A stretch of DNA of 64,000 bases. It comes from Pseudomonas lopnurensis. Lineage in GTDB: Bacteria > Pseudomonadota > Gammaproteobacteria > Pseudomonadales > Pseudomonadaceae. Position 1 is the stretch's first letter; the number at the start of each line of letters is the position of its first letter. The notes under the pieces were generated by a model. The model saw only the letters and a program-made list of their open reading frames with translations, was not told where the DNA came from and did not search any database. Below are positions 1-64,000 of the stretch, in pieces. The position numbers were made by a program, and so were the translations under genes. The stretch covers positions 1 to 64,000 of the forward strand of contig NZ_JADDIX010000063.1 of NCBI RefSeq assembly GCF_015070855.1, given 5' to 3'.

Positions 1-301
1 TTGAGGAGCGTAGCGACGAAGCCCAACACCATCCGTGCATCCGTGCATTCGGCGGTACTGGAACCCGCTTTGTCGTCCTGCCGCCCATTGTTGGGCTTCG
101 CTTCGCTCAACCCAACCTACGGGCCCGGCCAGCGCAGCACGTAGGTTGGGTTGAGGAGCGTAGCGACGAAGCCCAACACCATCCGTGCATCCGTGCATCC
201 GTGCATCCGTGCATCCGTGCATCCGTGCATTCGGCGGCACTGGAACCCGCTTTGTCGTCCTGCCGCCCATTGTTGGGCTTCGCTTCGCTCAACCCAACCG
301 C
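1..301. repeat. Two REP-like inverted-repeat units with an octamer expansion
   Basis: Two copies of one unit lie here (about 1-117 and 141-301). Each begins with TTGAGGAGCGTAGCGACGAA followed by GCCCAAC and ends with GTTGGGCTTCG...CAACCCAAC, so each unit can fold on itself. Inside the unit the octamer ATCCGTGC is repeated twice in copy 1 (31-46) and six times in copy 2 (181-228). The flanking unit sequence is otherwise nearly identical. This is a typical dispersed palindromic family of pseudomonads. No coding function is supported. Confidence 0.85.
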
Positions 302-384
302 CCTTCTGGCCATCGACCGCGCAATCGGCGGGCAAGCACAGTAAAATGCCGCGCTTGTACGATGTCCCTGCGAGTTCCGCGCCC

Positions 385-1758
385 ATGAGCACCCCCTACC
401 GCACCGAGCTGCTGTCCCCTGCCGGCACGCTGAAATCCATGCGCTACGCCTTCGCCTACGGCGCCGACGCGGTATATGCCGGGCAGCCGCGCTACAGCCT
501 GCGGGTGCGCAACAACGAGTTCGACCACGCCCACCTCAAGCTCGGCATCGACGAGGCGCACACGCTGGGCAAGCGGTTCTACGTGGTGGTCAACATCGCC
601 CCGCACAACGCCAAGCTGAAGACCTTCATCAAGGATCTGGCGCCGGTGGTGGCGATGGGGCCGGATGCGCTGATCATGTCCGATCCCGGGCTGATCATGC
701 TGGTGCGCCAGCACTTCCCCGAGATGACCATCCACCTCTCGGTGCAGGCCAACGCGGTGAACTGGGCCACGGTGAAGTTCTGGCACGCCCAGGGCGTGAG
801 CCGGGTGATCCTCTCGCGCGAGCTGTCGCTGGAAGAGATCGGCGAGATCCGCGAGCAGGTGCCGGACATGGAGCTGGAGGTGTTCGTCCACGGCGCGCTG
901 TGCATGGCCTATTCCGGGCGCTGCCTGCTGTCGGGCTACATCAACAAGCGCGACCCCAACCAGGGCACCTGCACCAACGCCTGCCGCTGGGAATACAAGA
1001 CCCACGAGGCCAGGGAAGACGAGCTGGGCAATGCCGTGCAGCGCTACCAGCCCATCGCCGTGCAACCCGCCGAAGCGGGCCGCGCCGAGCCGACCCTGGG
1101 CGTCGGCGCGCCGACCGACGCGCTGTTCCTGCTCGAAGACGTCAGCCGTCCCGGCGAGCTCATGGAAGTCAGCGAGGACGAGCACGGCACCTACATCATG
1201 AACTCCAAGGACCTGCGCGCCGTGCAGCACGTCGAGCGCCTGGTGCAGATGGGCGTGCATTCGCTGAAGATCGAGGGCCGTACCAAGAGCCACTACTACG
1301 TGGCGCGCACCGCCCAGGTCTACCGCAAGGCCATCGACGACGCGGTCGCCGGGCGGCCGTTCGACAAATCGCTGATGGACACCCTCGAATCCCTGGCCCA
1401 CCGCGGCTACACCGAGGGTTTCCTGCGCCGCCACGTGCACGACGAGTACCAGAACTACGCGCGCGGCTTCTCGCTGTCCGAGCGCCAGCAGTTCGTCGGC
1501 GAGCTGACCGGCGAGCGGCGCGGCGGCCTGGCCGAGGTCAAGGTGAAGAACCGCTTCGCCGTCGGTGACAAGCTCGAGCTGATGACCCCGCAGGGCAATC
1601 TCAACCTGCGTCTGGAAACGCTGGAAAATGGTCGCGGCGAACGCATCGCCGTAGCGCCGGGCGATGGCCACACCGTCTACCTGCCGGTGCCGGAATCGGT
1701 CGAGCTGCGCTACGGGCTGCTGATGCGCGAACTGGACGGCGGTACGACCAGAGGCTGA
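385..1758 (+). CDS. trhP: tRNA uridine hydroxylation protein TrhP (YegQ), peptidase U32 family
   Basis: A 457-residue protein that aligns end to end, from memory, with E. coli YegQ (about 453 residues), starting with the ELLSPAGTLKSMRYAFAYGA block. Although named peptidase U32, this family is known to hydroxylate tRNA uridine-34 (ho5U, using prephenate) and to need a cysteine-bound cluster; the cysteine-rich stretch CMAYSGRCLLSGY followed by GTCTNACRWEY is present. It acts in the cytoplasm. The ATG at 385 gives the family N-terminus; an upstream in-frame ATG at 345 lies in the sequence TAAAATGCCGCG, which looks like a -10 region rather than coding. It stands alone and converges on the next gene across simple repeats. 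Confidence 0.93.
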   Translation: MSTPYRTELLSPAGTLKSMRYAFAYGADAVYAGQPRYSLRVRNNEFDHAHLKLGIDEAHTLGKRFYVVVNIAPHNAKLKTFIKDLAPVVAMGPDALIMSDPGLIMLVRQHFPEMTIHLSVQANAVNWATVKFWHAQGVSRVILSRELSLEEIGEIREQVPDMELEVFVHGALCMAYSGRCLLSGYINKRDPNQGTCTNACRWEYKTHEAREDELGNAVQRYQPIAVQPAEAGRAEPTLGVGAPTDALFLLEDVSRPGELMEVSEDEHGTYIMNSKDLRAVQHVERLVQMGVHSLKIEGRTKSHYYVARTAQVYRKAIDDAVAGRPFDKSLMDTLESLAHRGYTEGFLRRHVHDEYQNYARGFSLSERQQFVGELTGERRGGLAEVKVKNRFAVGDKLELMTPQGNLNLRLETLENGRGERIAVAPGDGHTVYLPVPESVELRYGLLMRELDGGTTRG

Positions 1759-1806
1759 AGCAGCGGCAAGCTTCAAGCGCAAGCCGAAAGAACAGCTGGC
1801 TTGCCG

Positions 1807-1881
1807 CTTTGGCTTTGGCTTTGGCTTTGGCTTTGGCTTTGGCTTTGGCTTTGGCTTGAAGCTTGAAGCTTGAAGCTTGAA
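1807..1881. repeat. Hexamer and heptamer tandem repeats between convergent genes
   Basis: Eight perfect copies of CTTTGG (1807-1854) run directly into four copies of GCTTGAA (1854-1881). The preceding bases AAGCTTCAAGC (from about 1771) are complementary to the heptamer array, so a hairpin can form between the stops of the two convergent genes and may act as a bidirectional terminator. Perfect short-unit arrays are prone to slippage and should vary between strains. Confidence 0.85.
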
Positions 1882-1895
1882 GCTTGTGGCTGCCC

Positions 1896-4748
1896 CTACC
1901 CCAATAGCTCGACGAACTGCTCCGCCGGCACCGGCGCGCTGAGCAGGTAGCCCTGGATCTCGTCGCAGCGATTGGACTTGAGGAAATCCATCTGCGCCTG
2001 GGTTTCCACGCCCTCGGCGACCACCTTCAGTTCCAGGCTGTGGACCATGGCGATGATCGCGCGGGTGATCGAGGCATCCTCGGCCGAATGCTCCAGTTCG
2101 CTGATGAACGAGCGGTCGATCTTCACGTAGTCCACCGGGAAGCGCTTGAGGTAGCTCAGCGACGAGTAGCCGGTGCCGAAATCGTCGATCGCCAGCTTCA
2201 CCCCCAGCGCGCGCAACTGGCGGCTGATGCTGATGGCGTTGTCGATGTCGTCGAGCAGCTGGCTTTCGGTCAGTTCCAGCTCGAGCATCTGCGCCGGCAA
2301 GCCGGTTTCCTCCAGCACCTGGCGCACCAGGCTGATGAAATTGCCCTGGCGCAACTGCTTGACCGACAGGTTCACCGAGATGCGGATCTGCGCCAGCCCG
2401 TTCTGCTGCCATTGCCGCGCCTGCCGGCAGGCCTGGCGCAGGACGAATTCGCCCAGCGGAATGATCAGGCCGGTTTCCTCGGCCAGCGGGATGAATTGCC
2501 CGGGGGCGACCAGCCCCAGTTGCGGATGGCGCCAGCGCACCAGTGCCTCGGCGGCTTCCAGGGAATCGTCGGCAAGGCTCAGGCGCGGCTGGTAGAAGAC
2601 TTCCAGCTGGCCTTCCTCGATCGCCTTGCGCAGCTGGTTCTCCAGTTGCAGGCTCGCCAGGCTCGAAGCCTGCTGGCGGTCGGTGAAGAACTGCAGCGTA
2701 TTGCCGCCCAGGTGCTTGGCCGTCTGCATGGCCAGGTTGGCCTGGCGCAGCAGCGTCGCCGACTCCAGGCTGTTGTCGGGCATCAGGCTGACACCGATGG
2801 ACGCGCTGATCACCAGCTCCTGGCCGCCAATGGTCATCGGTTTGCGGATGCGCATCAGCACCCGGCTGCCCATATGCGCCAGGTTGGACAGGCTGCCGTA
2901 GGCATCGAGCAGCACGACGAATTCGTCGCCCGACAGCCGGGCGATGGTGTCGGCACCGGACAACGTATGCGTCAGCCGGCGTGACACCTCGCGCAGCAGC
3001 TCGTCGGCCGCCTCGTGGCCGAGGCTATCGTTGAGGAGCTTGAAGCGATCCAGGTCGATGTACAGCACCGCCAGGCTGCGGCCGCTGTGGCGCAGGCGCT
3101 GGCAGGCATCATGCAGGCGCTCCTTGAGCAGGCTGCGATTGGCCAGGCCGGTCAGCCCGTCGTAATGGGTGAGGAAACGCAGGCGCTCCTCGGCCCGGCG
3201 CCGCACCGTGAGGTCGGAAAAGAACGCGACCACGTGGCTGACCGCATTCTGCGCGTCGCGCACCAGGCGCATCTGCACCCACTGCGGATACAGCTCGCCG
3301 CTCTTGCGCGCTTCGAGCAGCTCGCCCTGCCAGCGGCCTTCGCGCTCCAGCGCCTCGCGGATCTGCGCGTACTGCAGCTGCGATTCCGGCGGCGCATCCA
3401 GGCGCGCCGCGCTGCGCCCGACCAGCTCGTCGCGCGAGTAGCCGGACAGCGTACAGCAGGCATCGTTGACGGCCAGGATGCGATAGCCGGCGTCCATGAT
3501 CACGATGCCTTCGCCGGCGGCCTCGAACACCGTGGCGGCCAGGCGCTGCTGTTCGGCCTGGCGATGCTCGTGGGTAATGTCGCGGCGCGTACCGATCATG
3601 CGAAGCGCCCGGCCGGCGCTGTCGCGCTGGATGACGCGCCCGCGGTCCTCGACCCAGAGGTAGCTGCCGTCGCGCTGCAGGGCGCGGTATTCGACGGTAT
3701 AGATATCGGTTCGGCCCTTGAGATGCGCGACCAGCACGTCGCGGACCCGCTGCAGGTCGTCGGGATGCACCTCCGGCCGGCCATGCTCGTCCTGCTCCAC
3801 GTATGCCTGCGCGCCGGCGCCGAAGTCCGCACCCGGGAAGGCATGGTGCACCACGCTGCGTTCGAGATCCCAATCCCACAGCCCCAGCCCGCAGGCCTCG
3901 AGCGCCAGCTTCAGCCGCGTCTCGCTTTCGGCGAGTGCCGCGGTGCGTTCGCCGACCCGCTGTTCCAGCCCGTCGTAGGCGTGCCGCAGCTGCTGCTCGG
4001 CGGCACGACGCTGCTCCACCTCGCACGCCAGCTCGGCATTGAGCCGCTGGGCCTCCTCGCCGGCACGCTCCAGCCGCTCGATCAGCCGCAGCCGTTCCAG
4101 CCGCTGGCGCAGACCGGCGATGACCCGGTGATTGATCTGCCAGGCGATCAGGCTGAGGGTGGCGAACAGGACGAACGCCAGCACGCCCCAGCCACGCAGG
4201 ATCGGCTCGCCGCTGGCGACCAGGCCGAAGCCGGCCGGCAGCAGGCAGGGCGCCACGAAACTGAAGAAGACCGGCAGGCTGACGGCATGCATGATGCTCA
4301 CCGCCAGCACGACCGAGCCAATGAGACCGTAGACGAGCACCTGCTGCAGGAAATCGTCCGCCGGCACCAGTTGGACGCTGGCATAGGCCAATGCCAGCGC
4401 CGAGACGGCGCTGCCGAGGATGAAATAGCGACGCCAGCGAGGCGCGGCCTGACGCGTGTTCGGCGCACGCTCGTGCAGCCAGGCCTGCTGCAGCAGCCAT
4501 ACCGCCGGCGCGGCGGCCCACATAAGCCAGGCAAGCAGATGCGCTGCCGATTGCTGCCCCCACAGCAGCACGACGCAGACCAGACTGGTGAACAGCGTCA
4601 GCAGTGCCGGTAGCCTTGCGCCCTTGAGCAGCAGGCGCAGATGCTCTGCATCCAGTTCGAGGGGCACGTCCGGCTGCTCGCCGAGCGTGCCCGAACGGGC
4701 CGGAGAAACGGGTGCCGGTTCTGTCATGTGGTCCATCGTTGTTGTCAT
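1896..4748 (-). CDS. Membrane PAS-GGDEF-EAL cyclic-di-GMP protein
   Basis: About 950 residues. The N-terminal third is a membrane sensor of about six hydrophobic helices (roughly residues 40-215), then a coiled coil, two PAS domains with a PAC motif, a GGDEF domain and a C-terminal EAL domain. The EAL domain looks catalytically competent: EALVRW, the DDFGTGYSS loop and YVKIDRSFI are present. The GGDEF signature reads RLSGDEF and the usual RxxD inhibitory site is replaced by SGAD, so cyclase activity is uncertain and product inhibition unlikely. Likely role is c-di-GMP turnover at the inner membrane, probably mainly phosphodiesterase. The start is uncertain: ATG codons at 4748, 4736 and 4727 are all possible and none has a strong ribosome site; the longer open frame upstream lacks family similarity. 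Confidence 0.88.
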
Positions 4749-5234
4749 TGGATGCCGCGGGCCCGCCGAAACCGGGGCCCATGCAAGCGGTAAAGCGGCT
4801 ACCGCATAGTGGCATGTCGACAGCGCTCGGGCCCAAATGAAAGCCCATTGGCGCAGCGAGGGCAAGCACCTAACAGTCGCAGGCATGCGCGAGGGCTCTA
4901 GGACGGCCGATTCGATGAAGGCTCGCCAGCGCGACCACCGTCAGCGGCTCGCCGATTGCGAATCAGGCACCGCTCGCCGAGCGCATCGATCCGCGTCGCC
5001 CCGAGCGGCGCAGGCGAAGAGACGCTGCAGCGCGTCGTAAACAACGTCAGTGGCAGCCCCGATCCGCCGAGCCGGGATCACCAGTTGAACAATGAGCCGG
5101 TGATGTTCCAGGGCAAGCTTGGCGGTCTGGAAATGGATATGGTCCCGAGCGCGGGCGGTGCCATAGGCAATCTGTACCCCCCTTTGGACCGGGACCGAGA
5201 CACGCCTTGGGCAGGGCTGTCGCGCAGGGATCGA
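4749..5234. other. 486-bp intergenic gap, nothing recognised
   Basis: Upstream of the divergence-free gap between the cyclic-di-GMP gene start and the end of the LeuD-like gene. Open frames here are short shadows without recognisable similarity or ribosome sites. No tRNA, repeat or clear terminator was seen. Confidence 0.6.
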
Positions 5235-5843
5235 TCAGGCCAACCAGGGGTTGGCCTGCAGATGCCGGGCCTCGAAGGCCTTGATCCGATCGGTGCGCTG
5301 CAACGTGCTGCCAATGGCGTCCAACCCGAGCAGAAGCGCCTCCTTGCGCAGGGCGTCGATGGCGAATTCGATCGTTCGCCCGCCCTCGAGGACGATCGTC
5401 TGCGCCGCGAGATCGATGCGGATCGAGGACGACTCAGGCTTGCCGACCAATTGCCCGACCTCCCGCAGCTGCGCATCGCTCAACTGGATGAGCAACAGGC
5501 CGTTGCGTTGGCAGTTGTCGAAGAAGATCCCGGCGAAGCTCGTTCCGATCACCGCCCGGATACCCAGTTGCCTGAGCCCCCACACGGCATGTTCGCGGCT
5601 CGAGCCGCAGCCGAAGTTGGGCCCGACGACCAGGAAGCGGGCTTGGTTCCAGGGTTGCCGGTTGAGGATGAAATCCGGGTTCGGCTCGCCGTTCGGCAAA
5701 AAGCGAAGATCGAAGAACACGCCCCGATCGAGGCCGTTGCGGTCGATGCCCTTGAGGAACTGCTTGGGCATGATCACGTCGGTATCGACGTTGGCGGCGA
5801 GCATGGGGGCGGCGCTGCCGCTGATGTCGACGAAGGGTTCCAT
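5235..5843 (-). CDS. leuD: LeuD-type dehydratase small subunit
   Basis: A 202-residue swivel-domain subunit of the aconitase superfamily: NVDTDVIMPKQFLKGI near the start and the NFGCGSSREHAVWGL loop that positions substrate. Together with the large subunit encoded just upstream it should form a 3-isopropylmalate-isomerase-type hydro-lyase in the cytoplasm. The ATG at 5843 has GGAGG seven bases upstream and sits one base after the large-subunit stop, so the pair is translationally linked. No leuB or other leucine gene is adjacent, so this may be a paralogue with another 2- or 3-hydroxyacid substrate rather than the biosynthetic leuD. Family certain, substrate not. Confidence 0.85.
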   Translation of the reverse strand: MEPFVDISGSAAPMLAANVDTDVIMPKQFLKGIDRNGLDRGVFFDLRFLPNGEPNPDFILNRQPWNQARFLVVGPNFGCGSSREHAVWGLRQLGIRAVIGTSFAGIFFDNCQRNGLLLIQLSDAQLREVGQLVGKPESSSIRIDLAAQTIVLEGGRTIEFAIDALRKEALLLGLDAIGSTLQRTDRIKAFEARHLQANPWLA

Positions 5844-5844
5844 T

Positions 5845-7266
5845 TCAGGCCTCCAGGGGCAGTGAACGGACATCGGTCAAACGTCCCGAGACCGCTGCGG
5901 CGGCGACCATCGCGGGGCTCATCAGGTGCGTACGCGCACCGGCTCCCTGACGCCCTTCGAAGTTGCGGTTGGTGCTGGAGGCGCAGCGATCGCCGGGCGC
6001 CAGGACGTCATCGTTCATCGCCAGGCACATCGAGCAGCCCGACTGGCGCCATTCGAAACCGGCATCGAGGAATACCTGGGCAAGCCCTTCGGCCTCGGCC
6101 TGGGCACGCACCTGGGTGGAACCGGGAACGACCATGGCCCGTACGTCGGGCGCGACATTGCGGCCGCGCACGACACGGGCGGCGTCGCGCAGATCCTCGA
6201 TACGGGCGTTGGTGCACGAGCCGATGAAGGCGTGGCTGATCTCGATGGCCATCAGGGGCTCCCCCGCCGTAAGGCCCATGTAGCGCAGGGCGCGCTGAAG
6301 GTCCTGGCGGCGAATGGCATCCGGCTCGTCTCGCGGGTCCGGCACCCGATCGCCGATGGCGGCGGCCTGGTCGGGGCTGGTGCCCCAGGTGACCATCGGC
6401 TCCAGGGCGCCGGCGTCCAGCTCGATGTCGACATCGAACGCGGCGCCTGGATCGCTGTAGAGTTCGCGCCAGCGCGCCACCGCCTGCTCCCAGAGCGCGC
6501 CTTTCGGCGCCCGGGGCTTGTCGGCCAGGTAGGCATAGACCTTGTCGTCCGGCGCCATGAAGGCGCCACGCGCCCCCGCTTCGACCGCCATGTTGCAGAT
6601 GGTCATCCGCGCTTCGACGCTCAGGGCTTCGATCGTCGGGCCGGCGAATTCGATGGCGTAGCCCGTGGCGCCGGACGCGCCGATGCGGCGAATCAGCGCC
6701 ATGATGATGTCCTTGGACGTCAAACCGTCGCCAAGCGCGCCATGGACGTTCACCCGCATGGTCTTGAGGCGCTTGTAGACCAGCGTCTGGGTCGCCAGCA
6801 GGTGCTCGATCTCCGAGGTGCCGATGCCGAAGCCGAAGGCGCCCAGCGCCCCGTAGGTGGTGGTGTGACTGTCGCCTGCCGCGACCACCATGCCCGGCAG
6901 GATGAAACCCTGCTCGGGAGCGACGACGTGCTCGATGCCCTGGCGCTTGTCCAGCACATCGAAGAGTTCGATGCCGAAGTCGCGGCAGTTCTCGGCGAAA
7001 TAGGACACCTGCCGCGCGCCACCCGGGTCGGGCATGGTGGCGATGCGGTTCGGGCTCGTGGGATTGACGTGATCCACCACCGCCAGCGTGGCGGCCGGCC
7101 GCCAGACCTTGCGATCCGCCGCGCGCAGACCGCTGAAGGCCTGCGGGCTGGTGTATTCGTTGGCGACTTGCCGGTCGATGTAGAGCAGCACATGCCCCTG
7201 GTCGTCCAGGTCGCAGACGGCATGGGAGTCGATGTGCTTTTCGTAAAGGGTTCTGGGGCGGTTCAT
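5845..7266 (-). CDS. leuC: LeuC-type dehydratase large subunit (4Fe-4S)
   Basis: A 473-residue aconitase-superfamily large subunit. Features seen: GDSHTTTYGALGAFGFGIGT, the first cluster cysteine in IGSCTNARIEDL, and the paired cysteines in SGCSMCLAMN, which together ligate a [4Fe-4S] cluster that activates the substrate hydroxyl. It follows the bacterial LeuC pattern. The start at 7266 (MNRPRTLYEKH) fits the family; upstream residues of the longer frame do not. It heads a two-gene unit with the small subunit. A perfect 15-bp palindrome lies about 118 bp upstream. The neighbouring dehalogenase and LysR gene suggest a dedicated catabolic or protective role, which is inference. Confidence 0.88.
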   Translation of the reverse strand: MNRPRTLYEKHIDSHAVCDLDDQGHVLLYIDRQVANEYTSPQAFSGLRAADRKVWRPAATLAVVDHVNPTSPNRIATMPDPGGARQVSYFAENCRDFGIELFDVLDKRQGIEHVVAPEQGFILPGMVVAAGDSHTTTYGALGAFGFGIGTSEIEHLLATQTLVYKRLKTMRVNVHGALGDGLTSKDIIMALIRRIGASGATGYAIEFAGPTIEALSVEARMTICNMAVEAGARGAFMAPDDKVYAYLADKPRAPKGALWEQAVARWRELYSDPGAAFDVDIELDAGALEPMVTWGTSPDQAAAIGDRVPDPRDEPDAIRRQDLQRALRYMGLTAGEPLMAIEISHAFIGSCTNARIEDLRDAARVVRGRNVAPDVRAMVVPGSTQVRAQAEAEGLAQVFLDAGFEWRQSGCSMCLAMNDDVLAPGDRCASSTNRNFEGRQGAGARTHLMSPAMVAAAAVSGRLTDVRSLPLEA

Positions 7267-7383
7267 GGCCGTTCTCGCTTCTTGCTTGTCGTCCAGGGCA
7301 GCGCAGCGCCCGGTTGCCAGGCCTGCCCCGCCAGCATATTGAGCGCCACCGACCACTCAAAGCGCGTTAGCGGGGTTTGAGAA

Positions 7384-7398
7384 TTCACGATTCGTGAA
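7384..7398. promoter_or_regulatory. Palindromic operator candidate upstream of leuCD-like pair
   Basis: TTCACGATTCGTGAA is a perfect dyad with one central base and fits the T-N11-A pattern of LysR-type sites. A related sequence, 12 of 15 matching, occurs at 8435-8449 upstream of the dehalogenase gene. The LysR gene at 8473-9387 is the obvious candidate binder; this is inferred from position and symmetry only. Confidence 0.5.
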
Positions 7399-7476
7399 CG
7401 ATGCCGGCAGCAGGAGCGCTCGGCCGACGCAGGCGACAGCGCGTCGGGAGGGCTCTATCCGGCGCCCTGCTCGGGT

Positions 7477-8352
7477 TCAGCCGAGGAAGGCCATCACTTC
7501 GTCGAACAGCAGCTCCGGGACTTCTTCCGGCAGGTAGTGCCCGGCGGGAAGGGCCTTGCCCTGGACGTTGGTCGCGACCTTCCGCCACTCCGCCAGCGGA
7601 TCGAAGCAGCGGCCGACGACACCTTCGGCGCCCCACAGCACCCGCAACGGCATCTCCAGTTGGCGGCCCGCCTCGCGGTCCTGCCTGTCGTGCTCCAGGT
7701 CGATCCCCGCGCTGGCGCGGTAGTCCTCGCAGATGGCGTGCGCCGTGCCCGGCAGGCGGAGGCAGCGCAGGTATTCGGCGAACGCCTCCTCGGTGAACGG
7801 CCGCATGCCGGCGCTGCGCGTGCCCATGACGCTGCGCAGATACAGCTCCGGATCGCTCTCGAGCAAGGTTTCGGGCAGCGGAGCCGGGCGAATCAGGAAG
7901 AACCAGTGCCAGTAGGCACGGGCGAACGCCTCGTTGGTCTGCGAATACATCGCCAGGGTCGGGGCGATGTCCAGCAGGATCATCCGCCGGACCGCCCTGC
8001 CATGGTCGGCAGCCAGGCGATGCGCGACCCGCGCGCCGCGGTCATGGGCGAGCACGTCGAAGCTCGAGAACCCCAGGGTTTCCATCAGCTCCAGGGCGTC
8101 GCGCGCCATTTCCCGCTTGGAGTAGGCGTTGTGGTCGTCGCCGCCGGCGGGTTTGTCGCTGTCGCCGTAGCCCCTGAGGTCGGCGGCGACCACGGTGAAG
8201 TGCCGGGCCAGCCGGTCGGCGATCTTGTGCCAGATGACATGGGTCTGCGGATGGCCGTGAAGCAGCAACAGGGCCGGCCCGCTGCCGCCCTTGCGGTAGG
8301 CGATGCGCACGCCATTGACCAGGCACTCGTCCTTGCGGAACTCAGCGAACAT
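7477..8352 (-). CDS. Fluoroacetate/haloacetate dehalogenase (alpha/beta hydrolase)
   Basis: A 291-residue alpha/beta hydrolase that matches the fluoroacetate dehalogenase family closely. Predicted catalytic set: nucleophile Asp104 in AHDRGAR, Asp128 in LDIAPT, His272 in AGHYLPEE; carboxylate-binding Arg105 and Arg108; halide-binding His149, Trp150 and Tyr211 (CEDYRAS). These correspond, at constant small offsets, to the residues described for the Rhodopseudomonas enzyme (Asp110, Arg111, Arg114, Asp134, His155, Trp156, Tyr219, His280). The reaction would be haloacetate plus water to glycolate plus halide, in the cytoplasm. Start chosen at ATG 8352 behind GGAG; a GTG three codons upstream is possible. 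It lies between a LysR gene upstream and the LeuCD-like pair, all on the same strand. Confidence 0.87.
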   Translation of the reverse strand: MFAEFRKDECLVNGVRIAYRKGGSGPALLLLHGHPQTHVIWHKIADRLARHFTVVAADLRGYGDSDKPAGGDDHNAYSKREMARDALELMETLGFSSFDVLAHDRGARVAHRLAADHGRAVRRMILLDIAPTLAMYSQTNEAFARAYWHWFFLIRPAPLPETLLESDPELYLRSVMGTRSAGMRPFTEEAFAEYLRCLRLPGTAHAICEDYRASAGIDLEHDRQDREAGRQLEMPLRVLWGAEGVVGRCFDPLAEWRKVATNVQGKALPAGHYLPEEVPELLFDEVMAFLG

Positions 8353-8434
8353 ACCCCTCACTCCTCTCTATTCGGTGCCCGACATGCTAGGTAAGCGGCA
8401 GGCGAGCGCAAGCCGCGAAACCGTGACCTGATCA

Positions 8435-8449
8435 TTCATGAATCGTGCA
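8435..8449. promoter_or_regulatory. Second operator-like site, upstream of the dehalogenase
   Basis: TTCATGAATCGTGCA resembles the 15-bp palindrome at 7384-7398, and contains the perfect decamer dyad ATTCATGAAT (8434-8443). It lies about 83 bp upstream of the dehalogenase start and just beyond the LysR stop codon. Likely a regulator site, possibly for the adjacent LysR protein. Confidence 0.42.
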
Positions 8450-8472
8450 TGGTCGTGACGACCAGGGCGGCG

Positions 8473-9387
8473 CTATAGCGACAATCGCCTGAAATGCTCG
8501 GCCAGGAACTCGACGCACACCCGCAGCTTGGCGGAGCTCGACAGCCGGGTCGGGTAGACCGCCCAGACGTTGGCGCTTTCACTATAGTCCGGCAGCACCT
8601 GGACGAGCTTGCCCTGCTCCAGCAGGGGCTTCACGTCCCACATCGAACGCAACAGGATGCCGCGGTCGTTGAGCGCCCATTGCAGGACGATCTCGCCATT
8701 GTTCGAGGACAGCGGCCCGCTGACGCGCACGCTCTGCGCCTTCCCGTTGCGTTCGAGCTGCCAGACGCCGAAGGCGTTGTTGCGCTCCTTGAGCACCAGG
8801 CAATCGTGCTGTTGCAGGTCCTCCAGGCTCGTCGGCGTGCCGCGACGGGCCAGGTAGTCGGCGCTGGCGCAGAGCACGCGCCGGTTGCTGACCAGGCGCT
8901 TGCTGATGTGCTGGCCCGGCAGGTCGTCGCCGACGCGGATCTCCAGGTCGAAGCCCTCGGCGACGATGTCCACGACCCGGTCGAATACCTCCAGGCGGAT
9001 CTCCAGCTCCGAATAGCGCTCGGCGAGTGCCGATATCGCCGGCGCCACGTGGTTGCGGCCGAAGCCGAAGCTGCTGCTGATGTGCAGTTGCCCCCGGGGC
9101 GTCAGGCGCGCCTGCGAGAGTTCATCGAAGAGATCGTCCAGGTCGCCAAGGATGCGTACCGCCCAGCGCTGCGTGCGTTCGCCGTCGTCGGTCAGCGCGA
9201 TCCGCCGGGTGGTGCGATGCAGCAACCGGGTCTGCAGCACCCCTTCGAGTACCTGGATGCGCTTGCTGACATAGGCGGGCGACAGCCCCAGCTCGTCTGC
9301 CGCACCGGCGAAGCTCTGCTTGCGGATGACGGTGAGAAACACCCGGAGGTCTTCCGGCAGCGGCAATTGATCACGAACTGTGTTCAT
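8473..9387 (-). CDS. LysR-family transcriptional regulator
   Basis: About 304 residues. N-terminal winged helix-turn-helix: LRVFLTVIRKQSFAGAADEL then SPAYVSKRIQVLEGVLQTRL, followed by the LysR effector-binding domain, which here resembles the DsdC/GcvA-like subgroup with GRNHVAPAISAL. It is immediately upstream of, and co-oriented with, the dehalogenase. The likely role is substrate-dependent control of the dehalogenase and perhaps the LeuCD-like unit, supported only by position and by the two related dyads. ATG 9387 is preferred; a GTG three codons upstream is an alternative. Confidence 0.86.
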   Translation of the reverse strand: MNTVRDQLPLPEDLRVFLTVIRKQSFAGAADELGLSPAYVSKRIQVLEGVLQTRLLHRTTRRIALTDDGERTQRWAVRILGDLDDLFDELSQARLTPRGQLHISSSFGFGRNHVAPAISALAERYSELEIRLEVFDRVVDIVAEGFDLEIRVGDDLPGQHISKRLVSNRRVLCASADYLARRGTPTSLEDLQQHDCLVLKERNNAFGVWQLERNGKAQSVRVSGPLSSNNGEIVLQWALNDRGILLRSMWDVKPLLEQGKLVQVLPDYSESANVWAVYPTRLSSSAKLRVCVEFLAEHFRRLSL

Positions 9388-9513
9388 GTACCCCACGTTA
9401 CGTCGGCTTTAAACATGAAGCTCGAAATATAGCATGACGATGTCGCCAACAGCCTCACCGGCCTCAGCTACCTGCTGGTTGGCCTGCTGCTCCGATAGCA
9501 GCCCCGGAGACTA

Positions 9514-9540
9514 AACGAGCCAGGCATTGCCTGGCTCGTT
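9514..9540. terminator. Strong hairpin between the FMN oxidase and LysR genes
   Basis: AACGAGCCAGGC and its exact complement GCCTGGCTCGTT are separated by three bases. On the minus strand it follows the end of the sugar-acid operon, where it would terminate transcription; a short T-run follows on either strand. It also directly follows a short plus-strand coding fossil ending at 9498. Confidence 0.7.
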
Positions 9541-9579
9541 TCCGGCGCGGATCGCCCGTCGATCCGGGAGCGGTTCGAG

Positions 9580-10752
9580 TTATTTGCTTCTCTCGACCAG
9601 GCACCGCCGGTCGACATCCTCGACCCGGGTCACCCCCAGCAGCGCCATGTCGCGCTGCAGCTCGGCGGCCAGCAGCTCGATGGCGTGCGCCACGCCCGCT
9701 TCGCCCGCATACGCCGCGGCATAGTTGAACGGCCTGCCGATGAAGACCATCCGCGCGCCCAGCGCCAGCGCCTTGAGCACGTCGGTGCCGCGGCGGAAAC
9801 CGCTGTCGACCATCACCGGCAGATCGCCGACCGCCTCGACGACGCCGGGCAGCGCCTCCAGCGCCGAGAGCGTGCTGTCGAGCTGGCGGCCGCCGTGGTT
9901 GGAGACGATCAGCGCGTCGGCGCCGAGGTCGCAGGCCTTGCGCGCATCGTCCGGATGCAGGATGCCCTTGACCACCAGCTTGCCGGGCCAGAGCCGGCGC
10001 ACCAGTTCCAGGTAGCTCCAGTTCAGGTGGCTGCGACCGGAGAAGTCGCGCTTGACGTTGCGCGACACGACGGCGATGCCGCGCGTCGCGTAGTTGTTTT
10101 CGAAATGCGGCAAGCCATGGTTGAGCAGCGTGCGCAGGAAGGTGCCGAACAGCCAGCGCGGCCGCACCAGCCCGTCGAAGGCCAGGCGCAGGCTTGGGCG
10201 CAACGGCGAGCAGAAGCCCGAACGGCTGTTGTTGTCGCTGTTCGGCGGCACCGGGTAGTCGACGGTGATCACCAGCTTGTCGAAGCCGGCGTTGCGCACC
10301 CGCTCGATCAGCGCCTCGATGCCGGCGTGATCGCCCGGCAGGTAGGCCTGGAACCAGTCGGTCTTGCCGTTGGCGAGCACCTCTTCCATGGGGATCAGCG
10401 AGCTGCCGCTCAAGATCATCGGGATGCCGGCCGTGGCCGCCGCCTGCGCCTGCACCAGGTCGCCGCGATAGGCCGACAGCGCGCTGATGCCCATCGGCGC
10501 GATGCCGATCGGCAGGGCGTAGCGCTGGCCGAGCAGTTCGGTTTCCAGTGAGATCTTCGACACGTCCACCAGTGCCCGCGGCAGGAACGAGTAGGCCTCG
10601 AAGGCGCTGCGATTGGCGCGGGCGGTGTGGCCGTCCTCGGCCACGTTGGCGATGTAGCCATAGATCGGGCGCGGCAGCAGGCGCCTGGCCGCGCGATCGA
10701 GATCGTGCAGGTTCAAGATCGACGCCAAACGGCGTGAATGCTTATCGGGCAT
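9580..10752 (-). CDS. FMN-dependent alpha-hydroxy-acid oxidase/dehydrogenase (LldD-like)
   Basis: A 390-residue TIM-barrel flavoprotein of the L-lactate dehydrogenase/glycolate oxidase family. Seen: LPIGIAPMG, the catalytic histidine in SNHGGRQLD, and the FMN-phosphate region DSGFRRGTDVLKAL followed by GRPFNYAA. It oxidises a 2-hydroxyacid to the 2-oxoacid, passing electrons to oxygen or the quinone pool. Last gene of the seven-gene operon, 13 bp after the upstream gene. In this context a 2-hydroxyacid such as L-lactate or glycolate, released by cleavage of a sugar acid, is the natural candidate substrate (inference). ATG 10752 gives the family N-terminus MPDKHSRRLASILNL. Confidence 0.88.
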   Translation of the reverse strand: MPDKHSRRLASILNLHDLDRAARRLLPRPIYGYIANVAEDGHTARANRSAFEAYSFLPRALVDVSKISLETELLGQRYALPIGIAPMGISALSAYRGDLVQAQAAATAGIPMILSGSSLIPMEEVLANGKTDWFQAYLPGDHAGIEALIERVRNAGFDKLVITVDYPVPPNSDNNSRSGFCSPLRPSLRLAFDGLVRPRWLFGTFLRTLLNHGLPHFENNYATRGIAVVSRNVKRDFSGRSHLNWSYLELVRRLWPGKLVVKGILHPDDARKACDLGADALIVSNHGGRQLDSTLSALEALPGVVEAVGDLPVMVDSGFRRGTDVLKALALGARMVFIGRPFNYAAAYAGEAGVAHAIELLAAELQRDMALLGVTRVEDVDRRCLVERSK

Positions 10753-10765
10753 GTCCTGATGCTTC

Positions 10766-11761
10766 CTACTGCAGGGGGTGGGGATGGCGCAGCGCCCAGG
10801 CCTCGGGGTTGACCAGGTCGCGCGGGCGTTCTCCACGCAGGGCCTGGCAGAGGTTCTCGGCCGCGCAGTTGGCCATGGCTTCGCGGGTCTCGTGGGTGGC
10901 CGAGCCGATGTGCGGCAGGGTCACCACGTTGTCCATGCGCAGCAGCGGCGAGTCGGGGGCGACCGGCTCCTGCTCGAACACGTCGAGCCCGGCACCGGCG
11001 ATCAGCCCCTCTTCCAATGCGCGAATCAGCCCGGCCTCGTCGACCACTTTGCCGCGCGCGATGTTGACCAGGAAGGCCGAGCGCTTCATCGCCCGGCACT
11101 GTTCGTAGCCGAGCAGGTGCTCGGTCTCTTCGGTCAGCGGCACGCTGAGGCAGACGAAGTCGGACTCGGCCAGCAGCTGTTCGAAGCTGCGCCGCTCGAT
11201 GCCCCATTCGGCCTCCAGCACCGGCTTGGGCGAGGCGTTGCTGTAGAGCACGCGCATGTTGAAGCCCAGCGCGCGGCGGGCGATCGCCTGGCCGATGCGC
11301 CCCAGCCCGACCAGGCCGAGCGTCTTGCCGTTCACGTCATGGCCGAAATGCGGCTCGCCGACATGCTGCGTCCAGCGGCCCTCGCGCACCATGTTGGCCA
11401 GCTCCACCAGGCGCCGGGCACTGGCCATGATCAGCATGAAGGCGGTGTCGGCGGTGGTCTCGGTGAGCACGTCCGGCGTGTTGGTCAACAGGATGCCGCG
11501 GCGGCTCAGCTCGGCGACGGGCAGGTTGTCGTAGCCCACCGAGATGGTCGAGACGACTTCCAGCTGCGGCGCCTCGTCGAGCATCGCCGGGCTGACCTGC
11601 AATTTGCCGCCGATCAGCCCGTGGGCCCGGCACAGCGCGGCGGCCACCGCCTCGGGCTGCTGTTGCGGTTCTTCGAAATAGGTGACCTCGAAGGTTTCGC
11701 GCAGGCGCTGCAGGTGCGCCTCGTTCAGGCGGCGCAGGGCCACGATGCGTTTCTTTTCCAT
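10766..11761 (-). CDS. D-2-hydroxyacid dehydrogenase (GhrB/KguD-like)
   Basis: A 331-residue NAD(P)-dependent reductase of the D-isomer-specific 2-hydroxyacid dehydrogenase family. The Rossmann motif GLVGLGRIGQAIA, the catalytic arginine in NIARGKVVDEA, the glutamate in FEQEPVAPDSPL and the histidine in LPHIGSATHETREAM are all present. Relatives reduce glyoxylate, hydroxypyruvate or 2-ketogluconate. It lies between the DapA-like and FMN-oxidase genes with short gaps, so it probably handles a 2-oxoacid or 2-keto sugar acid of the same pathway. Exact substrate cannot be read from sequence. Confidence 0.88.
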   Translation of the reverse strand: MEKKRIVALRRLNEAHLQRLRETFEVTYFEEPQQQPEAVAAALCRAHGLIGGKLQVSPAMLDEAPQLEVVSTISVGYDNLPVAELSRRGILLTNTPDVLTETTADTAFMLIMASARRLVELANMVREGRWTQHVGEPHFGHDVNGKTLGLVGLGRIGQAIARRALGFNMRVLYSNASPKPVLEAEWGIERRSFEQLLAESDFVCLSVPLTEETEHLLGYEQCRAMKRSAFLVNIARGKVVDEAGLIRALEEGLIAGAGLDVFEQEPVAPDSPLLRMDNVVTLPHIGSATHETREAMANCAAENLCQALRGERPRDLVNPEAWALRHPHPLQ

Positions 11762-11776
11762 GCTGCGATCTCCCGC

Positions 11777-12697
11777 TCAGCTGTGCTTCAGTCCCGGCAT
11801 ATCGAAGCCGATTTCGTCGAGCGAGGCGAACAGTTCCTGGCACTGCGTCTCGTCGAGTTCCACCAGTGGCGGCCGCAGCCGCGCCCATTGGCCGACGCCA
11901 CTGTAGCGGGCGGTGACCGCCTTGAGCGCGGGAATCATCGGGAAGCGCTCGAACAGCTTGCGGGTGCGGATCAGCGCGGCCTGCTGCGCGTCGGCGTCCG
12001 CCGCCTGCCAGTCCCGCGCCAGCCGGGCGATCGGCGCCGGATTGACGTTGGCCGTGGCGCTGATGCAACCGGCGCCGCCGGCACGCAGGGTCTGCAGCAG
12101 GAACGGCTCGCTGCCGGCATAGACCTGGAAGCCGTCGGCGGCGAAGTTGTCGATCAGCGCCCGGGTGTTGGCCCAGTCGCCGGAACTGTCCTTCACCCCG
12201 ACCACGTTCCTCGGATAGGCCGCGAGCAGGCGCTCGACCAGCGTCAGCGAGAGCGGCACCTGCGACACCGGCGGGATGTGGTAGAGGTAGATGCGCAGCG
12301 CATCGTCGCCGACCCGCTCGATCACTTCGCTGAAATAGCGGAACAAGCCCTCGTCGGAGACGCCCTTGTAGTAGAAGGGCGGCAGCATCAGCACGCCCTC
12401 GACACCCTTGCCGACCGCATGGCGGGTCTGCGCGACGGTGTCGGGCAGGGCGCAGGCGCCGGTCCCCGGCATCAGCCGCGCGGCGGGAATGCCGGCCTCG
12501 ATCAAGGCGTCCAGCAGCCGGATCTTTTCCTCCACCGAAAGCGAATTGGCCTCGGAGTTGGTGCCGAATACGGCCAGCCCGACGTCGGCGTCCAGCAACC
12601 AGCGGCACTGCGCCACAAAACGTTCCGTATCCGCAGCGAGGTCCTGGCTGAACGGCGTGATCACCGGCGACCAGACGCGGCCCGTGGCATGACTCAT
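11777..12697 (-). CDS. DapA-family lyase/dehydratase
   Basis: A 306-residue class I aldolase-fold protein. The Schiff-base lysine is in VVGVKDSSGDW, the general-base tyrosine in LYHIPP and the GTNSEANSLS stretch fits the family's GTTGE-type substrate loop. Members act in lysine synthesis or on sugar acids: 2-keto-3-deoxy aldolases and dehydratases. Because it sits inside a sugar-acid uptake and dehydration operon, processing of a 2-keto-3-deoxy acid is more likely than a DapA role in lysine biosynthesis. Gap to the next gene is 15 bp. Confidence 0.84.
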   Translation of the reverse strand: MSHATGRVWSPVITPFSQDLAADTERFVAQCRWLLDADVGLAVFGTNSEANSLSVEEKIRLLDALIEAGIPAARLMPGTGACALPDTVAQTRHAVGKGVEGVLMLPPFYYKGVSDEGLFRYFSEVIERVGDDALRIYLYHIPPVSQVPLSLTLVERLLAAYPRNVVGVKDSSGDWANTRALIDNFAADGFQVYAGSEPFLLQTLRAGGAGCISATANVNPAPIARLARDWQAADADAQQAALIRTRKLFERFPMIPALKAVTARYSGVGQWARLRPPLVELDETQCQELFASLDEIGFDMPGLKHS

Positions 12698-12775
12698 GGT
12701 TCTCTCCTTATGTTGTGTTCTGCTCGGGCGGTCGGCAGCACCGCTGACGGCGGCCTGCCGACCGATGGGTGTTTT

Positions 12776-14284
12776 TCAGGCCAGTTGCGTACGCCGCCGA
12801 CACGCCTCGATCAGCCAGCGGAACACCGGGGTGGCCTGCAGGACCGAGAACACCGCGATGCACAGCAGCACCACGGCGATCGGGCTGGACAGGAAGATGC
12901 GGTAGTCGTCATTGCCGATCAGCATCGACTGATGGAAGCTGTTCTCCATCACCGGCCCCAGGATCAGCCCGATGACCATCGGCGCCGGCGACACCCCGGC
13001 CTTGGCCAGCCAGTAGCCGAACAGGCCGAAGCCGAGCATCAGGCCTACCTCGAACAGGCTGTTGTTGATCGCGTAGGCGCCGATGATGCACAGCGCGATG
13101 ATCGCGCAGGCAATGAAGCCGTCCGGGATGCGGGTGACCGCCACGCTGGCCTTGGTGAACATCAGGCCGACCAGCAGCAGGCCGACGTTGGCGAAGATCA
13201 CCGCCCAGATCAGCGTGTAGGTCACGTCGCCGTAGTCGGTCAGCAGATTCGGCCCCGGCAGGATGCCCTGCACCATCAACGCACCGAGCAGGATGGCGGT
13301 GGCCGAGCTGCCGGGAATGCCGAGGGCGATGGTGGGAATCAGCGCACCGCCGACCACCGCGTTGTTCGCGGCCTCCGGTGCCGCGACGCCGGCCGGATCG
13401 CCCTTGCCGAAGCCGCTCTTGTCCTTGGCGAAGCGCTTGGCCTCGTTGTAGGCGAACCAGCTGGCGGTGTCGCCGCCGGTGCCGGGGATCAGCCCGACGA
13501 TGATGCCGATGCCGCTCGAGCGCAGCATGTTCGGCATCAGCGTCTTCAGCTCGGAGAGCCTGGGAATCAGCCGGTCGGTGATGCGGCTGGCGACCTTCGC
13601 CGGGGCGTTGGAGTTCTCCACCAGCGCCAGCGCCTGCGGGATCGAGAACAGCCCGATCAGCGCCACCGTGAAGCTGATGCCGGAGAACAGGTTGATGTTG
13701 TCGAAGGTCATCCGCGGCGTGCCGGTGGTCAGGTCCATGCCCACCGTGCTCACCAGCAGCCCGACGACCCCGGAGAACAGGCCGTTGATCACCGAGCCCT
13801 GGGCCAGCGAGCCGATGATGGTGATGCCGAGCACGGCGATGGCGAACAGCTCGATCGGGCCGAACTGCACCACCAGGCTGCCGAGCAGCGGCGCCGCCAG
13901 CAGCAGCGCGACGCCGCTGATCAGGCCGCCGATGAAGGAGGCGAACAGCGAAATGCCCAGCGCCTTGCCCGCCTGGCCCTGCTGCGACATGGGAAAGCCG
14001 TCGAGCACGGTGGCGGCGGCCGAGGGGGTGCCCGGCGTGCGCAGCAGGATGGCGGCGATCGAGCCGCCGTAGGAGGCGCCGACGTAGAGCGAAGCGAGCA
14101 TGCTCAGGCCGGTGCCGGTGTCCATGCTGAAGGTCAGCGGCAACAGCAGCGCCAGCGCCATGGTGGCCGACAGGCCCGGCATGGCGCCGACGAACAGGCC
14201 GAGAAGCGTGCCGCCGAGTATCGCGGCGATGTTGTACAGGGTGAACACATTGCTCAGCCCCGTCATGACGATCGAACTTTCCAC
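12776..14284 (-). CDS. Tripartite tricarboxylate transporter, large membrane subunit TctA
   Basis: A 502-residue, strongly hydrophobic protein with about a dozen membrane segments. The family signatures are clear: LLGLFVGAMPGLSATMALALLLP near the start (split here by length) and the related internal repeat VGLIPGTGGDTASWFAYNEAKR. It forms the permease core with TctB and is fed by the periplasmic protein TctC. The first codon is GTG at 14284; ATG at 14266 is the alternative, but GTG gives the usual N-terminal length. Substrate is probably a sugar acid, given its neighbours. Confidence 0.9.
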   Translation of the reverse strand: MESSIVMTGLSNVFTLYNIAAILGGTLLGLFVGAMPGLSATMALALLLPLTFSMDTGTGLSMLASLYVGASYGGSIAAILLRTPGTPSAAATVLDGFPMSQQGQAGKALGISLFASFIGGLISGVALLLAAPLLGSLVVQFGPIELFAIAVLGITIIGSLAQGSVINGLFSGVVGLLVSTVGMDLTTGTPRMTFDNINLFSGISFTVALIGLFSIPQALALVENSNAPAKVASRITDRLIPRLSELKTLMPNMLRSSGIGIIVGLIPGTGGDTASWFAYNEAKRFAKDKSGFGKGDPAGVAAPEAANNAVVGGALIPTIALGIPGSSATAILLGALMVQGILPGPNLLTDYGDVTYTLIWAVIFANVGLLLVGLMFTKASVAVTRIPDGFIACAIIALCIIGAYAINNSLFEVGLMLGFGLFGYWLAKAGVSPAPMVIGLILGPVMENSFHQSMLIGNDDYRIFLSSPIAVVLLCIAVFSVLQATPVFRWLIEACRRRTQLA

Positions 14285-14320
14285 GGAGAAGGCCTCGGCG
14301 AAAGATGGAAGAGACGGCGA

Positions 14321-14788
14321 TCAGGCGATCGCCGGCGGAAGGAGCGGAACGGGAAGGCCCAGGAACTGGATGAACACCACGCACACCACGGCCACCAGCA
14401 CCACCGTGGCGATCAGCGCGAAGCGCAGCGACACCGTGCGGATCACCAGCAGCGTCGCGGCCATGAACGCCACGGTCGACACCAGGTAACCGAACGTGGT
14501 GATGGTCGCGACGTAGGCGATCGCCAGGGCGAAGACCGCCGCGGTCGCCGCGTAGCGCGGGCGCAGCGCCACCGGCTCGCCGTCGTCGGGCGGCACCGCC
14601 GCGGCGTCGCTGGCCGGGCGGCGGCGCAGCAGCTCCGAGGCGACCATCGCCAGCGACAGCAGCGCTACCGTCACCGAGTAGATCAGCGGCATCTCCGCCG
14701 CCGCCTCCGGGTACTTCAGCGCGTTGACGAAAAACAACGCGGCCAGGGCGATGCCGAAGAGTCCCAGCAGCAATCTGTTCGTGTTCAT
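14321..14788 (-). CDS. Tripartite tricarboxylate transporter, small membrane subunit TctB
   Basis: A 155-residue protein with four predicted membrane helices, the usual size and topology of TctB. ATG 14788 follows GGGGAGG with a five-base spacer. Sequence conservation in TctB is low, so the call relies on topology and its position between TctC and TctA. Confidence 0.83.
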   Translation of the reverse strand: MNTNRLLLGLFGIALAALFFVNALKYPEAAAEMPLIYSVTVALLSLAMVASELLRRRPASDAAAVPPDDGEPVALRPRYAATAAVFALAIAYVATITTFGYLVSTVAFMAATLLVIRTVSLRFALIATVVLVAVVCVVFIQFLGLPVPLLPPAIA

Positions 14789-14820
14789 GGTCGCCTCCCC
14801 TTGGTGCTCGGCGGATCGCT

Positions 14821-15798
14821 TCACTGTTGCTTCGCGCTCACTTCCTGCCAGATACCCTGGAATTCCTTTTCCATGCTCTCGAACATCTCGCCGTAGGCGT
14901 CGCCGGTGACGATGTCGATGTTCAGCGCGCGTTTCTTCGCGTCTTCGAGGAAGGCCTGGTCGTTCTTCAGCGCCTCGAAGGCGGCGATCAACTGGTCGCG
15001 AGCCTCGTCGGGGATTCCAGCTGGGGCGCTGTAGCCGCGCGAGGAACCGGCGACCACGTCGACGCCCTTCTCCTTCAGCGTCGGCACGTCCGGCAGGCTG
15101 TCGACGCGGTTCTCGGAGAACACCGCGAGGGCCTTGAGGTTGCCGCTCTGCACCTGGCTGTAGACGGTGCCGACGTTGTTGAAGCTGACGTCGATCTTGT
15201 TGCCCATGGCGGCGGTGGCGGAGGGGCCGTCGCCCTGGAACGGCACCTTCTTGAACGACAGGCCGGTAGCCTTCTCGATCAGCAGGGTGGTGAAGAAGTC
15301 GTCGCCGCCCATGCCGGAGTTGCCCACGGTGATGCGCCCGGGCTTTTCCTTGGCCGCGGCGAGCAGGTCCTCGATGCTGTCGTAGGGGCTGTCCTTGGCG
15401 ACCACGGCGATGCCCGGGTCGGTGACCACGTTGGCGATCGGGGTCAGCTCCTTGATGTTGTAGGTGATCGCCTCGTTCATGATGTAGTTGGTCATCAGCA
15501 TCGGCGTATTGGTGATGCTGACCACCGAACCGTCCTTCTTCGACTGCTTGGCCAGGCGGGTCCAGGCGATCGCCCCGGTGGCGCCGGGGATGTATTCATT
15601 GACGAAATTGACGCCCAGCTGCTTGCTCACGTACGGCTGCACCAGCTGCGCCAGTACGTCGCTGCCGCCGCCGGGCTTGAAGCCCTGCAGCACGGTGACG
15701 TCCTCGCCGGCGACGTATTCGGCCTGGGCATTGAGGGACAGGGACAGCGCCGTTGCGGCGGCCAGGACGGCAGTGGTCAGTTTCTTGTTGATCTTCAT
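14821..15798 (-). CDS. Tripartite tricarboxylate transporter, periplasmic binding protein TctC
   Basis: A 325-residue Bug/TctC-type receptor. It has a cleavable signal peptide (MKINKKLTTAVLAAATALS, cleavage near AQA-EY) and the family's ligand loop FKPGGGSDVLAQLVQPYVS, with IPGATGAIAWTRLAK and GNSGMGGDDFFTTLL. ATG 15798 has GGAG eight bases upstream. A 119-bp gap separates it from the dehydratase gene upstream, enough for a secondary promoter or a processing site. It should deliver a carboxylate, here probably a sugar acid, to TctAB. Confidence 0.91.
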   Translation of the reverse strand: MKINKKLTTAVLAAATALSLSLNAQAEYVAGEDVTVLQGFKPGGGSDVLAQLVQPYVSKQLGVNFVNEYIPGATGAIAWTRLAKQSKKDGSVVSITNTPMLMTNYIMNEAITYNIKELTPIANVVTDPGIAVVAKDSPYDSIEDLLAAAKEKPGRITVGNSGMGGDDFFTTLLIEKATGLSFKKVPFQGDGPSATAAMGNKIDVSFNNVGTVYSQVQSGNLKALAVFSENRVDSLPDVPTLKEKGVDVVAGSSRGYSAPAGIPDEARDQLIAAFEALKNDQAFLEDAKKRALNIDIVTGDAYGEMFESMEKEFQGIWQEVSAKQQ

Positions 15799-15917
15799 TT
15801 CGCTCACTCCACGCTTTCTTGTTGGATTTATGGCGTCCGGCGCGAACCGGACCGGGACGTGTCGAGGAACCGCGACGCAGGTGACGCGGACTCCCCGGTG
15901 GTACGACTTTTTGTTGC

Positions 15918-17066
15918 TCAGCGGTCCTTCTGCACGGTCAGCCAGGCGTCGCCGTTGGCGATCGAGTAACGGGCCACGGCCTGCTCGTCGAAATCGAAGC
16001 CCAGGCCCGGGGTCTGGTGCAGCTTGATGTAGCCGTCCTCCTGCGCCAGCTGGCGGTCGATCAGCCGGCGGAAGTTGAGTACCTGGTCGTCCCAGAAGAA
16101 CTCCACGTAGCGCGCATTCGGCGTGGCGGCCACCAGCGGCGCGTGCACGTCGTGGAACCAGTGCGGGTACATCGGTACGCCGTAACCGGCGGCCATGGCG
16201 GCGATGCGGCGCCATTCGGTGATGCCGCCGCAGACCACCGCGTCGGTCTGCAGGATGGCCGCGCCGCCCTTGTCGAGCAGTTCCTTGTGCCGCCAGCGGC
16301 CGACCTCCACTTCGCCGGTGGCCACCGGGATCGACGTGGCTCGGGCCAGGCGCGCATGGCTGTCGATATCGTCGACCAGGAACGGCTCCTCGACGAAGGC
16401 CGGGTCGTAGCGCTCGAAGCGGCGCACGTACTGCAGCGCCTCGGTGACGTCGCTCCAGCCGTTGTTGACGTCGAGCATCAGCGCGACGTCGGGGCCGATG
16501 GCCTCGCGCGCGGCCGCCACCCGGGCTTCCTCTTCCTTCGGCGAAAGGCGGCCGGTCTTCATCTTCACCGCCTTGAAGCCGAGCGAGACGTAGTGCGCCA
16601 TCTCCTCGCCGAGCAGTTCGGGGGTCTTGCCGTCGAGGTAGTAGCCGCCGCTGGCGTAGGCCGGCACGCGGTCGGCGCTGGCCGCACCGAGGTAGCGGTG
16701 CAGCGGCAGGCCGGCGCTGCGCGCGTTGAGGTCCCAGAGGGCGGTGTCGAGGATGCTGATGGCGCGCATGACCACGCCGGCGCGGCCCTGCAGCAGGGCT
16801 TCCTGGTACATCTCGCGCCACAGCGCCTCGACGTCCAGCGAGTCGCGGCCGAGCAGCACCGGCGCCAGCAGCTTTTCCACGGCGATCGGCAGCAGCTCGC
16901 CGCCGGCGCTGCCGACGTAGCAGAAGCCGATGCCGGTCACGCCGTCCTCGGAGGTCACTTTGACCAGGCCGTAGTCGCGTGCATAGACCGTGCGATTGGA
17001 GAAGGAGGTGACCCGATCCAGCGGCACCCGGGCCGCGCAGACGGAAATGGAGCGGATGATGGCCAT
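15918..17066 (-). CDS. Enolase-superfamily (mandelate racemase-like) sugar-acid dehydratase
   Basis: A 382-residue protein with the mandelate racemase/muconate lactonizing barrel. Predicted Lys-x-Lys base at 168/170 (KMKTG), magnesium ligands around Asp199 (MLDVNNGW), Glu226 or Glu227 (EEPF) and Glu252 or Glu254 (GEVEVGR), and a histidine base near 302-305 (YPHWFHDVH). Members abstract the proton alpha to a carboxylate; in sugar-acid operons they usually dehydrate an aldonate or aldarate to a 2-keto-3-deoxy acid. First gene of the operon, start at 17066 with AAGGAAAA upstream. Three LacI-type operators lie just upstream. Confidence 0.87.
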   Translation of the reverse strand: MAIIRSISVCAARVPLDRVTSFSNRTVYARDYGLVKVTSEDGVTGIGFCYVGSAGGELLPIAVEKLLAPVLLGRDSLDVEALWREMYQEALLQGRAGVVMRAISILDTALWDLNARSAGLPLHRYLGAASADRVPAYASGGYYLDGKTPELLGEEMAHYVSLGFKAVKMKTGRLSPKEEEARVAAAREAIGPDVALMLDVNNGWSDVTEALQYVRRFERYDPAFVEEPFLVDDIDSHARLARATSIPVATGEVEVGRWRHKELLDKGGAAILQTDAVVCGGITEWRRIAAMAAGYGVPMYPHWFHDVHAPLVAATPNARYVEFFWDDQVLNFRRLIDRQLAQEDGYIKLHQTPGLGFDFDEQAVARYSIANGDAWLTVQKDR

Positions 17067-17101
17067 GCTTGTTTTCCTTGTTATTCGGCGGTGGAACGAA
17101 A

Positions 17102-17225
17102 ATGTAACCGGTTTCATTTCAGCGGCGAGCGACCCTGGGGGGCTTTGACGCTGCGGTTGCAAAGGCTATTGACAGGCGCTTGTAACCGCTTACATTTGCT
17201 CACTGAGGCGATGTAACCGTTTACA
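17102..17225. promoter_or_regulatory. Divergent promoter with three LacI-type operators
   Basis: Three copies of one dyad: ATGTAACCGGTTTCAT (17102-17117), TGTAACCGCTTACA (17181-17194) and TGTAACCGTTTACA (17212-17225). The last two are near-perfect palindromes centred on CG, the hallmark of LacI/GalR-family sites. TTGACA at 17169-17174 is a good plus-strand -35 element, so operator 2 would overlap the promoter of the regulator gene. The first operator lies 35 bp before the minus-strand operon start. Auto-repression plus operon repression is the simplest reading. Confidence 0.82.
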
Positions 17226-17307
17226 AAAAGCTAGAATCGGTTTTTCCTAATGTCAACCACCGTTCGATCACGGTGACCTTTTTCGACGAATTGCACGGGA
17301 ATGCTCC

Positions 17308-18342
17308 ATGTCCCAACCACCTGCTCTGCTGTCGCGCGCCGGTCTGCGCGATGTCGCTCGTCGCGCCGGCGTGTCGACGGCCACCGTATCGCGCGTTCTC
17401 AACGGCAGCGCGGCCGTGCGCGACGACAAGCGGCGCGCCGTGCAGCGCGCCTGCGACGAACTGGGCTACGTGCTCAACGCCGCGGCGCGCACCCTGTCGT
17501 CGCGGCGCAGCATGACCATCGGCGCGGTGGTGCCGACCCTGGCCACCGAGACCTTCTCGCGCCCGCTGGCGGCCTTTCAGCAGACCGTGCACCAGGCCGG
17601 CTACACGCTGCTGGTGGCCAGCTTCGGCTTCGACGCGCAGGTCGAGCTGAAGGAAGTGCAGACCATGCTCGAGCATGGCGTCGACGCGCTGATGGTGGTC
17701 GGCCGCACCCACGACCCGAAGATGTGGCAACTGATCGAGAGCAAGCGCATCCCCTGCGTGCAGGCCTGGGCGCAGGACAGCCAGCACCCCAGCGTCGGCT
17801 TCGACAACGTCGCCGTGGCGCGCTGCATGGTCGATCACCTGCTCGCCTTCGGCCATCGGCGCTTCGCCATGATCGTCGGCAAGCCCTCGTTCAACGACCG
17901 GATCGGCGACCGCATCATCGGGACCCACGCCCGCCTGGCCGAAGTGGGCCTGGAGCTCCCCCTGCACTGGCGCCTGGAGACCGACCTGACGCTGGAGGAC
18001 GGCATCGCCGCCATGCGCCAGCTGCTACAGGGACCGACCCGCCCCACCGCAGTCATCTGCGCCAACGACCTGCTGGCCTTCGGCGCGCTACTGGCGGCCA
18101 AGAGCCTCGGCGTGCGGGTGCCCGAGGACGTCTCGGTGGTCGGCTTCAACGACTTCGACTACGCCCGGCACATGTCCCCGCCGCTGACCACCATCCGCGT
18201 GGAACTCGAACAGATCGGCGCCTGCGCCGGCGCCTACCTGCTCGATGCGCTGGCCGGCAGATCGCGGCCGGGCCCCATCGAGACCGCCACCGAATTGATC
18301 GTGCGCGGCAGCTCCGGCCCGGCACCGCAAAAGCCCGGTTGA
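17308..18342 (+). CDS. LacI-family repressor of the sugar-acid locus
   Basis: A 344-residue regulator: LacI helix-turn-helix ([21 protein letters not shown]) with hinge helix [13 protein letters not shown], then a periplasmic-binding-protein-like effector domain. GntR-type sugar-acid repressors are close relatives. It lies between the divergent catabolic arms and the matching operators lie in front of it, so it is almost certainly their repressor, with a sugar acid or its keto-deoxy product as inducer (inference). Confidence 0.91.
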
Positions 18343-18390
18343 GGTGCCCGCCACCCCGCCTTCCATCGACAGACCGAGAGGTAATGCCCC

Positions 18391-20151
18391 GTGAACAACA
18401 ACAACGACTCCGGCAGCAAGACCCACAACCCGGCCCGCGGCATGCGCAAGGGCCTGACCAACTACGGCGACGCGGAATTCTCGCTGTTCCTGCGCAAGGC
18501 CTTCATCAAGGGCGCCGGCTATTCGGACGATGCGCTGGAGCGACCGATCGTCGGCATCACCAACACCGGCAGCGGCTTCAATCCCTGCCACGGCAACGCG
18601 CCGCAGTTGATCGAGGCGGTCAAGCGCGGGGTGATGCTCGCCGGCGGGCTGCCGGTGGACTTCCCCACCATCTCGATCCACGAGAGCTTCGCCCACCCCA
18701 ACAGCATGTTCCTGCGCAACCTGATGTCGATGGATACCGAGGAGATGATCCGTGCCCTGCCGATCGACTCGGTGGTGCTCATCGGCGGCTGCGACAAGAC
18801 CGTCCCGGCGCAGCTGATGGGCGCCGCCAGCGCCGGCGTGCCGGCCATTCAGCTGGTCACCGGCTCAATGCTCACCGGCTCGCACCGCGGCGTGCGGGTC
18901 GGCGCCTGCACCGACTGCCGACGCTTCTGGGGCATGTACCGCGGCGAGGAGATCGACGCCCAGGAAATCGCCGAGGTCAACGACCAGCTGGTTGCCAGCG
19001 TCGGCACCTGCTCGGTGATGGGCACCGCCAGCACCATGGCCTGCATCGCCGAGGCGCTGGGCATCATGCTGCCCGGCGGCGCCACGCCGCCGGCGGTCAC
19101 CGCCGACCGGCTGCGCATCGCCGAGCGCACCGGGGCGCAGGCGGTGGCGATGATCGAGGCCGGCATCACCCCGGACCGCATCCTCACCGAGAAGGCCTTC
19201 GAGAACGCGCTGATGGTGCTGCTGGCCATCGGCGGCTCGACCAACGGCATCGTCCACCTGGCGGCGATCGCCGGGCGCTGCGGCATCGAGGTCGATCTCG
19301 ATCGCTTCGACGAACTGGGTCGCGACATTCCCGTGCTGGTCAATCTCAAGCCCTCGGGCAGCCACTACATGGAAGACCTGCACAAGGCCGGCGGCCTCGC
19401 GCCGGTGCTGCGCGAACTCAGACCCTTCCTGCACCTGGACGCGCTGACCGTGACCGGCCGCAGCCTCGGCGAGGAACTCGACGCCGTCGCCGCCTTCGCG
19501 CAGGAGGTGGTGCGCCCGCTGGACAACCCGATCTACCCGCAGGGCGGCATCGCCTTGCTGCGCGGCAACATCGCCCCGGGCGGTGCCATCATCAAGCAGT
19601 CGGCGGCCAGCGCCGAACTGATGGAGCACGAGGGCCGCGTGGTGGTCTTCGACGGCCTGGAAGACCTCGCCCAGCGCATCGACGATCCGGACCTGGATGT
19701 GTGCGCCGACGACGTGCTGGTGCTGAAGAACATCGGCCCCAAGGGCGCCCCGGGCATGCCGGAAGCCGGCTACATCCCGATCCCGCGCAAGCTGGCGCGC
19801 GCCGGGGTGAAGGACATGGTGCGCCTCTCCGACGGCCGCATGAGCGGCACCGCGGCCGGCACCATCGTCCTCCACGTCACCCCGGAAGCCGCCGAGGGCG
19901 GGCCGCTGGCGCTGGTGCAGAGCGGCGACCGGCTGCGCCTGAGCGTCAGCGAGCGCCGTCTGGAACTGCTGGTGAGCGACGAGGAACTGGCCCGGCGCCG
20001 CCAGGCGGCGAAGCTGCCCGAGCCCCGCGAAGGCGACGAGCGCGGCTATCGCAAGCTGTTCCTCGACAGCGTCACCCAGGCCGATGCCGGCTGTGATTTC
20101 GACTTCCTGCGCAGCCGCGATACGCGCACCCGTGTTCCGCAGCCCAAGTGA
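18391..20151 (+). CDS. IlvD/Edd-family sugar-acid dehydratase (L-arabinonate dehydratase-like)
   Basis: A 586-residue Fe-S dehydratase. Cluster-ligand cysteines are at about 66 (GFNPCHGN), 134 (GGCDKTVPA) and 207 ([12 protein letters not shown]), the same spacing as in L-arabinonate dehydratase, which carries a [2Fe-2S] cluster. Length and N-terminus [20 protein letters not shown] fit the sugar-acid subgroup better than biosynthetic IlvD. Product would be a 2-keto-3-deoxy acid. GTG start at 18391 behind GAGAGGT. It is co-directional with the repressor gene and the hydrolase that follows. Confidence 0.89.
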
Positions 20152-20224
20152 ACCGCTTCCGTCGCCCCGCGCGGACGGGGCGACACCCCTGCAACACGCC
20201 GAAAAACCCGAACTGGAGTCCCGA

Positions 20225-20932
20225 ATGAATTCGACCGAACCCGCGCAGTACCTGTTCGACCCCGTCATCCCCAGCCTGGCCGTGGCCGGCAGCGACCGGC
20301 GCTTCCCGGTGCGGCGCGTCTATTGCGTCGGCCGCAACTACGCCGAGCATGCCCGCGAGATGGGCCACGATCCGGACCGCGAGCCGCCGTTCTTCTTCAC
20401 CAAGCACCCCGACGGCCTGCTGCCGGACGGCAGCGTCTTCGACTACCCGCCGGGCACCCGGGACGTGCACCACGAGATCGAGCTGGTGGTGGCCATCGGC
20501 CGCGGCGGCGCCGACATCGCCGTCGACGCGGCGCTGGAGCACGTGTTCGGCTATGCCGTGGGCCTGGACATGACCCGCCGCGACCTGCAGGCCGAAGCGA
20601 AGAAGATGGGCCGGCCCTGGGCCGTGGCCAAGGCCTTCGACCAGGCCGCGCCCTGCTCGGCGCTGGTGCCGGCCGCCGAGATCGGCCACCCGGGCGAGGG
20701 CCGCATCTGGCTCGACATCAACGGCGAGACCCGCCAGGAAGGCGACCTGGCCGCGCAGATCTGGAGCGTGGCGGAGGTGATCGCCCATCTCTCGCGGCTG
20801 TTCGTGCTCGCCCCGGGCGACCTGATCATGACCGGCACCCCGGCCGGCGTCGGCCCGGTGCGCCGCGGCGACCGCCTGAGCGGCGGCGTGCAGGGCGTCG
20901 GCCGGCTCGAGATCGTCGTCGGCGACCAGTGA
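20225..20932 (+). CDS. Fumarylacetoacetate hydrolase-family acylpyruvase
   Basis: A 235-residue FAH-fold hydrolase beginning [21 protein letters not shown], typical of fumarylpyruvate hydrolase and 2,4-dioxo-acid hydrolases. Metal ligands are the [11 protein letters not shown] glutamates and an aspartate in [10 protein letters not shown]. In non-phosphorylated deoxysugar or pentonate pathways such enzymes cleave a 2,4-diketo-3-deoxy acid to pyruvate plus lactate or glycolate, which would feed the FMN oxidase of the opposite operon. ATG 20225 follows CTGGAG. Confidence 0.86.
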
Positions 20933-21020
20933 CGGCGGGGAGCGCGCCGTCCGGCTGCGAAACGGGCATCAGCGGCGAACGGCTGCACCGTCCGTCGCGG
21001 CGCCCTGATAGAATGCCGCG

Positions 21021-23210
21021 ATGCATGACGATCTCTCTCTCCTCCTGAACTCCCTCAACGATGCCCAGCGCCAGGCCGTGGCCGCGCCGCTGGGCCGTCA
21101 ACTGGTGCTGGCCGGTGCCGGCTCGGGCAAGACCCGCGTGCTGGTGCACCGCATCGCCTGGCTCAACCAGGTCGAACGCGCCTCGCTGCACTCGATCCTG
21201 TCGGTGACTTTCACCAACAAGGCCGCCGCCGAGATGCGCCAGCGCATCGAGCAGCTGTTGCACGTCAACCCGCAGGGCATGTGGGTCGGCACCTTCCATG
21301 GCCTGGCGCACCGCCTGCTGCGGGCGCACTGGCAGGAAGCGAAGCTGGACCAGAATTTCCAGATCCTCGACTCCGACGACCAGCAACGCCTGGTCAAGCG
21401 GGTGATCCGCGAGCTCGGCCTCGACGAGCAGCGCTGGCCGGCGCGCCAGGCGCAGTGGTGGATCAACGCACAGAAGGACGAAGGCCTGCGGCCGCAGAAC
21501 ATCCAGGCCGGCGGCGACCTGTTCCTCGCCACCCAGCTGAAGATCTACGAAGCCTACGAGCAGGCCTGCGCGCGCGCCGGGGTGATCGATTTCTCCGAGC
21601 TGCTGCTGCGCGCGCTGGACCTGTGGCGCAACCATCCGGGGCTGCTGGAGCACTACCAGCGGCGCTTCCGCCACGTGCTGGTCGACGAGTTCCAGGACAC
21701 CAACGCCGTGCAGTACGCCTGGCTGCGCCTGCTCGCCAAGGGTGGCGAGAGCCTGATGGTGGTCGGCGACGACGACCAGTCGATCTATGGCTGGCGCGGC
21801 GCGCGGATCGAGAACCTGCACCAGTTCAGCCAGGACTTCGCCGATGCCCAGACCATCCGCCTGGAGCAGAACTACCGCTCCACCGCCTGCATCCTCAAGG
21901 CCGCCAACGCGCTGATCGCCAACAACCAGGGCCGCCTGGGCAAGGAGCTGTGGACCGAGGGCTGCGAAGGCGAGCCGATCAGCCTGTATGCCGCCTTCAA
22001 CGAGCACGACGAGGCGCGCTACGTGGTCGAGAGCATCGAGAAGGCGATCAAGGACGGCATGAGCCGCAGCGAGATCGCCATCCTCTACCGCTCCAACGCC
22101 CAGTCGCGGGTGCTGGAAGAGGCGCTGCTGCGCGAGAAGATTCCCTATCGCATCTACGGCGGCCAGCGCTTCTTCGAGCGCGCCGAGATCAAGAACGCCA
22201 TGGCCTACCTGCGCCTGATCCAGACCCGCCACAACGACGCGGCGCTGGAACGGGTGATCAACCTGCCGGCGCGCGGCATCGGCGAGAAGACCGTCGAGTG
22301 CCTGCGCCAGCTGGCCCGCCAGGACGAGATCTCGCTGTGGGCGGCGCTGCACCAGGCGGTCGGCACCAAGCTCGTCTCCGGCCGCGCTGCCAGCGCGCTG
22401 AACGGCTTCGTCGAACTGGTCGACAGCCTGGCGCTGAAGGTCGAGAAACTGCCGCTGCACAGCATGGCGCAGGTGGTCATCGAAGACTCCGGCCTGCTCG
22501 CCTACCACCGCGACGAGAAGGGCGAGAAGGCCCAGGCACGGGTGGAAAACCTCGAGGAACTGGTGTCCGCCGCGCGCGCCTTCGACAACTACAGCGAAGA
22601 GGACGACGACGTCCAGTCGCCGCTGGCCGCCTTCCTCGACCACGCCTCGCTGGAAGCCGGCGAGCAGCAGGCCGGCGACCATGAGGACAGCGTGCAGCTG
22701 ATGACGCTGCACAGCGCCAAGGGCCTGGAGTTCCCGCTGGTGTTCCTGGTCGGCATGGAGGAAGGCCTGTTCCCGCACAAGATGAGCCTGGAGGAATCCG
22801 GCCGTCTGGAAGAAGAGCGCCGCCTGGCCTACGTAGGCATCACCCGCGCCATGCAGCAGCTGGTGGTCACCTACGCCGAAACCCGCCGGCTCTACGGCAG
22901 CGAGACCTACAACAAGGTTTCGCGCTTCGTCCGCGAGATCCCGCCGGCGCTGATCCAGGAAGTCCGCCTGAGCAACAGCGTGAGCCGCTCGTTCAGTGGC
23001 AAGGGCATGAGCGGCGGGTCGCTGTTCGATGGCGCCGGCGTGCCGGATACCCCGTTCAGCCTCGGCCAGCGCGTGCGTCATGCGCTGTTCGGCGAAGGCA
23101 CCATCCTCAACTTCGAAGGCGCTGGCGCCCAGGCCCGGGTACAGGTGAACTTCGAAGACGAAGGCAGCAAATGGCTGATGCTCAGCTACGCCAAACTTGA
23201 AGCGCTGTAA
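21021..23210 (+). CDS. uvrD: DNA helicase II UvrD
   Basis: A 729-residue SF1A helicase used in nucleotide excision and mismatch repair. Motifs in order: Q-motif LNDAQRQAV, Walker A GAGSGKTRVL, motif Ia TFTNKAAAEM, Walker B VDEFQDTN, motif III YGWRGARIEN, motif IV EQNYRSTACIL, motif V TLHSAKGLEFPLVF and motif VI VGITRAMQQLVVTYA. The C-terminus carries the basic/Tudor-like tail typical of UvrD. GATAGAATGCCGCG directly upstream looks like the -10 region. It is monocistronic. Confidence 0.96.
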   Translation: MHDDLSLLLNSLNDAQRQAVAAPLGRQLVLAGAGSGKTRVLVHRIAWLNQVERASLHSILSVTFTNKAAAEMRQRIEQLLHVNPQGMWVGTFHGLAHRLLRAHWQEAKLDQNFQILDSDDQQRLVKRVIRELGLDEQRWPARQAQWWINAQKDEGLRPQNIQAGGDLFLATQLKIYEAYEQACARAGVIDFSELLLRALDLWRNHPGLLEHYQRRFRHVLVDEFQDTNAVQYAWLRLLAKGGESLMVVGDDDQSIYGWRGARIENLHQFSQDFADAQTIRLEQNYRSTACILKAANALIANNQGRLGKELWTEGCEGEPISLYAAFNEHDEARYVVESIEKAIKDGMSRSEIAILYRSNAQSRVLEEALLREKIPYRIYGGQRFFERAEIKNAMAYLRLIQTRHNDAALERVINLPARGIGEKTVECLRQLARQDEISLWAALHQAVGTKLVSGRAASALNGFVELVDSLALKVEKLPLHSMAQVVIEDSGLLAYHRDEKGEKAQARVENLEELVSAARAFDNYSEEDDDVQSPLAAFLDHASLEAGEQQAGDHEDSVQLMTLHSAKGLEFPLVFLVGMEEGLFPHKMSLEESGRLEEERRLAYVGITRAMQQLVVTYAETRRLYGSETYNKVSRFVREIPPALIQEVRLSNSVSRSFSGKGMSGGSLFDGAGVPDTPFSLGQRVRHALFGEGTILNFEGAGAQARVQVNFEDEGSKWLMLSYAKLEAL

Positions 23211-23269
23211 CGTTAACGATAACGTCAAGCCTCATATCAAGAAGAACGTCACCAAGGAAACCACCTCCC

Positions 23270-24370
23270 ATGAAACGCCGCCATTTGTTCGGTGCTGCCG
23301 CTGCCTTGCTCGCGACCCTCGGCCTTGCCGGCTGCAATGACGATAACGCCGGAACGCCCGCCCAACAGGCCGCCAGTGAACCGGCCAAGACCTATCACTG
23401 GAAGATGGTCACCGCCTGGCCGAAGAACTATCCGGGCCTGGGCACCGCCGCCGAGCGCCTGGCCGAACGCGTCAACACCATGAGCGCCGGCCGCCTGACC
23501 ATCAAGGTCTATGCCGCTGGCGAACTGGTGCCGGCGATGGAAGTGTTCGACTCCGTCTCGCGCGGCACCGCCGAACTCGGCCACGGCGCCGCCTATTACT
23601 GGAAGGGAAAGGTGCCCACCGCGCAGTTCTTCACCTCGGTGCCGTTCGGCCTGTCCGCCATCGAGATGAACGCCTGGCTGAGCAAGGGCGAAGGCCAGAA
23701 GTTCTGGGACGAGGCCTACGCGCCCTTTGGCGTCAAGCCGATGGTGGTCGGCAATACCGGCATGCAGATGGGCGGCTGGTACAACAAGGAAATCAATTCC
23801 CTGGCCGACCTCAGGGGCCTGAAGATCCGCATGCCGGGCCTGGGCGGCGAAGTGCTGGCGCGGCTCGGCGCCACCACCGTCAACCTGCCCGGTGGCGAGG
23901 TGTTCACCGCCCTGCAGACCGGCGCCATCGACGCCACCGACTGGGTCAGCCCCTACAACGATCTGGCTTTCGGCCTGCACAAGGCGGCCCAGTACTACTA
24001 TTACCCGGGCTGGCAGGAGCCGCAGGCGGTGCTCGAGCTCTTGGTCAACCAGAAGGCCTTCGACGGACTGCCGCAGGACCTGCAGGCGATCCTCAGCGAG
24101 GCGACCCGCGCCGCCAGCCGCGACATGCTCGACGACTACGTCTACAACAATGCGCTGGCGCTGGACCAGCTCAAGCAGCAGGGCACCCAGCTCAAGCGCT
24201 TCCCCGACGAAGTGCTGGCCGCGATGCAGGAGCAGTCCGAACGGGTGCTGGGCGAGCTGGCCGCGCAGAGCGAGCTGAACGGCCGCATCTGGGCCTCGAT
24301 GAAGGCGTTCCAGGCGCAGGTCGAGCCGATGCACGAGATCTCCGAGAAGGAGCTGTACAACTGGCGTTGA
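23270..24370 (+). CDS. TRAP-type dicarboxylate/2-oxoacid binding lipoprotein, orphan
   Basis: A 366-residue DctP-family solute receptor with a lipobox (MKRRHLFGAAAALLATLG then LAGC), so probably anchored in a membrane of the periplasm. The body matches the TakP-like group (MVTAWPKNYPGLGTAAERLAERV, GGWYNKEINSLADLRGLKIRMPG, TGAIDATDWVSPYND), which binds 2-oxoacids or related carboxylates. No DctQ or DctM membrane subunits are adjacent, so it is an orphan receptor, working with a permease elsewhere or as a sensor partner. Confidence 0.87.
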   Translation: MKRRHLFGAAAALLATLGLAGCNDDNAGTPAQQAASEPAKTYHWKMVTAWPKNYPGLGTAAERLAERVNTMSAGRLTIKVYAAGELVPAMEVFDSVSRGTAELGHGAAYYWKGKVPTAQFFTSVPFGLSAIEMNAWLSKGEGQKFWDEAYAPFGVKPMVVGNTGMQMGGWYNKEINSLADLRGLKIRMPGLGGEVLARLGATTVNLPGGEVFTALQTGAIDATDWVSPYNDLAFGLHKAAQYYYYPGWQEPQAVLELLVNQKAFDGLPQDLQAILSEATRAASRDMLDDYVYNNALALDQLKQQGTQLKRFPDEVLAAMQEQSERVLGELAAQSELNGRIWASMKAFQAQVEPMHEISEKELYNWR

Positions 24371-24626
24371 GCCGGTGGCGAAGAGCGGAGCCTGCAGTCG
24401 GTTAAGCATGAAATGTCGACCTGTGCAGGCGCCGCCGCTGCTTCTACAAAAGGCGCGACTGGCAAACCGTAACCTGCGCATCCTCCGGCTGCCGCTGCAA
24501 AACGAACAGACCTACCAGCGCCAGCCGAATGCTGTCCGGCAAGACGGCCCGGCGCATCCAGGCCTTTGTCCGACATCCGGAGCTGCAGGAACTGCAGCCC
24601 TACCTGCGGAAGCTGCCCATCAACGG
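24371..24626. other. Intergenic segment with a short coding-like fossil
   Basis: No complete gene. The plus frame ending at the TAG near 24654 reads TARRIQAFVRHPELQELQPY, coding-like but without a recognised family and without a start or ribosome site. It runs straight into the tandem repeat that follows and may be the tail of a deleted gene. Confidence 0.35.
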
Positions 24627-24986
24627 GCTTTCTGGGGGTGATCTGAGGCGATAGCGTGCTCCAGGTAGGGTGGGCTTCAGCCCACCACGCGCTCGCGGAA
24701 GCCCTGGGAACGTGTAGGAGCCCGCTTGCGGGCGATCGGCCGCAACGCCGACGATCACCGGCAAGGACTCGGCGCCCCCCGGCGCCTACAGGCTCGGTGT
24801 GCACATGCTGCTTTCTGGGGGGATCTGAGGCGATAGCGTGCTCCAGGTAGGGTGGGCTTCAGCCCACCACGCGCTCGCGGAAGCCCTGGGAGCTTGTAGG
24901 AGCCCGCTTGCGGGCGATCCGCCGCAACGCCGATGATCGCCGGCAAGGACTCGGCGCCCCCCCGGCGCCTACAGGTTCGGTGTGCA
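24627..24986. repeat. 183-bp direct tandem duplication of REP-type sequence
   Basis: Two copies (24627-24809, 24810-24986) differ at only a few bases. Each holds two inverted repeats: GTAGGGTGGGCTTCAGCCCACC and a larger GTAGGAGCCCGCTTGCGGGC...CGGCGCCTAC pair. These are REP/REPIN-like elements of pseudomonads, duplicated as one block. No protein is encoded. Confidence 0.85.
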
Positions 24987-25122
24987 AATTGGTTGACCAC
25001 TACACCTGTTTGCTGCGCGACAGCGCTGCGTCGAAGACGCGGAGGCACCGCCTACAGATCCTGTGCCAAAGCCACAGAGCGGGCATGAAGCCTTATCCGA
25101 TTGACCTGCGCGCTCCGTTTCG

Positions 25123-25776
25123 TCATTCGCGCCCGGCGCCAGAATCCGCCAGTGCCTGCATCGCAGCGGCCAGTGCCCGCTCCCCCCCGCGCTCGGAACG
25201 CGCCAGCCCTTCGCGCACGCCGGCGGCATCCTCGGCCGAACGGTTCTGGCTGAGCTTCCACTTGCCTTCCAGGCGGCGAATCGGCAGGGCGAAGCCGACG
25301 ATGGCCCTGAGCATGCCGTCGATGTAGTCGGCCGGTGCGTCGCCGACCGCCCAGGGCATCGCGCGGCCCGCTTCGTGCCGCGCGGTCAGGGCGCCGACCA
25401 GGGCCAGCAGCCGCCCCGGATCGTCGAACACTTCGACCGTGCCGTAGGCATGCACGGCGGTGTAGTTCCAGGTCGGCACCACCTTGCCGCTGATGGCCTT
25501 GCTCGGATACAGGCTCGGGCTGACGTAGCCGTCCACCCCCTGGAACATTGCCAGCGCCTCGCCATCCGCCGACAGCGCCTGCCACTGCCGGTTGGCCCGG
25601 GCGAAATGCCCGTAGAGCGTGCCGAATTCGCCCTCGTCGCGACGCAGCAACAGCGGCAAGTGACTGGCCTCGAGCGAGTCGCCGGCCCGACAGACCAGCG
25701 TGGCCAACCCGGCCTGCTCGATCAGTGCGTGCAGGCTGGGCAGGTGGTCCTGACGAAAGGCGGCGGGCAGGTACAT
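25123..25776 (-). CDS. PaiB-like FMN-binding negative regulator family protein
   Basis: A 217-residue split-barrel protein starting MYLPAAFRQD, with SKAISGKVVPTWNYTAVHAYG and the C-terminal KWKLSQNRS motif of the PaiB family. Bacillus PaiB influences sporulation and protease genes; the biochemical role in pseudomonads is unknown and heme or flavin binding is likely. ATG 25776 has GGAG seven bases upstream. Divergent from the Tim44-like gene. Confidence 0.88.
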   Translation of the reverse strand: MYLPAAFRQDHLPSLHALIEQAGLATLVCRAGDSLEASHLPLLLRRDEGEFGTLYGHFARANRQWQALSADGEALAMFQGVDGYVSPSLYPSKAISGKVVPTWNYTAVHAYGTVEVFDDPGRLLALVGALTARHEAGRAMPWAVGDAPADYIDGMLRAIVGFALPIRRLEGKWKLSQNRSAEDAAGVREGLARSERGGERALAAAMQALADSGAGRE

Positions 25777-25927
25777 GCTGATTCTCCATGGGGTCTGGCA
25801 AGGTTCCGTCCATAATGCGCGGCGAACGGTCGCAAGCAAAAGCCGGTAACATACTGCCCCTGGCCAACGCCTGCCCAGCTCGGCAGGATGACGCGCGTAC
25901 CTCTCTCCAATAAAGCGGGAACACTCA

Positions 25928-26764
25928 ATGCAACGTGTGCTTAGCATCTTCATGGCGCTGTGTATCGGTCTGACCCTCAGCATCGACGCCCACGCCAAGC
26001 GCTTCGGCGGCGGCAAGAGCTTCGGCTCGGCGCCCAGCCACCAGACCCGCCAGGCGCCCCAGCAGACCCAGGCCGCGCCGCCCCAGGCAGGTCGGCAGGC
26101 CGCCGCCGCGCCCAGCGGCGCCTCGCGCTGGCTCGGCCCGCTGGCCGGCCTGGCCGCCGGTGGCCTGCTGGCGTCGATGTTCATGGGTGACGGCTTCGAA
26201 GGCATCCAGTTCATGGACATCCTGATCTTCGGCGCGATCGCCTTCCTGCTGTTCCGCTTCCTCGCCGCCCGCCGTCGCCAGCAGCAGCCGGCCATGGCCG
26301 GGCATGCGCCGATGCAGCGCGAAATGCCGCAACCGGCGTCCATCTTCGGTGGCAGCGCGGCGCCGGCAGCCGCAGCCCCGGTGATCAACGCCCCGGCCTG
26401 GTTCAACGAGCAGAGCTTCGTCGCCGCGGCCCGCGAGCACTTCCTGTCCCTGCAGCAGCACTGGGACGCCAACGAGATGGACAAGATCGCCGAGTTCGTC
26501 ACCCCGCAGTTGCTCGGTTTCCTCAAGCAGGAGCGCGCGGAAATCGGCGACGCCTACCAGTCGACCTACATCGACGACCTGCAGATCCAGCTCGACGGCG
26601 TCGACGACGATGCCGAGAAGACCACCGCTACCCTGACCTTCAGCGGCGTATCCAAGACCTCACGCTTCGACCAGGGTGAGCCCTTCAGCGAAAGCTGGCG
26701 CATGGAGCGTATCCAGGGCGAGAACCAGCCCTGGCTGGTCGCCGGCATCCGCCAGAACGGCTGA
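25928..26764 (+). CDS. Tim44-like domain membrane protein
   Basis: A 278-residue protein with a signal sequence (MQRVLSIFMALCIGLTLSID), a low-complexity Q/A/P-rich linker, one or two hydrophobic helices (LAGLAAGGLLASMFM and FMDILIFGAIAFLLFRFLA) and a C-terminal Tim44-like domain from about residue 150 (FNEQSFVAAAREHFLSLQQH). The domain binds membranes or partners in relatives; the bacterial role is not well established. A clean terminator follows. Confidence 0.85.
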   Translation: MQRVLSIFMALCIGLTLSIDAHAKRFGGGKSFGSAPSHQTRQAPQQTQAAPPQAGRQAAAAPSGASRWLGPLAGLAAGGLLASMFMGDGFEGIQFMDILIFGAIAFLLFRFLAARRRQQQPAMAGHAPMQREMPQPASIFGGSAAPAAAAPVINAPAWFNEQSFVAAAREHFLSLQQHWDANEMDKIAEFVTPQLLGFLKQERAEIGDAYQSTYIDDLQIQLDGVDDDAEKTTATLTFSGVSKTSRFDQGEPFSESWRMERIQGENQPWLVAGIRQNG

Positions 26765-26807
26765 TCGGCGCAGCGCAAAGAAACGGGTCTACCCAGGCAG
26801 ACCGCCA

Positions 26808-26842
26808 ACCGACCCCGCCCCTTGGCGGGGTCGGTCGTTTCT
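26808..26842 (+). terminator. Rho-independent terminator after the Tim44-like gene
   Basis: ACCGACCCCGCC and GGCGGGGTCGGT form a 12-bp GC-rich stem around CCTT, followed by CGTTTCT. It may also serve the convergent hydrolase gene. Confidence 0.85.
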
Positions 26843-26929
26843 GGGGCCGCCCTCGGCGCGGCGGCTCTCCAGAAGCAAAAAAAACCGACCGCAGGTGCAA
26901 CCCGCGGCCGGCGCAGCGACGCAGTCCAC

Positions 26930-27880
26930 TCATTCGCTGAGGAAGTCCAGCAGATCCTTGTTGAAGCGATCCTTGTGGGTGTCGGTCAGGCCGTGCGGCG
27001 CGCCGTGATAGACGATCAGCTTCGCCCCCTTGACCTGCGCGGCGGACGCCTTGCCGGAGACGTCCAGCGGCACGATCTGATCATCGTCACCATGGATCAC
27101 CAGCGTCGGCACGTCGAACTTCTTCAGGTCCTCGCGGAAATCGGTGGCCGAGAACGCGGCGATGGAATCGTAGGTGTTCTTGTGGCCAGCCTGCATGCCC
27201 TGAGCCCACCAGCTATCGATGAGGCCTTGGGAGACCTTGGCATCGGGACGGTTGAAGCCGTAGAACGGGCCGGATGCGAGATCGAGGTACAACTGCGAGC
27301 GGTTCTCCAGGGAGGCCCTGCGAATACCGTCGAACACTTCGAGCGGCACGCCGCCGGGATTGTCGGCCGTTCTCAGCATCATCGGCGGCACGGCGCTGAC
27401 CAGTACGGCCTTCTTGACCCGCCCGGTACCGTGGCGGCCGATGTAGCGTGCCACCTCGCCGCCACCGGTGGAGAAGCCCACCAGGGTGACGTCCTTCAGG
27501 TCGAGCGCTTCGATCACCGCGGCCAGGTCGTCAGCGTAGTGGTCCATGTCATTGCCTTCCCAGGGCTGGCTGGAGCGGCCGTGGCCACGGCGGTCGTGGG
27601 CGACCACGCGATATCCCTGCGAGGCAAGGAAGAGCATCTGTGACTCCCAGCTATCGGAGCTGAGCGGCCAGCCGTGGCTGAAGGTGACGACCTGGCCGTC
27701 CTTCGGGCCCCAATCCTTGTAATAGAGCTGCACGCCGTCGGCTGTGGTGAGGGTGCTTGCGGTGCGGCTGATGGCCGTGCCGGAGGCTGGCTGCGCGGCC
27801 TGTGCAGCCTGTACGGCGAAGCCGGACTGCAGTGCGATGGCCAACAGCGGGATGGTGAGGGTGCGGATGGTGACGTTCAT
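26930..27880 (-). CDS. Exported chloroperoxidase/perhydrolase-like alpha/beta hydrolase
   Basis: A 316-residue alpha/beta hydrolase with an N-terminal signal peptide (cleavage near VQAAQA). The nucleophile elbow is GFSTGGGE, the oxyanion region [12 protein letters not shown], the acid is in HGDDDQIVP and the catalytic histidine in [10 protein letters not shown]. This is the cofactor-free chloroperoxidase/arylesterase group, usually cytoplasmic; here it is predicted to be exported. It follows ohr on the same strand with a 35-bp gap, so both may respond to peroxides and to the divergent AraC regulator. Confidence 0.87.
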
Positions 27881-27915
27881 GGCGTTCGTGTCCTGTTCGT
27901 ATGGGGTGGTTTCGG

Positions 27916-28344
27916 TCAGTCGGCGATGACGAGCGTCACGTCGATGTTTCCGCGCGTGGCGTTGGAGTACGGGCAGACCACGTGGGCCTGTTCGACCAGT
28001 GCCTGCAACAGGTCGCGGGTGATGCCGGGAGCGGTGATGGTCAATTCGGCCTCGATGCCGAAACCGGTGGGGATCTGGCCAATGCCGACCTTGCCGGTGA
28101 CCGTGGTGTTCGCGGGCAATGCGACTTTCTGTTTTCCAGCGACATACTTCAGCGCACCGAGGAAGCAGGCCGAGTAACCGGCGGCGAACAACTGCTCGGG
28201 ATTGGTGCCCGGCCCGCCGGCGCCGCCCAGCTCACGCGGGGTGGACAGTTGCACGTCGAGCACATTGTCGGAGGAGGTGGCGCGGCCTTCGCGGCCGCCT
28301 GTGGCAATAGCAGTGGCGCTGTAAAGAATCTTCTCGATGGACAT
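27916..28344 (-). CDS. ohr: Organic hydroperoxide resistance protein Ohr
   Basis: A 142-residue Ohr/OsmC thiol peroxidase. The two redox cysteines are at 60 ([10 protein letters not shown]) and 124 ([12 protein letters not shown]). It reduces fatty-acid and peroxynitrite-derived peroxides using lipoylated partners as electron donors. Usually controlled by OhrR; here no MarR gene is adjacent and an AraC gene is divergent instead. Confidence 0.94.
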
Positions 28345-28464
28345 GGCGATGGTTCCTGTTCGGGTGGATGGCCGGGTCGGTGTTGCCCGGTGAGAGGTAT
28401 TCTGCTCGCCATGGAAAAACTACTGGTGATATAAAATCCTGAAAACTTGATCAGGAGTACGAAG

Positions 28465-29301
28465 ATGGCTGACCGCCTCGCGGCACTGATGACCCACTTC
28501 CCGATGAGCGCCCAGGTGTTCAACACCGGGCCGCTGTGCGGCATCAACACGCTGCAGAGCGATGGCGTGCACGGACAGTTGCACCTGGTGCGCAATGGCG
28601 TAGTCGAGGTGCGCTACGGCAGGGAATCGCTGCACATCGAACAACCGAGCCTGCTGCTGTTCCCGCGGCCCCTGTCGCATCGTTTCATCATCGCCCCCGG
28701 GCACGACGTGGACATGGTCTGCGCGAACCTGTCGTTCGAAGGCGGCCCAGGCAATCCGATCGCGTCGGCGTTGGCGGATGTCGTCTGCCTGCCGCTGGAT
28801 GGGGTATGGGGTGCCGAGCCAGTGCTGTCGCTGCTGTTCGAAGAAGCGTTCGAGCAACGCTGCGGACGCGTGGCGCTGATCGAACGCCTGCTGGAGGTGG
28901 TGATGATCCAGGTCTTGCGCCAGCTGATGGAAAGCGGCGAAGTGAATGGCGGGCTGCTCTCCGGGCTGTCGCATCCGCGGCTGCGCAATGCGCTGGTGGC
29001 GATGCACGAGGCGCCGGCGAAGGAATGGTCCCTCGAAGCACTCGCCGGTGTCGCCGGGATGTCGCGCAGCGTGTTCGCCACGACTTTCCGCGAAACGGTC
29101 GGTATCACTCCCGGACAGTATCTCCAGGGCTGGCGCGTGCGGCTGGCACAGAAGGCCCTGCGCCGAGGACGTTCCCTGAAGGTGATCGCGGCCGAGGTTG
29201 GTTACGGCAGCGAGGCCGCGCTCTCCCGTGCGTTCAAGGTGCAATCCGGGCAATCACCGCGGGAGTGGAAGAACCAGCTGTCCATGGCGACCAGCGTCTG
29301 A
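28465..29301 (+). CDS. AraC-family regulator, cupin-type sensor domain
   Basis: A 278-residue regulator: N-terminal cupin-like domain (about 1-170) and a C-terminal double helix-turn-helix (WSLEALAGVAGMSRSVFATTF and SLKVIAAEVGYGSEAALSRAF). ATG 28465 follows AGGAG; the longer frame begins with TTG. Divergent position points to control of ohr and the exported hydrolase. Many relatives regulate adjacent redox genes. Confidence 0.88.
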   Translation: MADRLAALMTHFPMSAQVFNTGPLCGINTLQSDGVHGQLHLVRNGVVEVRYGRESLHIEQPSLLLFPRPLSHRFIIAPGHDVDMVCANLSFEGGPGNPIASALADVVCLPLDGVWGAEPVLSLLFEEAFEQRCGRVALIERLLEVVMIQVLRQLMESGEVNGGLLSGLSHPRLRNALVAMHEAPAKEWSLEALAGVAGMSRSVFATTFRETVGITPGQYLQGWRVRLAQKALRRGRSLKVIAAEVGYGSEAALSRAFKVQSGQSPREWKNQLSMATSV

Positions 29302-29457
29302 CAGCAAGAATCCGGGTTTCCGTACGCCCCACGCGACACAGCGAAAGGCGGAATTAATCCTTCGCTTTTCGCAACTTTTTCCGCAGCCTTGGCTAAGCTG
29401 TTGAGCAGACGCCGGCAATGTATCGGCGTTCAAGCCTGATAAAAAGGAGAACAACCG

Positions 29458-32400
29458 ATGGACATGAACCGTCGACAGTTCTTCAAGGTCTGCGGTGTGG
29501 GCCTTGGGGCGTCGAGCATGGCGGCATTGGGCATGGCCCCGCCAACGGCGTATGCCGAATCGATCCGGCATTTCAAACTGACCAATACGCGCGAAACACG
29601 CAACACCTGCCCTTACTGCTCGGTCGGCTGCGGACTGATCCTCTACAGCCAGGGCAGCGGCGGCAAGAACGTCGCGCAGAATATCATCCATATCGAGGGC
29701 GACTCCGACCATCCGGTCAACCGCGGCACCCTCTGCCCGAAGGGCGCGGGCCTGCTGGACTTCATCCACAGCCCCAACCGCCTGACCCATCCGGAAGTCC
29801 GCGAAGCCGGCAGCAACGAGTGGAAGCGCATCGAGTGGAGCGAAGCCCTCGACCGCATCGCCCGGCTGATGAAGGACGACCGCGACGCCAACTTCATCGA
29901 GCGCAACGACAAGGGGCAGACAGTCAACCGCTGGTTGAGCACCGGCTTCCTCGCCGCCTCGGCGTCATCCAACGAAGCCGGCTACATCACCCACAAGGTG
30001 GTGCGCTCGCTCGGCATGCTGGGATTCGACAACCAGGCACGTGTCTGACACGGCCCGACGGTGGCAAGTCTTGCCCCGACGTTTGGCCGCGGCGCCATGA
30101 CCAATCACTGGAGCGACATCCAGAATGCCGATCTGGTCCTGATCATGGGCGGCAACGCCGCCGAAGCCCACCCGTGCGGTTTCAAATGGGTCACCGAAGC
30201 CAAGGCGCGCAACAAGGCGCGGCTGGTGGTGGTCGATCCACGCTTCACCCGTTCGGCATCGGTGGCCGATCTCTATGCACCGATCCGCACCGGCACCGAC
30301 ATCGCCTTCCTCGGCGGCTTGATCAACTACCTGCTGGAGAACGACAAGATCCAGCATGAGTACGTGGTCAACTACACCGACGTGGCGTTCATCGTGAAGG
30401 AAGGCTTCGGCTTCGAGGATGGTCTGTTCAACGGCTACGACGCCGACAAGCGCAGCTACCCGGACAAGACGGCCTGGGGCTACGAGCTGGACGAGGACGG
30501 CTTCGCCCGCGTCGACAAGAGCCTCAGCCATCCACGTTGCGTCTACAATTTGCTCAAGCAGCACTACAGCCGCTACACGCCGGAGGTGGTCAGCAACATC
30601 TGCGGCACGCCGCAGGACCGCATGCTGCAGGTCTGGGAAGCCATCGCCGAGACCTCGGCGCCGGGCAAGGCCATGACCGTCATGTACGCGCTGGGCTGGA
30701 CCCAGCACTCGACCGGCTCGCAGATGATCCGCACCGGTGCCATGGTGCAGCTGCTGCTCGGCAACATCGGCATGCCCGGTGGCGGCATGAACGCCCTGCG
30801 CGGCCACTCCAACATCCAGGGCCTGACCGACCTGGGCCTGCTCTCGAACCTGCTGCCGGGCTACCTGACCCTGCCGCTGGAGGCCGAGCAGGACTATGCC
30901 GCCTACATCGCCAAGCGCACCGCCAAGCCGTTGCGCCCGGGGCAACTGTCGTACTGGCAGCATTACGAGAAGTTCCACGTCAGCCTGATGAAGGCCTGGT
31001 ACGGCAAGAACGCCACGGCGGAGAACAACTGGGGCTACGACTGGCTGCCGAAGCTGGACATCCCCGGCTACGACGTGCTCAAGGTCTTCGACATGATGTA
31101 CCAGGGGCAGGTCAACGGTTATTTCTGCCAAGGCTTCAACCCGATCGCCTCGTTCCCCAACAAGGCCAAGGTCAGCGCCGCGCTGGCCAAGCTCAAGTAC
31201 CTGGTGATCATGGACCCGCTGGCCACCGAGACCTCGGAGTTCTGGCGCAACGCCGGCGAGTACAACGACGTCGACACCGCCGCCATCCAGACCACGGTGT
31301 TCCGCCTGCCGACCAGCTGCTTCGCCGAAGAGAACGGCTCGCTGGTCAACAGCGGGCGCTGGCTGCAATGGCACTGGAAGGCCGCCGAGCCGCCAGGCCA
31401 GGCGCAGACCGACGTGGTGATCATGGGCGGGCTGTTCCATCGCCTGCGCGAGCTGTACCGCAAGGAAGGCGGCGCCTACGCCGAGCCGCTGCTCAACATC
31501 GACTGGGCCTATCGCCAGCCGGAAGAGCCGACGGCGGAAGAGATCGCCCAGGAGTACAACGGCAAGGCGCTGGGCGACGTGTTCGACCTGCAGAGCGGCG
31601 CCCAACTGGCCAAGGCCGGCGAGCAGCTGTCCGGTTTCGGCCTGTTGCGCGCCGATGGCAGCACCTCCTGCGGCTGCTGGATCTTCAGCGGCTCCTGGAC
31701 CCAGGCCGGCAACCAGATGGCGCGGCGCGACAATGCCGACCCCTACGGCATGGGCCAGACCCTGGGCTGGGCCTGGTCGTGGCCGGCCAACCGGCGAATC
31801 CTCTACAACCGCGCCTCGGCCGACCCTGCCGGCAACCCCTGGAATCCGGAGAAGAAGCGCCTGGTGTGGTGGGACGGCGGCAAGTGGGGCGGCACCGACG
31901 TGCCGGACTTCAAGGTCGACTCGCCGCCGGCGGACGGCATGAACCCCTTCATCATGAACCCCGAAGGGGTGGCCCGGCTGTTCGCCATCGACAAGATGAA
32001 CGAAGGCCCCTTCCCCGAGCACTACGAGCCGTTCGAAACACCGATCGGGCGCAACCCGATGCACCCGGACAATCCGCAGGCCATCAGCAACCCGGCCGCG
32101 CGGGTGTTCAAGAACGACATGGAGCTGTTCGGCACCGCGAAGGAATTCCCCTACGCGGCCACCACCTACCGGCTCACCGAGCACTTCCACTTCTGGACCA
32201 AGCATTGCCGGCTCAACGCGATCACCCAGCCCGAGCAGTTCGTCGAAATCGGCGAGGTGCTGGCGAACGAGCTGGGCATCAAGGCCGGCGAGCGGGTCAA
32301 GGTGTCGTCCAACCGCGGCTACATCAAGGCGGTGGCGGTGGTGACCAAGCGCATCAAGCCGCTGACGGTGGACGGGCAGACCGTGCACCATATCGGCATC

Positions 32401-32532
32401 CCGCTGCACTGGGGCTTCGCCGGGGTGGCGCGCAACGGCTACCTGACCAACACGCTGACGCCGTTCGTCGGTGACGCCAACACCCAGACGCCGGAGTTCA
32501 AGTCGTTCCTGGTCAACGTGGAGAAGGCATGA
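29458..32532 (+). CDS. fdnG: Formate dehydrogenase major subunit, selenocysteine-containing (FdnG/FdoG)
   Basis: A 1024-residue molybdopterin oxidoreductase when the UGA at 30046-30048 is read as selenocysteine 197; automatic callers will split it into two pieces. The reading frame stays the same on both sides (ending NQARV, then U, then [12 protein letters not shown]), as in E. coli FdnG at position 196. A twin-arginine signal (NRRQFFK) sends the folded enzyme to the periplasm. A [4Fe-4S] cluster is bound by [10 protein letters not shown]. It oxidises formate to CO2 at Mo/W-bis-MGD ligated by the selenocysteine. ATG 29458 lies behind AAAGGAG. It overlaps fdnH by four bases. Which isozyme (N or O) cannot be told. 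Confidence 0.96.
30046..30083 (+). promoter_or_regulatory. SECIS element and selenocysteine codon
   Basis: The UGA is followed at bacterial SECIS distance by a small hairpin: GGCA and TGCC pair around AGTCT (within GGTGGCAAGTCTTGCCCC). The loop keeps the G-U pair that SelB recognises in E. coli fdnG. The same bases encode [10 protein letters not shown], so the element is coding RNA. Confidence 0.85.
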
Positions 32533-33470
32533 TGGCTACTCAAGACGTGATTGCCCGCTCCGCCACGACCACCGAGCGGCCGTCGATCCGCGAGATCGGC
32601 GAAGTGGCGAAACTGATCGACACCTCCAAGTGCATCGGCTGCAAGGCCTGCCAGGTCGCCTGCTCGGAGTGGAACGACCTGCGCGACGAAGTCGGTACCA
32701 GCGCCGGGACCTACGACAACCCGATCGACCTCACCGCGCAGTCCTGGACGGTGATGAAGTTCGCCGAGTACGAGAACCCCGGCAGCGGCAACCTCGAGTG
32801 GCTGATCCGCAAGGACGGTTGCATGCACTGCGCCGACCCCGGCTGCCTCAAGGCCTGCCCATCGCCGGGGGCGATCGTGAAATACGCCAACGGCATCGTC
32901 GACTTCAACCAGGACCACTGCATCGGCTGCGGCTACTGCATCACCGGCTGCCCGTTCGACATTCCGCGCATCTCCGAGAAGGACAAGAAGGCCTACAAGT
33001 GCACGCTGTGCTCCGACCGGGTATCGGTCGGGCTGGAGCCGGCCTGCGTGAAGACCTGTCCCACCGGGGCGATCGTCTTCGGCAGCAAGGCGGACATGAA
33101 GGAACATGCCGCCGGGCGCATCGCCGATCTCAAGGAACGCGGTTTCGACCAGGCCGGTCTGTACGACCCGGACGGCGTCGGCGGCACGCACGTGATGTAC
33201 GTGCTGCACCACGCCGACCAGCCCTCGCTGTACAGCGCGCTGCCGGACGAGCCGACCATCAGCCCGTTGGTCAGCCTGTGGAAGGGCGTGACCAAGCCGC
33301 TTGCCCTGCTGGGCATGGGCGCGGCGGTGCTGGCCGGCTTCTTCCATTACACCCGGGTCGGCCCGGTCCGTGTCGAGGAAGAGCAGGAGAACGCCGAACT
33401 CAGCGAGCCCGTGGTGCACCAGGTCGATCCCTCGGTGCATGTGGTCGATCCCAAGGAGCCGCGACCCTGA
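32529..33470 (+). CDS. fdnH: Formate dehydrogenase iron-sulfur subunit
   Basis: A 313-residue four-cluster ferredoxin-like subunit. The cysteine groups are [35 protein letters not shown] and [11 protein letters not shown]...CVKTC. A single C-terminal membrane helix ([18 protein letters not shown], about residues 258-275) anchors it at the periplasmic face, as in E. coli FdnH. ATG 32529 overlaps the fdnG stop. It wires electrons from FdnG to the cytochrome b subunit. Confidence 0.95.
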
Positions 33471-33524
33471 TGCCAGCGGCCCCGTCCGGGGTCGCTCACA
33501 GGCCGCTCGCTCAAGGAGCCAACG

Positions 33525-34148
33525 ATGAACAATAACGACATCGAACGCTACAACCCCTCGCAACGGACCAATCACTGGGCCGTTGCCATCCTCTTCGTCC
33601 TTGCCGCGCTGTCCGGCCTGGCGTTGTTCCATCCCGCCCTGTTCGGCCTTTCCGGGCTGTTCGGCGGCGGCACCTGGACACGCATCCTGCACCCGTTCAT
33701 CGGGGTGGCGATGTTCGTCTTCTTCCTGGTGCTGGCGATCCGTTTCGCCGGGCATAACCGCATCGGAGCAAGCGACCGCCAGTGGCTCAGGCAGATCAAC
33801 GACGTGGTGCACAATCGCGAGGACAAGCTGCCTGAAGTCGGCCGCTACAATGCCGGGCAGAAAGTGCTGTTCTGGGTGCTGATCCTCTGCATGCTGGTAC
33901 TGCTGTTCAGCGGCATCGTCATCTGGCGCGAGTACTTCAGCGGCTATTTCGGCATCGTCTCGCTGCGCTGGGCGAGCCTGCTGCATGCGGCGGCGGCCTT
34001 CGTGCTGATCCTCAGCATCATCGTGCACATCTACGCGGCGATCTGGCTCAAGGGCTCGATGGGTTCGATGCTCTACGGCACGGTCAGCCGTGCCTGGGCG
34101 CGCAAGCACCATCCAGCCTGGTACCGGGAGATCAACGAACGCAAGTGA
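33525..34148 (+). CDS. fdnI: Formate dehydrogenase cytochrome b556 subunit
   Basis: A 207-residue inner-membrane protein with four hydrophobic helices. Heme-ligand candidates are the histidines in TNHW, LHPFIG, LLHAAAAF and SIIVHIYAA. It transfers electrons from FdnH to quinone. ATG 33525 has AAGGAG upstream. A 54-bp gap to fdnH is the largest in the fdn set. Confidence 0.93.
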   Translation: MNNNDIERYNPSQRTNHWAVAILFVLAALSGLALFHPALFGLSGLFGGGTWTRILHPFIGVAMFVFFLVLAIRFAGHNRIGASDRQWLRQINDVVHNREDKLPEVGRYNAGQKVLFWVLILCMLVLLFSGIVIWREYFSGYFGIVSLRWASLLHAAAAFVLILSIIVHIYAAIWLKGSMGSMLYGTVSRAWARKHHPAWYREINERK

Positions 34149-34280
34149 GCGGCACCAATGCCCAACCGAAGGTTCCCGTGCGACGCGTGGGAATCTTCGG
34201 CTGCGCGCACCCTCGAAAGCCGTGCAACAGGCCATGACGGACTATGCTGTTCGGCACAACCAAAAGAAAAGGAGTCCTGC

Positions 34281-35194
34281 GTGGCAGGCACCATTCTCGA
34301 GCCAGGGCAGATCGAAGCCGCTGCCAGCAAACCACCCTTCATCAACCTGCCGCCGAGCGATCTGTTCGCCCTGCGCAGCGAGCGCCTGCACAGGCTCGCC
34401 GATGACCACCCGCTCGCCGCTTACCTGCGCCTGCTCGCCGATGTCTGCAAGGCACAGCAGCAGGTGCTGGACAACCCGCCGCCCACGGCCCCGCTGGACG
34501 AGCGCCGCACCCGCGAAAGCCTCAGGCACGACCTGCCACCGCTCGCCGCCGATACCCTGGTGCGCGACGATGCCTGGCTGCCGCTGCTGGACGCCTGGCT
34601 GGAGGCTTACGTGGTGCCGGACAACCCCGCCGTAGCCGCCGCCATCAACCAGCTGCGCGAGGCCGACAGCGGCCAGCGCAAGGCCTGGGCCGTGGCGCTG
34701 GTCAGCGGCCAGTACGACAGCCTGCCGCCGGCGCTGGTGCCCTTTCTCGGCGCCACCCTGCAGCTGGCCTGGAGCCATAGGTTGCTGCAACTCGACCTCT
34801 CGGCCATGCGCGAGCGCGAGGACCAGACCCACTGCCCCTGCTGCGGCGCACCGCCGATGGCCGGCATCATCCGTCATCGCGCCCAGCTCAACGGCCTGCG
34901 CTATCTGGTCTGCTCGCTGTGCGCCTGCGAATGGCACTACGTGCGCCTGAAATGCAGCCATTGCCGCAGTACCAAGAAACTCGACTACCTGCATTTCGAA
35001 GGCTCGCCGCAGGGCGTCAAGGCCGAGGTCTGCCCGGACTGCAACGGCTATCTCAAGCAGCTCTATCTGGAACTGGCGCCGGACGGCGAAAGCCTCTCCG
35101 CCGACCTGGCGACGCTGGACCTGGACCTGCTGCTGGCCGAACAAGGCTACAACCGACAGGCACCGAACCTGCTGCTGGCGCCGGGAGGCGATGC

Positions 35195-35198
<4 letters not shown>
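34281..35198 (+). CDS. fdhE: Formate dehydrogenase accessory protein FdhE
   Basis: A 305-residue protein with the four CXXC pairs of FdhE (CPCC, CSLC, CSHC, CPDC), likely rubredoxin-like metal sites. It helps assemble the respiratory formate dehydrogenase. The start is taken as GTG 34281 because AAAAGGAG is placed well and the length then matches the family; the longer open frame has no similarity upstream. It overlaps selA by the ATGA pattern. Confidence 0.91.
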
Positions 35199-36600
<1,402 letters not shown>

Positions 36601-36604
<4 letters not shown>

Positions 36605-38508
36605 TCGTCGGTACCGCCGGCCATATCGACCATGGCAAGACCGCATTGCTCGAGGCCCTCACCGGCCAGCAGGGCGATCGCCGCCGCGAGGAGCGCGAGC
36701 GCGGCATCACCATCGACCTCGGCTACGCCTACGCCGATCTCGGCGAAGGCACGCTCACCGGCTTCATCGACGTGCCGGGGCACGAGCGCTTCGTCCACAA
36801 CATGCTCGCCGGCGCCAGCGGCATCGACTGCATGCTGCTGGTGGTGGCCGCCGACGACGGCGTGATGCCGCAGACCCGCGAGCACCTGGCCATCGTCGAA
36901 CTGCTGGGCATTCGCCGGGCCATCGTCGCGCTGACCAAGATCGACCGCGCCGAACCGCAGCGCATCGCCGAAGTACGCCAGCAGATCGAGGACCTGCTGG
37001 CGCCCGGTCCGCTGGCTGGAGCGCCGATCTTTCCCGTATCCAGCATCAGTGGTCAGGGCGTCGATGCGCTGCGGTCGGCGCTGATCGACGAGGCGGCCAG
37101 GGTTCATGCACGCAGCGACAGCGGCCACTTCCGCCTGGCCATCGACCGCGCCTTCAGCGTCACCGGCGCCGGCGTGGTGGTCACCGGCACCGCCTTCGCC
37201 GGCCATGTGCGGGTCGGCGACGAACTGCTGCTCAGCCCGAGCGGGAAAAACGTGCGGGTGCGCGGCCTGCATGCGCAGAATCGCGCAGCCGGCGAAGCCC
37301 ATGCCGGCCAACGCGTGGCGCTGAACCTGGCCGGCGAGCGCCTGGCGGTGGAGCAGATCCACCGCGGCGACTGGCTGCTGCAGCCGCTGCTGCACGCGCC
37401 GACCCAGCGCATCGACGTCGAACTCCAGTTGCTGCCCGGCGAAGCCCACGAACTCAGGCACTGGACACCGGTGCACGTGCACCTCGGCGCCCAGGACGTC
37501 ACCGCCCGCGTCGCCCTGCTCGAAGGCGAAAGCCTGGCCCCGGGCGGGCGCATGTTCGCCCAGCTGCTGCTCAATGCGCCGGCCCACGCGGTGCATGGCG
37601 ACCGCGTCGTCCTGCGCGACCAGTCCGCCCAGCGCACCCTCGGTGGCGGCCACGTGCTCGACCCTTTCGCCCCGCCGCGCAACCGCCGCCGCGAGGCGCG
37701 CCTGGCGCAACTGCGGGCCTTGAACCAGCCGACCCTGGAACGCGCACTGCCGGACCTGTTGGCCAGTGCCATCAATGGGCTCGATCCGCAGGCGCTGGAG
37801 CGTCAGTTCAACCGTCCCCGCGGCAACTGGCAACTGCCCGCCGATGCGCTGGAGATCGCCACGCGGCAAGGTGCGCGCCTGTTCGATCACGAACATTGGA
37901 ACGCACTCGGCGAAACCCTGCTCGCCGCGCTGCAGCGCTTCCACGACGAACAGCCCGACGAACTCGGCCCGGATCGCGATCGCCTGCGCCGCTATGCCCT
38001 GCCGCAGCTGGAGCGCCCGGTGTTCATCGCCCTGCTGGAGCAGGCGCTGGCCGCCGGCGCCATCGAGACCAGTGGCCCCTGGCTGCACCGCCCTGATCAC
38101 CGTGTCCGCCTGAGCGATACGGAGGAAACGCTCAAGGAACGCCTCTGGCCGCTGCTGGAAGCCGGACGCTTCGATCCGCCCTGGGTACGCGACCTCGCCC
38201 GCGAACTCGGCGTCGAAGAAGCGCAGATGCGCCAACTGCTGCGCAAACTTGCCCGCCTCGGCCTGCTGCAACAAGTCGTAAAAGACCTGTTCTACCCCGA
38301 GTTCACCATTCGCCAGCTCGCCGGGCATGTACTGCAACTGGAAGCGCAAAGCGGCGTGATCCGTGCCGCCGCCTTCCGCGACCGCATCCAGCTCGGCCGC
38401 AAGCGCAGCATCCAGTTGCTGGAGCACTTCGACCGCATCGGCTTCACCCGCCGCTTCGGCAACGAACGCAAGGTTCGCCGCGACAGCGCGCTGGCGACGG
38501 AGCTATAG
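36601..38508 (+). CDS. selB: Selenocysteine-specific elongation factor SelB
   Basis: A 635-residue GTPase: G1 [12 protein letters not shown]3 DVPGHERF and G4 LTKIDRA in the N-terminal EF-Tu-like part, and C-terminal winged-helix domains that bind the SECIS hairpin. It delivers Sec-tRNA to the ribosome at the UGA of fdnG. The start is TTG 36601, in a TTGA overlap with the selA stop; it gives the family's N-terminus [12 protein letters not shown]. Last gene of the fdn-sel unit. Confidence 0.94.
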
Positions 38509-38574
38509 CCCGGCAGGCCAGCGGCCCTCGGACGGCCTCCCAGAAAGTCGGGGGTATCTCGACCAAAAAAGCAA

Positions 38575-38590
38575 TGTGATGCAGATCACA
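38575..38590. promoter_or_regulatory. CRP/Vfr-type binding site
   Basis: TGTGATGCAGATCACA is a perfect TGTGA-N6-TCACA dyad, the CRP consensus, extended by A/T flanks. It is 67 bp after the selB stop. No protein gene follows on the plus strand, and a terminator lies 66-90 bp further on, so it may drive or repress a short RNA. Confidence 0.65.
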
Positions 38591-38655
38591 TTAATGGCAT
38601 CATACGGCCACTACCGGCGGTCCCGCTTCCCAATGACCGCCGCCGTGGTTTCCCG

Positions 38656-38680
38656 GCCCGCATCTTTGCGGGCTTTTTTT
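38656..38680 (+). terminator. Rho-independent terminator
   Basis: GCCCGC and GCGGGC pair around ATCTTT, followed by seven T residues. It can end the fdn-sel operon or a short transcript starting near the CRP-type site. Confidence 0.88.
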
Positions 38681-38831
38681 CGCTCGCCACTTCGATATCG
38701 AACGTCTACTGGCCACTTTGTCGGCGGTGCGTCCGCTAATGCGACGTGGATCGGAATCGGGACTGGCCCGATTAACCGCCCGTTGGCTTCTCAGGCTCAG
38801 CCCAACAACCTACTCCAGCCTATGGGTCGCT

Positions 38832-39149
38832 TCAGCGTTTCCCGGGTTGCGCTTCGGAAAGCTCCGGATAGCCGCCAGCATCGATCGCCTGCTCCAGCTG
38901 CTTCAAGCACAGATCGATCGCGAGGTCGCGTGTCCGCTTGCTGCTCCACTCCAGCTCGGCCAGCGTCTCGATCAGGTCGTGGTGACCGTCCTCGCAGATC
39001 AGCATGCCATGCTGAACGGTAAGCGTACGGCCCTTGAAGCTGAGCCGGACCGGGTCCCGCCCCGTCAACGAAGCGCCTTCCGCCAACAGGCATTCGATAT
39101 GGTCCCGCAGCGCATGGTAAACGCGACGGTCCTCGTGCATATCGCTCAC
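38832..39149 (-). CDS. Conserved-looking hypothetical protein, 105 residues
   Basis: A small soluble protein without recognised domain: MSDMHEDRRVYHALRDHIEC, then LLAEGASLTGRDPVRLSFKG and a charged C-terminus. Codon use is chromosomal (GC-rich third positions), unlike the element that follows. GTG 39149 is preceded by AGGGA; ATG 39140 is the alternative. It lies outside the 52-bp repeat, so it belongs to the host side of the junction. Confidence 0.65.
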   Translation of the reverse strand: MSDMHEDRRVYHALRDHIECLLAEGASLTGRDPVRLSFKGRTLTVQHGMLICEDGHHDLIETLAELEWSSKRTRDLAIDLCLKQLEQAIDAGGYPELSEAQPGKR

Positions 39150-39272
39150 GACTTTTCCCTATCCCTGGAAAGAAAAGCGCGAATTGTGACGCAGTTCACT
39201 TCATTAATCGATAGCCAAATGCCACCAGATAGCTCGAGCCGAGCGAGCGGCAGCCATGCACGAAGCGACACG

Positions 39273-39386
39273 CACTTGGCTCTGGATCGTTTGCAAGGTA
39301 CTTTGACGTCCGGGCCGACCAGTTTTTTCGACACCCCCTCGTCACAAGACGCGGCAAGAGCCAAAAAAAGCCCATGTAAATCAATA
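39273..39386 (+). pseudogene. Fossil of an integrase C-terminus abutting the left att copy
   Basis: The frame reads HLALDRLQGTLTSGP, matching HLSPDHLQDVLAFGP at the end of the integrase fossil at 42331-42635; both are followed by a TTTTCGACAC block and, about 40 bp on, by the selC repeat. The rest of the gene is unrecognisable. It suggests a previous integrase gene ended at this att copy too. Confidence 0.42.
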
Positions 39387-39426
39387 AGGAAGGCAATCGC
39401 AGCCGGTGCTGCGGCCGGGCTTCAAA
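39375..39426 (+). repeat. Left att copy: 5' part of selC
   Basis: A 52-bp perfect copy of 42625-42676: 13 bp of selC leader plus the first 39 bases of the tRNA up to and including the anticodon loop (ending CTTCAAA). Identity stops exactly there. It lacks the T arm and acceptor 3' half, so it is not a working tRNA gene but the scar of a site-specific integration. Confidence 0.9.
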
Positions 39427-39583
39427 TCCTGTGATATTCGCTGAATTAGCCGGACTATATTGGCCAACGCTAGTTGTTGCTGGAGATGCTCTACGTTCTT
39501 AACTCCGATCTTGGCTAGTATCGGCCTTCCTTGGCCATTAGCTTCGACACTTTTTCGACACATTCGTCTAGCAGGAACTCGGG

Positions 39584-41161
39584 TTACGTCGCCGAATAGT
39601 GTCCATGTGTAATCAAATCATCTGCTACTTGGGACAACACCAGCGCTCTTGCATTGATAAAGTCCACGTAAGGCTTATCGCCTGACCAGAACTCACTTGG
39701 AATCAGGGACGATTTGAATACCATTTCCTTGATACCGCCATCGATGGTTTGAAAGTACTGATAAGGGTCATTATCAGAGATAGCCCGATTGTCGCTGGAG
39801 TTTAGGAGACAAATGTTTGCTATGACATTTGACTCATGAAATGGAATTCCGAGTCCATTTAGGAATGACTTCGGATAGATATGATGAAACTCTCGCGCAT
39901 TATATGATGCCAGCGCTTCGCCGAGATCAATATTTTGACCAGTAAGAAAGCTCTTCGGTTGGCATTGAGCGAGCAGGCAAATGGTAGCCTTAGCTGCAGT
40001 TGAGTTTATACGCCATGTTTTTTTGAAAATCGAAGGGTCTATTTTTGCATGCATCTCGTCAAAAACGTAATTCCCTTTGGCTAACTCACGCATTTTCTCT
40101 ATATCGACCATCACATAAGAGTTTGTTCCGGCCTTATACCTTTGAGTAAAAGAACAGTGCCAAAACCATTTCTTTAGACTTGCGACTTGCTTTGCGTTTG
40201 GCTTAAGGCAGTCGGAATAGAAGGAAACCAACGGCACGAGCATAATCGGAAAGGGAATAAATACGAAATTCTTAATATGCAGCTGCTTTTCCAAAAAATC
40301 TACGCAAGAGTAGATAGCTTGCTTCAGCTTAGACATGCTCTCAATTAAGACTTCCGCCTTTACATCTACCAATGCGTCTGCATCGATTTTATTGATTGCG
40401 ATTGTTGCAAGGCACCGCATCAAAAGTGTTTCTTCTACTTGGTCAAACCCTTTGTCAGAAAGACTATCCAAGAGCCGCTCTATTTCATTTCTTAAGTCGA
40501 ACTGCTCGGACCATGTCCACGCCGCCAGCAGCTCCAAGGTGCTGAGGCTCGTTCCAGAAGAATTGATCCGTTGAAAGACCCTGCATACCTCTTGATTGGA
40601 TCGATCCTTGATTGTGACGACCGGAAATTCATAATCTTTAAATCGCTCCGTCAGGTCCGCAATAATCTTCTTTTCGTCGTCAGGAAAACGCGCCAGTTCT
40701 GGCAGCAACTTTGTTGTATCAAGTATGGTCCTAAGATTTATTGAGTTTTCTGGTGCTATAGAAGCATGCACAAACTCGTCAGTTGAAGGCACGAAGGAAA
40801 CATTAAACCTTGCCGCCAGCTCAGGATCTGTCGTTTCAGCGTCGGAATTGAATACGCCATATAGCGTTGTTAAGCGCTGCTGACCGTCGAGAACATAGTT
40901 TACCGGGAAATCTTCTGGAGTTTTTGGCAGTGCAAACCCTCCAACATCTCTCTCGTGCTTCAGCTCTTCCTTTGTTGACCACAACAACAAGGACCCTACC
41001 GGATATCCGTTATAAATTGAGTCTAGAAGACTCATTATTTGCTCGTCACCCCAGACATATTCACGCTGAAAAACAGGAATCTTTATATTCCCTCTCGACA
41101 CGTCACTTAGCAGTGCAGACAATCTCGGATTTGTGGGGGTAATTTTATGTGTTCCTGCCAT
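39584..41161 (-). CDS. DUF262-HNH protein, probable defence nuclease (GmrSD/SspE-like)
   Basis: A 525-residue protein. The N-terminal DUF262 (ParB/Srx-like) domain has FQREYVWGDEQ, the NTP-hydrolysing motif DGQQRLTTL (residues 92-100) and FQRINSSGTSLS. The C-terminus has an HNH-type centre of DUF1524 type: REFHHIYPKSF (423-433) and ICLLNSSDNRAISDNDP. This combination occurs in type IV restriction enzymes of the GmrSD kind and in SspE. It lies in the accessory arm of the selC prophage wreck and has lower GC and different codon use from its surroundings, which points to acquisition. Target not known. Confidence 0.8.
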   Translation of the reverse strand: MAGTHKITPTNPRLSALLSDVSRGNIKIPVFQREYVWGDEQIMSLLDSIYNGYPVGSLLLWSTKEELKHERDVGGFALPKTPEDFPVNYVLDGQQRLTTLYGVFNSDAETTDPELAARFNVSFVPSTDEFVHASIAPENSINLRTILDTTKLLPELARFPDDEKKIIADLTERFKDYEFPVVTIKDRSNQEVCRVFQRINSSGTSLSTLELLAAWTWSEQFDLRNEIERLLDSLSDKGFDQVEETLLMRCLATIAINKIDADALVDVKAEVLIESMSKLKQAIYSCVDFLEKQLHIKNFVFIPFPIMLVPLVSFYSDCLKPNAKQVASLKKWFWHCSFTQRYKAGTNSYVMVDIEKMRELAKGNYVFDEMHAKIDPSIFKKTWRINSTAAKATICLLAQCQPKSFLTGQNIDLGEALASYNAREFHHIYPKSFLNGLGIPFHESNVIANICLLNSSDNRAISDNDPYQYFQTIDGGIKEMVFKSSLIPSEFWSGDKPYVDFINARALVLSQVADDLITHGHYSAT

Positions 41162-41211
41162 AACATATTCCTTGCCAGTCTAAGTGGGCCACTACGCTAA
41201 GTGACTCTAAT

Positions 41212-41763
41212 TTAATTCCGCAAACTCAAATCTACTTTCATCTTGCAACTTCTTCGCTCAATGCTGCCCTCGCCGCCTGGGCAGTAATCACTTATGCGAG
41301 GCTCTTTTCCTACAACTACAATTTCTTTTTGCCGGGTTGGGATCGCTACGGCCGGCTCCGGGGCGACCCGAGTAGCTGGAACGATATTGGTCGCGCCCTG
41401 GGGGACGTAGTTTTTGTCGTTGAATACGGTTTGCTTGGGTGGTGGTTCTGCCGTAGCGGCTTGGGGCTGGGGCGTTTGTGGCTGAGGCGTTGCACCTCTT
41501 GCGGCCACTTCCTCTACTACCCTGTCCCAATCCTTGGTCGCTGTCGGCTCTGCTCGCGTGATCTCGGCAACGGGGGTTGGCTTGGGTTGGACGCGCTTAT
41601 CGGCGATGCCCTGGACGGTGCCTTTGAGGAATGCCGAACTCATCATCTGTAGTGCGGCCAGCATGATCGCGGTGCCGATCAGCCCTGGTATCAGCCATGC
41701 TACGGCTCCCTTGCGCGGGCGCCTTCTGATGTAGTCCGGGGCGTCGTTCCATTTAGCCTTCAT
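41212..41763 (-). CDS. Single-pass membrane protein of the selC element
   Basis: 183 residues: a short basic N-terminus (WNDAPDYIRRRPRK), one membrane helix (VAWLIPGLIGTAIMLAALQM, about 21-40), then a P/Q/A-rich linker and a C-terminus with two cysteines (YCPGGEG...RSCKM). No function recognised. Its position next to the repressor in a prophage accessory arm suggests an element gene. A periplasmic tail with a disulfide is plausible. Confidence 0.65.
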   Translation of the reverse strand: MKAKWNDAPDYIRRRPRKGAVAWLIPGLIGTAIMLAALQMMSSAFLKGTVQGIADKRVQPKPTPVAEITRAEPTATKDWDRVVEEVAARGATPQPQTPQPQAATAEPPPKQTVFNDKNYVPQGATNIVPATRVAPEPAVAIPTRQKEIVVVGKEPRISDYCPGGEGSIERRSCKMKVDLSLRN

Positions 41764-41820
41764 ATCTCCCTCTCCCTGTCCTTCGGGCGTACCAGCGCCT
41801 AGTCACTTCCTTGGTGATCG

Positions 41821-42105
41821 CTATCCCGCGCTCTGACTGGTCAAGTTTCGGTTGGCCTCGTCGTATTCCGGGCTTCGGTGGCCATGCTCTGGCTCGATCC
41901 GGCCGCTAACGAGCCAAAGGGCGTACTCGGGAAACGAGTCAGCCAGGATGCCGATCTCCTCCGTACCAATGCGGATTTTCTCGCTGCTGATGTTGCGCCA
42001 GCGGTCGTAGTTCTTGCTGCCCTTCTCGCTCAGGCGCTCCGGGCCGACCACACGCATCAATCGAAGCGCTCTATCTCGGAACGAATCCATATAGGTAAAT
42101 TTCAT
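41821..42105 (-). CDS. Prophage repressor-like small DNA-binding protein
   Basis: A 94-residue protein (MKFTYMDSFRDRALRLMRVV). The segment RWRNISSEKIRIGTEEIGIL followed by FPEYALWLVSG matches, from memory, small HTH repressors of pseudomonad filamentous prophages and related elements. ATG 42105 abuts a perfect 14-bp inverted repeat (42108-42141) that is the natural operator. It diverges from the excisionase-like fossil as the Pf4 repressor does from xisF4. Confidence 0.6.
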   Translation of the reverse strand: MKFTYMDSFRDRALRLMRVVGPERLSEKGSKNYDRWRNISSEKIRIGTEEIGILADSFPEYALWLVSGRIEPEHGHRSPEYDEANRNLTSQSAG

Positions 42106-42107
42106 GC

Positions 42108-42141
42108 TGCGTAACATTTACGCAAGGGTAAATGTTACGCA
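42108..42141. promoter_or_regulatory. Perfect 14-bp inverted repeat, operator of the prophage switch
   Basis: TGCGTAACATTTAC and GTAAATGTTACGCA flank GCAAGG. It overlaps the start region of the repressor gene and precedes the excisionase-like fossil, the expected place for a lysogeny-control operator. The arms are too long for a simple terminator and no T-run follows. Confidence 0.72.
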
Positions 42142-42192
42142 GACAGCAGCATTACTAGTAAAGACCAACATAGTGCAACAAAGGCCAAGGAC

Positions 42193-42330
42193 ATGGAAGG
42201 AAACCTACCGCCGATAGACCTGCTCAACGCGCCCCCGATCAATGCCGTGGCGCCAGTTCGCCGACTGGATTCGCATGGGCGAAGAACGTGTGGGACTGGA
42301 TTCGCAACGGCTACATTCCACTTCGCCGCC
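42193..42330 (+). pseudogene. Excisionase-like gene fragment, frameshifted
   Basis: The frame opens with MEGNLPPIDLLNAPPINA, then continues in a second frame (PWRQFADWIRMGEE) and a third (VWDWIRNGYIPLRR), which together give the AlpA/XisF-like pattern WRQFADWI...VW-WI-NGY-P-RR of Pf-type excisionases. At least two frameshifts break it. It runs without a gap into integrase sequence, showing that a deletion removed everything between. Confidence 0.6.
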
Positions 42331-42635
42331 ATGGTGCCTTCAGCAAGTGTCGTGATCGATTCGATGAGGCTGTTTCGCGTGCGGGTCTTGGATTGCCTGC
42401 CGGACAGAAGTCGCATGTGCTACGGCACACCTTGCCTCCCACTTCATAGCAAACGGTGGCAATATCCTGACCTTGCAGAAGATCCTGGGTCATTCGTCCT
42501 TGGCGATGACGATGCGCTACGCGCACCTGTCACCCGATCATCTGCAAGACGTGTTAGCGTTCGGTCCTGCTAAGGATTTTCGACACTCCCGCCTCGGAGC
42601 AGCATTCGAGACAGGAAAATCCTTTGTAAATCAAT
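42331..42635 (+). pseudogene. Tyrosine integrase C-terminal fragment, frameshifted
   Basis: The sequence encodes FDEAVSRAGLGLPAGQ, SHVLRHT (box II arginine and histidine), then, after a one-base deletion in the following codon, ASHFIANGGNILTLQKILG, HSSLAMTMRYAHL (catalytic tyrosine) and DHLQDVLAFGPAK. The stop falls at 42633-42635, inside the att repeat three bases before selC. Box I and the N-terminus are missing. Typical of phage integrases that end at the att site. Confidence 0.85.
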
Positions 42636-42676
42636 AAGGAAGGCAATCGCAGCCGGTGCTGCGGCCGGGCTTCAAA
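42625..42676 (+). repeat. Right att copy overlapping the functional selC
   Basis: Perfect match to 39375-39426. It carries the end of the integrase frame, the selC leader and the tRNA 5' half through the anticodon loop. Integration therefore replaced the 5' half and the promoter region of selC with element DNA, restoring the tRNA. Confidence 0.9.
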
Positions 42677-42733
42677 CCCGGTTGGGGGCGGCAGCCGTTC
42701 CCGGGTGAGTTCGACTCTCACTGCCTTCCGCCA
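42638..42733 (+). tRNA. selC: tRNA-Sec (anticodon TCA)
   Basis: A 96-nt tRNA including encoded CCA. The acceptor stem GGAAGGCA pairs with TGCCTTCC, discriminator G and CCA follow; the anticodon loop is CTTCAAA with TCA at 42672-42674, flanked by GCCGGG and CCCGGT; the long variable arm is GGGGGCGGCAGCCGTTCCC and the T loop GTTCGACTC. This is the unusual long tRNA-Sec shape, and matches E. coli selC in architecture. It supplies the selenocysteine tRNA for the fdnG UGA. Confidence 0.96.
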
Positions 42734-42894
42734 AATTTCTCGAGAACGCCTCGCTGAACAGGGCTCGCTGTCATCTTTGCAAAGGTGCTCCAAGCCATGC
42801 AGGACCGTACCCAGCACGGGATAGCAATTACAAAAGAAGCAGCAGAACGCTGATTCCACCGCCCCGCTGTTCGACCTAGCCAAGACGTGTGAAC

Positions 42895-42911
42895 CGCATA
42901 GGACCTATGCG
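42895..42911. promoter_or_regulatory. 17-bp palindrome upstream of a small membrane protein gene
   Basis: CGCATAGG and CCTATGCG flank a single A, a perfect dyad 47 bp before the start of the 129-residue gene. It could be an operator; no binder is known. Confidence 0.4.
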
Positions 42912-42957
42912 AAAGGAAAGCAGGAGCAAGGCAACGGCATGCCTTGAAGGACAGAAC

Positions 42958-43347
42958 ATGATCGACCTGGGCGACCTTCGACCCGATCCAATCGAGATAC
43001 GGGAATACAAACGAACCCGCAAAACGCGCAGGCCACTGTTCAGCATCGGAACGGGCATTGTCCTGGCCGCCATCATCGGCGTCAGCGGTTTTTGGGGCGG
43101 AAAGATCGGCTACGAACTGTTCCACGAGTGGCGTGCAAAGCAAGCGATGCAAGAGCTGGCACAAGCCGCCCAGCGCCATGCACAAGCTCAGGCACAGCAA
43201 CGACGCCTGCAAGCACAACGAGCCGCACAGGCACGAAGGGACCAAGTGTGGAATTCAAGAGCATGCCGCTTCTGGTGGGAACGCGCACCGAATGATCCGC
43301 AAGTGATCGCCAAGGCTAGAACGATGCAGTCTTGCCAAATGCAATAG
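42958..43347 (+). CDS. Small membrane protein with coiled coil, accessory region
   Basis: 129 residues: a charged N-terminus with MIDLGDLRPDPIEIREYK, a membrane helix (FSIGTGIVLAAIIGVSGFWG, about 30-49), then a long A/Q/R-rich helix (residues 65-100) and a short C-terminus with cysteines. No family recognised. ATG 42958 follows GAAGGA. It lies directly downstream of selC in an accessory patch. Confidence 0.6.
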   Translation: MIDLGDLRPDPIEIREYKRTRKTRRPLFSIGTGIVLAAIIGVSGFWGGKIGYELFHEWRAKQAMQELAQAAQRHAQAQAQQRRLQAQRAAQARRDQVWNSRACRFWWERAPNDPQVIAKARTMQSCQMQ

Positions 43348-43498
43348 CGGCAAAAAAGTGTCGAAATCACTACGGACCAAAGCGGAGCAATGCAGCCAAG
43401 CTAGTGGACCGTCTTGGAAGTTCGTTTATTCATACGTTGCCTCGACTCGGGAGAAGCGCAAGAGCCTATCGAGCGTAAGAGCTTGGGGGCACCTAGTC

Positions 43499-43551
43499 CT
43501 TGCTGGCGATTCCGACCACCATCGCCGGATCGCCAGCAAGCTGGCTCCTAC
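43499..43551. repeat. REP element
   Basis: CTTGCTGGCGAT and ATCGCCAGCAAG form an inverted repeat, followed by GGCTCCTAC. The same family appears at 53931-54005. No coding. Confidence 0.75.
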
Positions 43552-43636
43552 AACATAATGCTCAGTGAGTTAACAAACTAACCAAACAGGCCACTAGAAA
43601 AGCCGAAGACGGCGTGTTATTGCAAGCCAAAGAAAC

Positions 43637-43662
43637 GAGTTCAACTCCACTGCTTTCCACCC
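43637..43662 (+). repeat. Degenerate copy of the selC 3' end (candidate att scar)
   Basis: GAGTTCAACTCC then ACTGCTTTCCACC match the last 27 bases of selC at about 22 positions with one gap; most differences are transitions. It lies between the downstream membrane-protein gene and the toxin fossil. Confidence 0.4.
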
Positions 43663-43675
43663 GCTTTTCTCCGGT

Positions 43676-43961
43676 TTAGTCCCGTAAGGGAGGCCACATC
43701 CTGGCCGTATGAACCAACGCCAGTACCCATACGGCGCTTTCTTCGATCTGATACGAGGCGATAGTTTTCGTGGGGAATCAGCGCTCGGGTGCCCGGTACG
43801 TTCCCGAGCTTGCCCATGTCGGGGGGAAATCCGCCAGTTTGGCGGCCACGTTGCCGAAGAGTTCATCCATGCGAGCGACGGCAAGGGGATGGTCGGTCGC
43901 GATGAAGTCCCATATATCCAGACGGTCCTGCTCGGCTTCGGGCGTCCCGATGCCCCTTCAT
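43676..43961 (-). pseudogene. ParE/RelE-type toxin, multiply frameshifted
   Basis: The order of frames spells a ParE-type toxin: TPEAEQDRLDIWDFIATDHP then DELFGNVAAKLADFP, DMGKLGNVPGTRALIPHENY and QIEESAVWVLALVHTARMWPP. Three breaks interrupt it: one extra base just after the ATG, a wrong length in a run of six C, and a missing pair of bases in the LVYQI codons. The ATG overlaps the antitoxin stop, the normal toxin-antitoxin arrangement. It cannot produce a full toxin. Confidence 0.83.
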
Positions 43962-44224
43962 TTGAGGCCCAGCACCTGGTCACGGCGGGCAGCGAATGTC
44001 GCTTCGACCTCTTCATTGGAGCGGCCACGCGCCGCCTCGACGGCAGCGCGACCAGCCTCAACCTTCCTGTGCAGGAAGTCGTCGTAATCCCTGACCTGCT
44101 GTTGCTGGCGGATGAAGTCGCGCATGACCTGGGAGGCCGGTCGGTGGACGGCTTCCGCCGCCGCCATGAAATCGGCGCGCAACTCAGGCTCCAGTTTCAA
44201 GTTAAAAACCGCTTCTTTGGCCAT
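43958..44224 (-). CDS. Ribbon-helix-helix antitoxin (RelB/ParD-like)
   Basis: An intact 88-residue protein: MAKEAVFNLKLEPELRADFM (strand and first helix) with RPASQVMRDFIRQQQQ (second helix) and a C-terminal toxin-binding tail. ATG 44224 follows CAGGAGG. Its partner toxin is broken, so the gene may persist as an anti-addiction or regulatory protein, or simply be decaying more slowly. Confidence 0.82.
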   Translation of the reverse strand: MAKEAVFNLKLEPELRADFMAAAEAVHRPASQVMRDFIRQQQQVRDYDDFLHRKVEAGRAAVEAARGRSNEEVEATFAARRDQVLGLK

Positions 44225-44424
44225 GGCGAAGCCTCCTGAACGTACTGATTTCGTACATACGATGTGTCCACATTTAGGCCTGGCATAGGCTTGAGGAAAC
44301 AGGCCCGATGAATGGCAAGTGTCGAAATCACTGTTCAGGAATGCCGGCACCAGAACGATGGACGCGAAGGCCGGCAGAATGACCCGCTTGGGCCAACGTA
44401 GGCCAACCAGGGGCAGACAAAAAC

Positions 44425-44451
44425 GAGTTCGACGCCCACAACCTCCCGCCA
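44425..44451 (+). repeat. Second degenerate copy of the selC 3' end
   Basis: GAGTTCGACGCCCACAACCT followed by CCCGCCA matches the last 27 bases of selC (including CCA) at 22 of 27 positions without gaps. It ends eight bases before the stop of the lipoyl-protein gene, at the border where accessory DNA gives way to chromosomal genes. Confidence 0.42.
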
Positions 44452-44458
44452 ACCCCGC

Positions 44459-44923
44459 TCACTTCCACTGCAACGCCTGTACATGGGCGTTCGCCGGATC
44501 GAAATTGTCCAGCCGCATGCGCTCGGCGATCGCCGCCAGGGCCGCTTCGCCCCGCGGGAATTCGTCGCGCGCCGCACTCCAGTCTTCCGGCTGCAGGCGC
44601 ACCATCCAGCCTTCGCCGTAGCAATCGCGATTGATCAGGGCCGGCTGCTCGAGCAGCACCTCGTTCACTGCCAGCAGCTCTCCGGCGAGCGGGCTGCGCG
44701 CCGAGGCGGCGGCCTTGGCGAATTCCACCACGCCGAAACTGCGCTCGCGCTCGATGCGCGTACCGACGCGCTTGGGCGTGAAGGCGAAGATCTGCCCGTA
44801 TAGCGCACAGCCGTAGGCGGTCAGCCCAAGGGTGACGCTGCCGTCGTGCTCCTCGCGCAACCACAGGCTGTGCTCCGGCGCGTAGCGCAGCGCGTCGGGG
44901 AACTCCAGGCCGTGCAGGATCAT
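44459..44923 (-). CDS. GcvH-like lipoyl-domain protein
   Basis: A 154-residue protein with the hammerhead lipoyl fold of glycine-cleavage H protein. The lipoylated lysine is predicted at 70 (GVVEFAKAAASARSPLAGE), and the later motif INRDCYGEGWMVRL is the H-protein signature. It has an extended C-terminus and lacks neighbouring gcvT or gcvP genes, so it is not the ordinary H protein. H-like proteins paired with DsrE-like sulfurtransferases occur in the sHdr sulfur-oxidation system (LbpA). Here the DsrE-like gene is immediately upstream, overlapping by the ATGA pattern, which supports a shared thiol or persulfide transfer role (inference). Confidence 0.84.
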   Translation of the reverse strand: MILHGLEFPDALRYAPEHSLWLREEHDGSVTLGLTAYGCALYGQIFAFTPKRVGTRIERERSFGVVEFAKAAASARSPLAGELLAVNEVLLEQPALINRDCYGEGWMVRLQPEDWSAARDEFPRGEAALAAIAERMRLDNFDPANAHVQALQWK

Positions 44924-45294
44924 AGGGTCAGGACTCGTTCGTATTCGAGGATCATCTGCGCCAGCTCGCCACCGCTGGAAATATCGTCCAGCTCGGCGAT
45001 CAGCATGTCGGCGTCGAGGTTCACGCCGGGTTGGCGGCACATCAGCAGGCGCGCACCGGCCTGTCTGGCATTGCGGATGAAATGCAGCAGCGGCTCGCCG
45101 TTTTCCACTGCGCGGAGTGACTCGGCCACTTCGCGGCGCGCCAGTTGCGTGCCTTCGCCGGTGAGGTAGAGGGTCACTTCGGCATCCATGCAGGCCAGCA
45201 ACGTGGCGATATGAAAGGGTGCCGCGCAGCGCGCCGGCGTGCTGGGGCCGCTGACCACCAGGATCAGCACGCGCTGTGGGGTTGGTTCTGTCAC
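44920..45294 (-). CDS. DsrE-like sulfur-carrier protein
   Basis: A 124-residue DsrE/DsrF-fold protein. The fold markers are VLILVVSGPSTPARC, LLACMDAEVTLYLTGEGTQL and the conserved active-site cysteine at about 86 (ARLLMCRQPGVNLDADML); extra cysteines are at 23 and 35. Such proteins carry persulfides between sulfurtransferases. GTG start at 45294 behind GGAG. First gene of a two-gene unit with the lipoyl protein. No tus or hdr genes are nearby. Confidence 0.82.
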   Translation of the reverse strand: MTEPTPQRVLILVVSGPSTPARCAAPFHIATLLACMDAEVTLYLTGEGTQLARREVAESLRAVENGEPLLHFIRNARQAGARLLMCRQPGVNLDADMLIAELDDISSGGELAQMILEYERVLTL

Positions 45295-45442
45295 GTGGAT
45301 TCTCCGTGAAAATCATGGATCGCCGCTACGTTGGCGCCCAGGCGATGCCATTTACTCATAGGAGGAAACTATCAATACAATAGCCTACAGTTTTCAAATT
45401 CATGGTCTAGGATTCCTACGATGAATTGAAAGGAGATCGAGC

Positions 45443-46624
45443 ATGTTGGCGACATTGCTACCGGCCCTTAAAGAACTTGCCTTGCCGCTGAAACTGCGTT
45501 TGTGGGATGGCAATGAAATCGACATCGGGCCCTCCCCCCATGTCACGCTAGTCATCAAGGACCCCAACCTGATAACCCAGCTGGCGCACCCCAGCCTGGA
45601 TCTGCTCGGCGCAGCCTACGTCGAAGGGCGGATCGACCTGCTGGGGCCTCTCGAAGAGGTCATCCGCATCGGTGACGAGATGAGTCGCGCGCTGGGCGAG
45701 GACAATTTCCCCCCGCCCGCGCGCGAAGCGCATGACAAGGCCACCGATGCCGAGGCGATCTCCTACCACTACGACCTGTCCAACGACTTCTACCGACTCT
45801 GGCTGGACCAGGACATGGTCTATTCCTGCGCCTACTTCGAAACCGGCCATGAGGCCCTCGATCAGGCGCAGCAGGCCAAGCTGCGCCTGATCTGCCGCAA
45901 GCTGCGGCTCAAGCCAGGCGACCGGTTGCTCGATGTCGGCTGCGGCTGGGGCGGGCTGGCGCGTTTTGCCGCACGCGAATTCGGCGCCGAGGTGTTCGGC
46001 ATCACCCTCAGCCGCGAGCAGCTGGCGCTGGGCCGCGAGCGCGTGGTCGCCGAGGGGCTGCAGGACCAGGTGCGGCTGGAGCTGATGGATTACCGCGACC
46101 TGCCGCAGGACGGCCGCTTCGACAAGGTGGTGAGCGTCGGCATGTTCGAACATGTCGGCCATGCCAACCTGCCGCTGTACTGCCAGCAGCTGTTCGGCGT
46201 GGTGCGCCCGGGCGGACTGGTGCTCAACCACGGCATCACCTCGCGGCATCTGGATGGCCGGCCGGTCGGCCATGGGGCGGGCGAGTTCATCGACCGCTAC
46301 GTATTCCCCCACGGCGAGCTACCGCATCTGGTGAAGATCAGCGCCTGCATCAGCGAGTCGGGGTTGGAAATCGTCGACGTGGAAAGCCTGCGCCTGCACT
46401 ACGCCCGCACGTTGCAGCTGTGGAGCGAACGCCTGGAGGCGCATCTGGAGCAGGCCCGGCAGTTGGTTCCCGAGCGCGCCTTGCGAATCTGGCGGGTGTA
46501 CCTGGCCGGCTGCGCCTATGGCTTCCGCCGCGACTGGATCGACCTGCACCAGGTCCTCGCCAGCAAACCGCTGCCGGACGGTTCCCACGAGCTGCCCTGG
46601 ACCCGCGCCGACCTGTATGGCTGA
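45443..46624 (+). CDS. cfa: Cyclopropane-fatty-acyl-phospholipid synthase
   Basis: A 393-residue SAM-dependent enzyme that methylenates unsaturated acyl chains in membrane phospholipids. The N-terminal lipid-binding part precedes a class I methyltransferase domain with LLDVGCGWGGLARFAAREFG, and catalytic signatures YSCAYFETG and FEHVGHANLPLYC. ATG 45443 follows AAAGGAG. Divergent from the DsrE-like gene. Confidence 0.94.
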   Translation: MLATLLPALKELALPLKLRLWDGNEIDIGPSPHVTLVIKDPNLITQLAHPSLDLLGAAYVEGRIDLLGPLEEVIRIGDEMSRALGEDNFPPPAREAHDKATDAEAISYHYDLSNDFYRLWLDQDMVYSCAYFETGHEALDQAQQAKLRLICRKLRLKPGDRLLDVGCGWGGLARFAAREFGAEVFGITLSREQLALGRERVVAEGLQDQVRLELMDYRDLPQDGRFDKVVSVGMFEHVGHANLPLYCQQLFGVVRPGGLVLNHGITSRHLDGRPVGHGAGEFIDRYVFPHGELPHLVKISACISESGLEIVDVESLRLHYARTLQLWSERLEAHLEQARQLVPERALRIWRVYLAGCAYGFRRDWIDLHQVLASKPLPDGSHELPWTRADLYG

Positions 46625-46630
46625 ACCCGG

Positions 46631-46665
46631 CGGGCCCCGCGCCGGCGAGTGCGCTACGGGGCCCG
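46631..46665. terminator. GC-rich hairpin between convergent cfa and USP genes
   Basis: CGGGCCCCG and CGGGGCCCG form a nine-base stem with a 17-base loop, placed between the two stop codons. No T-run is present, so it is a weak or bidirectional terminator at best. Confidence 0.5.
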
Positions 46666-46670
46666 ATCGT

Positions 46671-47522
46671 TCAGCGCAGCAACAGTAGCGGCGTGCTGGT
46701 GGTGCGGATCATGCTGGTAGTGGTACTGCCGACGAAGAACTGGCGAATGCGCGAATGGCCGTAGGCGCCCATCACCAGCAGATCGATGCCGTGCTCGGCC
46801 TGATAGCCATGCAGTGTCGGCTCCACGTCCCCGTTGCGGACCGCGATGTGCACCTCGAAACCGCTGGCGCTCAACCTGTCGCGCGCGGCTTCGAGCTGGG
46901 CCTGAGCGTCCCCGGTCTCGCTGCCGACCATTACCAGATGGATCGGCATATCCCTGAATAACGGGCTGCCAGTCAGCAGCTCGACACCCTTGCGGCTGGT
47001 GGCACTGCCGTCGAAAGCCAGCATCAGGCTCTGCGGTGCGGCGAAACGGCCAGGGGTGACGAGGATCGGCCGGTGCAGGGCGCGGACCACGCTCTCGAGC
47101 TGGCTGCCGATGTGCTGGATGGCGTCGCCGCTGTCCTCGCCCTGCCGGCCGATCACCAGCAGGCGGGTCTCGTCCTGCAGTTCATGCAGCGTCTCGACCA
47201 GATCGCCATGCCGCTGCCGGCACTCCGGCTGCGCGACGCCGGCCACGATCGCTCGCTGCCGCGCCGAATCCAGCAACATCCGGCCTTCTTCCAGCGCCAG
47301 TTTGGCGCGTCGCTCGTCCAGCGTCGCCAGCTCCTGCAGGAGAAATTCCCGGCTGCCCAGGCCGATGATGCCGCTGAGATCGCCCGACACCGGATACTGT
47401 TGCTGGTCCAGCACATGCAGCAGCGTCAGCGGCGCGCCCAGGCGCCGACTGGCCCAGGCCGCGCAGTCGCAGACCGCCGCCGCCTGCGCCGAGCCATCGA
47501 TACAAGCCAATACGTGGGTCAT
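46671..47522 (-). CDS. Tandem universal stress protein
   Basis: A 283-residue protein with two UspA domains. The second has the ATP-binding motif GAYGHSRIRQFFVGSTTTSM; the first is more divergent (IGRQGEDSGDAIQHIGSQLES). It binds ATP and probably modulates stress responses. It lies 14 bp after the SulP gene and is probably co-transcribed with it, a common pairing. Confidence 0.91.
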   Translation of the reverse strand: MTHVLACIDGSAQAAAVCDCAAWASRRLGAPLTLLHVLDQQQYPVSGDLSGIIGLGSREFLLQELATLDERRAKLALEEGRMLLDSARQRAIVAGVAQPECRQRHGDLVETLHELQDETRLLVIGRQGEDSGDAIQHIGSQLESVVRALHRPILVTPGRFAAPQSLMLAFDGSATSRKGVELLTGSPLFRDMPIHLVMVGSETGDAQAQLEAARDRLSASGFEVHIAVRNGDVEPTLHGYQAEHGIDLLVMGAYGHSRIRQFFVGSTTTSMIRTTSTPLLLLR

Positions 47523-47536
47523 GGTCGCTCTCCTGG

Positions 47537-49024
47537 TCAGTGGCTCATGAGCTTGTCGATCGCATCGGGTTTGTCATGCACACCGAAGCGGTCGACGATG
47601 GTCGCGCTGGCCTCATTCAGACCCAACACCTGGATTTCGGTGCCCTCACGGCGAAACTTGAGCACCACTTTGTCCAGCGCAGAGACCGCGGTGATGTCCC
47701 AGAAATGCGCGCGGGACAGATCGATGGTCACCTTGCCCAGCGCCTCCTTGAAGTCGAACGCGGCGGTGAACTTGTCCGAGGAGCTGAAGAACACCTGGCC
47801 CGCCACCCTGTAGGTTCGCTGGCTGCCGACGGCGTCCAGCTCCGAATCGATGGCCAGGTAGTGACCCACCTTGTTGGCGAAGAACAGCGCCGCCAGCAGC
47901 ACACCGGCGAGCACACCGTAGGCCAGGTTGTGGGTGAATACCACGACCACCACGGTAACCATCATGACGATGTTGGTCGAGAGCGGGTAGCGCTTGAGGT
48001 TGCGCAGCGAGTCCCAGCTGAAGGTGCCGATGGACACCATGATCATCACCGCCACCAGCGCAGCCATGGGAATCCGGCTGACCCAGTCGCTGAGGAACAC
48101 CACCAGCAGCAACAGCACCACGCCGGCGACCAGCGTCGACAGGCGCGTGCGGCCACCGGATTTCACGTTGATCACCGATTGGCCGATCATCGCGCAGCCG
48201 GCCATGCCGCCGAACAGGCCGGATGCGATGTTGGCGACGCCCTGGCCCTTGCACTCGCGGTTCTTGTCGCTGCCAGTGTCGGTCAGCTCGTCGACGATGG
48301 TTGCGGTCATCAGCGACTCCAGCAGCCCAACCACGGCCAGCGCGGCGGCGTAAGGGAAGATGATCACCAGGGTTTCGAAGGTCAGCGGGACCTGTGGCCA
48401 GAGAAAGATGGGCAACGTGTCGGGCAACTCACCCATGTCGCCGACCGTGCGGATATCCAGGCCGAAGTAAATGGCGACCGCCGTCATCGAGAGGATGCAC
48501 ACCAGTGGCGAAGGAATCACCCGGCCGATCTTCGGCACGTAGGGGAACAGGTAGATGATCCCCAGACCCGCCGCGGTCATGGCGTAGACGTGCCAGGTGA
48601 CGTTGGTCAGTTCCGGCAGCTGCGCCATGAAGATCAGGATCGCCAGGGCGTTGACGAAACCGGTGACCACCGAGCGCGAGACGAAGCGCATCAGCGAGCC
48701 GAGCCTTAGATAGCCGGCAGCGATCTGCAACAGGCCGCACAACAGCGTTGCCCCCAGCAGGTACTGCAGGCCGTGCTCGCGCACCAGCGTCACCATCAGC
48801 AGCGCCATCGCCCCGGTCGCGGCCGAGATCATCCCCGGGCGCCCGCCGACGAAGGCGATCACCACGGCGATGCAGAAGGACGCATACAGGCCGACCCGCG
48901 GGTCGACGCCGGCGATGATGGAGAAGGCGATCGCCTCGGGAATCAGCGCCAGCGCGACGACGAGTCCGGAAAGCAGGTCGCCACGGACGTTGGAAAGCCA
49001 GTTCTGTTTGAGGGTATGCAGCAT
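47537..49024 (-). CDS. SulP-family anion transporter with STAS domain
   Basis: A 495-residue inner-membrane transporter: about 12-14 hydrophobic segments with the SulP signatures [20 protein letters not shown] and [23 protein letters not shown], then a C-terminal STAS domain (about residue 400 on, [21 protein letters not shown]). Relatives carry sulfate, bicarbonate or dicarboxylates. The companion USP gene suggests stress-linked bicarbonate or sulfate uptake, but substrate is unknown. Confidence 0.92.
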
Positions 49025-49315
49025 CGGTATATCCAGAGCAAAAGCACCGGCATGCTAATCACGAAGTGATCGGCAGCGATACAAGGCCAGTTCTTGGTTT
49101 GAATGGATCAGCTGTCTGCCGGCAGAAACGCATGGACAGCGGCATACGACCGCCTCCATGACAGGCAGTCGCAAGGTGACGCGGGGGGCGGCGCGCTATG
49201 GCGGACTAGGCAGCCAGGTCATGGGCGGTGCGGGCTCTCGTCTGTGTGACTCGCCGGGCGAAACGATTCGGGGGCGACATTCTAGCCGCAACGCGCCGCT
49301 CTTACGACCGCCGAT

Positions 49316-50536
49316 CTATGTCCACAGCTCATCGAGGTGCGTGAAGCCCCAGGCCGCCGGGTCTTCCCGACCAACGATGCGGTCGCTGCACTGCGGATTG
49401 GACAGGTCGAGCTCTATCAGTGGAATCGCGGTGCGCGAGCGGGTGGAGTAGAACAGCTTCAGCCGTGGAGCCGTCAGTTGCTGGGCGTTGTGCTCGATGA
49501 CCACGCCGAGCCGGCCCGACTGCAGACGCACCAACGATCCCAGCGGATAGATGCCCACCGTGCGCACGAAGGCATACAGCAGCTTGGTATCGAAGTGCCC
49601 TTGCCACTGCGCCATGCGCGCCAGCGAGCCCGAGGCATCCCAGGCGCTTTTGTACGGACGATCCGAGGTGATCGCGTCATAGACATCGCAGATGGCGCCC
49701 ATCCGCGCCAGTTGGCCGATCTGCTCGCCCGCCAGCCCGTGCGGGTAACCAGTGCCGTCGACCTTTTCATGGTGATGCAGGCACACGTCCAGTACCGCCT
49801 CGGATACGGCCGTTTCGGCGGCGAGCAGCATGGCATGCCCGCGCTCGGGATGGCTGCGCATGATCGCGTATTCGTCGTCGCTCAGCTTGCCGGGCTTGTT
49901 CAGCACGTCCAGCGGCATGGCCATCTTGCCGATGTCGTGCAGCAGCCCGGCCATTCCCGCTTCCTGCACCTCGTCCTCGCCCATACCCAGCTGCCGGGCC
50001 AGCGCCACCATCAGCGCACAGACCGCCACCGAATGCATGTAGGTGTATTCGTCCTTGGTCTTCAGCCGCGCCAGGCTCAGCAGCGCCGAGCCGTTGCGCG
50101 CCAGGGACGCGGAAATCTGCTCCACCAGCGGCAGGCACTGTTGTGGATCGACCGCCTTGCCGAGACGGGCCTCGTTGAACAGCGAGGTCACCTGCTGCCT
50201 GGAGCGTTTGAGCAACAGCGTTGCGCGCTGCAGCTCCTCCCTGACACTGCACAGCTGCGGCCGCGCGCCAGGCGCGGTGGGCTGCTCCACCAGCGCCGTT
50301 GACAGCGCCTGACCCGGCTCGGCAGGCGAAGCGGTTGCGGCCACGATATCCTGATCCAGCCCTTTCTCCACATCGATCCATACGGCCTTGATCCCGCTGC
50401 TGCGCAAGTTCTGCAGATCGACCGGGTCGCTCAGCAGGAACTTTCTGCGCCAGAACGGATGATCGAACCAGCTCCCCTCGAGTGCATGTACGTACATTCC
50501 GAAGCGGAGCTGGCTGACGAGAATTTTCCTGAGCAA
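49316..50536 (-). CDS. HD-GYP cyclic-di-GMP phosphodiesterase with DUF3391
   Basis: A 406-residue protein: N-terminal DUF3391 (LVSQLRFGMYVHALEGSW) then an HD-GYP domain with HSVAVCALMVALARQ, GLLHDIGKMAMP and LHHHEKVDGTGYPHG, all metal and catalytic residues present. It hydrolyses c-di-GMP to GMP. Translation starts at TTG 50536 behind GAGG. A 214-bp region separates it from the divergent histidine kinase gene. Confidence 0.92.
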   Translation of the reverse strand: MLRKILVSQLRFGMYVHALEGSWFDHPFWRRKFLLSDPVDLQNLRSSGIKAVWIDVEKGLDQDIVAATASPAEPGQALSTALVEQPTAPGARPQLCSVREELQRATLLLKRSRQQVTSLFNEARLGKAVDPQQCLPLVEQISASLARNGSALLSLARLKTKDEYTYMHSVAVCALMVALARQLGMGEDEVQEAGMAGLLHDIGKMAMPLDVLNKPGKLSDDEYAIMRSHPERGHAMLLAAETAVSEAVLDVCLHHHEKVDGTGYPHGLAGEQIGQLARMGAICDVYDAITSDRPYKSAWDASGSLARMAQWQGHFDTKLLYAFVRTVGIYPLGSLVRLQSGRLGVVIEHNAQQLTAPRLKLFYSTRSRTAIPLIELDLSNPQCSDRIVGREDPAAWGFTHLDELWT

Positions 50537-50749
50537 GGGAACCTCAACTGGTGGGGCGGCGTGGCCGACCGTACAAGCGATCCCTGCTCGAGCTGATCTC
50601 TAACGCCCCACAGTATATCGATGATGGCACCATGCCCCTATACGCTCTAAACAAGATTTTAGTTGCGATAATGCTTGCCGATCAGCGCCACACAGCCACT
50701 GGCTTTCGCTTACCATCGGCGCGTCTTCTCGCGAGCACCCTTGGCCACA

Positions 50750-52504
50750 ATGTCCAGCCGTCTGCGCGTCATCCTGATCGTTGCGCTGATTCTCGTCGGC
50801 CTGCTGCTCAGCGTGTACTGGGCCGGGCGCCTGGCCGAGGAACGCGCCTGGGCCGAGCGTGGCCAGGAAGCGCGCGGGCAGCTGGAACTCTATGCCCAGG
50901 CGATCCATACCCAGGTCGAACGCTTCCGCTCGGTGCCGGCGCTGCTGGCGCTGGACAGCGACATCCAGGCGCTGCTCGCCGATCCCGCCAATCAACAGCT
51001 GCGCAGGCGCCTCAACCAGCGCCTGGAACAGCAGAACCAGGCGGCCGGCTCCTCGGTGCTCTACCTGCTCGACCCCGAAGGCGAAACCATCGCCGCCAGC
51101 AACTGGCGCGACTGGAGCAGCTTCGTCGGCTACAACTACGCCTTCCGCCCATACTTTCGCGACGCGCTGAACAGCGACAGCGGCCGCTACTTCGCCGTCG
51201 GGGTGACCACCGGCATCCCCGGCTACTTCCTCTCCAGCTCGGTGAAAAATGCTGCCGGCGAAGTGCTCGGCGTGCTGGTGGTCAAGCTCGAACTGGAGGA
51301 CATGCAGCGCGGCTGGGTCGGCCAATCGGGCATCCTGCTGATTGCCGACTCGCTGGACATCGTCATCCTCACCAACCGCCCCGCCTGGCGCTTCCGCTAT
51401 CTGCGCCCGCTCAGCGACGAGGTACGCAGCCGTCTGGTAACCGCCCGCCGCTATGCCGAGCAGACCCTGCAACCACTGCAGAGCATGCGCCTGCAAGCGC
51501 TCGCCGAAGGCAGCGAGCGGCGCCAGGTGGACGGCCCCGACGGCCGCCGCGACTATCTCTGGCAGAGCCTGAAGTTGCCAGAAGAGAACTGGACCCTGCA
51601 CCTGCTGCAGGAGCCGCAGTCGGTGGCCACCAGCGTGCGCAGCTATCGCCTGGCCGCCGCTGGCGTATGGATGACCCTGGCTTTCCTGCTGCTCTACCTG
51701 GCCCAGCGGCGCAAGACCCGCCGCGTCGAGCAGCGCAGCCGCATCGAGCTGGAGCGGCTGGTACACGAGCGCACCCGCGAACTGCGCACCGCCCAGGACG
51801 AGCTGGTGCACGCCGCGCGCATGGCCGCGCTGGGGCAGATGTCCGCCGCCCTCGCCCATGAGATCAACCAGCCGCTGACCGCATTGCGCATGCAACTGGC
51901 CAGTTTGCGCCTGCTGCTCGACAACGGCCGCGAGGCCGAGGTCCGCGAGGGCCTGGGCCATGTGGAAGGGCTGCTCGAACGCATGGCCGCGCTGACCGGC
52001 CACCTGAAGACCTTCGCCCGCAAGAGCCCGGCCGGGCTGCGCCAGCGCCTGGGCCTGGGCGAGGTACTGGAGCAGGCGTTGCAACTGCTGGCGCCGCGCA
52101 TTCGCAGCGAGCAGGTCGAGATATTCCGCCAGGTGCCGGCCGATGCCGGGGTCAGCGGCGATGCCATTCGCCTCGAGCAGGTGCTGATCAATCTGCTGCA
52201 CAACGCCCTGGATGCCATGGCCGAACGGCCGCAGCGGCACCTGCGCATCCTCTGCCAACGGGTCGGCGACAATTGGCAGCTCAGCATCGCCGACAATGGC
52301 GGCGGCATCGCCGGCGAGCATCTGGAGCAGGTGTTCGAACCCTTCTTCACCACCAAGCCGGTGGGTCAGGGGCTGGGGCTCGGGCTGGCGGTGTCCTACG
52401 GCATCGTGCGTGACTTCGGCGGAACGCTGGAGGTTCGCAACGACCACCAGGGCGCAGTATTCACCCTCACGCTTCCGGCTGCCGAAGCGAGCGCCGCCGA
52501 GTAA
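50750..52504 (+). CDS. DctB-like sensor histidine kinase
   Basis: A 584-residue membrane kinase. One N-terminal membrane helix (LRVILIVALILVGLLLSVYW), a periplasmic double-PDC sensor (SDIQALL to IVILTN), a second helix near residue 305, and a HisKA/HATPase core: ALAHEINQPLTALRM carries the phosphorylated histidine; NLLHNALDAM and DNGGGIAGEHLEQVFEPFFTT bind ATP. Closest known group is DctB, which senses C4-dicarboxylates. It forms a two-gene unit with the response regulator. Confidence 0.9.
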   Translation: MSSRLRVILIVALILVGLLLSVYWAGRLAEERAWAERGQEARGQLELYAQAIHTQVERFRSVPALLALDSDIQALLADPANQQLRRRLNQRLEQQNQAAGSSVLYLLDPEGETIAASNWRDWSSFVGYNYAFRPYFRDALNSDSGRYFAVGVTTGIPGYFLSSSVKNAAGEVLGVLVVKLELEDMQRGWVGQSGILLIADSLDIVILTNRPAWRFRYLRPLSDEVRSRLVTARRYAEQTLQPLQSMRLQALAEGSERRQVDGPDGRRDYLWQSLKLPEENWTLHLLQEPQSVATSVRSYRLAAAGVWMTLAFLLLYLAQRRKTRRVEQRSRIELERLVHERTRELRTAQDELVHAARMAALGQMSAALAHEINQPLTALRMQLASLRLLLDNGREAEVREGLGHVEGLLERMAALTGHLKTFARKSPAGLRQRLGLGEVLEQALQLLAPRIRSEQVEIFRQVPADAGVSGDAIRLEQVLINLLHNALDAMAERPQRHLRILCQRVGDNWQLSIADNGGGIAGEHLEQVFEPFFTTKPVGQGLGLGLAVSYGIVRDFGGTLEVRNDHQGAVFTLTLPAAEASAAE

Positions 52505-52535
52505 ACTGCCGCGACGCGACCGCGAGGAGCAGGCA

Positions 52536-53879
52536 ATGAGCGGGCAGGTAATCTTCATCGACGACGAGGCGGCGATCCGCCAGGCGGTGCAGCAATGGCT
52601 GGAGCTGTCCGGCTTCGCGGTGCGCACCTTCGCCCGCGCCCGCGAAGCGCTGGCGGCGCTCGACCGCAACTTCCCCGGCGTGCTGATCAGCGACGTGCGC
52701 ATGCCCGATCTCGACGGCCTCGGCCTGCTGGAACAACTGGTGGAGCTGGATGCCGACCTGCCGGTGATCATGGTCACCGGCCACGGCGACGTACCCATGG
52801 CGGTGCAGGCGCTGCGCCAGGGCGCCTACGACTTCATCGAGAAACCTTTCACCCCCGAGCGCCTGCTGGACAGCGTCCGCCGTGCCATGGACAAGCGCCG
52901 GCTGGTCTGCGAGAACCGCCAACTGCGCGAGCAGTTCGCCCGCAAGGGCCGCATCGAATCGCAGTTGCTCGGCGTCTCGCGGGCCATGGACAATCTGCGC
53001 CGGCAGGTACTGGAACTGGCCGGCACCGACGTCAACGTGTTGATTCGCGGCGAGACCGGCAGCGGCAAGGAGCAGGTCGCGCGTTGCCTGCACGACTTCA
53101 GCCCGCGCGCCGGCGGCCCCTTCGTCGCGCTGAACTGCGCGGCGATTCCGGAAACCATCTTCGAGAGCGAGCTGTTCGGCCACGAGAGCGGCGCCTTCAC
53201 CGGTGCCCAGGGCAAACGCATCGGCCGTATCGAGCACGCCGCCGGTGGCACGCTGTTTCTCGACGAGATCGAGAGCATGCCGCTGGCGCAGCAGGTCAAG
53301 CTGTTGCGCGTATTGCAGGAAAGGACCCTGGAACGCCTCGGTTCCAACCGCAGCATCGAGGTCGACCTGCGGGTGATCAGCGCGGCCAAGCCGGACCTGC
53401 TCGAAGAAGTGCGCGGCGGGCGTTTCCGCGAAGACCTGCTGTACCGGCTGAACGTCGCCGAGCTGCACATCCCGCCGTTGCGCGAACGCCGCGAGGACAT
53501 TCCGCTGCTGTTCGAGCACTTCGCCCGCCAGGCCGCCCAGCGCCACGGTCGCGAGGCGCCACCGATGACGCCCGGCGAGCTGACGCAACTGCTCGCCCAC
53601 GACTGGCCGGGCAACGTCCGCGAACTGATCAACGCCGCCGAACGCCATGCCCTTGGCCTCAGCACCCCGGCACCGGCCAGCAGTGGCGGCCAGTCGCTGG
53701 CCGAACAGATGGAGGCCTTCGAGGCGCAATGCCTGCACAACGCCCTGCAGCACTGCAAAGGCAACATCGCCGAAGTCATGACCCTGCTGCAACTGCCGCG
53801 CCGCACCCTCAACGAGAAGATGCAGCGCCACGGCCTGAGCCGCAGCGACTACCTGCCGGCGGGTAGTCCGGACAGCTGA
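52536..53879 (+). CDS. DctD-like sigma-54-dependent response regulator
   Basis: A 447-residue NtrC-family activator: receiver domain with phospho-acceptor aspartate in ISDVRMPD, AAA+ domain with GETGSGKEQ and the sigma-54-contact loop GAFTGA, and a Fis-type helix-turn-helix (NIAEVMTLLQLPRRTLNEKM). ATG 52536 follows GAGGAGC. Its targets should be sigma-54 promoters of dicarboxylate transport genes, none of which is evident here; the orphan TRAP binding protein at 23270 is a possible but distant candidate. Confidence 0.92.
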   Translation: MSGQVIFIDDEAAIRQAVQQWLELSGFAVRTFARAREALAALDRNFPGVLISDVRMPDLDGLGLLEQLVELDADLPVIMVTGHGDVPMAVQALRQGAYDFIEKPFTPERLLDSVRRAMDKRRLVCENRQLREQFARKGRIESQLLGVSRAMDNLRRQVLELAGTDVNVLIRGETGSGKEQVARCLHDFSPRAGGPFVALNCAAIPETIFESELFGHESGAFTGAQGKRIGRIEHAAGGTLFLDEIESMPLAQQVKLLRVLQERTLERLGSNRSIEVDLRVISAAKPDLLEEVRGGRFREDLLYRLNVAELHIPPLRERREDIPLLFEHFARQAAQRHGREAPPMTPGELTQLLAHDWPGNVRELINAAERHALGLSTPAPASSGGQSLAEQMEAFEAQCLHNALQHCKGNIAEVMTLLQLPRRTLNEKMQRHGLSRSDYLPAGSPDS

Positions 53880-53906
53880 CCGCCGACCGCAGGCCCGCAC
53901 CGACCT

Positions 53907-54090
53907 GTAGGAGCAGCGGGGGCGCCTAACCTTGCTGGCGAGGAGGTCGGTCGATCATCAGCCAGCCGCCGGGCTGGCACGGATCGCCAGCAAGCTGGCG
54001 CCTACAAGAAGCGTACGCTCCGCGTCGCTGGACGCCGAGCGTCCGCTGCCAAGGTTCCCACGCAGAAGCGTGGGGACCATCGATCTCGAG
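53907..54090. repeat. Two adjacent REP-like elements
   Basis: First element: GTAGGAGC ... CTTGCTGGCGA and TCGCCAGCAAG ... GCGCCTAC (to 54005). Second (about 54008-54090): CGTACGCTCCGCGTCGCTGG with GGTTCCCACGC, GCGTGGGGACC, a family also present at 56380-56485. Confidence 0.75.
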
Positions 54091-54108
54091 AAAAACCATC
54101 TTGCGCAG

Positions 54109-55347
54109 CTACGACAACTCATCCAGCCGCTGCTGCAGAAAGCGCCGCTCCGGCTCCAGCCGCGCCAGGCGCAGGGCCGCTCGGTAGGCTTCGCGGGCCT
54201 CGTCGATGCGCGCCAGCCGCCGCAGCAGGTCGGCGCGGGCGGCATGGCTCAGGTGGTAGTCGCGCAGCTCGCCGCGCGCCAGCAGCTCGTCCACCAGTTG
54301 CAGGCCGGCCGCCGGGCCGTCGCGCATCGCCACGGCCACCGCGCGGTTCAGTTCCACCACCGGCGACGGGCTCAGGCCCAGCAGCACGTCGTAGAGCCGG
54401 ACGATCTGCGCCCAGTCGGTCTGCACCGCGCTCGGCGCCTCGGCATGCACGGCGACGATCGCCGCCTGCAGGGCATAGGGTCCGAGATCGCGGCTGGCCA
54501 GGGCGCGGCGCACCAACAAAGAGCCCTCGGCTATCAGTTGCCGATCCCAGGCGCTGCGGTCCTGCTCGTCCAGCCGCACCAGTTCTCCGGCCGCATCGGT
54601 ACGCGTGGCGCGGCGCGCGTCGTGCAGCAGCATCAGCGCCAACAGGCCCATCACCTCGGCGTCGGGCAGCAACTCCAGCAATAGCCGGCCGAGGCGAATG
54701 GCCTCGGTGCACAGATCGGCACGGGTCAGCGACGCCCCCGCGGAGGCCGAATAGCCCTCGTTGAACACCAGATAGATCACCCGCAGCACGCTGTCGAGCC
54801 GCGCCGGCAGCTCCTCGCGCTCCGGCACGCGATAGGGAATCCGCGCATCGCGGATCCGCGCCTTGGCACGGACGATACGCTGGGCGATGGTGGCGGGCGC
54901 GGCGAGGAAGGCCCGCGCGATCTCCTCGGTGGTCAGGTCGCAGACTTCGCGCAGGGTCAGGGCCACGCGCGCATCGGCCGGCAGCGCCGGATGGCAGCAG
55001 GTGAAGATCAGCCGCAGACGATCGTCTTCCACCTCATCGAGCTCCGCTTCATGCGCCTCGCCCTCCAGCTGCTCGGCCAGCAGCCGCAGCGAGGCATCGA
55101 ACCGCGCGCGCCGGCGCAGGGCATCGATGGCCTTGAAGCGCCCGGCGGAGACCAGCCAGGCGCGCGGGTTGCCCGGCACGCCGTCGCGCGGCCACTGCTG
55201 CAGCGCCGCGGCGAAGGCGTCATGCAGGGCCTCCTCGGCGCGATCGAAATCGCCCAGCAGACGGATCAGGGTCGCCAGTACCCGGCGCGACTCGGCCCGG
55301 TAGACCGCCTCGACCGCCGCCGTCGCGGATTGTCCGCTGCAGCGCAT
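54109..55347 (-). CDS. ECF42-type RNA polymerase sigma factor
   Basis: A 412-residue protein: sigma region 2 (LLGDFDRAEEALHDAFAAAL), sigma region 4 (LREVCDLTTEEIARAFL) and a large C-terminal TPR-like extension containing FNEGYSASAG, all typical of the ECF42 group. Members have no anti-sigma factor but are paired with a DGPF (YCII-related) gene, which is adjacent here. Signal and regulon unknown. Confidence 0.9.
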   Translation of the reverse strand: MRCSGQSATAAVEAVYRAESRRVLATLIRLLGDFDRAEEALHDAFAAALQQWPRDGVPGNPRAWLVSAGRFKAIDALRRRARFDASLRLLAEQLEGEAHEAELDEVEDDRLRLIFTCCHPALPADARVALTLREVCDLTTEEIARAFLAAPATIAQRIVRAKARIRDARIPYRVPEREELPARLDSVLRVIYLVFNEGYSASAGASLTRADLCTEAIRLGRLLLELLPDAEVMGLLALMLLHDARRATRTDAAGELVRLDEQDRSAWDRQLIAEGSLLVRRALASRDLGPYALQAAIVAVHAEAPSAVQTDWAQIVRLYDVLLGLSPSPVVELNRAVAVAMRDGPAAGLQLVDELLARGELRDYHLSHAARADLLRRLARIDEAREAYRAALRLARLEPERRFLQQRLDELS

Positions 55348-55348
55348 G

Positions 55349-55705
55349 TCAGCGCTGCGGCAGTTGGCGCAACGGGCGCACCTCGACGCAGCCGAACGTC
55401 GCCGGCGGGATCTTCGCGGCGATGGCCTCGGCTTCGCCCTGGTCGGCCGCCTCGATCAGGTAGAAGCCGGCCAGTTGCTCGCGGGTCTCGGCGAAGGGCC
55501 CGTCGACCACCGTGGCGACACCGTCGCGGACCCTCACCGTGCGCGCGGTGCGCACCGCCTGCAGCGGCTCGCCGGCGAGCATGTGGCCGCTGGCGCGCAG
55601 CGCTTCGCCACAGGCCAGGCAGCGCGCGACCAGCGCCTGCCATTGCTCGTCGCTCATCTCGTCGACACGCTGCTCGTCGTAATAGATCAGGCACAGGTAT
55701 TTCAT
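55349..55705 (-). CDS. DGPF/YCII-domain protein, partner of the sigma factor
   Basis: A 118-residue ferredoxin-like fold protein with VVDGPFAETREQLAGFYLIEA, the DGPF motif that names the family. It ends one base before the sigma factor ATG, so translation is coupled. Likely a small-molecule sensor or enzyme controlling or controlled by the sigma factor. Confidence 0.9.
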   Translation of the reverse strand: MKYLCLIYYDEQRVDEMSDEQWQALVARCLACGEALRASGHMLAGEPLQAVRTARTVRVRDGVATVVDGPFAETREQLAGFYLIEAADQGEAEAIAAKIPPATFGCVEVRPLRQLPQR

Positions 55706-55783
55706 GACGCTCTCCGTCTGCCGGTCACGGAGAAAAGCTAGCAGCCGGCAGCCGGACGCGCGTCGACGGGCGACGAATACCGT

Positions 55784-56248
55784 TCAACCCGTCCGTTGCT
55801 GGCCGGACGACGGTTCCTGCGACATGCAGACCTGGCCGGTTTCCATATCGAAGGGCATCGAGAAATGCTCGTGGATCACCTTCCAGTCGCCGTCGCGCCG
55901 GGCCCAGACCCGGCTGCCGCGCATCCAGGCGGTCTGCATCTGCCCCTCGGCGTTGGGCCCGCCGCAATGGTTGAGCATGCGGCTGTAGGCCAGATCACCG
56001 CCCACCGTCACGTGCAACTCGTGGGTCTCGAGGAAGCCTTCGCCCTGGCAGAACTCGAAACAGCGTTGCCAATGGGCGCGGTACTCCTCCAGCCCCTTGA
56101 ATTGCAGCGCCCCGACGGCGTCGAAGGCGACCAGGTCGTCGGCGTACTGGGCCATGATCCGGTCCAGGTCCTTGGCCTTGGTGTCGCGTTCGAACGCTTC
56201 GTGGAGCTGGCGGATACGGTTTTCGTCCTGGCGGATGTCGTGCGTCAT
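55784..56248 (-). CDS. SnoaL/NTF2-like protein (DUF4440-type)
   Basis: A 154-residue cone-barrel protein (AFERDTKAKDLDRIMAQYAD, KGLEEYRAHWQRCF, DGDWKVIHEHFSMPF), the fold of ketosteroid isomerase-like proteins. The function of these in sigma-factor loci is not known. ATG 56248 has AGGAG with a good spacer; the ATG two codons upstream is too close to it. Same strand as the DGPF and sigma genes, 78 bp upstream. Confidence 0.83.
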   Translation of the reverse strand: MTHDIRQDENRIRQLHEAFERDTKAKDLDRIMAQYADDLVAFDAVGALQFKGLEEYRAHWQRCFEFCQGEGFLETHELHVTVGGDLAYSRMLNHCGGPNAEGQMQTAWMRGSRVWARRDGDWKVIHEHFSMPFDMETGQVCMSQEPSSGQQRTG

Positions 56249-56379
56249 GTCCATCTCCTGTTCTCGTGGTTCAACGATGGGTTCATTGACTGGTCGAGCG
56301 GCAGGCACGCGAATCGACAGGCGAGCCGGATTTTTTGATCGGCCACCGCCGGTGGTCGCTATCGCTGGACGCAGTCGAT

Positions 56380-56485
56380 CGCTCCCATGCTCTGCGTGGG
56401 AGCGCCAGCCACGACGCTCCGCGCCGCTGGACGCAGAGCGTCCACCGCCAGGGTTACCACGCTGGAGCGTGGGAACCATCAAGCG
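56380..56485. repeat. REP-like element with GCTCTGCGTGGGAGC hairpins
   Basis: GCTCCCATGCTCTGCGTGGG and later CCACGCTGGAGCGTGG form overlapping hairpins around GACGCAGAGCGTCC. Same family as the second element at 54008-54090. The rest of the 56249-56657 gap holds the Fur site below and no gene. Confidence 0.7.
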
Positions 56486-56548
56486 CCGGGACGAGTCCAG
56501 GCGCCGGTGCACTTGGCGCGAGCGGGCATCCTCGAATCTGAATATTGT

Positions 56549-56563
56549 TGCGAATTATTATCA
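56549..56563 (+). promoter_or_regulatory. Fur box upstream of the TonB receptor
   Basis: TGCGAATTATTATCA fits the Fur 7-1-7 dyad TGATAATNATTATCA at 12 of 14 defined positions, embedded in an AT-rich stretch 95 bp before the receptor start. Iron repression of the receptor operon is the expected outcome. Confidence 0.75.
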
Positions 56564-56657
56564 TTGAGCTATCCTATCCGGCTCTGATCGCCATGCCGCC
56601 TGGCTCCTGCCGACGGCATGCCTCCTCGCAAAGACCACCAGCCCAGTCAGGCCCACC

Positions 56658-58943
56658 ATGACCATCCTTCGCCTCCCTCGTAAAACAGGTGCCGCCGCCG
56701 CCCTGCTGCCCGTCTGCCTTGCCGCCAGCTTCGCCGGTACCCCGGCCATGGCGCAGCAATCTGCAACCACGCAGCCTTCGCAAGGGCAGACCAGCCGACC
56801 CAGCGAGCCGCTCGAACTGCCGGAAACCGAAGTGGTCGCCAGCGCCGACGCCTCGTCCGGCGGCCTGACCGAGCCCTATGCCGGCGAACAGGTGGCGCGC
56901 GGTGGCCGGGTCGGCATCCTCGGCAACCAGGACTATATGGATACGCCGTTCACCTCGACGGCCTACACCTCGCAACTGATCCAGGACCAGCAGGCGCGCA
57001 GCGTCTCCGACGTGCTGCAGAACGACCCCTCGGTGCGCGTGGCGCGCGGCTTCGGCAACTTCCAGGAGCTGTACGTGGTGCGCGGCTTCCCGGTCTACTC
57101 CGACGACATTTCCTACAACGGCCTCTATGGCCTGCTGCCGCGCCAGTACGTGGCCGCCGAATTCATCGAGCGCGTGGAAGTATTCCGCGGCGCCAATACC
57201 TTCCTCAATGGCGCAGCACCCGGCGGCAGCGGCATCGGCGGGGCAATCAATATTCTGCCCAAGCGCGCACCCAACGAGCCGCTCACCCGTCTGACCATGG
57301 GCGCGGAAAACGGCGGCCACGGCATGGTCGCGACCGATATCGCCCGCCGCTTCGGCGAGGACAACCGTTTCGGCGTGCGCCTGAATGCAGCCAAACGCGC
57401 CGGCGAGACCACCGTCGAGGATGAAGACCGCACCCTGGATATGTTCGCCCTGGGCCTGGACTACCAGGGCGACCGCTTCCGCCTGTCGGCCGACATCGGC
57501 CACCAGTACCACTTCATCGACAGCCCGCGCCCGAGCGTGACGCCCAGCGGCGGCATCCCCAGCGCGCCGGATGCGGACGACAACTTCGCCCAGCCCTGGA
57601 CCTATTCGAAGGAGAAGCAGACCTTCGGCACCTTCCGCGCCGAATACGATTTCTCGGACTCGGTCACCGGCTGGCTGGCAGCTGGTGTGCGAGAAGGGGA
57701 GGAGAAGAACCGACTGGCCAACCCGACCTACACCGGAGCGGGCACGACGACTGCCTACCGTTTCGACAACGTACGCGAAGAACAGGTAGCCACCAGCGAA
57801 GTCGGTTTGCGCGCACGTGGTCAGACGGGTTCGGTATCCCATGGGTGGGTGATATCGGCGTCGATGTTCGACGTGAAGGATCGCAACGCATGGGCTGCCA
57901 GCGACTGGTACGCGCCGTTCGTGGGTGATCTCTACTCCCCCAGTGACGTCGCCATGCCGGCCATCAGCCCTGACCCCAACATGACAGCCGGCTCAATGTC
58001 CGATCCTAAGATCACGGCACGCACCCACACCCAGAGCCTGGCCATCGCCGACACCCTCGGCTTCCTCGATGATCGTCTGCTGATCACGCTCGGAGTGCGC
58101 CGTCAGGGCATCGAATCCAAGGGCTACGATTACGACACAGGTGATCGCTCTTCGTCCTACAACCGCTACGAAACCACTCCTGTGGCAGGTGTGGTCTACA
58201 AGCTGACCGACGAACTCTCGCTCTATGCCAACTACATCGAAGGGTTGGTCAAAGGTGACATCGCACCTTCCACGATCTTCGTCGATGGTCGCACCAGGAC
58301 AGTCGACAACTTCGGTCAGGCACTATCGCCCTATGTCTCCAAGCAGACCGAAATCGGCTTGAAGTACGACCAAGGCAACCTTGGCGGTAGCCTCGCTGTC
58401 TTTACGACCAAACGGCCGTTCGCGACCTTCGAGTATGACGTCGCTGCCGATGCCGACAGTGGCGTCTACGCCGAAAACGGCGAGCAGCGTAACCGCGGCA
58501 TTGAATTGAGCCTGTTCGGCGAACCGGTCTATGGGGTACGTGTTCTGGGTGGTCTCACGCTGCTGGATGCCGAACTTACCAAGACCCGTGCCGGCATCAA
58601 CGATGGCAATCGTGCCATCGGCGTGCCACGCACTCAAGCCAACGTCGGCACGGAGTGGGATGTACCTGCTGTACAGAACCTGACCCTGACAGCGCGTGCC
58701 CTGTACACCGGCAAGCAATACGCGGACGCCGAGAATGACCTGGAAGTACCTTCCTGGACCCGTTTTGATCTGGGTGCCCGCTACCGCATGGTCGTGGACG
58801 ACCGTGACGTAACCCTGCGCGCCAATCTGGAAAACGTCACCGGGCGCGACTACTGGGCCTCGGTCGGCGGCTACCCGGATGCCGGTTACCTCGTCCTCGG
58901 CGCCCCCCGCACCCTCTCGCTCAGCGCCACGGTCGACTTCTGA
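56658..58943 (+). CDS. TonB-dependent ferric-siderophore receptor
   Basis: A 761-residue outer-membrane receptor: signal peptide (cleavage after PAMA), plug domain with PYAGEQVARGGRVGILGN, DVLQNDPSVRVARGFGNFQE and ERVEVFRGANTFLNG, then the beta-barrel ending in the aromatic SATVDF. Ligand is probably a siderophore (FhuA/FcuA group). The barrel segment from about 57680 to 58800 has noticeably more relaxed third positions than the ends. Followed by a PepSY reductase, translationally overlapping. Confidence 0.94.
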   Translation: MTILRLPRKTGAAAALLPVCLAASFAGTPAMAQQSATTQPSQGQTSRPSEPLELPETEVVASADASSGGLTEPYAGEQVARGGRVGILGNQDYMDTPFTSTAYTSQLIQDQQARSVSDVLQNDPSVRVARGFGNFQELYVVRGFPVYSDDISYNGLYGLLPRQYVAAEFIERVEVFRGANTFLNGAAPGGSGIGGAINILPKRAPNEPLTRLTMGAENGGHGMVATDIARRFGEDNRFGVRLNAAKRAGETTVEDEDRTLDMFALGLDYQGDRFRLSADIGHQYHFIDSPRPSVTPSGGIPSAPDADDNFAQPWTYSKEKQTFGTFRAEYDFSDSVTGWLAAGVREGEEKNRLANPTYTGAGTTTAYRFDNVREEQVATSEVGLRARGQTGSVSHGWVISASMFDVKDRNAWAASDWYAPFVGDLYSPSDVAMPAISPDPNMTAGSMSDPKITARTHTQSLAIADTLGFLDDRLLITLGVRRQGIESKGYDYDTGDRSSSYNRYETTPVAGVVYKLTDELSLYANYIEGLVKGDIAPSTIFVDGRTRTVDNFGQALSPYVSKQTEIGLKYDQGNLGGSLAVFTTKRPFATFEYDVAADADSGVYAENGEQRNRGIELSLFGEPVYGVRVLGGLTLLDAELTKTRAGINDGNRAIGVPRTQANVGTEWDVPAVQNLTLTARALYTGKQYADAENDLEVPSWTRFDLGARYRMVVDDRDVTLRANLENVTGRDYWASVGGYPDAGYLVLGAPRTLSLSATVDF

Positions 58944-60070
58944 TGCGGGCAGTCGTTCTGCGCCGATGGGGCTGGATTCATAAGTGGTCCAGCCTCGTCT
59001 GCACGCTGTTCATCCTGCTGCTGTGCCTGACCGGTCTGCCACTGATCTTCTCCCACGAGATCGACCACCTGACCGGCGCCGAGATCGAGGCGCCGCCGAT
59101 GCCGGCCGGCACCCCGCGCGTCTCGGTCGACCAGGTCGCCGCCGAGGCGGTACGTGCCTACCCGGGGCTGGTGCCGCTGTACTTCTTCGCCGAGGAGGAC
59201 GCACCGGACCTCTGGTACGTCAAGCTCGACACCCGCGTCGATACCGATGAAAGCCAGTCGCTCTTGATCATGTCCGACGCCCGCACCGCCGAAGTGGTGG
59301 GCGCGCCGAACTTCGACGAAGGCTTTATGAGCGTGATGTACCGCCTGCACGTGGACCTTTATGCGGGGCTGCCCGGCAAGCTGTTCCTCGGTGCCATGGG
59401 CCTCTTGCTGATGGTGGCGATCGTCTCCGGCGTGGTGCTCTATGCGCCCTTCATGCGCAAGCTGGGCTTCGCCGAGGTGCGCCGCGAACGGGCACCGCGC
59501 ACGCGCTGGCTGGACCTGCACAACCTGCTCGGCATCGTTACGCTGGTCTGGGCGCTGGCGGTGGGCTTCACCGGGGTGATCAACACCTGGGCCGACCTGA
59601 TCTTCAAGGGCTGGCAGGCCGACCAGATGCGCGCGTTGCAGGCCGGCGAGACGCGGGTGCTGCTCGGCGCCGACGCCCCCGGGGCGCCGGCCGTCGACGG
59701 CTCGCTGCAGGCGGCGGTCGACCGCGTACTGGCGGCCGCGCCAGGCATGGCGGTGGCAATGATCGCCTACCCCGGCACCCTGCGCGCAACGCCCGAGCAC
59801 GTGGCGGTGATCCTCAGCGGCGACACGCCGCTGACCTCGCGGCTGACCCAGGCACTGCTGGTGGACCCGACGTCCGGCGAAGTGCTCGAGGCGAGCGCCC
59901 GCCCCTGGTACGTCACCGCCCTGCAGTTGTCCGAGCCGCTGCACTTCGGCGACTACGGGGGCCTGCCGCTGAAGGTGCTCTGGGCGCTGCTGGACATCCT
60001 CACCATCGTCGTACTGGGCAGCGGCCTGTACCTCTGGCTCAAGCGCGGCCCAGCGGAGCCCAGGGCATGA
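58943..60070 (+). CDS. PepSY-domain membrane reductase, siderophore uptake
   Basis: A 375-residue inner-membrane protein with four helices and periplasmic PepSY domains (WIHKWSSLVCTLFILLLCLT, then HVDLYAGLPGKLFLGAMG and LHNLLGIVTLVWALAVGFTG, and a final helix LLDILTIVVLGSGLYLWL). The histidines in the helices may bind heme. Such proteins are encoded beside TonB receptors and are thought to reduce ferric siderophores. Its ATG shares a base with the receptor stop. Confidence 0.9.
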   Translation: MRAVVLRRWGWIHKWSSLVCTLFILLLCLTGLPLIFSHEIDHLTGAEIEAPPMPAGTPRVSVDQVAAEAVRAYPGLVPLYFFAEEDAPDLWYVKLDTRVDTDESQSLLIMSDARTAEVVGAPNFDEGFMSVMYRLHVDLYAGLPGKLFLGAMGLLLMVAIVSGVVLYAPFMRKLGFAEVRRERAPRTRWLDLHNLLGIVTLVWALAVGFTGVINTWADLIFKGWQADQMRALQAGETRVLLGADAPGAPAVDGSLQAAVDRVLAAAPGMAVAMIAYPGTLRATPEHVAVILSGDTPLTSRLTQALLVDPTSGEVLEASARPWYVTALQLSEPLHFGDYGGLPLKVLWALLDILTIVVLGSGLYLWLKRGPAEPRA

Positions 60071-60300
60071 TGCGCATCTGGGTATGGCCGGTCATCGTCG
60101 CCCTGGTGTCGACCGCCGGACTGATCGCCGGACTGGTATCCGAAGGCCTGGGCGACTGGCTGAGCTGGTTCGCGCTCGGCGTGCCGGTGGCGATCGGTTG
60201 CCATGGCCTGGCGCGCGGCCGGGCAGTGAAACGGCCGCAGCGCAGTGTCGCCGCCAAGCCGCTCGACGCCTCCGCGCCGCACACCACCGATCGCGGCTGA
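60067..60300 (+). CDS. Small membrane protein of the siderophore operon
   Basis: 77 residues with two hydrophobic segments (WPVIVALVSTAGLIAGLV and WLSWFALGVPVAIGCHGLA). It overlaps the PepSY gene by four bases. Small proteins of this kind follow PepSY genes in other pseudomonads; role unknown. Confidence 0.78.
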   Translation: MMRIWVWPVIVALVSTAGLIAGLVSEGLGDWLSWFALGVPVAIGCHGLARGRAVKRPQRSVAAKPLDASAPHTTDRG

Positions 60301-60386
60301 GCGCGCAGCGGCGTTGCCGATCCGCCTGGTCGGATCGCAACGCGCCGTGCGTGGTCATAGTCTGCACGACCGTCGCGGAGCTCCGC

Positions 60387-61559
60387 ATGCGCCAACGCAG
60401 CCTGCTACACCGCATGGCGCTCGCCGCGACCCTGGCCTTCAGCATCACGGGAGTCGCAGCCCCCATGCCCCACGTCCTGATCGGCAGCTACACCCATGAC
60501 AGCGACAGCCCGGGCATCCATCGCCTGCGCTTCGATGCCGAACGCGGCCAGTTGCAGCCGCTGCAGACCGTCGCCAGCCACAATCCCTCCTGGCTGGTGC
60601 TGGACGAGCGGCGTCGTCGGTTCTACGCGACCAACGAGAACGGCCCCGGACATCCCGACCCGGTCGGCCGGGTCAGCGCCTTCACCATCGCCGACGACGG
60701 CGAACCGCAGCCGCTGGGCCAGGCCAGTACGCTCGGCGACGAGCCGACCCATGCCAGCCTGAGCGCCGATGGCCGCTACCTGTTCGTCGCCAACTACGGC
60801 TCGCGGGCGAATCCCGGCGGCAGCCTGGCGGTGATCCCGCTCGACGGGCAAGGGCGCCCGCAGCCGGTGACGCAGATCGCCGCGCACCCACCCAGCGGCG
60901 TGCACTCCGAGCGCCAGCGCGGCGCGCACGTGCATTCGGCGGTGCCGTCGCCCGATGGCCGCCAGTTGTTCGTCAGCGACCTGGGCGCCGACCGGGTATT
61001 CGTCTACCGCTACGACCCGGCCAATGTCGAACGGCCGCTGCAACCGGCCGAACCGGCCAGCGTCGAGCTGCCACCCGGCAGCGGGCCGCGGCATCTGGCA
61101 TTCAGCCCCGACGGCCGCCAGGCCTACCTGACCCTCGAACTCAGCGCCCAGGTGGCGCGCTTCGACCACGTCGATGGCCGGCTCACCCAACGCCAACTGG
61201 TCGATCTCGCCGCAGCCGGAGCGAGCGAAGCCCATTCGCCGGGCGCCATCCACCCCTCCGCCGACGGGCGCTTTCTCTACGTCAGCGACCGCGGCGAGCA
61301 CAACCGGATCGTCGTCTTCGCCGTGGAAGAGGACGGCAGTCTGCGCGAGATACAGCGGCGCGCCAGCGAAGGACGCGAGCCGCGGGAGCTGGCCATCGCC
61401 CCGGACGGGCGCTTCCTGCTGGTGGCCAACCAGCTGAGCGACAGCCTGGTGGTGATGCGCCGCGATCCGGCCAGCGGGCGGCTCGGCGACACCGTGCAGA
61501 CGCTGCGTATCGGCCGCCCGTCGGATATCAAGTTCCTGGGCGCGCCAGAGTCCCGATAG
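60387..61559 (+). CDS. Exported lactonase-family seven-bladed beta-propeller protein
   Basis: A 390-residue protein with a signal peptide (MRQRSLLHRMALAATLAFSI) and the YbhE/6-phosphogluconolactonase propeller: GSYTHDSDSPGIHRL, DPVGRVSAFTI, FVANYGSRANPGGSLAV, HSAVPSPDGRQLFVSDLGAD and LVANQLSDSLVV. The family includes lactonases and enzymes of unknown substrate; export suggests a periplasmic lactone. ATG 60387 follows GCGGAG. Confidence 0.87.
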   Translation: MRQRSLLHRMALAATLAFSITGVAAPMPHVLIGSYTHDSDSPGIHRLRFDAERGQLQPLQTVASHNPSWLVLDERRRRFYATNENGPGHPDPVGRVSAFTIADDGEPQPLGQASTLGDEPTHASLSADGRYLFVANYGSRANPGGSLAVIPLDGQGRPQPVTQIAAHPPSGVHSERQRGAHVHSAVPSPDGRQLFVSDLGADRVFVYRYDPANVERPLQPAEPASVELPPGSGPRHLAFSPDGRQAYLTLELSAQVARFDHVDGRLTQRQLVDLAAAGASEAHSPGAIHPSADGRFLYVSDRGEHNRIVVFAVEEDGSLREIQRRASEGREPRELAIAPDGRFLLVANQLSDSLVVMRRDPASGRLGDTVQTLRIGRPSDIKFLGAPESR

Positions 61560-61591
61560 CGCAAGCGGCCCGTCTCGGAACGCCGGCCAGA

Positions 61592-61816
61592 TTACTGCGC
61601 CGGGCTGTCGGGGCGCTGCGGCTCGTGCAGCGCCTCCTCGTCGCTGACCTCCTCGGCCATACCCGGCGGCACGTTGTAGGCGCCGCCGGGTACGTCGGCC
61701 TCGTCGCCACCGGATACCTCGCCATGGGTCGAGGTGGTTTCCGGGTCCTGCCCGTGGGCATCGCCACTCGGATCGATCGACTCGATGCTCTCGCGGCCCT
61801 GTTCGTTCTGGCTCAT
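61592..61816 (-). CDS. Small acidic hydrophilic protein
   Basis: 74 residues, very rich in E, D, S, G and P (MSQNEQGRESIESIDPSGDA, later MAEEVSDEEALHEPQ), without membrane segment or cysteine; intrinsically disordered by composition. ATG 61816 follows GGAGG with seven bases. Convergent with the lactonase gene. No function recognised; stress-hydrophilin-like composition. Confidence 0.65.
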   Translation of the reverse strand: MSQNEQGRESIESIDPSGDAHGQDPETTSTHGEVSGGDEADVPGGAYNVPPGMAEEVSDEEALHEPQRPDSPAQ

Positions 61817-62011
61817 CGCGGGTCCTCCGCCATCTGCGGTGGTTGTAATGCCCCGGGACGATCCGGGGACCTTTCGTTTAGGGCGGAGCCAGCCCGGGGA
61901 AGTTGCAGGAAGGAAGCGTCTTCGCTGACCAATGGCCGCTCGGCGGCGCGGCTGAACTATTCCATGGGCGGCGCAGCCCAAACTGCACAAGAACTGCCAC
62001 AGACCAGGACC

Positions 62012-63421
62012 ATGCAACTCACGACTCGAAGCCTGCCGATCATCCCCGCCACCCTCCCGCAGACAACGAAGCAACCCTCGCGGGAGCTGTATTTCGCCCT
62101 CTCCCATGAGGCCGACGACGAGGCGCGGGCGACCGCCGCGCACTACCTGCGACGCCAGCTCGAAGCCGCCGCCGCGCTGCCGTGCGACCTGCCAGGGGAC
62201 CCACGGGACCTGCCGCACTGGCTCGAACAGCGCACCGCCAAGGTCGGCCGGCAGTACCAGGCCTATCTGGAGCAGCGGCGGACCGGCGGGCCACGCCGCT
62301 ATTTCTCCAGCAAGGCCCACGCGCTGCATTTCCTGCGCGGCGTGGCGCCGACCAAGCTGGTCGATGGCGCCTGGCTCTATGGCCTGCTGCAGCGTTGGGA
62401 CGACCCGCGCTTCACCGCGCTGATCCAGACCTACCTGGAGGAACTCGGCGAGGGCCGGCCGGAAAAGAACCACGTGGTGCTCTACCGCAAGCTGCTGGCC
62501 AGCCAGGGCTGCGACGACTGGCAGGCGCTGGACGACGCGCACTTCGTCCAGGGCGCGATCCAGCTGGCGCTGGCCGAACATGCCGAGCAGTTCCTGGCGG
62601 AAGTGATCGGCTTCAACCTGGGCTACGAGCAATTGCCGCTGCACCTGCTGATCACCGCCTACGAGCTGACCGAGTTGGGCATCGACCCCTATTACTTCAC
62701 CCTGCACGTCACGGTCGACAATGCCGACAGCGGCCATGCGACGAAGGCCGTCCAGGGGTTGCTGGCGGCCTGGCCGCAGGTCGCCGACGGCGCCGAATTC
62801 TACCGGCGGGTGCGTGCCGGCTACCGCCTCAACGAGTTGGGCGCCAGCACCCTCTCGGTGATCGGCGATTTCGATCTGCAGCGCGAGGTGTTGCGCATTT
62901 TCGCGAGGAAGGCCGGCGTCGGCCGCTTCATCCACTCCGACTATTGCCGCTTCGAGGGCCGCACGGTCAACCAATGGCTGGGCGAGCCGGAGCGCGTCGG
63001 GTCGTTCCTCGCCGTGCTGGAGAAACGCGGCTGGATCAAGCATGGCCATGACCCACGGGAAAGCCGCTTCTGGCAACTGATCACCGGGGAACAGGCGCCC
63101 ATGTTCGGGGTCTTCAGCGCGCACGAACAGCAACTGATCCACGCCTGGATCGCCGGTGACTGGCAGGCCGACGGCAAGCGCAGCCCGCACCGCGCGCCGT
63201 TCGGCGCACACCGCCAGCATGGCCGGGCGAGCCCGTCGCCCATCGAGCGCCCTGCCGACAACGATTTCGATGAAGAACTGCAATTGCTCGAACGGCAGGT
63301 GGCGCGGCAGCCGACGCGCGAGGCGCGCATGCGCCTGCTGCTGCCCCTGCTCGCGCCCCAGCGCCACCACAGCGCCGCCGGCCTGCTGGCCACGCGACTG
63401 TTCACCGGACTGTTCAACTGA
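62012..63421 (+). CDS. Heme-oxygenase-like iron-containing redox enzyme (HDO family)
   Basis: A 469-residue protein. The central helical part (about 150-300) matches the iron-containing redox enzyme family, with FLAEVIGFNLGYE supplying a glutamate ligand and FTLHVTVDNADSGHATKA giving the H-x3-D-x-x-x-x-H metal set. Such HDOs are mono- or diiron oxygenases acting on amino or fatty acids. A positively charged C-terminal region follows. The ribosome site at 62006 is only GGA. A methyltransferase gene begins 24 bp after its stop, suggesting a two-gene pathway. Substrate unknown. Confidence 0.78.
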   Translation: MQLTTRSLPIIPATLPQTTKQPSRELYFALSHEADDEARATAAHYLRRQLEAAAALPCDLPGDPRDLPHWLEQRTAKVGRQYQAYLEQRRTGGPRRYFSSKAHALHFLRGVAPTKLVDGAWLYGLLQRWDDPRFTALIQTYLEELGEGRPEKNHVVLYRKLLASQGCDDWQALDDAHFVQGAIQLALAEHAEQFLAEVIGFNLGYEQLPLHLLITAYELTELGIDPYYFTLHVTVDNADSGHATKAVQGLLAAWPQVADGAEFYRRVRAGYRLNELGASTLSVIGDFDLQREVLRIFARKAGVGRFIHSDYCRFEGRTVNQWLGEPERVGSFLAVLEKRGWIKHGHDPRESRFWQLITGEQAPMFGVFSAHEQQLIHAWIAGDWQADGKRSPHRAPFGAHRQHGRASPSPIERPADNDFDEELQLLERQVARQPTREARMRLLLPLLAPQRHHSAAGLLATRLFTGLFN

Positions 63422-63445
63422 AGGCATACGCCAAGGACGCAACGA

Positions 63446-64000
63446 ATGACCCTGGAAACCGCGCAGGACCGCGCGCTGCTGCATCTGGCGCAAGCCATAC
63501 GCGATCGCGGCTATCACTTCATCACGCCTACGCCGCTGACCCATGAGCGGGTCAACCAGCGCCCGGAGAACGCCCTGGCCGAAGACCTGCCCGGGGTGTT
63601 CGGCTGGAGCCGGCCGTTCCAGCACGAACTACTGCCGCCGCCGCTGTTCAGCCTGATGGACCAGGCCCAGGTGCTCGAACCCTGCGGCACGCGCTGGCGC
63701 AGCAAGGTGCGCCTGTCGAGCCTGGACGGCCAGCTGTTCCTGCATTCGGCTTTTCCCACCGAAGCGACGGATGCGGTGTTCTTCGGCCCGGACACCTACC
63801 GCTTCGCCAGCGCCATCCAGTGCCACCTGAACCGCCATGCCGGCGAGCTACGCCGTGCGGTGGACATCGGTTGCGGCTCCGGCGCGGGGGCGATCCTCAC
63901 GGCCCTGGCGCGGCCGCACGCCGAGGTGCTGGCGCTGGACATCAACCCCGCCGCGCTGCGCCTGGCGCGCATCAACGCCGCGCTGGCCGGCGCCGACAAC
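63446..64000 (+). CDS. Class I SAM-dependent methyltransferase, cut by window end
   Basis: The first 185 residues are visible. After an N-terminal extension (about 1-130: HLAQAIRDRGYHFITPTPL ... VFFGPDTYRFASAIQ) comes the SAM-binding motif AVDIGCGSGAGAILTALA and ALDINPAALRLARINAALA. The extension and order recall HemK/PrmB-like and RsmC-like methyltransferases with N-terminal recognition domains. The catalytic NPPY motif would lie beyond the window. Co-transcribed with the HDO gene. Confidence 0.83.
   Translation, partial: MTLETAQDRALLHLAQAIRDRGYHFITPTPLTHERVNQRPENALAEDLPGVFGWSRPFQHELLPPPLFSLMDQAQVLEPCGTRWRSKVRLSSLDGQLFLHSAFPTEATDAVFFGPDTYRFASAIQCHLNRHAGELRRAVDIGCGSGAGAILTALARPHAEVLALDINPAALRLARINAALAGADN

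Follow-up and report, generated by a model that had tools for sequence, protein, structure and literature searches.

Most integrative elements that target a tRNA gene use its 3' end, leaving the promoter untouched. The window analysed here, a stretch of 64,000 nucleotides of DNA from Pseudomonas lopnurensis, which falls in the genus Stutzerimonas, holds the 5' half of selC, the gene of tRNA-Sec, in two copies with phage-related genes between them. This raises the question of how half of the gene came to be duplicated, and what DNA now stands upstream of the complete copy.

Anatomy of the element between selB and selC

The window contains selA (34919-36604, plus strand; NCBIfam TIGR00474, E 5.7e-181), selB (36409-38508, plus strand; NCBIfam TIGR00475, E 2.6e-142; open reading frame as listed, with similarity from residue 65), a complete selC (42638-42733, plus strand; ARAGORN; Rfam tRNA-Sec, 79.2 bits) and a SECIS element (30043-30101). 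The link to selenocysteine incorporation drawn in an earlier note on this DNA holds insofar as all four are present. Between selB and the element lies the hypothetical gene hyp105 (38832-39149, minus strand; tblastn), for which no match was obtained in Pfam, PHROG or NCBIfam. It has the same position in locus L041 of a sister genome (G021), but tblastn places it on the downstream side of selC in a number of other species.

The left end of the element carries TTCGACAC-type repeats (39543-39561, plus strand), probably integrase arm sites; similar motifs adjoin the WX-TY core. The following gene on the minus strand (39584-41161) encodes the defence cargo, a 525-aa protein with a GmrSD N-domain (DUF262; Pfam GmrSD_N, 5.7e-34; PADLOC PDC-M55C, 3.4e-73), for which no GmrSD C-domain (GmrD/C nuclease) family was listed by Pfam at E up to 1. 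These PADLOC and Pfam cargo scans covered 15 loci and left out the 362-aa cargo protein of L062. The next gene, h183 (41212-41763, minus strand; phrog_7381, 9e-11), encodes a predicted single-helix membrane protein of 183 aa with no Pfam or NCBIfam family and a low-confidence AlphaFold model (mean pLDDT 56.5). It is retained in most decayed copies of the element, and its pairwise dN/dS of 0.07-0.37 spans the time before prophage decay and so does not prove selection since. Then follow an open frame for a phage repressor (41821-42117, minus strand; phrog_147, E 1.2e-20; 89-90% to the repressors of L064 and L050), a palindromic operator (42107-42142) that is 28 bp shorter than in L050 and L064, and a frameshifted excisionase (xis) fossil (42193-42319, plus strand). 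The fossil was recognised by DNA alignment to L031, L040, L050 and L064, the intact L040 homologue being phrog_1864. The 3' end of an integrase gene, also frameshifted, reaches the tRNA (42321-42637, plus strand; PF00589, 4.9e-4; phrog_1, 1.2e-8; DNA alignment). A conserved integrase-end leader stands directly 5' of selC (42616-42637, plus strand) and may serve as a promoter -10 region or as an attachment arm.

This is the order described in the earlier note, which had also called the element a Pf-type wreck whose xis and int remnants were fused by loss of the virion genes. Both statements were supported. By blastn the window matches P. aeruginosa Pf phages across repressor, xis and int, and the DNA is, in pieces, 82-95% identical to that of four full-length prophages occupying this site; the note's refuting case, a lack of any inovirus relationship for the fossils, did not arise. 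In Pf-type (Primolicivirus-like) inoviruses the repressor, operator and xis come before the virion genes, a replication gene and the integrase. The same-site relative L064 has Zot-like, coat-like and integrase genes ordered as in pf8. Virion genes are absent from the window, where only the repressor, operator and xis and int fossils are present, and alignment to full-length relatives places the fusion point at about 42319/42321 and the deletion, which cut off xis, at about 7 kb. The element is best read as a Pf-like (inovirus) prophage in a decayed state.

The attachment half and the element-free site

The perfect 52-bp repeat described earlier (39375-39426 and 42625-42676) was confirmed and is nested in a 75-nt pair of 89% identity. 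It can be split into 13 bp of leader and 39 bp within the tRNA, and the left attachment half (39388-39432, plus strand) is identical to selC bases 1-39 before it continues with the phage-side TCCTGT. A single contig held both copies in 16 loci, where exact identity ended at tRNA base 39 in 10 and at base 38 in 4, with single cases at bases 28 and 25; the boundary at the anticodon loop holds in 14/16. Except in the window, exact identity in these loci set in 0-4 bp before base 1, or else at base 2 or 5. These alignments put the attachment identity at tRNA bases 1-39, up to the close of the anticodon loop, the other 13 bp being integrase-end leader. Strand exchange probably took place inside the 7-nt anticodon loop, for which the end of identity at bases 38-39 sets a limit and does not map the exchange. 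A crossover in the acceptor stem, suggested by GGAAGGCA just past the integrase end in both polarities, was rejected, because the left copies are identical to base 38-39 in 14/16 loci, which would be needless for a crossover at bases 1-8.

The predicted empty site, with selC directly after the gene at 38832, was found in L041, which has no element and a single intact selC 5' half. Window positions 38856-39432 are colinear with L041 13492-14050 (78.5%), and 42613-42733 align to L041 13981-14101 (94%); the two 52-bp copies do not both occur there. Ahead of the left copy lies a scar (TTTCGACAC ... TGTAAATCAATAA; 39326-39387, plus strand), the integrase 3' end of an older element, which is common to L041. 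The 13-bp leader part stands in the left copy too because this scar was already there. The selB stop lies 38-48 bp before the left copy in 14/16 occupied loci, and 32-51 bp before selC in 24/30 unoccupied ones.

We consider it probable that a tyrosine integrase put a Pf-like filamentous prophage into the selC anticodon arm, with polarity opposite to that of its P. aeruginosa relatives, and that about 7 kb were deleted later. The phage would have carried tRNA bases 1-39 as its attachment half, so that the old 5' half and its upstream DNA were stranded at the left junction. Integration would have rebuilt selC from phage-carried 5' DNA and the host 3' half, setting the integrase 3' end directly 5' of the gene. 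The later loss fused the xis and int remnants and took away the virion and replication sequences together with most of the integrase, leaving an element unable to excise itself, with the defence gene, h183 and the repressor remaining and the selC upstream region presumably dependent on element DNA. A search of viral_contigs for the exact attP junction pattern returned no such junction, so that excision was not seen; the pattern's single match in the window is the left copy itself.

On the other side of selC, positions 42734-44451 hold the remnant of a second, 3'-type element, in which 27 nt at 44425-44451 copy the selC 3' end (22/27, next best within 42734-46000 15/27). This copy belongs to the separate downstream remnant and not to the Pf-like wreck. 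ParDE-like genes were suspected in this remnant by eye but found no support in Pfam.

Upstream DNA of selC

Lying between selB and selC, the element sets the two genes apart and provides the DNA upstream of selC. It had been claimed that it supplies both the 5' half and the promoter region. This stands for everything upstream of about 42625, which certainly belongs to the inserted DNA; the 39 identical tRNA bases are assignable to neither host nor phage, and a consensus scan of 41700-42800 gave 0 sigma-70-like sites (shuffle mean 0.5), so that the promoter role is a candidate one.

Somewhat less likely than not, in our judgement, is that the leader is only a binding arm of integrase or IHF and that selC transcription comes from read-through or from a promoter at another place. 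The leader gave no sigma-70 match, lies close to the recombination core, contains what we take to be a partial IHF-like word, and is missing from eight occupied loci (L039, L045, L046, L061, L062, L063, L065 and L266), where it is either not needed for selC or replaced in this role by another upstream region. A mere arm is harder to reconcile with its retention in scars with a dead integrase, where 12-16 of 17 positions are kept in L038, L041, L048, L052, L055, L236, L241, L242, L265 and the Y11 record, and fewer in L245 (11/17) and L037 (7/17).

Distribution in Stutzerimonas and decay of the element

selC was present in 170/298 family genomes, 54 of them Stutzerimonas; from the 116 others 40 were fetched. 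The 5'-half duplication was found in 24/54 selC-bearing Stutzerimonas genomes (G025 included), and element-derived DNA stands directly 5' of selC in 26/54 (15 with an integrase end, 8 with other DNA, 3 with scars without a left copy), a count that leaves one further genome unseen at a contig end. Full-length-looking prophages, with 10.2-10.9 kb between the copies, occur in five genomes (G002, G012, G011, G031 and G068).

The short forms of 2.3-4.5 kb, which carry cargo and h183, might be satellites mobilised in trans by a helper integrase instead of simple wrecks. They have the same right junction with differing cargo (L061 and L062 have upstream sequence in common, the cargo being an OLD gene or unrelated genes), and the h183 frame is full-length in 11/14, a twelfth (L046) being altered at the N-terminus. 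We regard this as improbable, since the xis or int fossils still in the window and L059 mark those two as deletion products, h183 is not intact in L055 and L266, and the copies examined all occupy one orthologous position between selB and selC, as expected from vertical inheritance with cargo replacement. That the half gene was copied by replication slippage or homologous recombination, with phage genes arriving beside it later by chance, is very improbable even though the decayed right end of the window makes mobility no longer testable, because the half ends at base 38-39 in most two-copy loci around full-length-looking prophages whose integrase end lies at the tRNA, and the element-free L041 has one copy. 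A chance origin of the repeat is excluded by the same half gene in 24/54 genomes of the genus.

Integrase clade and polarity of integration

For the integrase of the Pf-like prophage we compiled 143 sequences, 136 relatives and 7 reference rows; the relatives were gathered with a query derived from these elements, which biases the sample toward near relatives, and it includes near-copies and some genomes twice (e.g. L082, the G031 copy). Two trees were built, one from 119 distinct rows thinned to 76, the other from 36. The site was readable for 66/143 integrases, the integrase end being followed by sense selC in 50 and by antisense tRNA in 16. The 5'-targeting integrases are one clade within a selC-specific group; together with the selC 3' integrases they form a clade with 100/98 support, which does not fix the branch order inside it. 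The known polarity states require one change on either tree, and in all outgroups whose site could be read the target is a tRNA 3' end; the single 5' clade and these outgroups thus argue for one polarity flip.

The flip plausibly occurred because the sense anticodon arm of selC (GGGCTTCAAACCC) resembles an antisense T-arm (11/13; next best 9/13) better than do the anticodon arms of the 34 other tRNAs examined, selC being first of 35. The T-arm is nearly palindromic and sense-strand T-arms of other tRNAs reach 10-11/13, so selC is not set apart by this likeness alone. Against the pf8 core-plus-arm string host selC itself scores 12/20, which leaves the phage side as the informative part of that comparison. 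We put forward tentatively, and would not expect to see upheld in every part, that a selC-specific integrase lineage reversed its polarity once, from antisense T-arm to sense anticodon arm, owing to the likeness of the UCA anticodon arm, and that its phages have since carried the tRNA-Sec 5' half and promoter, split selC from the selAB-selC cluster and, on decay, locked selenocysteine decoding onto phage DNA.

Relation to known elements

Pf8, PfAC13 and WX-TY are P. aeruginosa inoviruses of the Pf-tRNA-Sec group, named in PMC7549136; the attP of this group is a 27-bp 3' fragment of tRNA-Sec. The elements described here resemble them in gene order, repressor, xis, integrase and the target gene selC, and by its clade (100/98) the integrase is of the tRNA-Sec type. 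They differ in that the repeat is tRNA bases 1-39 and not the 27-bp selC 3' end, and in that the integrase end points toward the 5' and not the 3' end of the tRNA. The integrases of pf8 and of four same-site elements have 65-67% amino acid identity, close enough for a search for the residues and core bases that determine the polarity. Within a well-studied phage group, one branch uses the opposite half of the gene that the others target.

Elements that recombine at the 5' portion of tRNA genes were reportedly described by Zhao and Williams in 2002. The half copies and the empty site indicate that the present elements, too, carry the tRNA 5' part and would restore it on integration. CalSub-E1 is such an element (PMC6563490) and has the reversed polarity and duplicated tRNA 5' part in common with those at selC, whereas element types and tRNAs are other ones, as far as the descriptions in that source tell. 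New here are the 5' integrase clade within the selC-specific group and the single polarity flip; no description of 5'-half selC integration or of Stutzerimonas inoviruses was found in the open-access literature searched. Full-length prophage, wreck and scar form a natural series in which the DNA upstream of a component essential to selenocysteine decoding was exchanged, and this makes promoter replacement directly testable.

The KKP module is an example of defence genes among the accessory genes of Pf prophages (PMC11341870). The slot is alike, the accessory region of a Pf-like prophage holding anti-phage genes; the systems differ, and at selC the defence genes persist after virion loss.

Layout of the element between selB and selC

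The perfect 52-bp repeat claimed in an earlier note was found at 39375-39426 and 42625-42676, the second copy reaching into selC, the tRNA-Sec gene (42638-42733); selA and selB lie upstream of selC. Between the copies a GmrSD N-domain gene, h183 (a 183-aa gene at 41212-41763, family phrog_7381, with a helix at the N terminus and a C-terminal part that is conserved) and a phage repressor are located on the minus strand. After these come a palindrome, the fossil of a xis gene and, directly against the tRNA, the 3' end of an integrase gene.

Exact identity between the selC 5' half and its duplicate at the far end of the element (the left copy) was compared in 16 loci. In 14 it ran as far as tRNA base 38 or 39, the final positions of the 7-nt anticodon loop, and it stopped earlier in L039 (base 25) and L052 (base 28). 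On the leader side the identity covered 0-4 bp or began only inside the tRNA, at base 2 or base 5; the window, with 13 bp of leader, was the one exception. This corrects the extent of the repeat: the 13-bp leader part is peculiar to the window, because an older integrase-end scar, common to the locus L041, precedes the left copy there. We concluded that at least two 5' insertions occurred in this lineage.

Full-length relatives and the empty site

The repressor, xis and int regions matched P. aeruginosa Pf phages in DNA, in agreement with the proposed inovirus relationship. The host genus is Stutzerimonas. selC was present in 54 of the 56 genomes searched in this genus, and 24 of these 54 (23, plus G025) carried a second 5'-half copy, including three with the two copies on different contigs (G014, G032, G071). 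The copies were 10.2-10.9 kb apart in five genomes (G002, G012, G011, G031, G068) and enclosed full-length-looking prophages; coat-like, Zot-like and integrase genes were confirmed with PHROGs at L064 in G031. The window aligned to the full-length prophages without the virion part, as expected if the virion genes were deleted and xis and int fused: xis ends at approx. 42319 and int resumes at approx. 42321, with approx. 7 kb missing relative to the locus L050.

The predicted empty site was observed at L041 (genome G021), where selC comes after the 38832-type gene with no element. Positions 13492-14050 of L041 were colinear with window 38856-39432 (78.5%), and 13981-14101 aligned with 42613-42733 (94%). 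This hypothetical gene lies on the minus strand upstream of selC in the window (38832-39149) and L041, and on the plus strand downstream in several other species.

Of 30 Stutzerimonas loci that lack a 5' copy, 24 have selC 32-51 bp after the selB stop; this distance was 144, 558, 692 and 1931 bp in four others and was not found in the remaining two. The left copy followed the selB stop by 38-48 bp in 14 of the 16 occupied loci (window 879, L048 -2). Among 40 genomes fetched from the 116 other family genomes with selC, the selB-selC gap was 5-118 bp in 28 and 357 bp in one, and no selB was found nearby in 11. Since the gaps are short both without the element and up to the left copy, the element splits selB from selC.

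Integration polarity

In the Pf-tRNA-Sec phages published so far, it is the 27-bp 3' end of selC that is used (PMC7549136). The integrase end of Pf8 faces the tRNA 3' end, whereas here the integrase 3' end abuts selC from upstream. Pf8 integrase shared 65-67% identity with four same-site integrases, which shared 87-95% with each other. In a set of 143 integrases (136 relatives and 7 reference rows) 66 sites were readable and 77 unreadable; sense selC came next in 50 of the 66, and an antisense tRNA in 16 (8 selC and 8 Ser, Gly, Met or Lys). A single polarity change suffices for the known states in both a quick 76-row and a careful 36-row tree. The latter supported the 5' clade with 100/99 and the whole selC clade with 100/98; one 3' group was sister with a support of 83 in the quick tree, a placement left open by the careful one. 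The tool flagged L119 and L122 as long basal branches. That tRNA polarity can be reversed is already known (PMC6563490). The element represents a new branch of Pf-tRNA-Sec-like phages that targets the 5' half of the tRNA gene, and both the original observation and the core of its interpretation hold.

Read from the integrase end, the core is GGG-AGTCGAA-CCC in Pf8 and GGG-CTTCAAA-TCC in the window element. In a scoring against four antisense T-arm cores, the sense anticodon arm of selC had 11 of 13 bases in common with them; the runner-up among 35 distinct tRNA sequences of the window's genome reached 9, and shuffled selC scored 11 anywhere in 19 of 5000 trials. A counterargument is that the T-arm is itself close to a palindrome, so that other tRNAs also reach 10-11 with their sense-strand T-arms. 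On the phage side TGTTTTT adjoins the core in 9 of 18 left copies, its WX-TY counterpart being TATTTTT; over core plus arm 15 of 20 positions matched in these nine, 11-13 in the other nine and 12 in host selC. We hypothesise that such mimicry might have allowed the polarity to flip.

DNA upstream and downstream of selC

Of the 24 occupied genomes, 15 had an integrase end in front of selC and eight had other element DNA there, with one not visible; three further genomes carried a leader resembling an integrase end but no left copy. Across 55 integrase ends, representing 25 distinct sequences, the leader GAAAA-N4-TTGTAAATCAA hardly varied; it was kept in most scars and absent from the eight genomes with other element DNA. 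It could act as an attachment arm or as a -10 region from which transcription would begin at tRNA base 1; a consensus scan gave no sigma-70 site. Our hypothesis is that element DNA supplies the selC promoter. Elsewhere in Pseudomonadaceae an integrase end or scar preceded 6 of the 40 fetched selC genes, tblastn having identified four of them and the motif two. A whole selC after an integrase-end scar is also present in the record of phage Y11 (L070, OQ572412; unverified), where this stretch may stem from host DNA that entered the assembly. In the viral contig L180 a selC that lacks its middle part lies beside a 5'-type integrase.

Beyond selC a 3'-type remnant (42734-44451) carries GTGTCGAAA motifs at 43358 and 44319 and ends in a copy of the 27-nt selC 3' end that matches at 22/27 positions (44425-44451), so element DNA lies on both sides of selC. 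The 27-nt 3' copy was found in ten genomes (nine, plus G020). An upstream 5'-half copy together with the downstream 3' copy was seen in G002, G068 and G032 (L031, L269, L043/L066).

Cargo and short forms

The cargo slot beside the left copy varied by species. PADLOC models matched in 7 of 15 loci scanned: PDC-M55C (GmrSD-type) in the window, dCTP deaminase in L040, PD-T4-9 in L050, caspase in L048, Old in L046 and L061, and PDC-S06 in L045. L052 had a NACHT domain by Pfam only, and the other seven scanned loci gave no PADLOC match. Of 14 short forms (copies of 2.3-4.5 kb), 11 keep h183 at its full length and a twelfth has it altered; its dN/dS was 0.07-0.37 in all 55 pairs, values that include the time before decay. 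Eight short forms had no integrase end (L061, L062, L063, L065, L266, L039, L045, L046), for which cargo exchange or a satellite lifestyle is possible; groups of them had right junctions in common and differed in cargo.
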